Part shown: piece by piece, positions 1-45,978 of the stretch
How positions within the stretch are numbered: position 1 is the first letter of the stretch
Layout: every line of letters starts with the position of its first letter
Assembly: GCA_028873845.1 (NCBI GenBank)
Contig: JAPPNO010000021.1
Span: 1-45,978 of the forward strand
Direction of reading: 5' to 3'
Origin: Gemmatimonadota bacterium
GTDB lineage: Bacteria > Gemmatimonadota > Gemmatimonadetes > Longimicrobiales > Gaopeijiaceae
DNA length: 45,978 nt
The notes under the pieces: model-generated
Told to the model about the DNA's origin: nothing
Databases searched by the model: none
The model's input: the letters and a program-made list of their open reading frames with translations, nothing else
Made by a program: the position numbers and the translations under genes

Positions 1-66
1 CCCGCCCGGCCCGGTCCGCCTCAAAAAACTCGTCTAACACGCGGGTACCCTTTTCTTAGTGCGCCA

Positions 67-89
67 CCGCCCCCGCCCGGGGGGGGCGG
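67..89 (-). terminator. GC hairpin downstream of the ammonium transporter gene
   Basis: An 8-bp perfect inverted repeat (CCGCCCCC at 67-74, GGGGGCGG at 82-89, 7-nt loop) lies about 70 bp past the stop of the minus-strand transporter gene. No T-tract follows directly, so intrinsic termination is only possible. In this GC-rich DNA a chance origin cannot be excluded. Confidence 0.3.
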
Positions 90-160
90 GAAACGTCCGG
101 GCGGTTGGGGGCACCGCCGGCGGAGTTGGCGTCGGAGGCGTTCAACAACTCTAACCGGGC

Positions 161-1594
161 TCAGTCGGGGTCGCGGTAGTCACCGCCGTCGTCGGGGTCC
201 ACCATCAGGACGAATTCGGGGTACGCATCGATGCCGAGTTCCGCCGAGTCCTGTCCGATCTCCTCGACGTTGCGGGAGACCCGCACGCCCATCGTCTTCT
301 CCAGCACGGTCCAAAGGATGAACGACAGGACGAAGACGAACCCGCCGACGCTCAGCACGCCGATCAGCTGCGTCACGAAGCTCACGCCGTCAACCTGGAA
401 GCTCGCCGCCAGCGTTCCCCAGATTCCGGCGAAGAGGTGCGCGGGCACCGCCCCGACCACGTCGTCGATGCGGTAGCGCTCCAGGACCTTCAGCCCGAGC
501 GTACAAACGAGCGCGCCGACCGCGCCGATTACGATCGCCCACCGGCCATCCAGGATGTTGGGTCCCGCGGTGATCGCCACCAGTCCGGCGATGGCGCCGT
601 TCAGCCCGGCGAAAAGGTCCGTGCGACCGAGGATCGGCTTCGAAACCAGGATCGCGGTGATCACGCCGGCGCCGGCCGCCAGGTTGGTGTTGACGAGCAC
701 GTTGCTCATCTCCACGGCCTTGGCTGCACTACCCAGCGCCAGGGCTGAGCCCCCGTTGAAGCCGAACCACCCCAGCCACAGGATGAACACCCCGAGCGTC
801 ACCGCCGGGATGTTCGAGGGTGGCGTCAGCTTCACGGAGCCGTCCTTGCGGAACTTGCCCCACCTCGGTCCGACGACGAGCGCCCCGGCGAGCGCGGCCC
901 ATCCTCCGGTCGAGTGAACGATCGTGGAGCCGGCGAAGTCGGAGAAGCCTCTCTCGGCCAGCCAGCCGCCGCCCCAGGTCCAGGCGCCGACGACGGGATA
1001 GATGAAGGCGGTGAGGATCGCGGTGAAGACGAAGAAGGCCCAGAGGTTGACGCGCTCGGCCAGCGCACCGGAAACGATCGAGGCCGTGGTGGCCACGAAC
1101 ACCATCTGGAAGAACCAGTCGGAGGTGACGGCGTAGCCGTTCTCGACCACTGCCGCCGCGGCGCCCTCGTTCCCGCCCAGCAGCGCGGCCTCGTCGGCCG
1201 AAGGCCCGTAGAACCAGTCGAGCGCGCCGATGATCCCGCCGCCCACGTCGGTGTACATCAGGCCGTAGCCCACGATGTAGTAGGTCAGTCCCGCGATCGA
1301 ATAGAGCCCGATGTTCTTGAGGCAGATGACCGACGCGTTCTTCGACCGTACCGATCCGGACTCCAGCATCGTGAAGCCCGCGCACATCCACATGACCAGC
1401 GCGCCCCAGACCAGGAACGAGAAGGTATTGAGGACGAAGGGCAACTCCTGGGCAGCCGCGTCCTGCACGGCGGCCGCCACGCTCCCGGGCGCGGCGAGCA
1501 ACCCCCCCGCGGCGAGGATCCCGGCAAGTGCGGCCACACGGCCACGGCGGTTTGGGCGAAGACGGGACGCTGAGGTGAAGGTCGTTGCGTTCAT
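161..1594 (-). CDS. amt: Ammonium transporter, Amt family
   Basis: Inner-membrane channel that conducts ammonium or ammonia for nitrogen assimilation. The 477-residue product begins with an arginine-rich n-region and hydrophobic stretch (residues 10-45) that reads as a signal peptide, as in other Amt proteins. Family landmarks are present with correct spacing: Trp207, Asp219 and His227 in DFAGSTIVH match E. coli AmtB Trp148, Asp160 and His168, and His386 in AHLFAGIWG is the second pore histidine. A phenylalanine pair (161-162) sits where the Phe gate is expected. The C-terminal tail is cytoplasmic and acidic. The ATG at 1594 was chosen because GGGAGAG lies just upstream and the frame further upstream is not protein-like. 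No PII (glnK) gene is adjacent, which is unusual for amt. Confidence 0.95.
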   Translation of the reverse strand: MNATTFTSASRLRPNRRGRVAALAGILAAGGLLAAPGSVAAAVQDAAAQELPFVLNTFSFLVWGALVMWMCAGFTMLESGSVRSKNASVICLKNIGLYSIAGLTYYIVGYGLMYTDVGGGIIGALDWFYGPSADEAALLGGNEGAAAAVVENGYAVTSDWFFQMVFVATTASIVSGALAERVNLWAFFVFTAILTAFIYPVVGAWTWGGGWLAERGFSDFAGSTIVHSTGGWAALAGALVVGPRWGKFRKDGSVKLTPPSNIPAVTLGVFILWLGWFGFNGGSALALGSAAKAVEMSNVLVNTNLAAGAGVITAILVSKPILGRTDLFAGLNGAIAGLVAITAGPNILDGRWAIVIGAVGALVCTLGLKVLERYRIDDVVGAVPAHLFAGIWGTLAASFQVDGVSFVTQLIGVLSVGGFVFVLSFILWTVLEKTMGVRVSRNVEEIGQDSAELGIDAYPEFVLMVDPDDGGDYRDPD

Positions 1595-1917
1595 TGACTC
1601 TCCCATCGGTCGGGGGGGCGTGGGTTGGTCCGGGATATCTCGACCAACTGTCAATAGTCGGTCAACATACGGTCCCGGTGCGCGCCCGCAAGTGTGGCCA
1701 GGGTGTGCCAGGGTGGGGAATGGGCGGACCCCGCCCTCAACGAAGCGGATCGGGGCAGGGGGGAGCACCGGCTCGCGCAAGAGCCGGCCGGTACGGGAGT
1801 TCCGGAGAAAACCGGGGTATGACAAAACAGGCCGGCCCACAGAGGATGGACCGGCTCCAGCGACCTTCCCGCCCCCGCTCCGCCCGGGAACGGGGGCGGG
1901 AAGTTGGCTACCGCGAG
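1595..1917. other. Non-coding gap with terminator hairpin
   Basis: These 323 bases separate the STAS gene and amt, both on the minus strand. I see no convincing gene. The part near 1865-1903 forms a strong hairpin annotated separately. The rest should hold the amt promoter, but I could not identify a convincing -35/-10 pair. Confidence 0.5.
1865..1903 (-). terminator. 13-bp stem hairpin after the STAS gene
   Basis: CTTCCCGCCCCCG (1865-1877) and CGGGGGCGGG AAG (1891-1903) are perfect inverted repeats with a 13-nt loop, starting 15 bp beyond the stop of the minus-strand STAS gene. The stem is long enough to terminate or protect the kinase-STAS transcript. There is no T-tract, so it may act as a 3' stabiliser or with Rho. 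Confidence 0.5.
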
Positions 1918-2256
1918 CTACTTGGAGAAGCTGGCCCGCGCCTCGTCCGCCGTCGCAAAGACCTTCGTGAGGCGAACGAAGCCGCTGACCTCGAGCACTT
2001 CGCGGATGTGATCCGGCACGGAGCAGAGCGCCAGGCCGCCGCCGGCTTCGTTCGTCTTCCTGATCGCGATCAGGAGCACTCGGAGTCCGGCGCTGCTGAT
2101 GTAGTTGAGGCCACCGCAATCGACCACGAGGCTGCTCACCCCCCGGTCGATGATCGCACTCAGCTCCTCGTCGAAGTCCTTGGCGTTCGCGGAATCGATT
2201 CGACCGTCGACCACCGCGACGGCCGTGCTTCCGGAGTAGCTGGTCTCCACATTCAT
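1918..2256 (-). CDS. STAS-domain anti-sigma factor antagonist (RsbV/SpoIIAA type)
   Basis: Small cytoplasmic protein of 112 residues consisting of a single STAS domain. In partner switching, the unphosphorylated antagonist binds its cognate kinase/anti-sigma factor and frees the sigma factor or other target. The diagnostic loop YISSAGLRVLL lies at residues 52-62; alignment with SpoIIAA places the phosphorylated serine at Ser55. Start ATG 2256 is preceded by GGGAGG at a 7-nt spacing. The ATG overlaps the stop of the upstream kinase gene (ATGA), so the two are probably translationally coupled. A PP2C phosphatase encoded divergently about 1 kb away is the obvious candidate to dephosphorylate it. 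Confidence 0.92.
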   Translation of the reverse strand: MNVETSYSGSTAVAVVDGRIDSANAKDFDEELSAIIDRGVSSLVVDCGGLNYISSAGLRVLLIAIRKTNEAGGGLALCSVPDHIREVLEVSGFVRLTKVFATADEARASFSK

Positions 2257-2699
2257 GTTTGGTCCTCCCGGTGCGCCCCGAGTGGCTGCACGAGGTAAAG
2301 GCGGTTCCAACCGTCCACCCGCTCGTAGTTGAGCGCGTGAACGAACGCCTTGGTGAGGTGAATGCCGAGCCCGCCCACGCGGCGGTCCTCGGCGGAAAGG
2401 TCCAGATCGGGTGCGGGTGCGTCCCGCAACGGGTTGAAGGGCCTGCCGTTGTCTTCGAGGCGGGCCTCCAACCTGTCGTCCGTCAGGTGCAGGGCAAGCG
2501 TGATCACCGGTTCGGCGGCGTCCTGCTCGAAGGCGTAGGATACGACATTGGTGAGCAGTTCATCGAGGGCCAACTGGAACTTGAAGGTCAATCCCATCGG
2601 CAGCTCATGCTCGAGGGCGAACTGCTCGAACCTCTCGACTGCCTTTCGGGGTTCGTCCCTTCCGAGCCCGATTTCCAGATCGAGGTTGGCGTCCAACAC
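2253..2699 (-). CDS. RsbW-like anti-sigma serine/threonine kinase (HATPase_c_2)
   Basis: Predicted cytoplasmic GHKL-fold kinase of 148 residues, the switch protein that would either phosphorylate the STAS partner or bind and inhibit its target. N-box residues Glu47 and Asn51 (LALDELLTN), the G1 box DNGRPF (83-88) and the G2 box GGLGIHL (109-115) are intact, so ATP binding is likely. The start is GTG 2699 or the adjacent TTG 2696: both follow GGAGGAATC, and no upstream in-frame sequence looks like protein. The last codon overlaps the STAS start by 4 bp. No sigma factor gene lies in the window, so the output target is unknown and could be a non-sigma partner. Confidence 0.88.
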   Translation of the reverse strand: MLDANLDLEIGLGRDEPRKAVERFEQFALEHELPMGLTFKFQLALDELLTNVVSYAFEQDAAEPVITLALHLTDDRLEARLEDNGRPFNPLRDAPAPDLDLSAEDRRVGGLGIHLTKAFVHALNYERVDGWNRLYLVQPLGAHREDQT

Positions 2700-3339
2700 G
2701 ATTCCTCCGGGTTCAGAGTGTCGGCTCAAGGGGCCTCGGCCCTGTACTCCCGCCAATGGGATCGCCGGCAGGAACCCGGGTGCGAGATAGGTGTCGAAAC
2801 ACGTAAGCGTAGCTCCAGTGACAGGCTGCGGGGATGCGCGAGCGTACAGCATCCTAACATATCGGGCAAGTAACCCCAGGTCCAGAAGCCACGCAAGTCC
2901 GGTCCGCGCGCGGGCCGGCCACTCCCCGCAGCGCCCGTCCGCCTGGAGACCACCCGGCGCGACGGCCGGACGGCCGTCCACGGGGCTCCCCTCCATGCAT
3001 CCCGCGTCCCGGGGACACCTTCCGCTGGCGGACGCACTTTCCGCCATAGCGGCCGCGGAGGGCCCCTCCGCGCGCGCCGATCCGCTTGACGGAACCCCGT
3101 CGCCGTCCGAATATTGGTCCCCGGAGGCGCCGGGGCATCCCGTTCGGGACCCCGCTTCGGGCAGGCCGCAGGCAGGGCATCCGATGTGAACGGGTCCGCG
3201 CCGCCCGGCGCCTGCCCCGTGGTGGGCAGAATCGGGCACACCGCTTACACTTGATGGTTCATCCCCCCTGGAGGGGATGGTTCGCGCGAACGGCCGTGCG
3301 GCTCGCTCCTCTCCACATCCCAAACCTGGACGCTACTTG
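2700..3339. other. Divergent intergenic region of the signalling island
   Basis: About 640 bp between the minus-strand kinase/STAS pair and the plus-strand phosphatase operon. Open frames here have no recognisable motifs and unnatural composition. Near the plus-strand start there is a 7-bp perfect hairpin (CATCCCC 3260-3266, GGGGATG 3273-3279), a direct repeat GATGGTTC (3253-3260 and 3276-3283) and the palindrome TTCGCGCGAA (3281-3290). These are candidate regulatory sites; no clear sigma-70 promoter was found. Confidence 0.45.
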
Positions 3340-4494
3340 ATGGCGAAGATTCTGGTCGTTGACGACGAACCCGATCTGGAACTCCTCCTCCGTCAGAAGT
3401 TTCGGCGGAAGGTCCGAAAGGGAGAGCTGACCCTGGTCTTCGCCCAGAACGGGGTCGAGGCCCTGGAGCAGCTCAAGGTGCATCACGATGTCGACATGGT
3501 GTTGTCGGACATCAACATGCCCCAGATGGACGGCCTCACCCTGCTTCACCAGCTCAACCAGCTGAACTACGATCTGAGGGCGGTGATCGTAACCGCCTAC
3601 GGGGACATGAAGAACATCCGCACCGCCATGAACCGGGGTGCCTTCGACTTCGTCACCAAGCCGCTGGACTTCAAGGATCTGGAGACCACGATCTCCAAGA
3701 CGCTGGCCCACCTGGCGGTCATGCGGGAGGCGCTCCGCTCCCGCGACGAACTGGTGGCGCTGCGGCAGGAGCTCGGGGTCGCGGCCCGCATGCAGGAGTC
3801 GATCCTGCCCACCAGCTTCCCGGAAGACTCCCGTTACGAGATCCACGCGTGGATGACCCCGGCCAAGGAGGTGGGCGGTGATTTCTACGATTTCTTCAAG
3901 CTCGAGGACGGGCGCATCGGCATCGTCATGGCGGACGTGTCGGGCAAGGGGGTGCCGGCGGCGCTCTTCATGATGGTGAGCCGCACGCTGATGAAGGGGA
4001 CCGCCATCGGCGAGAACGATCCGGCGAAGTGCCTGGAGGAAGTGAACCAGCTGCTGGTGGAATCGAACGAGCAGTCCATGTTCGTGACCGTGTTCTACGG
4101 CAGTTTCGATCCGGCCACCGGCATCCTGGAATACGCGAACGCGGGACACAACCTGCCCTACGTCGTCAAGGCGAACGGCGACGTACACCCCATCGAGTGC
4201 GACTCGGGCCTGGTCCTGGCCGTCATGCCAGGTTTCGAATTCCCGGGCGGATCCATCCGGATGGATCCCGGGGACGTGGTGTTCTTCTACACGGACGGCA
4301 TCACCGAGGCCATGGACGAGGAAGGGGTCGAGTTCGGAGACGACGAACTGGCCGCGGTTCTCGAAGAGGTGGCGGGTTCCAGCGCGGCGACCTTCAACCG
4401 AAAGGCGGTGGAGGCGGTCCAGGAGCACGCGGGCGAGGCCGCCCAGTCCGACGACATCACCTGTCTGACGCTGAAATACCTGAGGGAATCGTAA
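3340..4494 (+). CDS. Response regulator with PP2C (SpoIIE/RsbU-type) phosphatase output
   Basis: Two-domain cytoplasmic protein of 384 residues. Residues 1-120 form a receiver: acidic pair Asp8-Asp9, phospho-acceptor Asp57 in VLSDINMPQMDG, Thr85 and Lys107. A helical linker (about 122-155) joins a PP2C-type phosphatase with metal-ligand motifs GGDFYDF (Asp181), MADVSGKG (Asp199) and SDDITCL (Asp371-Asp372). Such proteins dephosphorylate phospho-STAS antagonists when the receiver is phosphorylated, as in HsbR/CrsR-like pathways. Start ATG 3340 begins directly with the first receiver strand. It heads a tight operon with a periplasmic binding protein and a histidine kinase, and lies divergent to a STAS/RsbW pair, its likely substrate module. 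Confidence 0.93.
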   Translation: MAKILVVDDEPDLELLLRQKFRRKVRKGELTLVFAQNGVEALEQLKVHHDVDMVLSDINMPQMDGLTLLHQLNQLNYDLRAVIVTAYGDMKNIRTAMNRGAFDFVTKPLDFKDLETTISKTLAHLAVMREALRSRDELVALRQELGVAARMQESILPTSFPEDSRYEIHAWMTPAKEVGGDFYDFFKLEDGRIGIVMADVSGKGVPAALFMMVSRTLMKGTAIGENDPAKCLEEVNQLLVESNEQSMFVTVFYGSFDPATGILEYANAGHNLPYVVKANGDVHPIECDSGLVLAVMPGFEFPGGSIRMDPGDVVFFYTDGITEAMDEEGVEFGDDELAAVLEEVAGSSAATFNRKAVEAVQEHAGEAAQSDDITCLTLKYLRES

Positions 4495-5706
4495 ATGAGG
4501 GTGTCCCCGGTGGGGGCGGGTTTCCGGATCGTCATGGTGGCGGCGGGGGCCTGTGCGGTGTCGGGGACGGGGGTGCGGGGCCAGGAGGCGGGGTCGGGGT
4601 CGGGTGGAGACGGGGCATCCGCCGATTCGATCGTGTTCGGGCAGTCCGCGGCGTTCAGCGGGTTTGCGGTCGACTTGGGCAGCAACATGCACCTGGGCGT
4701 CCTCGCCGCCTTCGAAGAGGCCAACCGGACCGGGGGAATCCACGGCCGTGTGCTGCGTCTCATCACAGAGGACGACCGGTACGAAGGCGAGCTCGCGATT
4801 GCGAACACGAGAAAGCTCATCGCCGACGGTGTGTTTGCGCTGATCGGCGCGGTCGGTACGCCGACTTCCAGGGTCGCGTGGGGGATCGCCAGCGACGCCC
4901 GGGTGCCCTATATCGGCGCCTTCACCGGCGCGGGGCTCCTGAGGGGCGCGGACCAGCCCTGGGTGGTCAATCTGCGGGCGTCCTACATCCAGGAAACCGA
5001 GGAGATGGTGGCGCGGCTCACCGAGGACCTCGGGTTCAGCAGGATCGCGATCTTCTATCAGGATGACAGCTATGGACACGCCGGCCTGACCGGCGTGCGC
5101 CAGGCCCTGGACAAGCGCGATCTGCCCCTGGTCGGGCAGGGCACCTACGTCCGCAATACAGCGGCGGTCAAGCGGGCCCTGCTGGACATCCGCGAGAGCG
5201 ACCCCGAGGCGATCATCACCATAGGGGCATACCGGGCGGCCGCCCAGTTCATCCTGTGGGCCAAAAAGCTCGGCATGCGGGCCATCCACCTGAATGTCTC
5301 CTTCGTCGGAAGCAACAGCCTGCTGGACGAACTCGGCGGCGACGGCGACGGCGTCGTGGTGACCCAGGTGGTGCCCTTCCCGCGCGACACGGAACTTCCC
5401 GTGGTGAGGGACTACCAGGCCGCGATCCGGCAGGTCGATGCATCCGCCCAGCCCGGCTTCGTTTCCCTGGAGGGGTACCTGGCCGGCCGGCTGGTGGTCG
5501 AGGCCTTGCGGGCATCGTCGGAACCGGGAGGTCCACCGCCCACCCGGGAGGCGTTCCTGCAATGGCTTGTGGATGTCGGCCCCTATGACCTCGGAGGGTT
5601 CGAGATCGAGTATGGACCCGGGGACAACCAGGGCTCGGACAGGGTGTTTCTGACCGAGATCCGGCAGGGGCGGTTCGTTCCCATAACCGAGTTGCGGCGG
5701 CGATGA
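4495..5706 (+). CDS. Periplasmic ligand-binding protein (branched-chain amino acid/amide type)
   Basis: The 403-residue product has an N-terminal secretion signal (hydrophobic segment about 10-28) followed by a type I periplasmic binding fold of the Peripla_BP_6 group: IVFGQSAAFSG near residue 46, a first-lobe alpha/beta pattern, and a second lobe around IAIFYQDDSYG. Proteins of this family bind amino acids, amides or related small molecules. The ATG follows the phosphatase stop without a gap, and the 3' end overlaps the histidine kinase start by 4 bp. No permease or ATPase genes accompany it, so it probably serves as the ligand-sensing partner of the kinase, as TorT does for TorS. The ligand cannot be read from sequence. 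Confidence 0.88.
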   Translation: MRVSPVGAGFRIVMVAAGACAVSGTGVRGQEAGSGSGGDGASADSIVFGQSAAFSGFAVDLGSNMHLGVLAAFEEANRTGGIHGRVLRLITEDDRYEGELAIANTRKLIADGVFALIGAVGTPTSRVAWGIASDARVPYIGAFTGAGLLRGADQPWVVNLRASYIQETEEMVARLTEDLGFSRIAIFYQDDSYGHAGLTGVRQALDKRDLPLVGQGTYVRNTAAVKRALLDIRESDPEAIITIGAYRAAAQFILWAKKLGMRAIHLNVSFVGSNSLLDELGGDGDGVVVTQVVPFPRDTELPVVRDYQAAIRQVDASAQPGFVSLEGYLAGRLVVEALRASSEPGGPPPTREAFLQWLVDVGPYDLGGFEIEYGPGDNQGSDRVFLTEIRQGRFVPITELRRR

Positions 5707-7925
5707 AGGATAGATCCAGGACACTGGACCACCGGCTTCACTCGGCCTTTGAATGGGTCCTGAAGCGGCTCCCCGACCGCCTCGGGGACTGGGTACGCAA
5801 GAGGACCGGCGGGCGGCTCGGGATCGGCACCCAGATCGTCCTGGGTCTGGGCGGCGGAGTTCTGCTGACCGTCGGCGCCATCGTCATGGCCCTGGTGCTG
5901 ATGTCGATCGTCAGTGCGCGGCAGGGGGAGGTCACGGAAGTCCATATGCCGGCCCTGGTAGGGGCCTTCAACGTCTCCGAGAGAAGTGCGGAACTCGTCC
6001 GGGCGACGCCACGGCTGACGACTGCCGACGGCTTGCCCCAGCTCGATTCCGTGATGATGGACGTGACGGTCACGCAATCGTTGCTCACGGAGGCGGTTGA
6101 TGCAGTCGTGGCGTCCGAGGCCGGTGGCGAGGTCGGCGCCGGGGTGGCGCCGCTCGTGGACAGCCTCAATGACCTGGTCGAGGAGATCGACCAGTCGATG
6201 AGGCGCAGGATGGACCACCAGGCGCGCCTCGCGGAACTCAAACAGCAGCTCGACGATTTCGTCCTGCAGTTGCAGAACGAGATTCTGGAGCCGGAACTGG
6301 ACGACCAGCACTTCTTCATGTACACCGGATTGCGCGAACTGACCGACGCTCCCGCCCCCATGTCCCAGCGCAGGACCACGGCGGAACTGGATCACTACGT
6401 CGGCCTCCTGAACTTCAAGGCCTACCAGAACGAGGCGACCCAGTACCTCAACAAGGCGCTGGTCGACAGCGACATCGAGTTGCTGGAGACCACAAGTGAA
6501 CGCGTCGGGACCGCGATCGCGAACGTGGATGGTTCTCTTGCCAGGATCCGCTATCGTCTGCGGTCGCGGCTGCAGTCGCTGGTGCAGGAACTGAGGGAGA
6601 TGTACGGAGCGCCCGACGGCGTGTTCGCCACGCGCACCGCGGAGTTGCAGGAGATCGCGAACGCCGAGGCGCTCGTCGCGCACAGCCGGCAGATCGCCCA
6701 GGACCTCGTCAACCGGGTCGAGACGCTGGTGGGTTCGGCCGAGCGCTCCGCGGAGAGTGCGGCCGAGCGCTCCAACGCGCTCGTGCAGCTCGGATTCTGG
6801 TCGTTGCTGGTGATCACCTTCCTGACGATCGTGATGGCATACGTGGCCTGGAAGTTCTTCGGCGAGCGGCTGCTGGTGAGGATGGGACGGCTTTCCAGCG
6901 CGACGCGTCAGATGTCGAAGGGCGACTTGGACGTCCAGGTGGAAATCGAGGGGGACGACGAGCTGACCGACATGGCCGGGGCCCTGGAAGTCTTCCGCCA
7001 GCACGCGGTCGAAGTGCAGCGACTCAACCTGGTCGAGAAGCTTGCGGCCGAGGTTCAGGCGAAGAACGACAAGCTGGAGGACACGCTCGAGAACCTGCGC
7101 CGAACCCAGCAGCAGGTCGTCAAGCAGGAGAAGCTGGCGTCGCTCGGAGCCCTGACCGCGGGCATCGCGCACGAGATCCGGAATCCCCTCAACTTCATCA
7201 ACAACTTCGCGGCGCTGTCCACGGAGCTCATCGAGGAGCTGAAGGAGGAGCTGGCGGACGCCGCCAACGGAGAAGGGGAGATCGACAGGGAGTACCTCGA
7301 CGAGATTCTCGGGGACCTCAACACCAACGTGATCAAGGTGAACGAGCACGGCCAGCGCGCCAACCGCATCGTCGAGGGGATGCTGGCGCACTCCCGCGAC
7401 GAGGCGGGAGAGGTGGAGTCCATCGACATCAACCTGATGGTCCAGGAGTACGCGAAGCTCGCGTACCACGGCATACGGGGCACCGACTCCACCTTCAACG
7501 TCGACATGATCCACCAGTACGACAAGGACGCGGGAGAGGTCGAAGGGATCGCCCGGGATCTGAGCCGGGTGTTCCTGAACATCATCACCAACGCCTGCCA
7601 CGCCACCCAGGCCCGTGGGCGGAAGGAAGAGGGCACCTACCTCCCCACCGTGACCGTCGGCACGGACGGACGCGAGAAGGACGTGTGCGTAACCATCCGC
7701 GACAACGGCACCGGAATGCCGGACGAGATCCTCAAGAAGATCTTCGACCCCTTCTTCACGACCAAGTCCGGTACCCAGGGGACGGGTCTCGGTCTCTCGA
7801 TCTCCCACGAGATCATTCAGGAACACGGCGGCAGGATCGAGGTCGAGACCGAAGACGGAGAGGGCACCGAATTCCGGATCACACTCCCCCGAAAGGGCTA
7901 CGAGCCGGTCACGGCTGCGTCCTGA
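5703..7925 (+). CDS. Membrane sensor histidine kinase with TorS-like sensor region
   Basis: A 740-residue kinase. TM1 is at about 45-70, a largely helical periplasmic region at about 72-358, and TM2 at about 361-385. A HAMP domain (386-445) and coiled coil follow, then the H-box with His490 in [12 protein letters not shown], and a C-terminal ATPase with N-box [11 protein letters not shown]1 DNGTGMPD and G2 GTGLGLS. The periplasmic N-terminal pattern (a conserved proline then serine/alanine-rich helices) resembles TorS, which reads the binding protein TorT. It is translationally coupled to the upstream binding protein and shares an operon with a receiver-PP2C protein, which is probably its phosphorylation target. 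It has no receiver or HPt domain of its own, unlike TorS. Confidence 0.92.
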
Positions 7926-9323
7926 TTGTCCGCTTCCGCCGCGGCCCCCCCGAGGGCCCGCCTCTCCGCCTTTCGACCCGGGGTCGTGGAACTGCGCGCC
8001 CTTGTCGCGCTGGCCCTGCCCGTTGCCGTCGTGCAGATGGGCCTCGTGGCCCAGGGGCTGGTGGATACGGCCATGGTGGGGCGCGTCGACGCGGTGCAAC
8101 TGGGCGCGGTCACGCTTGGCAATCTCTACTTCTTCAGCGTGGCGGTCTTCGGCATGGGGCTTCTCATCGCCCTCGACCCGCTGGTGTCGCAGGCTTTCGG
8201 CGCGGGAGACCGGGACGCCATCGAAGCCGCCATCCAGCGCGGCCTGGTCCTGAGCGTCGCGATCGCGGCCGCGGCCTGCGGGCTGCTCGCCGTGGCGGAG
8301 CCGGTCTTCGTGGTTCTCAACCAGCCGGAAGAGGTGGTGCCGATCGCGGCCGCCTATGCCCGCACGCAGATCCCGGGAATGCTGCCCTTCTACGGTTTCA
8401 TCGTGTTTCGCCAGGTTCTGCAGGCGGTGGGCAGGGTGGCTCCGGTGGTGTGGACGATCCTGCTGGCCAACGTCCTGAACGCATTCCTCAACTGGATGTT
8501 CGTCTTCGGCAACCTGGGAGTGCCCGAAATGGGGGCGGTGGGGTCCGGTTGGGCCACGGCCATGTCACGGTGGTTCATGTGGATCTGCTCGCTCGCGTTG
8601 GGCTGGCGGGTGCTGACGCCCTACCTGGGGCGCCTGCGTGGCGACCTGTTCGCGTGGGGGCCGCTCAGGCGCATCATGCGTCTGGGGTCGCCGATCGGAC
8701 TCCAGCTCTTCCTGGAATTCGGGGCCTTCGGCGCGATCGGGATCCTGATGGGGTGGCTGGGCACCGTGGCGATCGCGGGCCACCAGATCGCGCTCAACCT
8801 GGCCGCCTTCGCCTTCATGATTCCACTCGGCATCTCGCAGGCGGCGGCCATCCTGGTGGGGAGGGCGGTGGGGCGGGGCGATCCGGCGGGGGCGCGGCGC
8901 TCGGCGGGCGGGGCGGTCCTGGTCTGCTGCCTGGTGATGATGGCGACGGCGGCCGTTTTCCTCGGCCTGCCGGGCGTCCTGGCGGGTCAGTTCACGACCG
9001 AGGCCAGGGTGGCCGCGGTGGCCGCGGGGCTCATTCCGGTCGCCGGCATGTTCCAGCTCTTCGACGGCCTGCAGGTGGTGTGTACGGGCGCGCTTCGCGG
9101 TGTCGCCGACACGTTGCGCCCGATGATCTACAACATGCTGGGATTCTGGATTGTCGGGATGCCGCTGAGCCTGTGGCTGGGTTTTCGCGCCGACATGGGG
9201 CCGGAGGGGCTGTGGTGGGGACTGGCGGCCGGTCTCGGCGCCGTCGCCGTCCTGCTTCTGGGCAGGACGTGGATCCGACTGCGGGGACCGCTCGAGCGCT
9301 TCTCGCTGACCCACCGCGATTGA
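7926..9323 (+). CDS. MATE family efflux transporter
   Basis: Predicted 465-residue inner-membrane protein with about 12 hydrophobic helices in two repeats of six. The N-terminal sequence LRALVALALPVAVVQMG and the following VDTAMVG motif are typical of NorM-type MATE exporters, which expel cationic drugs or metabolites by Na+ or H+ antiport. The frame opens with a TTG immediately after the kinase stop codon, without a clear ribosome-binding site; a GTG about 60 bp downstream at the first helix is an alternative. It may be co-transcribed with the signalling operon, but a functional link is not implied by sequence. Confidence 0.9.
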   Translation: MSASAAAPPRARLSAFRPGVVELRALVALALPVAVVQMGLVAQGLVDTAMVGRVDAVQLGAVTLGNLYFFSVAVFGMGLLIALDPLVSQAFGAGDRDAIEAAIQRGLVLSVAIAAAACGLLAVAEPVFVVLNQPEEVVPIAAAYARTQIPGMLPFYGFIVFRQVLQAVGRVAPVVWTILLANVLNAFLNWMFVFGNLGVPEMGAVGSGWATAMSRWFMWICSLALGWRVLTPYLGRLRGDLFAWGPLRRIMRLGSPIGLQLFLEFGAFGAIGILMGWLGTVAIAGHQIALNLAAFAFMIPLGISQAAAILVGRAVGRGDPAGARRSAGGAVLVCCLVMMATAAVFLGLPGVLAGQFTTEARVAAVAAGLIPVAGMFQLFDGLQVVCTGALRGVADTLRPMIYNMLGFWIVGMPLSLWLGFRADMGPEGLWWGLAAGLGAVAVLLLGRTWIRLRGPLERFSLTHRD

Positions 9324-9393
9324 ACATCCTGAAGTCGCCGGTGCCGGAGACCCTCGCCGGTCCTGGCCGGGGTGGGCATCCCGGCAGCAGCCG

Positions 9394-10419
9394 TCAGAAC
9401 TCGCCCACGAAGCAGATCTCGGTCTCCAGTTCGTAGCCGGTTTCCCGCGCCACGGTCGAACGGGCCAGGTCGATGAGCGCGAGGACCTCGGCCGCCGTCG
9501 CCCCGCCCAGGTTCACGATGATGTTGGCGTGCTTGTGAAAGATCTCCGCGGCGCCGTGCACATGACCCTTCAGGCCGCACTCGTCGATCAGGCGGCCCGC
9601 ACCGATCCCCTCGATCTTCTTGAAAATCGAACCCACGCACGGATAAAGCCACAGGTCGGGGTGACGCGCGTCCCGCCAGGCCAGGTTCTCGCGCACGATC
9701 CTGCGCAGTTCCTCGACCGGGGTGGGGTGCAGCTTCAGCGAAACGTCAAGCACGAGGTCGCCGCTGTCGTGAATGACGCTGTAGTCGTACCCGAAGCGGA
9801 AGTACGCGGTGTCGACCTCCCGGATATCCCCGTCCGGAGTGAGGATCGTGGCGCCCTCCATGACCTCTTCCCAGAACATCGTGCGCTCCCGCTCGGGGGC
9901 GGGCGCGAGAAAATGGAGGTTCTGCCACACCGCGCCTCCGACGGTGCTCGGTATCCCCACGAAGTGGTGGATGCCGCCCAGCCCGCGCGCCACCGTCGCG
10001 CTGATCAGATCCGGGAAGGTGTCCACTCCGGCGCCGGCCTTCAACCGGCCCTCAGGGAGGAACTCCACCCCCGAGATGTCGCACTTCACCACGACTCCGC
10101 GAAACCCGCGGTCCGCCACGAGAATGTTCGCGCCGCGCCCGAGGACGAAGCATGGGACCCCCAGTTCCCGCGCGCGGACAACCGCCCTCTGGAGCTCTTC
10201 GGCCGAGCGGGCCCGATAGAAGAGGTCCGCCGGGCCCCCGATCCCGAAGGTGGTCAGCGGCGCCAGCCGGACGCCGCGGTGAACCCGCCGTGGATCGACG
10301 GATGCGGCGTAGTGATCGAGTAGCGACGGTTCCGGGTGCTTCACCGGGAGAAGGCCGGGAAAAGTGGTGTTGAGCGCGGGATCAGCTTGAAGTCTCGCGT
10401 CCGGATTGCCGCGCGGCAA
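9394..10419 (-). CDS. murB: UDP-N-acetylenolpyruvoylglucosamine reductase
   Basis: FAD-dependent, NADPH-using enzyme that reduces UDP-GlcNAc-enolpyruvate to UDP-MurNAc in peptidoglycan precursor synthesis. FAD-binding elements include TTFGIGGPAD (56-65), LGRGANILVAD (93-103) and GIPSTVGGAVWQN (155-167). The catalytic serine is Ser264 in VGSIFKK, and the C-terminal LETEICFVG carries the expected glutamate. The order resembles type II MurB, lacking the tyrosine loop of E. coli MurB. The start is uncertain: TTG 10419 has GGAGGG about 10 nt upstream, while GTG 10344 would trim 25 unconserved residues but has no Shine-Dalgarno. It stands alone rather than in a mur cluster and converges on the MATE gene. 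Confidence 0.94.
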   Translation of the reverse strand: MPRGNPDARLQADPALNTTFPGLLPVKHPEPSLLDHYAASVDPRRVHRGVRLAPLTTFGIGGPADLFYRARSAEELQRAVVRARELGVPCFVLGRGANILVADRGFRGVVVKCDISGVEFLPEGRLKAGAGVDTFPDLISATVARGLGGIHHFVGIPSTVGGAVWQNLHFLAPAPERERTMFWEEVMEGATILTPDGDIREVDTAYFRFGYDYSVIHDSGDLVLDVSLKLHPTPVEELRRIVRENLAWRDARHPDLWLYPCVGSIFKKIEGIGAGRLIDECGLKGHVHGAAEIFHKHANIIVNLGGATAAEVLALIDLARSTVARETGYELETEICFVGEF

Positions 10420-10438
10420 CTCCCCGGAGCCCTCCGCG

Positions 10439-10885
10439 CGGTTGTCCGAAGGCGCACACCTCCGTCCCGGAACCGGTCACAACGGTGATGCATCCGGTGT
10501 TTTCACACACCACATAAGTGATTGGAGTATAACGATATAAACACCGACGGACCATTGTGGCACGCTTCTTCCATGACAGGTGTGGCAGCGGGGACGACTG
10601 GCTCCGGCCGGTGGCCGTTTCCGGCCAGTGATGTGGGGTGGGGGACGTTGGCGGATCCGGCCGGAGCCTTTGTCCCGCCGTGCGCGCAAAACGCCGAATC
10701 CCATCTCGGGGCCGGGACTCCTCGGGATGCCCGAAACCGCGGTCGGGGAAACTCGGGGGAGTAACGGTGTATCACCGTCCTGGCAGGCATCATGGACCTC
10801 CCCGGGTGTCGGGATGCCCCCGATTGTCGCATTCTCAGCGGACATCGTTTCATCTGTCACCGGCAAATCGCCGCGAGGGGCCGAA
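10439..10885. other. Non-coding region with AT-rich island and structured leader
   Basis: About 450 bp between divergent murB and the ABC ATPase gene. An AT-rich island (10501-10545), containing TTCACA (10503-10508), TATAAC (10529-10534) and GATATA, stands out from the surrounding GC-rich DNA and probably holds promoters for one or both directions. If transcription starts near 10541, the ATPase mRNA carries a leader of about 345 nt. Several perfect hairpins fall in it and are listed separately. Open frames here look non-coding. Confidence 0.5.
10600..10668 (+). repeat. 12-bp perfect inverted repeat enclosing a tetraloop hairpin
   Basis: GGCTCCGGCCGG (10600-10611) pairs perfectly with CCGGCCGGAGCC (10657-10668). 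Directly inside, TGGCCG-TTTC-CGGCCA (10612-10627) forms a 6-bp tetraloop hairpin stacked on the long stem. Downstream in the same leader are TCGGG-ATG-CCCGA (10722-10734), enclosed by ACTCC (10717-10721) and GGAGT (10758-10762), and ACGGTG-TAT-CACCGT (10764-10778). This clustering suggests a folded leader RNA upstream of the ABC ATPase gene. Confidence 0.5.
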
Positions 10886-11593
10886 ATGGAAAAGGACCTG
10901 ATCAGTCTCGACAGGCTCGGCAAGGTATTCAGTACCCGCGAGGTCGAGACCCACGCGCTCTCCAATGTCACCCTGGGAATCAGGACGGGTGAATTCGTGT
11001 CCATTGCGGGCCCCTCGGGGTGCGGCAAGACGACGCTGCTGTCCATTATCGGTTTGCTCGACTCGCCAACGGACGGCGCGTACCTGTTGAACGGCGAGGC
11101 GGTGGACGGGCTTTCCGCCGCCCGGCGGGCGGAGATTCGAAACAGGTCGATCGGCTTCATCTTCCAGGCGTTCAATCTGATCGGCGATCTCACGGTCTTC
11201 GAGAACGTGGAGCTTCCTCTCACCTACCGGGACATGCCGGGAAGGGATCGCAGGGAGCGCGTGCTCGGGTCCCTGGAGCGCGTCGGCATGGCGCACAGGG
11301 TGAACCACTACCCGTCGCAGCTGTCGGGAGGCCAGCAACAGAGGGTGGCCGTCGCCCGTGCCATCGTCGGCGCTCCCCTGATCCTGCTGGCCGACGAGCC
11401 CACGGGAAACCTGGACTCCCGCAATGGGCAGGCCGTCATGGACCTGCTCGGCGAACTCCACGAAGGCGGCGCCACGATCTGCATGGTGACGCATGATCCG
11501 AGGTATGTGAACGCCGCGGACCGGGCCGTCCACCTCTTCGACGGGCAGGTCGTGGAAGAGGGCGGGAGCCGCCACGACGTAGCGAGGGTGTAG
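10886..11593 (+). CDS. ABC transporter ATP-binding protein, LolD/MacB type
   Basis: A 235-residue cytoplasmic ATPase of the family that drives mechanotransmission or lipoprotein-release permeases (LolD, MacB, FtsE-like). Complete motifs: Walker A GPSGCGKTT (42-50), Q-loop FIFQAFNL, signature LSGGQQQRVAVARAI, Walker B LILLADEPTGNLDS and switch histidine MVTHDP. Start ATG 10886 follows a GAGGGG ribosome-binding site. No FtsX/MacB-like permease is adjacent, so its membrane partner must be elsewhere. It is preceded by an unusually long, hairpin-rich non-coding segment. The family assignment is firm; the transported substrate is unknown. Confidence 0.93.
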   Translation: MEKDLISLDRLGKVFSTREVETHALSNVTLGIRTGEFVSIAGPSGCGKTTLLSIIGLLDSPTDGAYLLNGEAVDGLSAARRAEIRNRSIGFIFQAFNLIGDLTVFENVELPLTYRDMPGRDRRERVLGSLERVGMAHRVNHYPSQLSGGQQQRVAVARAIVGAPLILLADEPTGNLDSRNGQAVMDLLGELHEGGATICMVTHDPRYVNAADRAVHLFDGQVVEEGGSRHDVARV

Positions 11594-11662
11594 CCCGGGC
11601 CCGGCGGGGCCGCCGCGGAGTGCCATCCGGGGCGCCGGGGCGATTCCCCCTGTACGGAACGA

Positions 11663-11675
11663 CCCGCAAGGCGGG
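11663..11675 (+). terminator. Small hairpin downstream of the ABC ATPase gene
   Basis: CCCGC-AAG-GCGGG forms a 5-bp stem about 70 bp after the ATPase stop, with a T-rich stretch (TTATTTTG, 11685-11692) following after about 9 nt. It is a weak terminator candidate; the same T-rich stretch could instead be part of the promoter for the B12-binding gene. Confidence 0.3.
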
Positions 11676-11734
11676 GGATTGCCTTATTTTGTAGCACGAC
11701 ACCCATCCCTTCCGCCGCTCGAGGAGCAGGCCGA

Positions 11735-12154
11735 ATGTCCTTCCCCGACAGGAGAATTCGAATCCTGGTCGCGAAACCCGGCCTGGACGGACACGACCGG
11801 GGAGCCAAGGTGATCGCCGCGGCCTTCCGGGACGCCGGTTTCGAGGTCATCTACACAGGGTTGCACCAGACGCCCGAGATGGTGGCCGCGGCCGCCGTCC
11901 AGGAAGACGTGGACGTCGTGGCGATGTCCGTGCTGTCGGGGGCGCACATGACGCTCTTTCCCAGGGTGCGCGACCTCCTGGACCGGGAGGGACTGAAGCA
12001 CGTGTTGCTTACCGGGGGAGGAATCATCCCCGGCGACGACGCGGCGGCTCTGGCCGAAATCGGTGTCGGGCGCGTCTTCGGGCCCGGCACGGCGACCACC
12101 GAAGCGATCGAGTACGTCCGTGACTGGTTCGCGGGACGGGAGGATCCCTATTAG
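11735..12154 (+). CDS. Cobalamin-binding protein, methylmalonyl-CoA mutase C-terminal type
   Basis: A 139-residue Rossmann-like B12-binding domain protein. The hallmark DxHxxG is Asp18-Gly-His20-Asp-Arg-Gly23 in [11 protein letters not shown]; His20 would be the lower axial ligand of cobalt. Later signatures are SVLSGAH and [10 protein letters not shown]. This matches the small subunit or detached C-terminal domain of acyl-CoA mutases (methylmalonyl-, isobutyryl- or ethylmalonyl-CoA mutases), which needs a separate catalytic TIM-barrel subunit not seen here. GAGGAG precedes the ATG by about 8 nt. It leads the acyl-CoA carboxylase/AtuA operon and overlaps the next coding frame, which suggests shared regulation and perhaps a joint branched-chain acyl-CoA pathway. 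Confidence 0.93.
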
Positions 12155-13817
12155 CTCACCGGAGCCACCACCGGCGGACGATGCTTCCCGGCGCGGCGGC
12201 CGGCTCGCCGAGCTCGGACGGGAACTGGAGACGCTGCGCCGCCGCCTCAGGCTCGGCGGCGGCACGGAGAGGATTAAGCGGCAGCGCGACCGCGGGAAAC
12301 TGACCGCGCGCGACCGGCTCCACCTTCTCCTGGACCGGGATGCGACGTGGGTCGAGGTGGGGCTGCTGGTTGCGCACGACCGTTACGACGGCAAGGCCCC
12401 GGGCGCCGGAGTCGTCACCGGTGTGGGTGTGGTGTCGGGACGCGAGGTCGTGGTGGTGGCCAACGACGCCACCGTCAAGGCGGGCTCGTGGTGGCCCGAG
12501 ACCATCCGGAAGATGTTGCGGGCCCAGGAGATCGCCATGCGCTGCCGGATCCCCATCATCTACCTGGTGGATTCGGCGGGCGTGAACCTGCCGTACCAGG
12601 GCGGTGTCTTTCCGGGCCAGTACGGGGCGGCGCGGATCTTCTACTACAACTCCATCATGCGGCGCTACCTCCGAATACCCCAGTTTGCCGCGGTCATGGG
12701 GCCCTGTATCGCCGGCGGCGCGTACCTGCCGGCGCTTTCCGACGTCATTCTCATGGTTGAGGGGACGAGCTTCATGGGGCTCGGCGGACCGAATCTGGTG
12801 AAGGGGGCCACCGGGCAGGTGGTGGACAGGGAGGAGCTGGGTGGCGCGGCCGTGCACACCGGCGTCAGCGGGGTGGCCCACTACCGCTGCGCGGACGACG
12901 GGGCGTGCGTCGCCAGGTTGAGGGAGCTCGTCGCGGGACTTCCTCCCGCGCCCCGCCCACCCCGCCCCTCCAAGGCCGCCTTCACGCCCCCCTCCCGCCC
13001 GGCCGCCGCCCTCTACGAACTGCTCCCCGACGACCACCGCCACCCCTACGACATGGACGCGGTCCTCGAGGTCGTGCTGGACGGCGGCGGCCTCTCCGAG
13101 TTCCAGCCCGACCACGCCGCCGAGCTCATCTGTGGCACGGGCACCCTGTCGGGACACCCCGTCGCCGTGATCGCGAACCGGCGCGGCATGGTCGCGGACC
13201 CGCACGGGGGCGCTCCCCGGCTGGGCGGCATCGTCTACACCGAGTCGGCCGAGAAGGCGGCCTTCTTCATCGATACCATGAACCGGCAGGGAACCCCGAT
13301 CCTGTTCGTGCAGGACGTCTCCGGCTTCATGGTCGGCCCGGAGGCCGAGCACAATGGAATCATCCGGGCCGGGGCGCGCTTCGTCGAGGCCATGGCCACC
13401 GCGTCCGTCCCCAAGCTGGTCCTCACGCTGAACCACGCCTCCGGGGCGGGCTACTACGCCATGGCGGGCCAGGGCTTCGACCCCGACTTCATCCTTACCC
13501 TGCCGACCGGGCGCATGGGGGTCATGGAGGGGGCCAGCGCGGTCATGGCGCTCTTCGGCGGTGAGCTCGACCGGCTCCGGGCCGCCGGGGAGGCGCCCGA
13601 CGAGGACATGCGCGCCGTCATGGACGAGGTCCGGGCCGACTACGACCGCCAACTCGACGCGACCTTCGCCGCAGCCCGCGGATTCGTGGACGCGGTGGTG
13701 CTCCCCGAGGAGCTCCGCGACTGGCTCACCCTGCTGCTCCGGGCCGCCGCGAACAATCCGGGTCCCCACCTGGGACCGTTCGTGCTTCCGCCCGGGCTGG
13801 ACGGCAGGGGCCCGTGA
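12120..13817 (+). CDS. Acyl-CoA carboxylase carboxyltransferase (beta) subunit, MCC/GCC type
   Basis: Carboxyltransferase subunit that moves CO2 from biotin to an acyl-CoA. Both crotonase-like halves are present: N-terminal [32 protein letters not shown] and [12 protein letters not shown]-terminal [13 protein letters not shown] and [11 protein letters not shown]. The pattern fits methylcrotonyl-CoA or geranyl-CoA carboxylase beta (LiuB/AtuC) better than propionyl-CoA carboxylase. The start is unclear: GTG 12120 overlaps the previous gene by 35 bp with no ribosome-binding site, whereas a non-standard ATT at 12150 has GGGAGG 6 nt upstream. The biotin carboxylase/carrier subunit is missing from the window. 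The 3' end overlaps the AtuA start (GTGA). Confidence 0.93.
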
Positions 13818-15256
13818 CGCGCACCGTCCCCCGTCGTACCGCCCGGTCCGCCGCGAACGCTCCCGGGCCCCGGAGCGGCGCGCGCCGGGGCAAGGTGCGG
13901 GTGGCCAGCGGCCAGGGCTTCTGGGGCGACGACCTCGAGGCGCCGGTGCGCCAGGTGAACGGCGGCGACATCGACTACCTCATGCTGGACTACCTGGCCG
14001 AGGTGACGATGTCCATCATGCAGAAGCAGCGGTCGCGCGACCCGCGCGCCGGATACGCCCGCGACTTCGTTCCGCTCATGGAACGGATCTTCCCCGCATG
14101 CGTCGAGCGGGGCATCAGGGTCGTGACCAACGCCGGCGGGGTGAACCCGGCGGAGTGTGCCAGGGCCGTGGCCGGCGCGGGGCGGCGGGCGGGGGCGGGG
14201 GGGGGCGCGCGGATCGGAGTGGTGACCGGGGACGACCTCATGGACCGTCTCGACGAACTGCTCGCCTCGGGCCATCCCCTCGCCAACATGGAGACGGGGC
14301 GGCCGCTCGCCGAGATCCGGGATCGGGTCCGCAGCGCCAACGTGTATCTGGGCGCGAGACCCATCGTTGCGGCGCTGGATGCGGGGGCTACCGTCGTGGT
14401 CACCGGCCGCTCCACCGACACCGCGCTCACCTACGGTCCGTTGGCGTGGGAGTTCGGCTGGCCCCGGGACGGGTGGGACCTGCTGGCGAGCGGGGTGGTC
14501 GCGGGCCACATCAACGAGTGCGGGGCACAGGCCAGCGGCGGCAACTGTTCGGCCGAGTGGTGGTCCATTCCCGATCTGGCCGGCGTCGGCTTCCCCATCA
14601 TCGAAGCAGGCCCCGACGGGAGTTTCGTCGTCACGAAGCACCCGGGTTCCGGCGGAGCGGTCAGCCTGCGCACCGTCAAGGAGCAGATCCTCTACGAGAT
14701 GGGCGACCCCTCGTCCTACATCACGCCGGACGTAGTGGCCGACTTCACGACGATCCGGCTGTCGGAGGAGGGCGGGGACCGGGTCGGAGTGCACGGCATC
14801 CGGGGACGGCCGCCCACACCGTCGCTGAAGGTCTCGGTGGCCCATTCGGCCGGGTACAAGGCGGTCGGCACCCTCGTCTATGCGTGGCCCGATGCCGCCG
14901 CGAAGGCCCGGGCCGCAGCGAGGATCCTGCGCGAGCGTCTGGACCGGCTCGGACTGGCCTTCGAAAAGGTGCTCGTGGAGCTGGTGGGCTGGGACGCCAC
15001 CCACGGGCATCTGGCCGGCGATCCCCCGCCGGATCTTCCCGAGGTGCAGCTGCGGGTCGGTGTGCGCGGACCGGACCGGGCGGCGGTCGAGCGCTTCACC
15101 CGCGAGGTGGCGCCGCTGGTGCTGACCGGCCCTCCGTCGGTGACCGGATTCGCGGGGGGTCGTCCGCGGGTCCAGGAGATCGTGGCGTACTGGCCGGCCC
15201 TGATCGACCGCCGGGCCGTCGAGCCCCGGGTGGCGGTCGACATGGTGGAGGTGTGA
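13814..15256 (+). CDS. atuA: AtuA family protein (acyclic terpene utilisation, DUF1446)
   Basis: A 480-residue protein of the AtuA family, found in citronellol/geraniol and leucine-type catabolic clusters; its biochemical activity is not established. Family-like segments include VASGQGFWGDD near residue 30, DYLMLDYLAEVTMSIMQ near 55, VVTNAGGVNP, VVTGRSTDTALTYGP, GGNCSAEWW and a C-terminal FAGGRPRVQEI. About 30 N-terminal residues are low-complexity and basic, so translation could start later. The GTG start overlaps the carboxylase stop by 4 bp. Many family members carry an additional C-terminal ferredoxin-fold domain; here the corresponding domain is a separate downstream gene. Confidence 0.88.
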   Translation: MTRTVPRRTARSAANAPGPRSGARRGKVRVASGQGFWGDDLEAPVRQVNGGDIDYLMLDYLAEVTMSIMQKQRSRDPRAGYARDFVPLMERIFPACVERGIRVVTNAGGVNPAECARAVAGAGRRAGAGGGARIGVVTGDDLMDRLDELLASGHPLANMETGRPLAEIRDRVRSANVYLGARPIVAALDAGATVVVTGRSTDTALTYGPLAWEFGWPRDGWDLLASGVVAGHINECGAQASGGNCSAEWWSIPDLAGVGFPIIEAGPDGSFVVTKHPGSGGAVSLRTVKEQILYEMGDPSSYITPDVVADFTTIRLSEEGGDRVGVHGIRGRPPTPSLKVSVAHSAGYKAVGTLVYAWPDAAAKARAAARILRERLDRLGLAFEKVLVELVGWDATHGHLAGDPPPDLPEVQLRVGVRGPDRAAVERFTREVAPLVLTGPPSVTGFAGGRPRVQEIVAYWPALIDRRAVEPRVAVDMVEV

Positions 15257-15337
15257 AGATGGTGTCATCGGCATGCCGCGGGTCGCGGGGGGCGGCGGTG
15301 CATGAGACGGCGGGTCCGCCGGCCGGGAGGGCGCCCA

Positions 15338-15721
15338 ATGGCTGAGGTCCCGCTTCTCGAGCTGGCGCATGCGCGCTCGGGCGACAAGGGCGACACCGCC
15401 AACGTGGGCCTGATGGTTTATGACGAAAGGGACTATCCCATTATTCTCAAAATGGTTACCCCGGATCGTGTCAAGGAACACTTTAAGGGACTGGTGCAGG
15501 GTCCCGTGGAACGGTTCCGGCTCGACAACCTGCACGCGGTGAACTTTCTCCTGCACGGTGCTCTAGACGGCGGCGGCACCGTTTCGCTCATGACCGACGC
15601 GCAGGGGAAGGTGTTCAGCACGGCGTTGCTGCGCATGAGGATCGAGGTGCCGGACGAGGTGGCCGAACGCGTGCGCGGCCGTGGGCGCCATCCGGGCGCC
15701 GGGACGGGTGACTCCCGATGA
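15338..15721 (+). CDS. AtuA-like ferredoxin-fold protein
   Basis: A 127-residue protein whose opening LLELAHARSGDKGDTANVG and following VGLMVYDERDYPII pattern match the small ferredoxin-fold domain found C-terminal to, or next to, AtuA. It probably forms a complex with AtuA; no catalytic role is known. The core ends near residue 110 and the last residues are basic and disordered. ATG 15338 is preceded by GGGAGG at a 7-nt spacing. The gene overlaps the enoyl-CoA hydratase start by 4 bp (ATGA), so the two are co-translated. Confidence 0.85.
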   Translation: MAEVPLLELAHARSGDKGDTANVGLMVYDERDYPIILKMVTPDRVKEHFKGLVQGPVERFRLDNLHAVNFLLHGALDGGGTVSLMTDAQGKVFSTALLRMRIEVPDEVAERVRGRGRHPGAGTGDSR

Positions 15722-16500
15722 GCGCGCCAGGCCGGGATTCGCTCGTCCTCCTGGAGACCCGCGCCGGGGTCGCGACCCTGACGCTCAACCGCCCGCGCAA
15801 GCGCAACGCGCTGTCCCCGGGGCTCGTCGCGGAACTGTCGGCAAGGCTGGCCCGGGCCGCCTCGGACCCGGAGGTGCGGGTGGTCGCGCTGAGCGGTGCC
15901 GGACCGGATTTCTGTGCGGGTGCCGACCTGTCCGCGATCGCGGCTTCGCAGCGGGAGGGTCCGGAGGCGGGCCTTGCGGACGCGCGCCGCCTGGGCGAGG
16001 TGTTCGTGACGGTTCGCCGCGTGGACCGGCCGGTGGTCGCGCTGGTTCGGGGAAGGGCGCTGGGGGGCGGGTGCGGACTGGCGAGCGCCTGCGACATCGT
16101 GCTGGCCCATCCGGACGCGATCTTCGGGTATCCGGAGGTCCACCTCGGATTCGTGCCCGCGCTGGTGATGGCCCCGCTTCGGCGCAAGGTGGGCGAAGCG
16201 GCCGCCTTCGAGCTTGTCGCCCGGGGGCGGCGGATCGGCGCCGCCGAGGCGGTCTCGCTCGGTCTCGCCACCCGCGTCCTTCCCGGGGACGACTTCGGTG
16301 CCGCCGCGGACGAGTACCTCCGGGAACTCGCCGGCCTGCCCGCCACCGCGGTCGCGCTCACCAAGCGTCTCTTCCATGGCCTCGACGGCGTCTCGTACGA
16401 GGCAGCCATCGCCCGGGGCGCCGAAGTCAACGCGATGGCCCGCCAGACCGGCGAATGCAGGGACGGCGTCAAGCGCTTTCTCGACCGGAAGGGGGACTGA
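15718..16500 (+). CDS. Enoyl-CoA hydratase, methylglutaconyl-CoA hydratase (LiuC/AtuE) type
   Basis: Crotonase-fold enzyme of 260 residues expected to hydrate an unsaturated acyl-CoA after the carboxylase step. The oxyanion-hole motif is FCAGADL (65-71) and the second is RALGGGCGL (113-121). Of the two catalytic glutamates in rat crotonase, the second is present (Glu140 in YPEVHLGFVPA) but the first is Gly120. That loss is seen in LiuC-type hydratases, so it supports a methylglutaconyl- or isohexenylglutaconyl-CoA hydratase rather than a generic beta-oxidation enzyme. The neighbours (carboxylase beta subunit, AtuA) agree. Exact substrate is inferred. Confidence 0.9.
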   Translation: MSAPGRDSLVLLETRAGVATLTLNRPRKRNALSPGLVAELSARLARAASDPEVRVVALSGAGPDFCAGADLSAIAASQREGPEAGLADARRLGEVFVTVRRVDRPVVALVRGRALGGGCGLASACDIVLAHPDAIFGYPEVHLGFVPALVMAPLRRKVGEAAAFELVARGRRIGAAEAVSLGLATRVLPGDDFGAAADEYLRELAGLPATAVALTKRLFHGLDGVSYEAAIARGAEVNAMARQTGECRDGVKRFLDRKGD

Positions 16501-16552
16501 GTCATGGAACCGGATTCCCCGGCGCATCCAACGACCTGCTGAGGAGAAACAA

Positions 16553-16741
16553 ATGTTTCGGCCATCGCGGAAGAAAAGAGAGGGCGACGACCGCCACCTG
16601 GCCTGGAAGATCCGCCTCTTCGTGGCCGGAGCGGCCACCGCATTCGCGGGAATGGCCATGTCGCTGTCGTGGCTCGTGTGGATCGGCGTAGGGGTCCTGG
16701 CGGTGGCGGTGGTCCTCCGCTTCCTTCCCGCCGGAGACTGA
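16553..16741 (+). CDS. Small two-helix membrane protein of unknown function
   Basis: A 62-residue protein with a charged N-terminus (MFRPSRKKREGDDR) followed by two hydrophobic segments, about residues 21-38 and 41-57, separated by a short turn. GAGGAG lies 7 nt before the ATG, the best ribosome-binding site in this cluster, which argues that it is a real gene. It sits 52 bp after the hydratase, likely in the same transcript. I do not recognise the family and assign no function. Confidence 0.7.
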   Translation: MFRPSRKKREGDDRHLAWKIRLFVAGAATAFAGMAMSLSWLVWIGVGVLAVAVVLRFLPAGD

Positions 16742-17026
16742 GCTCTCGCAACCGGCCGGCCCCGCACACATTGCCTGCGGCTCCACCCACACACACAGTC
16801 ACATACTCATGTTGTGAGTAAAATATGCTCATTGTGTAATGTGCACATGACTTAATGTCAATCCTGATATACTTTTTCGTAGCAAAGGCGGGGGGATTCG
16901 GCGGGTTCGTGCGACGACCGCGACGCCACAACCGTCCCCCGTGAATGTGCAATCGTCCCCGAGCTCTCGGCGATTCAGTCCCGAACCACCCTTCTTCCGC
17001 CCGGCCGCCACCCCCTCATTCCCGGT
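16742..17026. other. AT-rich intergenic promoter region before recQ
   Basis: A 285-bp gap whose part 16795-16880 is strikingly AT-rich relative to its surroundings. It contains a perfect palindrome at 16804-16820, the 10-bp palindrome ATGTGCACAT at 16839-16848 and candidate -10 boxes TAAAAT (16819-16824) and TATACT (16868-16873). No gene is visible. It probably carries a regulated promoter for recQ. Confidence 0.5.
16804..16820. promoter_or_regulatory. 17-bp palindrome, operator candidate
   Basis: TACTCA-TGTTG-TGAGTA is a perfect 6-bp inverted repeat with a 5-nt centre. It directly follows GTCACA (16798-16803) and overlaps TAAAAT (16819-16824), positions where a -35 and -10 could sit with a 15-bp spacer. 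It is likely a repressor or activator site. The binding protein is unknown. Confidence 0.5.
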
Positions 17027-18562
17027 GTGCCACCGGACAACGAATCCCCACCCAACCCCGCCGCCCGCGCCGTTCTGCGCGACAGGTTCGGCTTCGACGG
17101 CTTCCGTCCCGGACAGGAACGCCTGATCTCCAGCGTCCTGTCGGGACGCGATACCCTCGGAGTGCTCCCGACGGGCGGCGGCAAGACGCTCTGCTACCAG
17201 ATCCCCGCCTTCATGCTGGACGGCCTGGTGATCGTGGTCAGCCCGCTCATCTCCCTGATGCAGGACCAGGTCGACCGTGCCCGGAAGCTGGGGCTGCGCG
17301 CCTCCTCTCTCACCTCGCAGGACCCGAAGGAGTCCCAGCAGCGCACGATGGCGGCCATCGCCGACGGTTCGCTCGACCTGCTCTTCTGCTCGCCGGAGCG
17401 GCTGGAGGCGACCAGGCTGCGGACCCTTCTGGGCAAGGCGCCGGTGTCGCTGATCACCATCGACGAAGCGCACTGCATTTCCGAGTGGGGGCACGAGTTC
17501 CGGCCCGCCTTCCGGCGCATCCACCGCCTCCGTTCGATCGTCGCGGCCCCGGTGCTGGCCGTGACCGCCACCGCCACCCCCGCCGTCCGGGACGACATCT
17601 CCCGGGTCCTGCGCATGACGGACCCCTTCCGGGTGGTCACCTCCTTCGACCGCCCGAACATCCGCTGGCTGGTCGCGCGGCTGCGTGCGGGTCCCGACCG
17701 CATTCGCGCCATGGTGCGCATTGTGCGCAGGGCTCCGCCGGAGTGCCGCGAGCGCGCGCTCATCGTGTACGCCCCCACGCGGCGGCTGGTGGTCAGCGTG
17801 CGCCGGGCCCTCGCCAGTCTCGGCGTCGTCGGCGACGCGTACCACGCCGCGCTCCCCGCCGAGGAGCGGCAGGCCGTACAGCGGCGGTTCATGTCGGGCG
17901 AGTCCAACGTGGTCGTGGCGACCTGCGCCTTCGGCATGGGCATCGACCGCGGCGACGTGTGGGCCGTCTTCCACTACGCCTTCCCGGGGTCCCTGGAGAG
18001 CTACTACCAGGAGGCGGGGCGGGCCGGCCGTGACGGAGCCGCGTCGATGGCGCTCGGTTTCGTTCACCGCGACGACTGGAAGGTCCCCGAGGCGTTCCTG
18101 GACCGCGCCTATCCCCGGCCGCGGGACGTTCTCGGCGTGCTGCGCAGGATCGAATCCGCCTGCTCGCGCGGCACCGTCCCGTCACCCGCGGTCCTGGTTG
18201 GGCCCGGCTCCGGCAGGGTTCCCCACCTGAAGTGGCTCATGCGGTCCGGCGCGATCCGGGTGGACCCCGCGCTGGCGGAGTGGATCGACAACTGGCCCGA
18301 CCGCGAAGAGGGGCATCCGCCCACCGTCGCGGACCCGCCCGTCACACCCACGGGACGCGAGCCGGATCTGGCCCCGCTGGTGGCCGCCCGCGGGCAGTCG
18401 GTGGCGCGTCTTCGGGCCATGCAGCGGTACTGCGGCCGCCGGGGATGCCGCCGAATGGCCCTGTTGCGTTACCTTGGAGAGGTGCCCGGCCGCCGGTCGT
18501 GCGGCTCCTGCGACAGGTGCGAACGCCGTCGGAGTCCCGCCGCACTGAACCTGCCCGCCTGA
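17027..18562 (+). CDS. recQ: RecQ family ATP-dependent DNA helicase
   Basis: 3'-5' superfamily 2 helicase acting in recombination and fork repair. In the 511-residue product, helicase motifs are intact: FRPGQ Q-motif (26-30), Walker A LPTGGGKTL (47-55), DEAHCISEWGHEFRP with the aromatic-rich loop, TATATP, and in the second RecA domain CAFGMGIDRGDV and YYQEAGRAGRDG. The zinc-binding cysteines are present near the C-terminus (YCGRRGC and CGSCDRC). After the zinc module the protein ends, so the winged-helix and HRDC domains of E. coli RecQ are absent, as in short RecQ forms. GTG 17027 is the start; no strong ribosome-binding site is seen. An AT-rich, palindrome-bearing promoter region precedes it. 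Confidence 0.94.
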   Translation: MPPDNESPPNPAARAVLRDRFGFDGFRPGQERLISSVLSGRDTLGVLPTGGGKTLCYQIPAFMLDGLVIVVSPLISLMQDQVDRARKLGLRASSLTSQDPKESQQRTMAAIADGSLDLLFCSPERLEATRLRTLLGKAPVSLITIDEAHCISEWGHEFRPAFRRIHRLRSIVAAPVLAVTATATPAVRDDISRVLRMTDPFRVVTSFDRPNIRWLVARLRAGPDRIRAMVRIVRRAPPECRERALIVYAPTRRLVVSVRRALASLGVVGDAYHAALPAEERQAVQRRFMSGESNVVVATCAFGMGIDRGDVWAVFHYAFPGSLESYYQEAGRAGRDGAASMALGFVHRDDWKVPEAFLDRAYPRPRDVLGVLRRIESACSRGTVPSPAVLVGPGSGRVPHLKWLMRSGAIRVDPALAEWIDNWPDREEGHPPTVADPPVTPTGREPDLAPLVAARGQSVARLRAMQRYCGRRGCRRMALLRYLGEVPGRRSCGSCDRCERRRSPAALNLPA

Positions 18563-18587
18563 ATCAAGTACGAATCGCCCCCGCGCG

Positions 18588-19799
18588 ATGGATCCATACC
18601 TCGAACCACACCACCTGAGTCTGCAGGCCGATGTCCGCCGGTTCGCGCTCGACCGCATCGTACCCGTCGCACGGGAACTGGACGAGACCGGCCGCTTCCC
18701 CTGGGACAACGTCAAGTCCATGGCCGAGCGAGGGTGGCTCGGCATCCCCGTCCCGGGCGAACTGTCCGGAATGGGGCGGGACTACCTCAGCTACATCCTG
18801 GTGATCGAGGAGCTGGCGAAACACGACGCCAGCCACGCGATCACGGTCTCCGCCCACACCACGCTGGGCATGTCGCCGATCCTGGCCTTCGGGACGGAGG
18901 AGCAGAGGGAGCGCTTCGTCCCGCTGCTGGCGTCGGGCCAGGTGCTCGGCGGCTTCGGACTCACCGAGCCGGAGGCGGGTTCGGATTCGTCGGGGACGCG
19001 CACCCGGGCGGTCGCCACGGACGGCGCGTACAGCATTACCGGTAGCAAGATCTTCATCACGCACGCGGGCGTGGGCGAGATCTTCGTCGTCACGGCGGTG
19101 ACCGACCCGGAAGCGGGGCATCGGGGCATCTCCAGCTTCGTGGTGTGCAAGCCGACCGTCGACGTGGAGCAGGCCACGCGCACCGGAGTCGGCCACCGGC
19201 CCGAACTGCCGTATTCGAACGGAGTGACCGCCGGGGCCCGCGAGGACAAGCTTGGCTGGCGCGCCTCGGACACCCGCGAACTGCACTTCCAGGACGCCCT
19301 GGTGCCCGCGGACCAGCGTCTCGGCGACGAGGGACTCGGCTTCGCCAACTTCATGAAGACACTGGACGCGGGCAGAATCGGCATCGCGGCGCTGTCCCTC
19401 GGCATCGCCCAGGGAGCCCTCGACGCGGCCCTCCGCTACACGGTCCGCAGACGACAGTTCAATCGCCCGGTCTGGGAGTTCCAGGACATTCAGTTCGGTC
19501 TCGCGGAGCTGGCGGCCGAGGTGCAGGGAGCCCGGCACCTGACCTACCACGCGGCCTGGCTCAAGGATCAGGGCCGGCCCTTCGCCAGGGAGGCTGCCAT
19601 GGCGAAGCTCGTCGCCGCCCGCCTGGCGGGCAACGCCGCCCGTACCGCGGTTCAGTTCCTGGGAGGAGCGGGGTACACCTCCGACCACCCGGTCGAGCGC
19701 ATGATGCGGGACGCCAAGGCGTGCGAGATCGGCGAGGGAACGAAGGAAATCCAGAAAATCGTAATCGCTCGGCACCTGCTGAGGGAGCTGCACTCGTGA
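18588..19799 (+). CDS. Acyl-CoA dehydrogenase
   Basis: FAD enzyme of 403 residues that introduces a double bond between C2 and C3 of an acyl-CoA. Family motifs are FGLTEPEAGSDS (near 125-136), KIFITHAG, a middle beta domain and the C-terminal helices. The catalytic base is Glu383 in IGEGTKEIQ, the position used by medium- and short-chain dehydrogenases; isovaleryl-CoA dehydrogenase uses a different helix, so this is less likely a classical LiuA. Residue context KACEIGEGTKEIQ is typical of SCAD/branched-chain enzymes. It lies 25 bp after recQ and close to the carboxylase/hydratase cluster, which it may feed. Substrate chain length cannot be settled from sequence. Confidence 0.92.
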   Translation: MDPYLEPHHLSLQADVRRFALDRIVPVARELDETGRFPWDNVKSMAERGWLGIPVPGELSGMGRDYLSYILVIEELAKHDASHAITVSAHTTLGMSPILAFGTEEQRERFVPLLASGQVLGGFGLTEPEAGSDSSGTRTRAVATDGAYSITGSKIFITHAGVGEIFVVTAVTDPEAGHRGISSFVVCKPTVDVEQATRTGVGHRPELPYSNGVTAGAREDKLGWRASDTRELHFQDALVPADQRLGDEGLGFANFMKTLDAGRIGIAALSLGIAQGALDAALRYTVRRRQFNRPVWEFQDIQFGLAELAAEVQGARHLTYHAAWLKDQGRPFAREAAMAKLVAARLAGNAARTAVQFLGGAGYTSDHPVERMMRDAKACEIGEGTKEIQKIVIARHLLRELHS

Positions 19800-19988
19800 C
19801 CCGGCCCGCGCAAGGGGCCGGGCGGGTGCCCCCGGGGGGTGCGGCATTGTTTCGGAGTCCGGCATCGGGGTGCGCCATCCCGGAGCCCGCTGGCTGGTTC
19901 GCGTATCACGTCCGCCCGGGACGGGGACGCGGCCAGGACGGGCCCGGCTACGGCCGCCCGGCTCGGACTCGACCATCGGAGAAAGCAA

Positions 19989-21524
19989 TTGAAGAGAGAA
20001 ATCCTCATCAGCGCGAGGGACGAAGAGTCCTGGGTCGCGCTCAAGGAAAACGGCCGGCTCGCCGAACTCATGTTCGACCGGGCCGACCAGGACCGCCTGG
20101 TCGGTGACATCTTCGTGGGCCGCGTGGAGGCGGTCCTTCCCGGCATCCAGGCGGCCTTTGTAGACATCGGCGAGGAGAAGGCGGCGTTCCTTCACGCCTC
20201 GGACGTGGCGCGTGCCCCGGAGAACGGGGACGCAAAGGGCCGGCGGGGACAGCCGCGCCAGGGCAGGGACCGCAACACGAGGCCCATCCAGGAGGTGATC
20301 AACAAGGGCCAGAAGATCCTGGTCAAGGTGACCAAGGAGGCGATCTCCACGAAGGGACCGCGGGTGACCGCGCAGATTTCGCTGCCGGGACGGTTCCTGG
20401 TCTACATCCCCGACTCGGACCAGGTGGGCGTGAGCCGCAAGATCGACCACCGCGGTGAACGTTCCCGCCTGCGCGCGATGGCAAGGGACGCGGTGAAGGG
20501 GGACTCGGGAGGGGTGATCGTCCGCACCGCCGGCGAAGAGCTTACCCAGGAGAAGCTGGAGAAGGAGTACTCCCAGCTGCACCGCCTCTGGAAGTCGATC
20601 GAATCCAGGGCCCGCAAGGCCGATCCTCCGTCCCTCGTCCACGCCGAGGCGAAGCTCATCTCGGGCGTGATCCGGGATCTGTTCACCAACCGCTTCGACG
20701 CCGTCACCATCGACAATCGCCAGGTCCACAAGCAGATCATCGAGTACGTCCGCGCCTTCGATCCGGAGCTCCTCGACCGGATCCACTACTACGACCGGCG
20801 CGAACACCTCTTCGACCACGCGGGCATCGCGAAGGAGATCCAGCGTTCCTTCCGGCGCCGGGTCGAGCTGCCCTCCGGCGGCCACGTGATCATCGAACCG
20901 ACCGAGGCGCTGGTTACGGTCGACGTCAACACCGGCCGCTTCACCGGCAGGAAGAAGGATCCCGAGCACACCATTCTCAAGACCAACCTGGACGCGGCCC
21001 GGGAGATCGCGACGCAGCTGCGGCTACGCGACATCGGGGGCATCATCGTGATCGACTTCATCGACATGGAGTCCCAGGAGAACCGCAGGCGGGTTCTGCA
21101 CGAACTGAGAACCCACCTGGGACGCGACCGCGCCCGGACCCGCACCTGGGAGGTGTCCGAACTGGGCCTGATCGAGATGACCCGGCAGCGTGTGCGCCCG
21201 TCGATCCTGCAGTCGCTGACCCAGCCCTGCGCGATCTGCGAGGGCAGCGGCCACATCTGGACCGCGCCCACCCTGGTGCGCGAGATCGAGCGGTCGGTCA
21301 GCCGGGCCGGGCTCGATTCGAGAGAGCGCCAGATCCTGATCCGCGTGCATCCGCAGGTGGCTCTGCAGATCATGGAGTTCGAACCCCGGTTCGTCAGGAA
21401 GCTCGCTCAACGGACCCGCCTGCGGCTGGACATGCGCGACGATCCCCTCCTGCGGCCGGACGAATACAGACTGCTGTCCGGACGGGCGGGAGAGGACGTC
21501 ACGGACAGGTACCGGACCGTGTAG
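19989..21524 (+). CDS. rng: Ribonuclease E/G family protein
   Basis: Endoribonuclease for mRNA decay and rRNA processing, 511 residues. An N-terminal S1 RNA-binding domain (about 36-130, GDIFVGRVEAVLPGIQAAFVD) carries a basic insert at 75-100. The catalytic DNase I-like region has the magnesium ligands Asp312 in VDVNTGRFTG and Asp356 in IVIDFIDM, followed by Cys414 and Cys417 (PCAIC), the zinc-link cysteines used for dimer formation. No long C-terminal degradosome scaffold is present, so it resembles RNase G or a short RNase E. The TTG start at 19989 has GGAGAAAG upstream and opens with the conserved KREILIS; the frame upstream is not protein-like. Confidence 0.95.
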   Translation: MKREILISARDEESWVALKENGRLAELMFDRADQDRLVGDIFVGRVEAVLPGIQAAFVDIGEEKAAFLHASDVARAPENGDAKGRRGQPRQGRDRNTRPIQEVINKGQKILVKVTKEAISTKGPRVTAQISLPGRFLVYIPDSDQVGVSRKIDHRGERSRLRAMARDAVKGDSGGVIVRTAGEELTQEKLEKEYSQLHRLWKSIESRARKADPPSLVHAEAKLISGVIRDLFTNRFDAVTIDNRQVHKQIIEYVRAFDPELLDRIHYYDRREHLFDHAGIAKEIQRSFRRRVELPSGGHVIIEPTEALVTVDVNTGRFTGRKKDPEHTILKTNLDAAREIATQLRLRDIGGIIVIDFIDMESQENRRRVLHELRTHLGRDRARTRTWEVSELGLIEMTRQRVRPSILQSLTQPCAICEGSGHIWTAPTLVREIERSVSRAGLDSRERQILIRVHPQVALQIMEFEPRFVRKLAQRTRLRLDMRDDPLLRPDEYRLLSGRAGEDVTDRYRTV

Positions 21525-21717
21525 CCCGCTTGCAGTCCAGGTAGCCGGTTGCGCGGGATCGACGCGATGCCGCCTCGGGGAGCGTCCTGCCCTTCCTCGC
21601 CGCCGGCTCGCTCCGGAGATGCGCAACGGATTCGGGCGCCGTACCTTGTGGTCGTCCGCCCTACGTGACCCGGCCAGTCCGGGGACCGGGAGTGCCAATG
21701 AACAGTCCGAGGGTCGA

Positions 21718-22908
21718 TTGACACCTTTTCTTCCATTCCCAACGCGGCACCTGCAGCCGCTCCGGAGAGTGCCGTCTCACGCAATGATCGCGGCGGGCAT
21801 CCCGATGGGGATGTTGTCGCTTGCGGCTCCCCTGGCCGCCCAGCTCCAGCCGGGCAGCGTCGGCGCCGAGCTGGCCGACGCCTCCGGCGAGGCGATCTAC
21901 GCGGCGTCGTGCGCGAACTGCCACGGGCTCGACGGGACCGGCCTCGCCCCCTCGCTGGTCGCCTTCGAGGAGGAACTGCCCGATTTCTCGGACTGCGATT
22001 TCGCCGCCCGCGAACCCGACGCCGACTGGATCGCCGTGGCCCACGAAGGCGGTCCGGTCCGCGGGTTCAGCGAAATGATGCCGGCGTTCCGGGGCGCGCT
22101 CACCGAGGAGCAGCTCGGCCGCGTGATGGGTTACATCCGCACCCTGTGCACCGACCCGAACTGGCCGCGGGGCGAACTCAACCTGCCTCGGGCGCTGCTC
22201 ACCGAGAAGGCCTACCCCGAGGACGAGTGGGTGGCGGAGGTCGGTGTGGACCTCGAGGAGGGGGGCGGGGTTGTGGGCACGTACGTGTGGGAACAGCGCT
22301 TCGGGCCGCGCAGCCAGTTCGAAGTGGCGATCCCGTACGGTTGGCGGAGGGAGAGGGGTGGGGAGGAGGGCGGCGGCCACGGGATCGGGGACCTGGTACT
22401 GGCGGTCAAGCATGCGCTGTACCACGACCTCGCCGCGGGCACCATCGTCTCGGTGATGGGCGAGGTGATTCTCCCCACGGGTGATCACAAGGCGGGGCTG
22501 GGCGCCCCGGGCGGCGCGTTGGAGGCCTTCCTCTCGATCGGCCGGATCCTCCCCTCCGACGCCTTCCTGCAGGCCCAGGCCGGCGCGGCGATGCCCCTGT
22601 ACGACGACGCGGCGGGGGAAGGGTTCGGGCGCATCCTGCTTGGCAGGACCTGGACCGAGGGGAAGTGGGGGCGCGCCTGGTCCCCGATGCTGGAAGTGCA
22701 GGCCAAACGCGACCTTGAAGCAGGAGCCGGGACGAACATCGACCTGGTGCCCCAGATTCAGGTATCCCTCAACACCCGCCAACACGTGCTGGTCAACGTC
22801 GGGGTTCTCGTCCCGGCCGGACGGGAAGCCGGCGAACGTCCTCCCATTCGCCTTCTGGCCTATCTCCTCCTCGACTGGTTCGACGGCGGATTCTTCGAGG
22901 GATGGTGA
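21718..22908 (+). CDS. Monoheme c-type cytochrome fused to an outer-membrane beta-barrel-like domain
   Basis: Exported protein. After a signal sequence (hydrophobic MIAAGIPMGMLSLAAPLAA), a cytochrome c domain covers roughly 70 residues with the heme motif CANCH and a downstream methionine-rich FSEMMPAFRG that can supply the sixth ligand. The remaining 250 or so residues alternate hydrophobic and polar positions in repeated strands (EVAIPYGW, GEVILPTGDH, IQVSLNTRQHVLVNVGVL) and end in an aromatic Trp, like outer-membrane barrels of the phenol-degradation MetA/transporter type. The start is uncertain: TTG 21718 has a GAGGG site and gives a basic n-region; ATG 21784 gives a shorter signal with no positive charge. 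The 3' end overlaps the pentaheme gene by 7 bp. The barrel call is inference. Confidence 0.75.
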   Translation: MTPFLPFPTRHLQPLRRVPSHAMIAAGIPMGMLSLAAPLAAQLQPGSVGAELADASGEAIYAASCANCHGLDGTGLAPSLVAFEEELPDFSDCDFAAREPDADWIAVAHEGGPVRGFSEMMPAFRGALTEEQLGRVMGYIRTLCTDPNWPRGELNLPRALLTEKAYPEDEWVAEVGVDLEEGGGVVGTYVWEQRFGPRSQFEVAIPYGWRRERGGEEGGGHGIGDLVLAVKHALYHDLAAGTIVSVMGEVILPTGDHKAGLGAPGGALEAFLSIGRILPSDAFLQAQAGAAMPLYDDAAGEGFGRILLGRTWTEGKWGRAWSPMLEVQAKRDLEAGAGTNIDLVPQIQVSLNTRQHVLVNVGVLVPAGREAGERPPIRLLAYLLLDWFDGGFFEGW

Positions 22909-24629
22909 TCGTGGCTCGCTCCCGCGCCCCGATCGCCGGGCTCGTTGCCGCGTGCGCGCTTGCGGGCAGCCTGCTGATCGCAACGTGCGGCCCGGTGCTC
23001 GACGCACCACGCCCCGGCGCGGCAGGGTCCGGCCTCGCTTCACCCGGCCCCTCCCCGCCCGCACGGATGACTGCCCCGCCCTCACCCGCCGACAACTTCC
23101 ACACCGCCGACCGCTGCATCGCCTGCCACAAGGGTGTCTCCGCCCGGGACGGCACCGATGTCTCGATCGGCTTCGACTGGCGCGCCTCGATGATGGCCAA
23201 CAGCGCCCGCGATCCGTACTTCCAGGCCGCCGTGCGGCGCGAGATCATGGACCATCCCGGGGCGGCTTCCGAGATCGAAGCGGAGTGCTCGCGGTGCCAC
23301 ATGCCGATGGCCAGCGTGGCGGCCATGCAGGCGGGGCAGGGGGGCGGCGTCTTCGTCAACCTCCCGATCGGCGACGCCGAGGGACCCTGGGCGGACCTGG
23401 CGGCCGACGGCGTCTCCTGCTCGTTGTGCCACCAGATCCGGCCGGACGGGCTGGGCCGCGAGGAGACCTTCACGGCCCGCTTCAGCGTCTCACCCGAGAC
23501 GCCGGCCGACGGCCGTCCCGTCTTCGGCCCGTTCGAGCCCGACGAGGGCGGCTCCGGGATCATGCATTCGGCCACCGGGTTCCGACCCGCGCTCGGAGAG
23601 CACGTCACCTCCTCCGGCCTGTGCGCCTCCTGCCACACGGTCATCACGCACGCCGTGGGACCCGACGGGCCCGGCCCCGCGTTTCCCGAACAGTCCCCCT
23701 TCCTCGAGTGGCAGGCGAGCATCTACGCGGACGGCGCCGAGCGCGAGCAGAGCTGCCAGGACTGCCACATGCCCGAGGTCGGCGGTGATGTCCCCGTCAC
23801 GCGGGTCCTGGGCCGCGCCCGTCCCGAGGTCTCGCGGCACGTGTTTCGCGGCGGCAACTTCTTCATGCTGCGGATGCTGAACCGGTACCGCGACGAACTC
23901 GGTGTGACCGCGCTGCCCCAGGAGATGGAGCTCGCGGCCGGCCGCACCGCCGACCACCTCCGCACCGCCACCGCCACCGTCGAGATCGGCGGCGTGGGGA
24001 TCGGCGGGGAACGGCTCGAGGCCACCGTGACCGTGCGCAACCTCGCCGGGCACAAATTTCCCACCGCCTACCCTTCGCGCCGGGCATGGCTGCGGTTCGC
24101 CGTTACGGACACCTGGGGAGAGCGGGTGTTCGAATCGGGGGCCTTCTCACCGGACGGCCGCGTCATCGGCGACAACCACGACGCGGACGGCTCAAGCTAC
24201 GAACCGCACTACACCGTGATCACGTCGCCGGATCAGGTGCAGGTCTACCAGGCCGTCATGGCGGACGGGGGAGGGGCGGTCACAACCGGTCTCATGTCGG
24301 CGCACGAGTGGGTCAAGGACAACCGCATTCTCCCCGAGGGCTTCGATCCCGCGCGCGCCGACGCACGCGTGCGGTCCGTCGGCATCGCGGCGGGCGATCC
24401 CGACTTCGAGGCCGGCTCCGACCGCGTGCACTACACGGTCCCGATCGACCCGGGCGACGGCCCCTTCACGCTGGAGGCCGAACTCTGGTTCCAGCCGGTC
24501 GGGTACCGCTGGGCCGAGAACCTGGCGGCGTACGACGCGGCCGAGACCCGGCGTTTCCTGCGCTACTACCGGGAGATGGCCCACGCTTCGGCGATCCGGG
24601 TGGCGCGGGACTCCGCGGAGGTGCGTTAG
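22902..24629 (+). CDS. Pentaheme c-type cytochrome, exported
   Basis: A 575-residue secreted protein with an N-terminal hydrophobic signal (about 8-28) ending at Cys29; the preceding LIAT is a poor lipobox, so lipidation is uncertain. Five CXXCH heme sites are at residues 72-76, 129-133, 173-177, 241-245 and 285-289. The spacing and the CHMP motifs after two of them resemble cytochrome c554-like multiheme electron carriers. From about 340 onward the protein is heme-free and beta-rich, with [17 protein letters not shown] the most conserved-looking segment. It overlaps the cytochrome-barrel gene and is probably its electron-transfer partner in the periplasm or at the outer membrane. The redox substrate is unknown. 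Confidence 0.88.
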
Positions 24630-24664
24630 GAATCCACGGGCTCCCGGGCGGCGGAAACCCGAAG

Positions 24665-24713
24665 CGGACATTTCACGTGCTCCGAAAACCGGACACTCCA
24701 TTTGCTCCGACAC
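24665..24713. repeat. Two imperfect 24-bp direct repeats, insertion-sequence-end-like
   Basis: Copies starting at 24665 (CGGACATTTCACGTGCTCCG) and 24690 (CGGACACTCCATTTGCTCCG) share most positions at a 25-bp period. Tandem repeats of this GGACA...GCTCCGA form recall IS21-family element ends, but no transposase is present. A second direct repeat, CCGACAATTCCC, follows at 24717-24728 and 24730-24741. It may be a relic of an element lost next to the ribosomal promoter. Confidence 0.35.
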
Positions 24714-24742
24714 GCCCCGACAATTCCCCCCGACAATTCCCG

Positions 24743-24771
24743 TTGACACCCGTCAGCGCTATGGATATCAT
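24743..24771 (+). promoter_or_regulatory. Sigma-70-type promoter for rplM-rpsI-rpsB
   Basis: TTGACA (24743-24748) is a perfect -35 box, and TATCAT (24766-24771) lies exactly 17 bp downstream, one mismatch from the -10 consensus. Initiation near 24778 would give a leader of about 70 nt before rplM. The match and its location at the head of a ribosomal protein operon make this the clearest promoter in the window. Confidence 0.75.
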
Positions 24772-24850
24772 TCCATGCTGTAGTTTTTCCGGCCGACCTC
24801 GCGAACCCGTTTTCGCGGGGCGGCTTCGTTACGCAGGGCATGGGGATTCC

Positions 24851-25282
24851 GTGACGACCACAATCACTCCGAGGAAAGAGGACATCCACCGCAGCTGGTG
24901 GGTCGTCGATGCAGAGGGCAAGCCGCTGGGCCGGCTCGCCACCGAGGTCGCCCGCATCCTGCGTGGCAAGCACAAGCCGATCTACACGCCCCACCTCGAC
25001 ACGGGCGACCACGTGATCGTCGTCAACGCGTCGAAGGTGGTGCTGACCGGCCGCAAGGCGGAGCAGAAGACCTACTTCCGCCACTCCGGCTACATGGGCG
25101 GGGACAAGCACATCCCCTTCAAGAGGATGCTGGAGCGGTTCCCGGACAGGGTGATCGAGCTGGCTGTAAAGGGGATGTTGCCCAAGAACAAGCTGGGACG
25201 GAGCATGCGCCGCAAGCTCCGGGTCTACCCCGATGCGGCGCACCCGCATCAGGCCCAGGGTCCCAGGCCCCTTGAAATCTGA
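24851..25282 (+). CDS. rplM: 50S ribosomal protein L13
   Basis: Ribosomal large-subunit protein of 143 residues, normal length. Conserved segments are [29 protein letters not shown], the core [30 protein letters not shown] and the C-terminal [31 protein letters not shown], shown here as key blocks from residues 12 to 140. The GTG start at 24851 follows GGGG; the open frame further upstream lies antisense-free but out of family. It is first gene of the rplM-rpsI pair as in most bacteria, driven by the promoter at 24743-24771. Confidence 0.97.
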
Positions 25283-25299
25283 CCCGCGCGAGGAGACGC

Positions 25300-25695
25300 A
25301 TGCCCGCTGAAGTACCGATCCAGGCCGTTGGACGCCGGAAGACCAGTGTAGCACGGGTCTCCCTGCGCCCGGGCGGCGGCCGCTGGTCCGTCAACGGACG
25401 GACGCCCGAGGACTATTTCCCCCGTCCCGCCCACCGGGTCCGAATCGAGGATCCGTTGCGCGTCGCCGACGCGGAGGGGCGCTTCGATGTCGTGGCCCGG
25501 GTTCGCGGGGGCGGCCTGACCGGCCAGGCGGACGCGATCCGGATGGGTCTGGCGAGGGCGCTGTTGAGCCACGACGAGGAGTTGCGGGCACCGCTCCGGG
25601 AGAACGGGATGTTGACCCGGGATCCCCGCAAGGTCGAGCGGAAGAAGCCGGGCCGACCCAAGGCGCGGAAGCGTTTCCAGTTCAGCAAGCGATAG
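25300..25695 (+). CDS. rpsI: 30S ribosomal protein S9
   Basis: Small-subunit protein of 131 residues, the usual length. The N-terminal [17 protein letters not shown], the central [19 protein letters not shown] and the C-terminal basic tail ending in KRFQFSKR are hallmark S9 features; the last arginine reaches the P-site tRNA. ATG 25300 has GGAG 5-6 nt upstream and starts 17 bp after rplM, so both are on one mRNA. Confidence 0.98.
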
Positions 25696-25708
25696 GCGAC
25701 CCACTTTC

Positions 25709-26623
25709 ATGAATCCTGCCGAAGACAACGTCGGGCTGACCGACCTGCTGGATGCCGGTGTCCATTTCGGACACCAGACCAGACGCTGGAACCCCAAGAT
25801 GCGCCCCTACATCTTCGGAGAGCGCAACGGGATCCACATCATCGACCTCCGCAAGACCCTCGACCGGCTGGAACAGGCGTGCGAGGCGGTGCGCAGGGTC
25901 GTGCTCAAGGGCGAGAGGGTGCTCTTCCTTTCCACCAAGCGGCAGCTGCGCCAGGTCATCGAGGAAGAGGCCGAGCGCTGCGGCGCACTCTACGTCACCG
26001 AGCGCTGGCTCGGAGGAATGCTCACCAACTTCCAGACCATCCGCCGCCAGATACGCCGCATGAAGGAGCTCGCGCGCGGCCAGGAAGAGAATGCCTTCGA
26101 GTTCTATACCAAGAAGGAGCGCCTGCTGCTCGAGCGGGAGCGCGTGAAGCTGGAGAAGTACTTCATCGGGCTGCGCGACATGGTCCGGTTGCCGGGCGCC
26201 ATCTTCGTCGTGGACGCCCGCCGCGAGATCATCGGCGTGCGCGAGGCGCACCGGCTCGGGATTCCGGTCATCGCGATCGCGGACACCAATGTGGACCCGT
26301 CGCTCATCGACTACCCGATCCCCGGCAACGACGACGCCATCCGTTCCGTCAGCCTGATCGCCGGCCGGATTGCCGAGACGATCCGGATCGCACGGCGCGA
26401 GGTCCCCGACGAACAGCTCAGACGGCAGGCCGACCTCGGGGCGACGACCTACTCCACCGAAACCGGCGAAAAGACCGCCGATACGCGCGAGTTCCGGCCC
26501 CGCCCGCGGAAGCGGCGCCCCCGGCCCGAAGCGATTGCGCAGGTGCGTAAGGCGGGAGAGGGCGAAGGGGCGCCCAAGGGTCCCCGCCGCCGGGAGCCGG
26601 CGTCGAAGGACGAATCCGGGTAG
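25709..26623 (+). CDS. rpsB: 30S ribosomal protein S2 with C-terminal extension
   Basis: Small-subunit protein binding S1 and the 16S rRNA head/body junction. The conserved S2 core covers residues 1 to about 230: [49 protein letters not shown] and [22 protein letters not shown] region. At 304 residues it exceeds the common 230-260; the extra C-terminal 65 or so residues are rich in Arg, Lys, Pro and Glu and probably disordered. It starts 13 bp after rpsI and is separated from tsf by a promoter, so tsf can be expressed independently. Confidence 0.97.
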
Positions 26624-26702
26624 CAGCCGGTGGAAATCCCCGTTGCTTTCGGGGCGGCGACGCGTCCGCGCCGGACACACGGACTCACTCGGCGTAACGT
26701 AA

Positions 26703-26731
26703 TTCACACATTACAAAATGTAATGTATACT
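26703..26731 (+). promoter_or_regulatory. Promoter for tsf with a palindrome filling its spacer
   Basis: TTCACA (26703-26708) and TATACT (26726-26731) are spaced by exactly 17 bp and each differs from sigma-70 consensus at one position. The perfect 19-bp palindrome ACATTAC-AAAAT-GTAATGT (26708-26726) fills the spacer and touches both boxes, so a dimeric protein bound there would block polymerase. The region is sharply AT-rich. Expected start of transcription is about 26738, roughly 45-50 nt before tsf. Confidence 0.65.
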
Positions 26732-26781
26732 TTACTTTTTTTCCTGATTCAACCCAGGCGCCTCGGACGCGAGGCACGGAA

Positions 26782-27384
26782 TTGTACACGATGAAAATCG
26801 GAGCGAAGGTCGTCAAGGAACTCCGCGACCGGACCGGGGCGGGGATGATGGACTGCAAGAGGGCGCTGGAGGCCACCGGCGCCGATATCGAGGCCGCCAT
26901 CGACCTGCTGCGCAGCAAGGGCGAGGCGAAGGCCGCCAAGCGGGCCGCACGGGCCGCCAACGAGGGCACGGTCACCAGCTACATTCACCACGGCGGGCGC
27001 ATCGGCGTCCTGGTGGAGCTGAACTGCGAGACGGACTTCGTGGCCAACACCGACGGATTCCGGACCCTGGCCCGGGACATCGCCATGCACGTGGCCGCCT
27101 CGGATCCGATCGCCGTCGCCGCCGAGGACGTGGACGCGGCGGTCGTGGAACGGGAACGCAAGGTCTTCATGGAACAGGTGGCCCTGGAGGGGAAGCCGGA
27201 GCACATCCGCGACCGGATCGTCGATGGCAAGCTGGCCAAGTTCTACCGGGAACGGGTGCTGCTGGAACAGGCGTACGTGAAGGATCCGGACCGCAGTGTC
27301 GGCGAACTCATCACCGAAGTCGCGGCCCGCACCGGAGAGAAGATCAGGGTGGCGCGGTTCTCCCGCTTCCAGGTCGGGGGCTGA
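26782..27384 (+). CDS. tsf: Translation elongation factor Ts
   Basis: Nucleotide-exchange factor for EF-Tu, short form of about 200 residues (Thermus-like length rather than the 283 of E. coli). The N-terminal UBA-like module VVKELRDRTGAGMMDCKRAL and the exchange motif NCETDFVAN, whose TDFV contacts the EF-Tu nucleotide site, are intact. The TTG at 26782 is preceded by GAGG at 7 nt; the ATG at 26791 gives MKIGAKVV and lacks a good site. Either is possible. It opens the pyrH-frr-uppS-cdsA-dxr-rseP string under a promoter with a built-in palindrome. Confidence 0.97.
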   Translation: MYTMKIGAKVVKELRDRTGAGMMDCKRALEATGADIEAAIDLLRSKGEAKAAKRAARAANEGTVTSYIHHGGRIGVLVELNCETDFVANTDGFRTLARDIAMHVAASDPIAVAAEDVDAAVVERERKVFMEQVALEGKPEHIRDRIVDGKLAKFYRERVLLEQAYVKDPDRSVGELITEVAARTGEKIRVARFSRFQVGG

Positions 27385-27393
27385 GGGGCCCCC

Positions 27394-28155
27394 GTGCCGG
27401 GCCGCGGTTCCGGGAGCGGCAAGGCGTCCGCCGCCGGTGACCGGCGGAGTTCGGGCTACGATCGCGTCATCCTGAAGCTGTCGGGAGAGGCGCTCGCCGG
27501 GCAGCGCGGCTTCGGGATCGACCCGAGGGTCGTGGACGACATCACGGACGAGATCCGGGCGATTCACGATGTCGGCGTCTCGCTCGGGCTCGTGATCGGG
27601 GGCGGGAACATCGTCCGCGGGGCCATCGCCAGCGAGCGCGGGATGGATCGCGTTTCGGCGGACTACATGGGCATGCTGGCCACGATCATGAACGCGCTGG
27701 CCGTGCAGGACCTGCTCGAGAAGAAGGGGATCGACACGCGGGTCATGACGGCCATCAGGATGCCGCAGCTGGCCGAGCCCTACATCCGCCGCCGCGCGGT
27801 GCGGCACCTCGAGAAGGGAAGGATCGTGATCTTCGCCGGAGGGACGGGCAACCCCTACTTCTCCACCGACACGGCCGCGGTGCTCAGGGCCATCGAGATG
27901 AACGCCGACGTGGTCATCAAGGCGACCAAGGTGAAGGGTGTGTACACGGCCGATCCCGCCAGCGATCCGGACGCCCGGTTCATTCCCGACATTACCTTTC
28001 ACGAAGTCGTCGCCCGCGACCTCCGCGTCATGGATGCGGCAGCGGTCTCCCTTTGCCGGGAGAACGACCTGCCGATTATCGTCCTGAATCTGGACGACAG
28101 GGGTGCGGTGCACCGGGCGATCCGCGGGAAGCACGTCGGAACGCTGGTATCTTGA
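27394..28155 (+). CDS. pyrH: UMP kinase
   Basis: Cytoplasmic enzyme of the amino acid kinase fold that phosphorylates UMP to UDP using ATP, feeding pyrimidine synthesis. Motifs: [11 protein letters not shown] near residue 27, [26 protein letters not shown] and [13 protein letters not shown], the last two forming the UMP and phosphate sites. The family core begins at about residue 22, so the glycine- and serine-rich 20-residue lead (GTG start at 27394 after GAGGGG) is an extension of the usual 240-residue enzyme. It starts 9 bp after tsf. Confidence 0.97.
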
Positions 28156-28221
28156 ACGCATCCGACATGAACAACACGCCGCGGGGAGGTTGATCGCGGC
28201 GTCGAGCGGCAGGAGAGCAAC

Positions 28222-28773
28222 GTGGAAGTATTGGACGAAACCAGAACCAGAATGGACGAGGCCGTGGATGCGGTCCGGCGCGAGTTCGCGTCGGTTCGAA
28301 CGGGCAAGGCCGTTCCGACAATCCTCGACGGCGTGTGGGTGGAGGCCTACGGGGGCCGGATGCCGCTCAACCAGGTGGCGACCGTCTCCGCCCCGGACGC
28401 GACGCTGCTGGCGGTCCAGCCCTTCGACCCCTCGGTGATCGAAGCGATCGAAAAGGCCATCCTGTCCGCGGGGCTCGGTCTCAATCCTTCCAACGACGGG
28501 ACCCTGATCCGCGTGCCGATTCCTCCGCTGAACGAGGAGCGGCGCAGGGAGTACGTTCGCCTGCTGCACAAGATGGCGGAAGAGGGCAGGATCTCGATCC
28601 GGCACGCGCGCCACGCGGCCAACGACTTCGTCAAGCTGATGCTCAAGGAGCACGAGATCGGCAAGGACGAGGCCCACCGCCTGATGAACGAGGTGCAGAA
28701 GGTCACGGACGAGCATGTTCGCAGGATCGAGGAACTGCTCGGCGCCAAGGAGAAGGAGGTGATGGCGATCTGA
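28222..28773 (+). CDS. frr: Ribosome recycling factor
   Basis: A 183-residue protein that, with EF-G, splits post-termination ribosomes. The three-helix bundle shows the conserved VRREFASVRTGKAVPTIL, the hinge-adjacent YGGRMPLNQVATVSAPDA, and the C-terminal helices with RHARHAANDFVK. Length is standard. The GTG start at 28222 has GGAG about 7 nt upstream. It follows pyrH by 66 bp in the conserved pyrH-frr order. Confidence 0.97.
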   Translation: MEVLDETRTRMDEAVDAVRREFASVRTGKAVPTILDGVWVEAYGGRMPLNQVATVSAPDATLLAVQPFDPSVIEAIEKAILSAGLGLNPSNDGTLIRVPIPPLNEERRREYVRLLHKMAEEGRISIRHARHAANDFVKLMLKEHEIGKDEAHRLMNEVQKVTDEHVRRIEELLGAKEKEVMAI

Positions 28774-28846
28774 CCGCCGCCGGCCCGCGGCTACCCCCTC
28801 GCGCGGGTTTGGCCACGGACCGCCAGGTCGCCGTCCCGCCCGGGTC

Positions 28847-29590
28847 ATGCCGTCCGAGCCGCTCGACCGGATCCTGATGAGCCCACACGTGCCGCGCCAT
28901 GTGGCGATCATCATGGACGGCAACGGCCGCTGGGCCCGCAAGAGGGGTCTCCCGAGACACGCGGGGCACTGGGAGGGGATGGCCGCGGTCCGCGAAGCCA
29001 TCGAGGGCGCCTGCGCCACCGGAGTCGAAATCCTCACGCTCTTCGCGTTCTCCACCGAGAACTGGAAGCGGCCCCGCAGCGAAATCGACGCGCTCATGCG
29101 CCTGCTGCAGGTGTACGCCGAGAAGGAGCGGGACCGGCTGGCCCGGGCGGGCGTGGAGGCCCGGATCCTGGGTGAGGTCGAGCGGCTTGACCCGGCCGCG
29201 CGCGACGCCGCAAGGCAGATCGAGGAGGCGACCCGCGGCGGCGCGGTCCTGCGACTCAACCTGATGGTGTCGTACGGCGCCAGGGAGGAGCTCGTGCGCG
29301 CGGCGCGGTCCCTGTGCGAACAGGCCAGGGACGGCACGCTGGATCCGGAGTCGATCGACGAGGAGGCCTTCGAGGGCGCCCTGTTCACCGCCGGTCTTCC
29401 GGACCCCGACCTTCTCATTCGGACCTCCGGCGAGTTTCGCCTCAGCAACTTCATGCTCTGGCAGCTGGCCTACACCGAACTGTACATCACCCCGAGCCTC
29501 TGGCCGGACTTCACCCGGGACGACCTCTTCGCCGCGATCCTGGACTACCAGCAGCGGGAACGCCGCTTCGGCCGGGTTGCCGCCGGGTGA
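28847..29590 (+). CDS. uppS: Isoprenyl (undecaprenyl) diphosphate synthase
   Basis: Cis-prenyltransferase of 247 residues that builds the C55 lipid carrier for peptidoglycan and other envelope polymers. The catalytic Asp24 lies in IIMDGNGRWA, followed by GHWEGM, the TLFAFSTENWKRP substrate segment and the C-terminal RTSGEFRLSNFMLWQLAYTEL block. Start ATG 28847 opens with a short tail; an internal ATG at residue 11 would also keep the core. It overlaps the following open frame and precedes cdsA, as in most bacteria. Confidence 0.97.
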   Translation: MPSEPLDRILMSPHVPRHVAIIMDGNGRWARKRGLPRHAGHWEGMAAVREAIEGACATGVEILTLFAFSTENWKRPRSEIDALMRLLQVYAEKERDRLARAGVEARILGEVERLDPAARDAARQIEEATRGGAVLRLNLMVSYGAREELVRAARSLCEQARDGTLDPESIDEEAFEGALFTAGLPDPDLLIRTSGEFRLSNFMLWQLAYTELYITPSLWPDFTRDDLFAAILDYQQRERRFGRVAAG

Positions 29591-29609
29591 CTCCCGACGC
29601 CGCGTGAAG

Positions 29610-30482
29610 ATGTCGAGCGAACTGAGGGCCCGGGTGCTGGTCGCGGCGGCGGGAATCCCGCTGGCGATCCTGCTGATCCACCTGGGCGAATGGTATCTGG
29701 GTGGGCTACTGATGGCCGCGGCGGCGATCGGAGCACACGAGTTCCACTCGCTGGCATCGGCCGGGGGCGCGCGTCCCGTGCGCTCGCTGGCACTGGCGGC
29801 TTCACCGCTCCTGGTCCTGCTGGCGGTCCACGACCCCGTCTTTGCGGCCTGGAGCGGCCGGGCCATGACGCTCGTCGTCATCCTCCTGCTGCTGACGGCC
29901 TGTACGGTGGTGTTCTCGCGGAGGATCGAGGAGAAGCCGCTTCTCTCGGTTTCGGCCACCCTGCTCGGCGCGCTCTACACGGGCGGCACGCTGTCCTTCG
30001 CGGTCCTTCTGCGGCACCTGCCCGAAACCATGGGGACGGTGCCTGCGCAACGGTGGGAAGGCACTCTGCTCGTACTCCTGCCCATCGCGGTCACCTGGGC
30101 CGGCGACAGCGCGGCCTTCTTTGTGGGCCGGAGCATCGGCAAGACCCGCCTGGCGCCCCGCGTCAGCCCGGGCAAGACGGTGGAAGGGGGTGTCGGGGGA
30201 CTGGCCGCATCCGTGGCCATGGGCGTGGTGGCGGGATTCGTGCTGGACGACTACGGCACCGTTCCCGTGACGCCGCTCACGGGGGGCGTGATCGGTCTCG
30301 TGCTCGGGGTGGCCGCCCAGGTGGGCGACCTTGCCGAATCCGTCCTCAAGCGGGAAGCGGGGGTGAAGGACTCGGGGGCGATCCTTCCGGGACACGGCGG
30401 AGTGCTGGACCGGCTGGACGCGCTCTTCTTCACCGTGCCGCTGGCGTACGGGCTGCTCATCGTGACCCGCCAGCTGTCGTGA
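29610..30482 (+). CDS. cdsA: Phosphatidate cytidylyltransferase (CDP-diglyceride synthase)
   Basis: Integral membrane enzyme (290 residues, about 7-8 hydrophobic helices) that converts phosphatidic acid and CTP to CDP-diacylglycerol for phospholipid synthesis. The signature region near the C-terminus reads VLKREAGVKDSGAILPGHGG followed by VLDRLDALFF, carrying the conserved Lys-Asp and Asp-Arg-x-Asp residues. The start is ATG 29610 or the GTG at 29604. The stop overlaps the dxr GTG (GTGA). Confidence 0.95.
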   Translation: MSSELRARVLVAAAGIPLAILLIHLGEWYLGGLLMAAAAIGAHEFHSLASAGGARPVRSLALAASPLLVLLAVHDPVFAAWSGRAMTLVVILLLLTACTVVFSRRIEEKPLLSVSATLLGALYTGGTLSFAVLLRHLPETMGTVPAQRWEGTLLVLLPIAVTWAGDSAAFFVGRSIGKTRLAPRVSPGKTVEGGVGGLAASVAMGVVAGFVLDDYGTVPVTPLTGGVIGLVLGVAAQVGDLAESVLKREAGVKDSGAILPGHGGVLDRLDALFFTVPLAYGLLIVTRQLS

Positions 30483-31633
30483 CCGGAGTCGCCGTGCTGG
30501 GGGCCACGGGTTCCGTGGGACTTTCAACCCTGGCCGTGATCCGCAGGCACCCCGGCCGGTTCAGGGTCGCCGCCATGTCCGGCCACCGCTCCGTCGGGAG
30601 GCTGGAACGGCTGGCCGCCGAATTCGGGGCGCGGGAAATCGCGGTGGCCGACCCCGCGGCATTGAGCGACCGTCCCGATCTGACGGCGGCGGGCTGGCGC
30701 GGCGGTCCCGGGGGCGTGGCGGAACTCGCCGCGTTGCCCGGCGTGGATGTCGTGGTGAACGCGGTGGTGGGCGCGGCCGGACTCCCGCCGACTCTGGCAG
30801 CGCTGGGGGCCGGCAAGCGGTGTGCACTGGCCAACAAGGAGTCGCTCGTCGCGGCCGGGAGACTTGTGCTGGAAGCCGCCCGCGAGGGAGGAGGAGAGCT
30901 CGTACCGGTCGACAGCGAGCACTCCGCGATCCTGCAGTGCATCGGATCGGCGCGGCCGGAGGAGGTTCACCGCCTGATCCTGACCGCCAGCGGCGGGCCC
31001 TTTCGGGAGACCGGCGCCGAAGCGCTGAAGGAGGTCACGGCGTCGATGGCACTGAGGCATCCCACCTGGGACATGGGCGCGAAGATCACGATCGATTCGG
31101 CAACGCTCGCCAACAAGGCGCTGGAGGTGATCGAGGCGCACTTCCTCTACGGCCTGCCCTACGAGCGCATCGAGGTCGTGGTGCATCCGTCCTCGATCGT
31201 CCACTCCTTCGTCGAGTTCGTCGACGGCTCCGTCCTGTCGCAGATGGGCGTGCCGACCATGGAGCTGCCCATACTTCACGCGCTCACCTGGCCGCGCAGG
31301 CCTCCGGATCCCGTGCTGCGCGGCTTCGATCCGGTCGAACTCTCGCCTCTGGTCTTCGAGCCGGTCGACGAGGTTCGCTTCCCGCTCTTTCGCCTGGGCG
31401 TGAACGCGGGCCGGGCGGGAGGCGCCGCCCCGGCCGTCTTCAACGCGGCGAACGAGGTCGCCGTTGAAGCCTTTTTGACAGGCAGGGTTACCTTTTTTGG
31501 CATGGCGGAAGTCGTGGAGGCCGTCCTCGAGGCGCTGGAGGGACGGCCCGCGTGCAACATCGGGGAGGTATTGCAGGTGGACCAGGCCGCGAGGCGCCTC
31601 GCGGCCGCGGAAGTCGAAAGGATCGGTGCATGA
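30479..31633 (+). CDS. dxr: 1-deoxy-D-xylulose 5-phosphate reductoisomerase
   Basis: NADPH-dependent enzyme of the MEP isoprenoid pathway, 384 residues. Cofactor binding is at VLGATGSVGLSTL (4-17), metal and substrate binding at NKESLV, VPVDSEHSAILQC, TASGGPFRE and HPTWDMGAKITIDSATL, and the C-terminal domain contains NAANEVAVEAF. All active-site acids appear present. Start GTG 30479 overlaps cdsA by 4 bp and the stop overlaps rseP by 4 bp, so the three are translated as a coupled string. It supplies precursors used by the adjacent uppS. Confidence 0.97.
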   Translation: MTGVAVLGATGSVGLSTLAVIRRHPGRFRVAAMSGHRSVGRLERLAAEFGAREIAVADPAALSDRPDLTAAGWRGGPGGVAELAALPGVDVVVNAVVGAAGLPPTLAALGAGKRCALANKESLVAAGRLVLEAAREGGGELVPVDSEHSAILQCIGSARPEEVHRLILTASGGPFRETGAEALKEVTASMALRHPTWDMGAKITIDSATLANKALEVIEAHFLYGLPYERIEVVVHPSSIVHSFVEFVDGSVLSQMGVPTMELPILHALTWPRRPPDPVLRGFDPVELSPLVFEPVDEVRFPLFRLGVNAGRAGGAAPAVFNAANEVAVEAFLTGRVTFFGMAEVVEAVLEALEGRPACNIGEVLQVDQAARRLAAAEVERIGA

Positions 31634-33048
31634 CAATCCTGGCCTTGATCGTCCTCCTTGGCGTTCTGATCCTGGTGCACGAACTCGGGCACTTCTGGGC
31701 CGCCAAGTCCGTGGGAATCGGGGTGGAGCGGTTCTCCATCGGCCTGGGCCCGCGCATCCTGGGGTTTGAGCGGGGGGGAACCGAGTACGTCATTTCCGCC
31801 ATTCCGCTGGGCGGGTACGTGAAGATGCAGGGGATGGACGACGAGGTCATGGAGCACATCGAGGGAGGCGGATCCGAGGCGGCGAAGGAGAGCCGCACCC
31901 CGCCACGGCGCGATTCCCGGTCGCGGGCGCGCTCCGGGCGCTCTTCCGGGGCCGCCGGGGAACCCCGTTCCTCGGATTTCGACGCCCAGCCGCTCCTGGC
32001 GCGAGCCTTCGTCATCTCGGCGGGGGTCATCATGAACATGGTCTTCGCCTTTTTCCTCTACACGCTGGTGGCGGCCGCCTGGGGCGTCCGGGAGCTGGCG
32101 ACCACCCGGGTCATGGCCGTGGACGAGGCCTCCCTGCCCGCGGGTACCGAGGCGCTGGCGGGAATCACCCCCGGTGCCGATATCTCGCGGGTGGGCGAAG
32201 TCGAGCCGGAATCGTGGGGAGATGTCCAGCGCGCATTCCTCGAAGGCCCCGCGGGTCCCCTCACGCTTGCCACCGAGTCTCCATCCGGCACCTTCGATAT
32301 CGTGGTGCCGGACGGCGAGGACGAGCGCCGGGACCTGGTGGGCGCGGTGTGGTACTGGATCGACCCCGTCGTGGGCGCTCTCACACCCGGCGGCCCCGCC
32401 GCGGGTGCTTCGATCGAGCGGGGAGACCGGATCACCAGTGTGGACGGGGCTCCCGTGCGGAGCTGGGCGGATATCACCCGGGAGGTGGGATCCCGGCCGG
32501 GAGAGACCGTGGAAATCGGCCTGCTCCGGGACGAAGCCGCACTCGTCCGCATCGTGGAGCTCGACGATATCGAGGGTGAGGAGAGCGGGGAGCGGACAGG
32601 AAGGATCGGGATCGAGGTTTCCCCGCCCGAGACTCGAACCACCTCCGTCGGCTTCGGCGAGGCCATAGCGCTCGGATGGGCGCAGACGTACGGCTTCACC
32701 CTTCGCATCCTGGGCTTCCTGCGGGACCTCGTCACCCTGGACGCGTCACCGCGGTCGGTCGGTTCGATCGGCACGATCGCGGTGGTGGCGGGTGAGCGGG
32801 CCGCCGAGGGGCTCCCGGCCTTCCTGGATTTCATGGCCCTTTTCAGCATCAACCTGGCCATTCTGAACATGCTTCCCATCCCCATACTCGACGGGGGCCA
32901 CATGGTCTTCCTCGCGATCGAGCTGGTGAGGGGCCGGAAGCTGTCGGTGAAGCAGCGGCTGCGCTGGAGCCAGGCCGGACTGGTCTTCGTGATCCTCATC
33001 ATGGTCTGGGCGCTCGGCAACGACGCGCTGCGCTTCCTCGGACTGTAG
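31630..33048 (+). CDS. rseP: Site-2 intramembrane zinc protease RseP
   Basis: Membrane metalloprotease of 472 residues, which in E. coli cleaves the anti-sigma factor RseA to activate sigma-E. The zinc site is His18-Glu19-x-x-His22 in VHELGHF of the first helix, with the third ligand in LNMLPIPILDGGHM near the C-terminus. Two PDZ-like regions lie between (about 145-235 and 245-335). A Ser/Arg-rich, low-complexity insert (about 82-117) sits between the membrane-associated loop and the second helix. No rseA or rpoE is near. ATG overlaps the dxr stop (ATGA). Confidence 0.95.
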   Translation: MTILALIVLLGVLILVHELGHFWAAKSVGIGVERFSIGLGPRILGFERGGTEYVISAIPLGGYVKMQGMDDEVMEHIEGGGSEAAKESRTPPRRDSRSRARSGRSSGAAGEPRSSDFDAQPLLARAFVISAGVIMNMVFAFFLYTLVAAAWGVRELATTRVMAVDEASLPAGTEALAGITPGADISRVGEVEPESWGDVQRAFLEGPAGPLTLATESPSGTFDIVVPDGEDERRDLVGAVWYWIDPVVGALTPGGPAAGASIERGDRITSVDGAPVRSWADITREVGSRPGETVEIGLLRDEAALVRIVELDDIEGEESGERTGRIGIEVSPPETRTTSVGFGEAIALGWAQTYGFTLRILGFLRDLVTLDASPRSVGSIGTIAVVAGERAAEGLPAFLDFMALFSINLAILNMLPIPILDGGHMVFLAIELVRGRKLSVKQRLRWSQAGLVFVILIMVWALGNDALRFLGL

Positions 33049-33095
33049 CGGCCGGTGGAGCGACCCCGGTAGCACAGGGCTCGCCGCGCCCGCGG

Positions 33096-33917
33096 TCACA
33101 GGAACGAAAGCTGCCGGGGGCCCGCGCGCTCGCGGAGCACGGCCAGGTCCATGAGGGGCGTGGGCCGGTCGGGCGGGGCCACCTCGACCAACCCGCCGAA
33201 CCCCGTTGCCGCGAGCGCGCTCTCCATCGTGCTCCTGGCCAACCGGGGCGTGTTCGATTCCTCGGACAAGTGAGCCAGCACGACGACCGTCAGCTTCGGG
33301 CTCAGCAGTTCGTAGACCAGACGGGCGGCCGCCTGGTTCGACAGGTGTCCGTGGCTCGAGGCGATTCTGGCCTTGACCGAGGCCGGATAGCCGGTGGCCC
33401 AAAGCATCGATTCGTCGTGGTTCGATTCGACGATCAGGGCGTCGCATCCGCGCAGGGCGTGCCTGACCTGGAGGGTCGGGCGTCCCAGGTCGGTGGCGAT
33501 TCCGAGCCGCAGGCCGCTCGCGGGCTCCCGCACCGCCACCGCCACCGGGTCGACCGCGTCGTGGACGGTGATGAAGGGATCGACCTCCAGTTCGTCCACC
33601 TCGACCGTGAAGCCGGCGCGGTAGGTACGGACCTCCTCGCCCCCCCGCAACAGCCTGGCACAGGCGCCGAGAGTGCGCTCGGTCATCATCAGCGGCGTGC
33701 CGTGCGCCCGGGCGAAGACGCCCGCACCGCGTGTGTGGTCCGCGTGCTCGTGGGTCACGAGAATGGCCGAGACCTCGGCCGGCTCCACGCCGATGGCGGC
33801 CAGCCGGCTGGTCAGCTCGCGCCCGCTGAATCCCGCGTCGACAAGCAGGCGGGTCCGACCGGAGGCGATCAGGGTCGCGTTGCCGCGACTGCCGCTGCCG
33901 AGTACCGAGAAGCGCAC
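33096..33917 (-). CDS. MBL-fold metallo-hydrolase, WalJ/YycJ type
   Basis: Cytoplasmic metallo-beta-lactamase-fold enzyme of 273 residues. The start MRFSVLGSGSRGNATLI and the two-metal motif His56-Glu-His58-Ala-Asp60-His61 are typical of the YycJ/WalJ group; further ligands are in IVESNHDE and SHGHLSNQ. In Firmicutes the homologue influences coordination of cell division with replication and has exonuclease activity; here the role is inferred. ATG 33917 starts 75 bp after the GlmU-like gene on the same strand. It converges on rseP with a 47-bp gap. Confidence 0.9.
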   Translation of the reverse strand: MRFSVLGSGSRGNATLIASGRTRLLVDAGFSGRELTSRLAAIGVEPAEVSAILVTHEHADHTRGAGVFARAHGTPLMMTERTLGACARLLRGGEEVRTYRAGFTVEVDELEVDPFITVHDAVDPVAVAVREPASGLRLGIATDLGRPTLQVRHALRGCDALIVESNHDESMLWATGYPASVKARIASSHGHLSNQAAARLVYELLSPKLTVVVLAHLSEESNTPRLARSTMESALAATGFGGLVEVAPPDRPTPLMDLAVLRERAGPRQLSFL

Positions 33918-33992
33918 CGCTCAGCGGTCCGCGGATGAAGCCGGCGGGGCACCGATCGCTTCCACGGGCTCTCTTTCCACGGGCCGCCGGCG

Positions 33993-35192
33993 CTACCCGG
34001 ATCGTAGCGGCGCCGTGTCCGCGAAGGCCCGCCGGTACAGGCGGCGGGTTCGAGCCGTGAGCTCGACGCCGCGCCGCGCCATGGCCCGGGCCGCGGTCCC
34101 GAGGAACCCGTCAATCTCATGATCCACAAGTCCGCCGGGGCCTCCCCACGAAAACGGCGGCACATCTCTCGGCATCATGCCCCCCCCGAAGAGGTTCGCC
34201 CCCGCACCGACGGTGGCGCCCGTGTCGAGGAGCGTGCCGATCCCGGTGCGGACATGGTCGCCGAGCAGACATCCGGCCTTGGTCAGACCGGTGTCGATCG
34301 TGGTCCCGGCCGCTGCCGCCCGCACCGTACCGAAGGTGTTCTTCAGGTCGGAGTTGCTGGTCATCGCGCCCAGGTTCACCCACTTGCCCACCACCGAGTG
34401 TCCCAGGAAGCCGTCGTGGGCCTTGTTCGCGAACCCCAGAATCACGCTCGCCTCGACCTCGCCCCGCACCTTGCAGACGGGCCCGATGCCGACGTTCTCG
34501 AGCACGCCGCCCAGCACCGTCGACCGGCGGCCGATGTACGCCGGCCCCGCAAGCCGGCACGGGGCCTGCACACTCGCACCGGCGTCCACGATCACGGGAC
34601 CGTTTCGCGTGTCGAGGACGGCTCCCGGCTCGACAATCGCGCGTTCGCCCACGCTGACGCCCCCCCTGCCGATCCGGTGAACCCCCGGGGGCACCTCCTC
34701 GTGCGGGAATCTCACGCCGTCGGCCCGTAGGCGGTCCCCGTTCTTCGCCATGAGTTCCCACGCCGATCGGAGAAGCGTCCCGTCGAGGCCGGTTTCCGGC
34801 CAGTCCGGCCACTCCCCATCCTGGATCGATGCAGGGAACTCCGTCCCGTCCGGGACCCAGATGCCGACCGGTTCCGCCTGTTTCGTTGTGAGCAGAGCGG
34901 GCCGGCGAAAAGAGATGTCTCGCGCGTCGCAGGCGAACCGGCCGGACAGAATGAGTCGATCCCCGTCGTTCCCGACGCTGTCCGGGGTCACGCAGCGGGG
35001 TGCGCCGGGCTCATCGAAGTCAAGGAGGGCGTCTCCGGCAAGGTGGCCCTCGCACTTCAGTCCCCACACGCGTTCCACGCGGGCGCGCAGCGTCTCCGTG
35101 CCGAAAAGGAGTTCGCCGGCCGGGCGTGTCACCGTGAAGGGATGCCAATCGCGGGCCACCGCGTCGTCGAAGAGGAAGAGACGCGCAGGCAT
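33993..35192 (-). CDS. GlmU-like sugar nucleotidyltransferase/acyltransferase (TIGR03991-type)
   Basis: Protein of 399 residues. The N-terminal part (to about 150) is a divergent nucleotidyltransferase-like region without the usual LAAGxGTRM motif, opening LFLFDDAVARDWHPFTVTRPAGELLFG. The second half is a left-handed beta-helix of hexapeptide repeats (about 165-350, for example VGERAIVEPGAVLD, LGGVLENVGIG, GFLGHSVVGKWVNLG) ending in a helical tail. This layout matches the alternative GlmU-like family of Bacteroidota and relatives, proposed to make UDP-GlcNAc. The start ATG 35192 shares one base with the stop of manC (TGATG). Substrate is inferred from family. Confidence 0.85.
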   Translation of the reverse strand: MPARLFLFDDAVARDWHPFTVTRPAGELLFGTETLRARVERVWGLKCEGHLAGDALLDFDEPGAPRCVTPDSVGNDGDRLILSGRFACDARDISFRRPALLTTKQAEPVGIWVPDGTEFPASIQDGEWPDWPETGLDGTLLRSAWELMAKNGDRLRADGVRFPHEEVPPGVHRIGRGGVSVGERAIVEPGAVLDTRNGPVIVDAGASVQAPCRLAGPAYIGRRSTVLGGVLENVGIGPVCKVRGEVEASVILGFANKAHDGFLGHSVVGKWVNLGAMTSNSDLKNTFGTVRAAAAGTTIDTGLTKAGCLLGDHVRTGIGTLLDTGATVGAGANLFGGGMMPRDVPPFSWGGPGGLVDHEIDGFLGTAARAMARRGVELTARTRRLYRRAFADTAPLRSG

Positions 35193-36271
35193 CAACCGGA
35201 CACCGGATCGCGCCCGTGGCCGGAACCCGGTTCAAGCAGGTGCCGGGGCAGATCGCGCAGGTAGTCCTTCAGCCGGGGCGACTCGGAGCGCGGCATGACC
35301 AGCGTGACGTGCTCCGTCTGCACGACGAGCAGATCTTCCACACCCAGCAGCGCCAGGCGTCCACTTGCCGCCACCGCGATGTTGCCCCCCGATCCGGACA
35401 GGTGAACTTCGCCCTCGCACACGTTGCCGTCTTCGTCGGCGAACCGGTTGCGTGCCAGCGCCTCCCAGCTTCCGACATCGTCCCAGCGAAAGCCGGCATC
35501 GATGCAGGCGACCCTTCCGCTTCGCTCCAGGACCGCTTTGTCGACGCTGATCCTTGCGGTCTCCTCGAAGAAGGCGGCGGGATCTCCGTCTTCGAGGTGC
35601 GTGAGCGCGTTGGCCACCTCGGGCGCGCATCGCTCCAGTTCACGCAGGAACACGCCGGCCGCCCACACGAAGATTCCCGTGTTCCAGCGGTAGCCCTCGT
35701 CGATGTACCGGGCGGCCGCGGCGGGATCGGGTTTCTCCACGAAGGCGCCGACCCGGTATGCGCGATGCCCCGCCGGAGCTTCCAGCTCTTCGCCGGGGCG
35801 GATGTAGCCGTAGCCGGTTTCGGGGCGGTCGGGCGCGACGGCCACGGTGAGCAGAAGCCGCTCCCGGCGCGCGATCTCGACGGCGGCGCCCAGGACGTCC
35901 CGGAAGGCCTGCACCGGTTCGATGATGTGATCGGAGTGGAGCGAAATCATGATCGCGCCGGGATCGCGCCGGTGGACTTCCCACGCGGCGCGGGCCAGCA
36001 CCGGGCCGGTGCCCATCGGACGGGTCTCCACCAGGAAGGACTCGCGCCCGAGTCCGGTAGCGGCCTGAATGGGCGTCACGAGGCCTTCGCCGGCCAGGAC
36101 CCGCACCTGCTCGGCTGCGACCAGGCCCCGTACGCGCTCGATCGTATCGGCGATCAGGGGCCGGGGGCTGGCCAGCGGCAACAGCTGTTTCGGGCGTTCG
36201 GGCGTGCTCAGGGGCCAGAACCTGTGTCCGGCGCCGCCCGCAAGGATCGTGACCCACACCGAGGCAGTCAC
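35192..36271 (-). CDS. manC: Mannose-1-phosphate guanylyltransferase
   Basis: Enzyme of 359 residues that forms GDP-mannose from mannose-1-phosphate and GTP for glycan or lipopolysaccharide synthesis. The NTP-binding motif LAGGAGHRFWPLSTPERPKQ is at about residues 10-29; SDHII near 110, the acceptor region FVEKPD, WNTGIFVW and DDVGSW complete the family pattern. It lacks the C-terminal isomerase domain of bifunctional ManC/AlgA, so it is a single-function enzyme. Start is GTG 36271. It leads a minus-strand string with the GlmU-like and MBL-hydrolase genes. Confidence 0.94.
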   Translation of the reverse strand: MTASVWVTILAGGAGHRFWPLSTPERPKQLLPLASPRPLIADTIERVRGLVAAEQVRVLAGEGLVTPIQAATGLGRESFLVETRPMGTGPVLARAAWEVHRRDPGAIMISLHSDHIIEPVQAFRDVLGAAVEIARRERLLLTVAVAPDRPETGYGYIRPGEELEAPAGHRAYRVGAFVEKPDPAAAARYIDEGYRWNTGIFVWAAGVFLRELERCAPEVANALTHLEDGDPAAFFEETARISVDKAVLERSGRVACIDAGFRWDDVGSWEALARNRFADEDGNVCEGEVHLSGSGGNIAVAASGRLALLGVEDLLVVQTEHVTLVMPRSESPRLKDYLRDLPRHLLEPGSGHGRDPVSG

Positions 36272-36507
36272 GGTCGCGAACGACTTCCTGGCGCGGGATG
36301 GCGTCGGGACCCGGCGGATCGGGCCGCGAGCGGTGCGGCTGCCGTTTCACCCATGTAGTGTTCTCCGCATGCCTGGCCGCACGTTGGCAGGAATCCTCCC
36401 CGCATTCGGATTGCGATGCGAGCGCGCCGGATCGCCGCGCTCGACAGTCCACAATAGTAACGATAACGAGAGTTGACCCGAATGATCCGCGACGGGTAGA
36501 TTGAGCC
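36272..36507. other. Divergent promoter region between manC and the lipoprotein gene
   Basis: A 236-bp divergent gap. It contains tandem TAACGA (36458-36463 and 36464-36469) in a locally AT-rich stretch, then TTGACC (36473-36478) and TAGATT (36497-36502). The last two are spaced by 18 bp and would place the transcription start at or beside the ATG of the lipoprotein. No gene is visible in the rest. Confidence 0.4.
36473..36502 (+). promoter_or_regulatory. Possible promoter for the lipoprotein gene, near-leaderless
   Basis: TTGACC at 36473-36478 and TAGATT at 36497-36502, 18 bp apart, resemble -35 and -10 boxes. Start of transcription 6-7 nt downstream would coincide with the ATG at 36508, giving a leaderless message. 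The gene has no good ribosome-binding site, which agrees. The boxes are imperfect. Confidence 0.3.
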
Positions 36508-37062
36508 ATGAAGATTCGCAATCTGGCGCTGGTGATCGCCGTCAGCACGGGCCTCCTCGCCTCGTGCGGTGACGACCCGTTCGCTCTCAACTGGGTCGAA
36601 GACCCCGACACGGTCGAGCTGTACGTCCTGTCGCGTCCCGAGACCAACCTGCTTTCGGCGTTCGACTTCTTCAGCCGCATCCCGAAGAGGCTGGAGGCCC
36701 CGACCACGGGCGACCTGTGGGACCTGACGGTGGACTACCGGGACGGGCAGTTCGTCTGGCTTCCCCCGGGCGCCCTGGGGATCACCTCGGACGCCGCCCT
36801 CGCGACCCTCGAGGGCCACACCTTCGACTCGGCCGAGGAAGCTCCCGCCGATACCGCGGCGTATGTGGGCGACGCCCCGATCCCGATCCGGTTCGACCCG
36901 ATCTACGTCATCCGCACGCGGCGTCACCAGGGCACCTTCTCCGTGTGCAACTACTACGGGAAGATCGAGGTCCTCGAGACGGACACCATTGTCGGGACGG
37001 TCCGGTTCCAGTTCGATGTGAACCGCATCTGCAACAGCCGCGACCTCGTCCCGCCGGATTGA
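36508..37062 (+). CDS. Hypothetical lipoprotein
   Basis: A 184-residue protein with a lipoprotein signal: basic MKIRN, hydrophobic LALVIAVSTG and the lipobox LLASC with Cys20 followed by Gly-Asp-Asp, which favours the periplasmic-facing outer or inner membrane. The mature part is acidic with two further cysteines in VCNYYGK and RICNSRD that could form a disulfide. No family was recognised. It stands alone between divergent manC and serS. Upstream there is no ribosome-binding site. Confidence 0.8.
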   Translation: MKIRNLALVIAVSTGLLASCGDDPFALNWVEDPDTVELYVLSRPETNLLSAFDFFSRIPKRLEAPTTGDLWDLTVDYRDGQFVWLPPGALGITSDAALATLEGHTFDSAEEAPADTAAYVGDAPIPIRFDPIYVIRTRRHQGTFSVCNYYGKIEVLETDTIVGTVRFQFDVNRICNSRDLVPPD

Positions 37063-37155
37063 CCGCTCATGGAGAAAGGCACCCCGGCGGGCCGGCGCCG
37101 ATGCATCCGCGCGGGCATGTCCGCAGTCCGCTGACGGCCCGCGTGGTTCTCTGAA

Positions 37156-38439
37156 ATGCTGGACATCAGGGTTTTGCGCCGTGATCCGGAGGGTGTTGGT
37201 GCGGCGTTGGCGCGGCGGGGGACGGATGGGATCGCCGGGGTGGTCATGGCTGTTGCCGGCCGGGATCGGACCCGGCGCGAGGCGCTGGGGCGCGTCAACG
37301 ACCTGAAGGCGCTCAGGAACCGGGTCTCGAAGCGGATCGGCGAGGCGAAGCGGCAGGGGGGCGACGCGCAGGCCGAGATCGCGAGGATGCGCGAGGTCGG
37401 CGCGGAGATCGCGGAGCTCGACGCCCAGGTGGCGGCCGCCGATGCGTGGATCGCGGAGCAGCTCGCGGTCATCCCGAACCTGCCCGGCGAACGGGTGCCC
37501 ACCGGCGGCGAGTCGGCCAACGAGATCGTGCGCGGATGGGGCACGCCGCCGCGATTCCCCTTCACCCCACGGCCCCACTGGGAACTGGGCGAGTCGCTGG
37601 GGATCCTCGACCTGGCTGCGGGCGTCCGGGTGTCGGGGTCCGGGTTCTTCGTGTTGCGGGGCAGGGGCGCCGCCCTGCAGAGAGGGCTCATCAACTGGAT
37701 GATCGGCCTGCACGCGGCCGACCACGGCTACACCGAGCTCCGGGTCCCCTACCTGGTTCGCGAGAGTACCATGACGGGCACGGGACAGCTGCCCAAGTTC
37801 GCCGACGAGTCGTACGTGACGCCGCGCGACGGACTCTGGCTGATCCCGACGGCCGAGGTGCCGGTGACGAACATTCACCGGGGCGAGATCCTGCCCGCGG
37901 ACACGCTGCCCCGCAAGTACGTGGCCTATTCGCCGTGTTTCCGGAGAGAAGCGGGCGCGGCGGGCAAGGACACCCGCGGGATGCTTCGGGTGCACCAGTT
38001 CGACAAGGTGGAGCTGGTACGCTTCGAGCAGCCGGAGGCGAGTGCCGCGGCCCTGGAGGAGCTGACGGGCCACGCGTGCCGCATTCTGGAACTGCTGGGG
38101 CTCACCTACCGGGTCGTGCTGCTCGCGTCCGGCGACCTCGGATTCTCGGCTTCGCTGACCTACGACCTGGAGGTCTGGGCGCCGGGCGTGGAACAGTGGC
38201 TCGAGGTTTCGAGCTGCTCGACCTTCACCGACTACCAGGCGCGGCGGGCCGGCATCCGGTTCCGCAGGTCGCAGGGTTCCGGCACCGAGTTCGTTCACAC
38301 GCTGAACGGGTCCGCGCTGGCTCTGCCGCGGCTCATGGTGGCCCTGCTGGAGACCTTCCAGCAGGAGGACGGGTCGGTGCGGCTCCCCTCCGTTCTGGCT
38401 CCGGTGCTGGGCTTCGACGAGATCGGGCCGGGAGGGTGA
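37156..38439 (+). CDS. serS: Seryl-tRNA synthetase
   Basis: Class II aminoacyl-tRNA synthetase of 427 residues charging tRNA-Ser and tRNA-Sec. The N-terminal coiled-coil arm (about 30-105) that grips the tRNA variable arm is present. Catalytic motifs: LIPTAEVPVTN, motif 2 FRREAGAAGKDTRGMLRVHQF, and motif 3 around EVSSCSTFTDYQARRAGIRFR with its serine/ATP contacts, listed from about residue 235 to 375. Length and organisation are normal. ATG 37156 opens directly with the conserved MLDIRVLRRDPE. Confidence 0.97.
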   Translation: MLDIRVLRRDPEGVGAALARRGTDGIAGVVMAVAGRDRTRREALGRVNDLKALRNRVSKRIGEAKRQGGDAQAEIARMREVGAEIAELDAQVAAADAWIAEQLAVIPNLPGERVPTGGESANEIVRGWGTPPRFPFTPRPHWELGESLGILDLAAGVRVSGSGFFVLRGRGAALQRGLINWMIGLHAADHGYTELRVPYLVRESTMTGTGQLPKFADESYVTPRDGLWLIPTAEVPVTNIHRGEILPADTLPRKYVAYSPCFRREAGAAGKDTRGMLRVHQFDKVELVRFEQPEASAAALEELTGHACRILELLGLTYRVVLLASGDLGFSASLTYDLEVWAPGVEQWLEVSSCSTFTDYQARRAGIRFRRSQGSGTEFVHTLNGSALALPRLMVALLETFQQEDGSVRLPSVLAPVLGFDEIGPGG

Positions 38440-38482
38440 GCCGCGTCGGCGGATCCCGGTCCGGTCCGGACGGACGGAGTCG

Positions 38483-39712
38483 ATGAAGAGAGGGAAGGGT
38501 GCGCGCGCCGGCGCCAGGAGGCGGGATCCGCGTACCTGGCAGCTCGCTCTGGGCATCCTCTTCTTCGCGCTGCTGGTCTTCTACATGGTCTACACCGCCC
38601 AGATCGTGCGCTCCCGCCAGGCCGACGCCGAGATCTTCTCGCGCATCTACACCGAGGTGCAGAACGGGCTCACCAGCCAGGATCCCGGTGCCCCCGTGGC
38701 GGCCCTGACCAACCTGCAGCGCCTGATCCTCGAGCTCGGCGTGCCGTTTGTGGTCACCTCGGGCCCGGAGCGCAACTACTACGCCCACGCCAATCTCCCG
38801 TTCGACGTCTCCGATCCGCCCACACCCGGCGATACCGTGCGCATCCTTCGCTACGCCGACGAGCTGGATCTGCGCAACGAACCGGAGGGCGATCCCGCCA
38901 GCCAGCTGGTTCACTACGGAATCACGCCCGAGACGGCCCGGCTGCAGTGGATTCCCTTCCTCTGGGCCGCGGGGCTCCTGCTCACGGTCCTGCTCGCGGT
39001 CACCTTCTTCCGCTACCAGCGGCTCAGCGCCGCGGAGCAGGCGTGGACGGCGATGGCCCGGGAGCTGGCCCATCAGCTCGGCACGCCCATCAGCTCCCTT
39101 CAGGGATGGGTGGAGGTGCTGGGGCTGTCACGCGAGGCGCGTCCCGGCGACATGGGCCAGGCGGAGATCGCATCGGCCATCGGCGAGGACCTGGTTCGCC
39201 TGGAGCGGGTCAGCCGGCGCTTCGAACTGATCGGCCGGGATCCGGAGCTCAAGCGCGTTTCGCTGGGCGTGGTGATCGACGAACTGCGCAACTACATGAG
39301 GGCGAGGCTGCCCCGCCTGGGTCCGGGCGTCGCCCTCCACGTCGACGTTCCCGACGACCTTCCGGATGTGCAGGGCCACCAGGTTCTCCTGGCCTGGGCG
39401 CTGGAGAACGTCGTCAAGAACGCCCTGGACGCCATGGCGGGCACCGGCGGGTCCATCACCATTTCGGCCCGCGCGGCCGAGCGGCGCTGGGTCGTCGTGC
39501 GCATCCGCGATACGGGACCGGGCGTCCCGCTCGAGATCCGGGACCGGGTGTTCGACCCGGGCGTCAGCACGAAATCGGGGGGATGGGGCGTCGGTCTGAC
39601 GCTCACGCGGAGAATCGTCGAGGGCGTCCACCGCGGGCGCATCGAGCTGCTGGACCGGGGCGAGCGCGGCGTTACGTTCCAGGCCCGGCTTCCGCGCGCG
39701 GCGGACGCGTGA
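38483..39712 (+). CDS. Sensor histidine kinase with a variant H-box
   Basis: Membrane kinase of 409 residues. A basic N-terminus is followed by TM1 (19-40), an extracytoplasmic region of about 115 residues, TM2 (157-177), the dimerisation/phosphoacceptor helix and a C-terminal ATPase with N-box ENVVKNALDAM, G1 DTGPGVP and G2 GGWGVGLTLTRR. The H-box is LAHQLGTPISSLQGW: His197 is present but the following acidic residue is Gln198, with Thr201 at the phosphatase position. No response regulator lies beside it, so its partner is elsewhere. It ends 8 bp before the helicase start, possibly one transcript with serS and pcrA. Confidence 0.92.
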   Translation: MKRGKGARAGARRRDPRTWQLALGILFFALLVFYMVYTAQIVRSRQADAEIFSRIYTEVQNGLTSQDPGAPVAALTNLQRLILELGVPFVVTSGPERNYYAHANLPFDVSDPPTPGDTVRILRYADELDLRNEPEGDPASQLVHYGITPETARLQWIPFLWAAGLLLTVLLAVTFFRYQRLSAAEQAWTAMARELAHQLGTPISSLQGWVEVLGLSREARPGDMGQAEIASAIGEDLVRLERVSRRFELIGRDPELKRVSLGVVIDELRNYMRARLPRLGPGVALHVDVPDDLPDVQGHQVLLAWALENVVKNALDAMAGTGGSITISARAAERRWVVVRIRDTGPGVPLEIRDRVFDPGVSTKSGGWGVGLTLTRRIVEGVHRGRIELLDRGERGVTFQARLPRAADA

Positions 39713-39719
39713 AGGCTCC

Positions 39720-41969
39720 TTGCTCGAAGCCCTGAACCCCGAGCAGCGCCGCGCGGTCGAGCACTTCGAGGGCCCGTGCCTCGTCCTGGCCGGCGCGGGA
39801 TCCGGGAAGACGCGCGTGCTCACCACCCGGGTGTGCCAACTGGTCATGGAGCACGGGGTGCCTGCCGACCGGATCCTGGCGGTCACCTTCACGAACAAGG
39901 CGGCGCAGGAGATGCGCGAGCGGGTCGTGTCGATGCTGGGCGGCGATCCGAAGGGCATCTGGATGAGCACCTTTCACGCCCTCGGCGCCCGCCTCATGCG
40001 GCGCCATGCGCCCGAACTGGGCTGGACCCGCGCCTTCACGATCCGCGACGCGGACCAGTCGCTCCGCGAGGTCAAAAAGGCACAAAAGAGCGTGGACATC
40101 GACCCGCTGCAGTGCTCCCCGCGCGCCGTCCGCGACCGCATCTCCGACGCGAAGAACCACCTGGTCGGCGTGGAGGAGTTCAGGGAGCGATACGGCAGCC
40201 AAGACCTCTTCCTGAGCCGCGTCGCCATCGTGTACGGTGCCTACCAGGAAGCGCTGAAGCGACAGGACGCGATGGACTTCGACGACCTCCTCGTCCTGCC
40301 GGTCCGTCTGTTCGAGAACAACCCCGAGCTGCTCGGCAGGTACCAGCGGCTCTTCTCCTTCATCCTCGTCGACGAGTACCAGGACACCAACCGGGCCCAG
40401 TTCAGGCTGCTGGAGCTGCTGGCCGCGGACCACGCCAACCTCATGGTGGTGGGCGACGACGACCAGAGCATCTACGGATGGCGGGGCGCGGACATCCGCA
40501 ACATCCTCGACTTCGAGAAGAGCTTTCCGGGGGCGAAGGTGGTGCGGCTGGAGCAGAACTACCGCTCCACGCCGGTCATCCTGGACGCCGCCAACGTCGT
40601 GATCCGGCAGAACCTGGACCGCAAGGAAAAGACGATGCGGACGGACCTCGTGGGGGGCGCGCCCATCACCCTGGTCGAGGCGGCCAGCGAAGCCGACGAG
40701 GGCCGCTGGATCGTCGAGGAGATCGAGCGGCGGATGCTTTCGAACCCCGAGTTCGACCACCGCCATTTCGCGGTCCTCTACCGCACCAACGCCCAGTCGC
40801 GGGCGCTGGAGGACCGCTTCCGGCGGCGGGGCGTGCCCTACCAGATCGTGGGCGGTGTGCGTTTCTACGAGCGCCGCGAGATCCAGGATGTCCTGGCCTA
40901 CCTGCGCCTGGTCGCGAACCCGCTTGACATGGACGCGTTCGACCGCGTGGTGAACTATCCGCGGCGCGGGATCGGGAAGACGTCGCTGGAACGGCTTGCC
41001 CGGTTCGCGCGGGAGTCGGGAACGGACCTGTTCGAGGCGGCGGGGCGGGCGGGGGAGGTTCCGGGGCTGCCTGCGGGGGCCCGGCGGGGGCTGGGGGAAT
41101 TCGCGGGGCTGATCGGCGGGTATCGGGAAAGGGCCGGCCTGCTGACCGCGGGCGAGATCCTGGAGGAGCTGATCGAGGAACTCGACCTTGACGGGCGGTT
41201 GCGCTCCGAGGGGCCCGAGGGACGCGAGCGCGCGGAGAACGTGCTGGAGCTGATCGCGGCGGCCCGGGACTTCGAGGCGGAGCAGGTGATGGAGCTGGAC
41301 GAGGACGACCGCGAGACCTTCACCGACCTCGATCTCTTCCTGCAGCATGTGGCGCTGGTCACGGATCTGGACTTCCATGACTCGGTGGCGGACGCGGTCA
41401 CCCTCATGACGCTCCACAGCGCCAAGGGGCTGGAGTTCCCCGTGGTGTTCATCAGCGGACTGGAAGAGGGACTGTTTCCGCTGCTGCGCGCGTACGACGA
41501 GACGCGGCTGCTGGAAGAGGAGCGGCGCCTCTTCTACGTGGGCATCACCCGGGCCATGGACAGGCTGTACATGACCCATGCGCGGCGGCGGAGAAGGGCG
41601 GGGGAGACCATGTTCGGGCGTCTGTCCACGTTCGTTGGCGTGCTTGAGGACCGAGTGGAGACGAAGTCGACGGATCTGGTTTCGGGGGCCTGGACGGGGT
41701 ATGGGCGGCGGGGGCGGGAGCCGGTGCGGCGGGACTCATCGCGTGCGCCCGGCGAACACGCCGGCGTGGTCGACGACGGGTCGGACTTCAACCAGGACCG
41801 GCCCCGGTACGTGAAGGGCGAGCGGGTCGTGCACCAGACCTTCGGCTCCGGGACGATCGTGGAGATTTCGGGATTCGGGCGGGATCTGAAGGTGGCGGTA
41901 GACTTTGACGGTGCGGGGAGGAAGAAGTTGTTGGTGCGGTATGCGGGGTTGGAGAGGGATTACTTCTAG
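39720..41969 (+). CDS. pcrA: UvrD/PcrA-type DNA helicase
   Basis: Superfamily 1A 3'-5' DNA helicase of 749 residues used in nucleotide excision repair, mismatch repair or replication fork rescue. Motif I LAGAGSGKTRVL (23-34), motif Ia AVTFTNKAAQEM, motif II LVDEYQDTN, motif III GDDDQSIYGWRGAD, motif IV LEQNYRS, motif V LMTLHSAKGLEFPVVF and motif VI FYVGITRAMDRLY are intact. The C-terminal tail has the PcrA-like Tudor module (RVVHQTFGSGTIVEISG and VAVDFDGAGRKKLLV). The TTG start at 39720 follows GAAGG closely. Whether it is functionally UvrD or PcrA cannot be told from sequence. Confidence 0.95.
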   Translation: MLEALNPEQRRAVEHFEGPCLVLAGAGSGKTRVLTTRVCQLVMEHGVPADRILAVTFTNKAAQEMRERVVSMLGGDPKGIWMSTFHALGARLMRRHAPELGWTRAFTIRDADQSLREVKKAQKSVDIDPLQCSPRAVRDRISDAKNHLVGVEEFRERYGSQDLFLSRVAIVYGAYQEALKRQDAMDFDDLLVLPVRLFENNPELLGRYQRLFSFILVDEYQDTNRAQFRLLELLAADHANLMVVGDDDQSIYGWRGADIRNILDFEKSFPGAKVVRLEQNYRSTPVILDAANVVIRQNLDRKEKTMRTDLVGGAPITLVEAASEADEGRWIVEEIERRMLSNPEFDHRHFAVLYRTNAQSRALEDRFRRRGVPYQIVGGVRFYERREIQDVLAYLRLVANPLDMDAFDRVVNYPRRGIGKTSLERLARFARESGTDLFEAAGRAGEVPGLPAGARRGLGEFAGLIGGYRERAGLLTAGEILEELIEELDLDGRLRSEGPEGRERAENVLELIAAARDFEAEQVMELDEDDRETFTDLDLFLQHVALVTDLDFHDSVADAVTLMTLHSAKGLEFPVVFISGLEEGLFPLLRAYDETRLLEEERRLFYVGITRAMDRLYMTHARRRRRAGETMFGRLSTFVGVLEDRVETKSTDLVSGAWTGYGRRGREPVRRDSSRAPGEHAGVVDDGSDFNQDRPRYVKGERVVHQTFGSGTIVEISGFGRDLKVAVDFDGAGRKKLLVRYAGLERDYF

Positions 41970-42198
41970 TTTCCGGTCAGCGCCGGATGTCGACTGTGGT
42001 TGTATTTTTGTCAACTGCAGTTGTCTTTTGGAGCCGATGCCGGAGACGCTCAGTGGAGCGGTGGCTGGTGGTGGCCGGTTTTTCCCTGGACTTCCGCGAA
42101 ATGAAGGGGGGCGCAGCGAGAGCGACGGAGAAGGGGCAGCCAGGAACGGCAAACCGGGCACGACTTTGCCAGAAACGCTTGAGGATCTTTGGATCTCG
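41970..42198. other. Compositionally distinct non-coding stretch after pcrA
   Basis: Lower GC and unlike its neighbours. It has an imperfect direct repeat TCGACTGTGGTTGT (41990-42003) and TCAACTGCAGTTGT (42011-42024) at a 21-bp period, the second copy containing the perfect 12-bp palindrome CAACTGCAGTTG (42012-42023). Open frames on both strands here look non-coding. It may be promoter/operator DNA or acquired sequence. Confidence 0.4.
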
Positions 42199-42606
42199 AT
42201 GGCAGACAATAGCTTCCGAAGATACGCCGATCAACGTTCGGCGCAGGGAGGGCCTGCGGCCGTAGATCAATTTGTTTGCGTAGCCGTCGCTGGTTACGCA
42301 ACAATGGAAGGCAAAGAGCAGTGTGACCTCCTACCGGAATACCTGGGTTGGTGCCCCGTGGTGGGAACCTTTCTTCACAACGATGTCGTAAAGAACCGAC
42401 CCTATTACCCGCTCTTTGAACTCGTTCCCACAAACCCGGTTGAAGGATGCGACATCTTTTTCCTTAGCGTGGTCGAGGAAGACCGCTTTTCGCCGGACGA
42501 CAACCTGGGCACGAACCGGATTCAATGGAACGAGAGTGACGTGTGGCAGTTCTTTGACGAAAACAACGATGATGACCCGGACCTCTCGGCCAAGGTAAGG
42601 TGGTAG
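42199..42606 (+). CDS. Hypothetical protein, possibly a gene remnant with a C2-like segment
   Basis: About 135 residues from ATG 42199, start uncertain; only the part after residue 25 looks protein-like. The segment GCDIFFLSVVEEDRFSPDDNLG followed by WNESDVW and the acidic DENNDDDPDLS resembles the calcium-loop pattern of C2 domains (hydrophobic strand, Asp-rich loop, DxxxG); this is inference. There is no signal peptide, and the sequence upstream in frame has unnatural composition, so the 5' part may have been lost. GC content is lower than in neighbouring genes. It ends 41 bp before the TonB receptor start and could be co-transcribed. Confidence 0.4.
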   Translation: MADNSFRRYADQRSAQGGPAAVDQFVCVAVAGYATMEGKEQCDLLPEYLGWCPVVGTFLHNDVVKNRPYYPLFELVPTNPVEGCDIFFLSVVEEDRFSPDDNLGTNRIQWNESDVWQFFDENNDDDPDLSAKVRW

Positions 42607-42646
42607 GGTGATCCTTGCGCCCAACGGTGACGCCCGAGGACTGTCA

Positions 42647-44941
42647 ATGTCGATCGGGTACATTGGGAAACGCCAACTGCGGCACGCCCACCCCTTGGCC
42701 CTCGTCGTTGCGGTCGCCCTGTCATCGTGGGCGAGCGCAGTCTTCGGCGTTTCCCAAGAGCCGCCCGCGGGTAACTGGAGCCTCAGGCTGGTAGACTGGG
42801 AATCCGATGCTCCACTGGCAGGGGTGCACCTGTCATTCCCGGACCTGTCCGAGAGCGGGGTGACCGATAGCCTGGGCGTTGCCTCCCTTGCGTCGGAAGC
42901 GGATCTTCTCCGGATCGTCGCAACCCGGGTCGGGTACGCCAGAATGGACACGGTGGTGGCACGGCCCGAGGACGGGACAATGGTCGAACTCCGTCTCACG
43001 CGCTCGACCATCGCCCTGCCCTCGCTCACCGTACAGGCGGTACGGTCCGGTACCGATTCCAGGCAGTTGGCCCGCCAGATGTTCGAGCGGGAGGTGGCGA
43101 TCGGAGCGGTGGGGATGACCCGGACCGAAGTGCGCGCGGTGCCCGCCGTGGCCGAAACCGACGTGTTTCGCAGTCTGCAGTCCGTGTCGGGTGTTGCGAG
43201 CGTCAATGACTTCGGCGCGGAGCTGTTCGTGCGCGGTGGGAGCGCCGACCAGGTCGCAGTCCTCCTGGATGGCGCGCCGGTCTTTGGCCCGTATCACATG
43301 TTCGGGATGTTCGGCCTGTTCAATCCGGATGTCGTCGAGTCCGCCGAACTCTACAAGGGATCGATTCCGGCCCGGTATGGGGGCTCGCTCTCCGGCGTCG
43401 TCTCCGCCCGCCAACGTACGGGAGGGACAACGGGAACGCGGGTCAGCGGCGGCTTGAGCGGCGTGGGCCTGCGAGCCGCGCTGGACGGCCGCCTTCCCTC
43501 GTCGGACGGCCGATGGCTGGCGGCGGGGCGAAAGGCCACGATCGACTTGCCGGGCGTGGACGTCCCGTTCGCGTTCCACGATCTCAACCTGGGACTGCAC
43601 CTCTATCCCTCCGAAGAACACCGAGTGGGGATCTCGGTGCTGGCTTCTGAAGACCGTTTCTCGTGGGACTTCCTCGGTGTGGGGGCATCGCTCCGGTCGG
43701 ATTGGACCAACCTGGTTTCGTCCGTCATGTGGTCGTGGGTCAGGGGGAACCGAATCACCAGCGACGTGACAGGGTACTTCAGCCGGTACGAGGGCCGCAT
43801 TGAAGTCGGAGCGGAGCAGTCCGGGCTGTCCACGCGCAACCGGATCGGTGCTGGTGGCGTGCGCGCCCAGATCGCGGTGCGCGGGGAAGCTACGGGTGTG
43901 CGTACGGGGTTGCTGGTGGAAGGTGGTCCGGTGAGTCTCCGAGGTTCGATGGCTCCGGGAGCCTATATGCAGGGTGAGACATCGGGTACCTTTCTGCACG
44001 CATCGGCTTTCGCGGAGGTTGAGCATTGGGTGGGCGCGCTGCGTCTGGCACCCGGGGTGCGGTTGGGAACCGAACGAAACAGCGCGGGGGTCTTCGCGGA
44101 GCCCCGCCTCTCCGCGCGGTATCACCTGGGTGCGTTCGCGATCAGCGGAAGCCTGGACCGCAGCGTCCAGTTCCTCTCGACGCTCCGGGACGACCGCCAC
44201 GTCGTGCCGGGCGCGCCGATGTGGTTCCTGCGCGGCGAGGATCAACCAGTATCGGTGGCCGAGGGAATCAGTGCTTCGCTGGACTATTGGCGGGGTAGCG
44301 CGTGGACGGGATCGGCAACGGCGTGGACGCGCCGGTTCACCGATATCCCCAGTTGGCACCCGGAGTCCGTTCGTGACCTGTCGGCGCTTGAGTACCATGG
44401 CGGGAATGCCTACGGATGGGAGATGAGCCTCGAGAGGCATGGGGGACTCCTGCGCGGCTGGGTTTCCTACCAATACGCACGGATCAAGCTGCGCGACAAC
44501 GAAGGGCAAGAGTACTGGCCGCGATGGGACAGACGGCACGAGATTGATGCCACCTTGAACCTGCAAGACCTGCGGTGCTTCAGCGCGTCGTTCCGGACAA
44601 CGGTAGGGTCCGGCACGCCTTTCTGGTTTCCGGCCGGGAGGTTCCACGGGCTGCGCTACGATCCACGGCGTCCCGGACTGAATCCGGGCCATGATGACTT
44701 TCCGATCTTGTCGAACGTGCAGGGGCGGATGCCCTACTACGGCCGCGTCGACATCTCGGCCCGCTATGCTTTCCACTGGGGGAGTGTGGCGATCGTGCCC
44801 TTTGTCACGATCCCGAATCTTACCGGGCGGCAGAACGTGCTTACCTATGGTTCGGGCACAGGCGTAAACGAAGATCGGGTCTTGAGTCCCAGACACCAGC
44901 TCCCATTGTTCCCTTTCATCGGCGTCGACTTCCGGTACTGA
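42647..44941 (+). CDS. TonB-dependent outer-membrane receptor
   Basis: A 764-residue receptor with an N-terminal signal (hydrophobic about 16-34), a carboxypeptidase-regulatory-like beta domain (about 42-118), a plug (about 158-262) with LFVRGGSADQVAVLLDGAPV and SIPARYGGSLSGVVSARQR, and a barrel ending in the aromatic GVDFRY. It would import a substrate across the outer membrane with TonB/ExbB energy. ATG 42647 has GAGG 7 nt upstream; the frame before it is not signal-like. It is followed after 3 bp by a lipoprotein, a receptor/lipoprotein pair common in the Bacteroidota-Gemmatimonadota group. Substrate unknown; no siderophore or SusD-like motifs are seen. Confidence 0.92.
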   Translation: MSIGYIGKRQLRHAHPLALVVAVALSSWASAVFGVSQEPPAGNWSLRLVDWESDAPLAGVHLSFPDLSESGVTDSLGVASLASEADLLRIVATRVGYARMDTVVARPEDGTMVELRLTRSTIALPSLTVQAVRSGTDSRQLARQMFEREVAIGAVGMTRTEVRAVPAVAETDVFRSLQSVSGVASVNDFGAELFVRGGSADQVAVLLDGAPVFGPYHMFGMFGLFNPDVVESAELYKGSIPARYGGSLSGVVSARQRTGGTTGTRVSGGLSGVGLRAALDGRLPSSDGRWLAAGRKATIDLPGVDVPFAFHDLNLGLHLYPSEEHRVGISVLASEDRFSWDFLGVGASLRSDWTNLVSSVMWSWVRGNRITSDVTGYFSRYEGRIEVGAEQSGLSTRNRIGAGGVRAQIAVRGEATGVRTGLLVEGGPVSLRGSMAPGAYMQGETSGTFLHASAFAEVEHWVGALRLAPGVRLGTERNSAGVFAEPRLSARYHLGAFAISGSLDRSVQFLSTLRDDRHVVPGAPMWFLRGEDQPVSVAEGISASLDYWRGSAWTGSATAWTRRFTDIPSWHPESVRDLSALEYHGGNAYGWEMSLERHGGLLRGWVSYQYARIKLRDNEGQEYWPRWDRRHEIDATLNLQDLRCFSASFRTTVGSGTPFWFPAGRFHGLRYDPRRPGLNPGHDDFPILSNVQGRMPYYGRVDISARYAFHWGSVAIVPFVTIPNLTGRQNVLTYGSGTGVNEDRVLSPRHQLPLFPFIGVDFRY

Positions 44942-44944
44942 CGA

Positions 44945-45763
44945 ATGCATCCCGGACCTCCTCCTGTCCGCCTCGTCCTCGCTGCTGGCGCCGTCGTGGC
45001 CGCGGCATGCGGTGATGTTTCCCACCCCGAGTTCCCGCGGTATCTTGACGACCGCCTGATCGTTTTCGCGGTTCTGAACCCCGATTCCACTGCACATCCC
45101 GTGCTGGTTTGGCCGGTGGATGAATCCGACCCGCTCACGGGAACCGCGGTCAGGGTGTATCGGGGCGAGGACGGAGACAGCGAGAGTGACTGGACTCTGA
45201 TCACCGAGACCAGCAGCATCGCGGAGCTGGACCACTGTTTCGGATACGGCCGAGTCCTGATAGGCACACCCCAATGCCTGGTGCCGACCGCAGCCCTGGA
45301 TGACGGCGGCAACTACCGTGTAGAGGTGTCCGGTGACGATCGTGCGACGGCCTCGGGTGTCACCTCTGCGGTCGGCTCCTTCCAGGTGAACACGGCGGTA
45401 CTCTCGCGGAGCAGCGACCAGAATACGCTGTCTGCAGCCTGGACCGTCAGCCTCGCGACCCATCGGTATGTGGCGTCGTTGCGGCCGCATTCGGAAGAGG
45501 GCGTATTCGGTCTCGGGGGAGCGGGCTGGTACGTCGAGTTGGACGATACAACCGTTACGGCTCCAGTTCCCGACGATGCGATCAGGGACGCGGTTCAACC
45601 GCTGACCCTCGATGTCGCGGCCTTCGATAGGCATCTCCATTCGTTCATCACGAGCGGTAACGGGAATACGTCCTTCTCCGTCCCTCCCATCCAGAACGTG
45701 GTGGGCGGATTCGGGGTCGTCGGGTCGGTACGCTACCGGAGTCTGGCGGTTACCGAGAAGTAG
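44945..45763 (+). CDS. Hypothetical lipoprotein paired with the TonB receptor (DUF4249-like)
   Basis: A 272-residue protein with a signal sequence and lipobox (AVVAAAC, Cys22), so probably anchored in a membrane. The mature part begins LDDRLIVFAVLNPDSTAHPVLV and is beta-rich with several acidic loops; this opening resembles the DUF4249 lipoproteins that follow certain TonB receptors, an inference from context and pattern. It starts 3 bp after the receptor stop, so both are expressed together and may bind the same ligand. No catalytic motif is evident. Confidence 0.75.
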   Translation: MHPGPPPVRLVLAAGAVVAAACGDVSHPEFPRYLDDRLIVFAVLNPDSTAHPVLVWPVDESDPLTGTAVRVYRGEDGDSESDWTLITETSSIAELDHCFGYGRVLIGTPQCLVPTAALDDGGNYRVEVSGDDRATASGVTSAVGSFQVNTAVLSRSSDQNTLSAAWTVSLATHRYVASLRPHSEEGVFGLGGAGWYVELDDTTVTAPVPDDAIRDAVQPLTLDVAAFDRHLHSFITSGNGNTSFSVPPIQNVVGGFGVVGSVRYRSLAVTEK

Positions 45764-45857
45764 TGTGTTGCAAGGTTGGGGGGTCCCTGGGACCGCAGTG
45801 TCGGCATCCAGGCCGTTCTACATGTGGCCACCCGCAGGAGGCGGGCGACGTTCGAGA

Positions 45858-45978
45858 TCACATTCCTGCAGATTGGCCCTCGGCCGAATCATCGGCACCT
45901 GATTCCTCACCCCCCGCCGCCTCCTCCGCCTCGGCATCGTCTCCCTCATCACTCTGCCCCTCCGCCCCGCCACCACCC
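45858..45978 (-). CDS. C-terminal fragment of an acidic-tailed protein, truncated by the window edge
   Basis: The minus-strand frame running in from 45977 reads an acidic, glycine- and alanine-rich tail (for example EGDDAEAEEAAGGEE) and ends at a TGA at 45858-45860. About 39 codons are visible. Highly acidic disordered tails occur in several abundant proteins, so no identity is assigned. The gap 45764-45857 between it and the lipoprotein shows no gene. Confidence 0.4.
   Translation of the reverse strand, partial: GGGGAEGQSDEGDDAEAEEAAGGEESGADDSAEGQSAGM

Follow-up and report, generated by a model that had tools for sequence, protein, structure and literature searches.

A putative outer-membrane redox module built from a heme-fused 12-stranded barrel and an exchangeable soluble partner in Gemmatimonadota and other phyla

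In a 45,978-nucleotide stretch of Gemmatimonadota DNA (contig JAPPNO010000021.1; hereafter the window), we identified two adjacent genes, here termed A and B, that form a genuine conserved pair. A joins a monoheme cytochrome c domain to a 12-stranded outer-membrane barrel, while B is an exported pentaheme cytochrome. We propose, with moderate confidence, that the pair constitutes a two-gene outer-membrane redox module, in which a heme-docked channel relays electrons between a periplasmic carrier and a diffusible substrate. No paper on the pair was found in the literature searched, which covered few subscription journals and preprints, and the pair is apparently undescribed.

Gene A (21718–22908, plus strand, 396 aa) starts with the TTG codon assigned in the initial annotation: a Shine-Dalgarno-like GAGGG precedes it (21709–21713, plus strand), and in relatives Glu-Val/Gly-Arg codons are followed by GTG or TTG at the same position, as in L031, L032 and L056. 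Its putative signal peptide (21718–21840, plus strand), read from a basic n-region and a hydrophobic core, is probably cut after LAA and before QLQPG. The class I cytochrome c domain that follows (21895–22149, plus strand) scores above the cut-offs of the Pfam profiles Cytochrome_CBB3 (PF13442; 40.9 bits, cut-off 27) and Cytochrom_C (PF00034; 35.6 bits, cut-off 21.3), and is helical in the predicted structure. It holds the sole CXXCH of A, CANCH (21910–21924, plus strand), whose residues C21, C24 and H25 are kept in at least 90% of the relatives in an alignment of 49. The Met of MMPAF (M77; 22078–22080, plus strand) is invariant in these 49 sequences and is the putative axial ligand of the heme. 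CXXCH motif, helical fold and invariant M77 are those of a class I cytochrome c, ligation by M77 being the presumed element.

The C-terminal part of A (22225–22905, plus strand), which ends on Trp, matches the Phenol_MetA_deg barrel profile (PF13557; 24.1 bits, cut-off 22). Structure prediction from an alignment of 49 relatives yielded a model of A (mean pLDDT 91.9, pTM 0.88) in which eight short helical segments precede 12 long strands. Among solved structures, the closest fold is that of FapF (5o65; Z 21.3, rmsd 2.5, 221 residues), and the COG4313 channel 4rl8 aligns with Z 20.8 and rmsd 2.8 over 219 residues. COG4313/Phenol_MetA_deg channels and FapF are thus, like A, 12-strand barrels (Z 20.8–21.3 over ~220 residues), yet 4rl8 and FapF lack the heme domain. 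The fusion of a heme domain to an outer-membrane barrel, as first read from the DNA, is therefore borne out, with cytochrome c profiles above cut-off and a barrel in one protein; where a barrel of 8–14 strands had been sought, the model gives 12, with Z of ~21 to two solved outer-membrane channels, and the contrary outcome, a model without a membrane barrel, did not occur.

Heme domain and barrel are joined by a hinge, WPRGELNLPRxLxTEKAYPED (22150–22224, plus strand), with a mean column identity of 0.80, compared to 0.68 for the heme domain and 0.56 for the barrel. Helices plug the barrel of FapF, and this hinge could do so in A, for which a channel function is presumed. Conserved Glu, Arg and Gln residues line one face of the strands. 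On these polar faces, E148, R150 and E282 are invariant, and E158, K187, E205, E225 and R261 are kept at about 90% or more; as the "inward" face was taken to be the more polar one, its polarity is partly given by construction, while its conservation is not. Two heme-less barrel relatives have E148 in common with A and lack R150, E158, E205 and E225. Furthermore, a heme-less barrel of the same family (L190:3839–4657) begins at A's hinge motif (EEAYNQEP for EKAYPEDE), and this start suggests that a heme domain was placed in front of a pre-existing barrel during the origin of A.

An even number of strands places both ends of a barrel in the periplasm. For 12 strands, standard geometry gives a backbone diameter of ~23 Å and a lumen well below this value, and a class I cytochrome c domain is ~30 Å wide. 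Because the ~90-residue domain of A is too large for the 12-strand lumen and both barrel ends are periplasmic, the heme of A would lie under the barrel, on the periplasmic side. A single heme at this place would, in turn, not allow electrons to tunnel across the membrane.

Gene B (22902–24629, plus strand) encodes 575 aa from its first ATG at 22902 and contains five heme motifs on the plus strand, CIACH (23115–23129), CSRCH (23286–23300), CSLCH (23418–23432), CASCH (23622–23636) and CQDCH (23754–23768). Translation from this ATG gives a 7-nt overlap with the end of A. In most close relatives, however, the start is at codon 4 of the frame, which here is GTG 22911, 2 nt past the A stop; the first usable start of B in relatives lies mostly 6 nt before the end of A. 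Hence, the overlap reported initially stands if ATG 22902 is used, whereas with GTG 22911 the two genes may abut instead.

The model of B (mean pLDDT 86.4, alignment of 41 relatives) has one strong structural match, the penta-heme cytochrome c552 of Thermochromatium tepidum (5ze8; Foldseek E 3.5e-16), with Z 25.6, rmsd 2.9 and 21% identity over 351 residues, although by sequence the match is significant only over a ~50-residue stretch. Like 5ze8, B combines five hemes with a C-terminal beta domain; this domain (23958–24626, plus strand), delineated from model, structure match and conservation, is Ig-like and carries the invariant H355 and H407, candidate distal heme ligands. T. tepidum c552 and Geobacter ExtKL have been grouped by fold into a single family, for which a link to an archaeal cytochrome nanowire has been proposed (PMC11976967). 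B shares with this c552/ExtKL family the five CXXCH motifs and the common fold with its C-terminal Ig-like domain, but falls below the threshold for ExtKL proper (NF040886; 17.6 bits, curated cut-off 250). Together with H205 and H284, the two His residues of the Ig-like domain make four invariant His outside CXXCH, and there are invariant Met candidates as well, because of which most or all hemes of B are probably six-coordinate; this would fit electron transfer more than catalysis. In most relatives, B carries an ordinary export signal, and a lipobox, judged by eye, is not consistent. The B of the window has a weak lipobox-like IATC, and in some species B could be attached to, or exported past, the outer membrane. 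With five CXXCH, export signals and the modeled Ig-like domain, the earlier description of an exported five-heme partner with a large beta domain is upheld. In a distant relative of B of ~900 aa (L192:3568–6333, minus strand), the pentaheme part is preceded by an N-terminal region that resembles cytochrome P460 below threshold and contains a CXXCH of its own; comparable long frames are present in G069, G079 and G084.

A single scan of 84,980 species genomes returned 68 A loci, and at 59 of them A is immediately followed by B on the same strand. These loci belong to at least six phyla (Gemmatimonadota, Acidobacteriota with the Aminicenantes, Rhodothermota and Balneolota, Pseudomonadota, Myxococcota and Planctomycetota). 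Across phyla, relatives of A and B are roughly 32–88% identical, and complete copies have, without exception, one heme motif in A and five in B. Such retention of one plus five hemes at this divergence places the pair far beyond chance. The initial annotation had called for a survey within Gemmatimonadota and had regarded separately encoded relatives as evidence against a coupled system; carried beyond this phylum, the survey did not give this outcome. Among 98 related genomes, all 34 strong matches of B adjoin A, and two genomes have A without B. The distances of A and B correlate closely (Mantel r 0.89; none of 2000 permutations as high), and the two genes are co-inherited.

In wider samples, for which the threshold of 1e-25 for A also counts in distant members, A occurs in 40 of 200 Gemmatimonadota genomes and, in the Acidobacteriota sample, in 29 of 247. 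Pseudomonadota were rejected as the main host group, the sample of 349 genomes having matched in the centre genome only, and spread by plasmid was rejected likewise, with no match in 72,556 plasmids. The neighbors of the 68 A loci include no common third gene, and the flanks are otherwise unrelated from locus to locus; the pair is therefore a free-standing cassette, and a wider operon that would name a substrate was rejected. In the window, a strong sigma-70-like promoter (24743–24771, plus strand; TTGACA-17-TATCAT, 11/12) ahead of a ribosomal protein L13-like gene sets the pair apart from the downstream ribosomal operon.

Where B is missing, A is in many cases followed directly by a gene for a cupredoxin-like protein with a carboxypeptidase-regulatory domain (L172, L173, L174, L186, L188, L179, L182 and L176), and at L186 A is flanked by two copies of the cupredoxin-like gene. 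The profile of this partner matches copper nitrite reductase (E 7.7e-5), blue copper protein (E 0.0044) and, more weakly, amicyanin, and the protein has an invariant His145 and the motif C-x2-H-x-W-M. Judged by these sequence features, the replacement partner of A is a blue-copper-type protein. On the A tree, 3 changes suffice for the label B, as opposed to a mean of 23.2 after shuffling; the copper label takes 4, in two separated groups. Since this is a quick tree with several long branches, how often partners were exchanged is uncertain. In the genomes G193 and G212 the two arrangements coexist: B accompanies a core A at L114 and L121, and the copper protein goes with a distant A at L135 and L188. 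At a further locus, L080, an A copy without B is followed, as noted by eye, by a gene resembling GMC-type flavin oxidoreductases (4214–5269). As the copper protein substitutes for B, A appears to be the fixed part and the soluble partner exchangeable. Such a substitution is easier to reconcile with a soluble carrier of the periplasm than with a terminal cytochrome outside the cell.

In the module that we propose, A would be a 12-stranded outer-membrane channel and its class I heme domain, placed in the periplasm on grounds of topology and size, would be held by the conserved hinge. B would act as a soluble exported pentaheme carrier that swaps electrons with the heme of A, as linkage and co-inheritance suggest, and blue copper would stand in for it in some lineages. 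The channel would admit a small soluble donor or acceptor, which might react at the heme of A or at B just under the pore, and electrons would then pass between this substrate and the periplasmic carrier chain. Our guess, from the conserved acidic residues on the polar strand faces, is that the substrate may be a cation such as Fe(II), Cu or Mn.

Alternatively, A might be merely a cytochrome c tethered to the outer membrane, through which B or blue copper supplies a terminal oxidase or peroxidase with electrons, with a channel that carries nothing. We consider this rather unlikely. The heme domain is of the His/Met-type class I and related to cbb3 CcoP and cytochrome c6, and partner exchange among soluble carriers agrees with such a role; however, a plain lipid anchor would do, and the charged residues of the polar faces are kept in the fused family, whereas several are absent from the two heme-less relatives, which suggests a working channel.

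The initial annotation had instead seen in the pair the parts of a porin-cytochrome conduit, among them a heme relay, and a possible route for electrons across the outer membrane. In such a direct conduit, A and B together would exchange electrons with extracellular solids or electrodes. The right kinds of parts are indeed present, and as in MtrCAB and other porin-cytochrome complexes a barrel and a multiheme cytochrome share one operon. Moreover, the fold family of B includes ExtKL, and in Geobacter the cluster extHIJKL alone sustains metal reduction at 24–76% of the wild-type level (PMC6148476); a relationship between the T. tepidum protein and archaeal nanowire subunits has been proposed (PMC11976967). 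Against this stand the one heme of A, whose domain is too wide for the lumen, and the lack of a consistent lipobox in B, such that the relay across the membrane is not sustained. The barrel of the pair is small, with the heme fused to it, and the cluster has neither a large MtrB/PioB barrel nor decaheme proteins. No extracellular heme protein or lipoprotein partner is found at the loci, and within ~5 kb of the pair there is no other cytochrome with at least three heme motifs. Of 10 genomes carrying the A family, 9 lack the MtrB/PioB barrel (PF11854), and the MtrC-domain profile PF22113 gave only sub-threshold matches, in the window's own genome (G000) as in nearly all others. One gammaproteobacterial carrier of the pair does have a full MtrB/PioB barrel gene (G099:C3:434198–436297). 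B is also replaceable by a blue-copper protein, and we regard a direct conduit as distinctly unlikely.

That the barrel exports B or another protein in the manner of FapF, with B making extracellular filaments, is highly improbable: FapF is the closest fold of the A barrel (Z 21.3) and the fold family of B has been linked to a nanowire subunit (PMC11976967), but a folded, heme-loaded 60-kDa protein cannot traverse a pore of 12 strands, the match to the COG4313 channel 4rl8 is equally good (Z 20.8), and blue-copper partners substitute for B.

Among known systems, the mode of action of our proposed module would, as the best reading by analogy, be most like that of Cyc2-rusticyanin or ExtI-ExtKL, with a different barrel. 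Cyc2, a monoheme cytochrome-porin of iron oxidizers, has, like A, an N-terminal domain with one CXXCH fused to an outer-membrane barrel, and with rusticyanin it has a soluble periplasmic carrier as partner (PMC10654088), as does A, for which this is blue copper in some lineages. Yet the Cyc2 barrel has 16 strands and is of the OprO/OprP type (PMC8406198), whereas that of A has 12 and is of the COG4313/FapF type; A furthermore differs by its full class I cytochrome c domain, a pentaheme protein as main partner and the lack of an iron-oxidation operon. In the Geobacter ExtI-ExtKL system (extHIJKL), an outer-membrane channel gene is clustered with a pentaheme cytochrome of the fold family of B (PMC6148476, PMC5877670); ExtKL is periplasmic, and the extHIJKL cluster has no outer-membrane cytochrome (PMC6148476). 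Unlike the A-B pair, this system has a heme-less porin of 21 strands (ExtI), a predicted selenoprotein (ExtKL) and a large operon. Tentatively, and with less confidence than the module itself, we suggest that a 12-strand channel, a docked heme, an exchangeable soluble partner and a diffusible substrate could define a new outer-membrane redox class in Gemmatimonadota, Acidobacteriota and other phyla, apart from Cyc2 and porin-cytochrome complexes.

Few links are known between periplasmic electron carriers and chemistry at or beyond the outer membrane, and a compact heme-barrel cassette found across phyla would add one. The pair is carried by groups frequently found in soils, sediments and sponges, of which there are few cultures. 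Because at least one named strain, Rhodohalobacter sulfatireducens WB101 (L065), carries it, the pair is testable, and the natural swap of pentaheme cytochrome and blue copper offers a clean comparison of partners.
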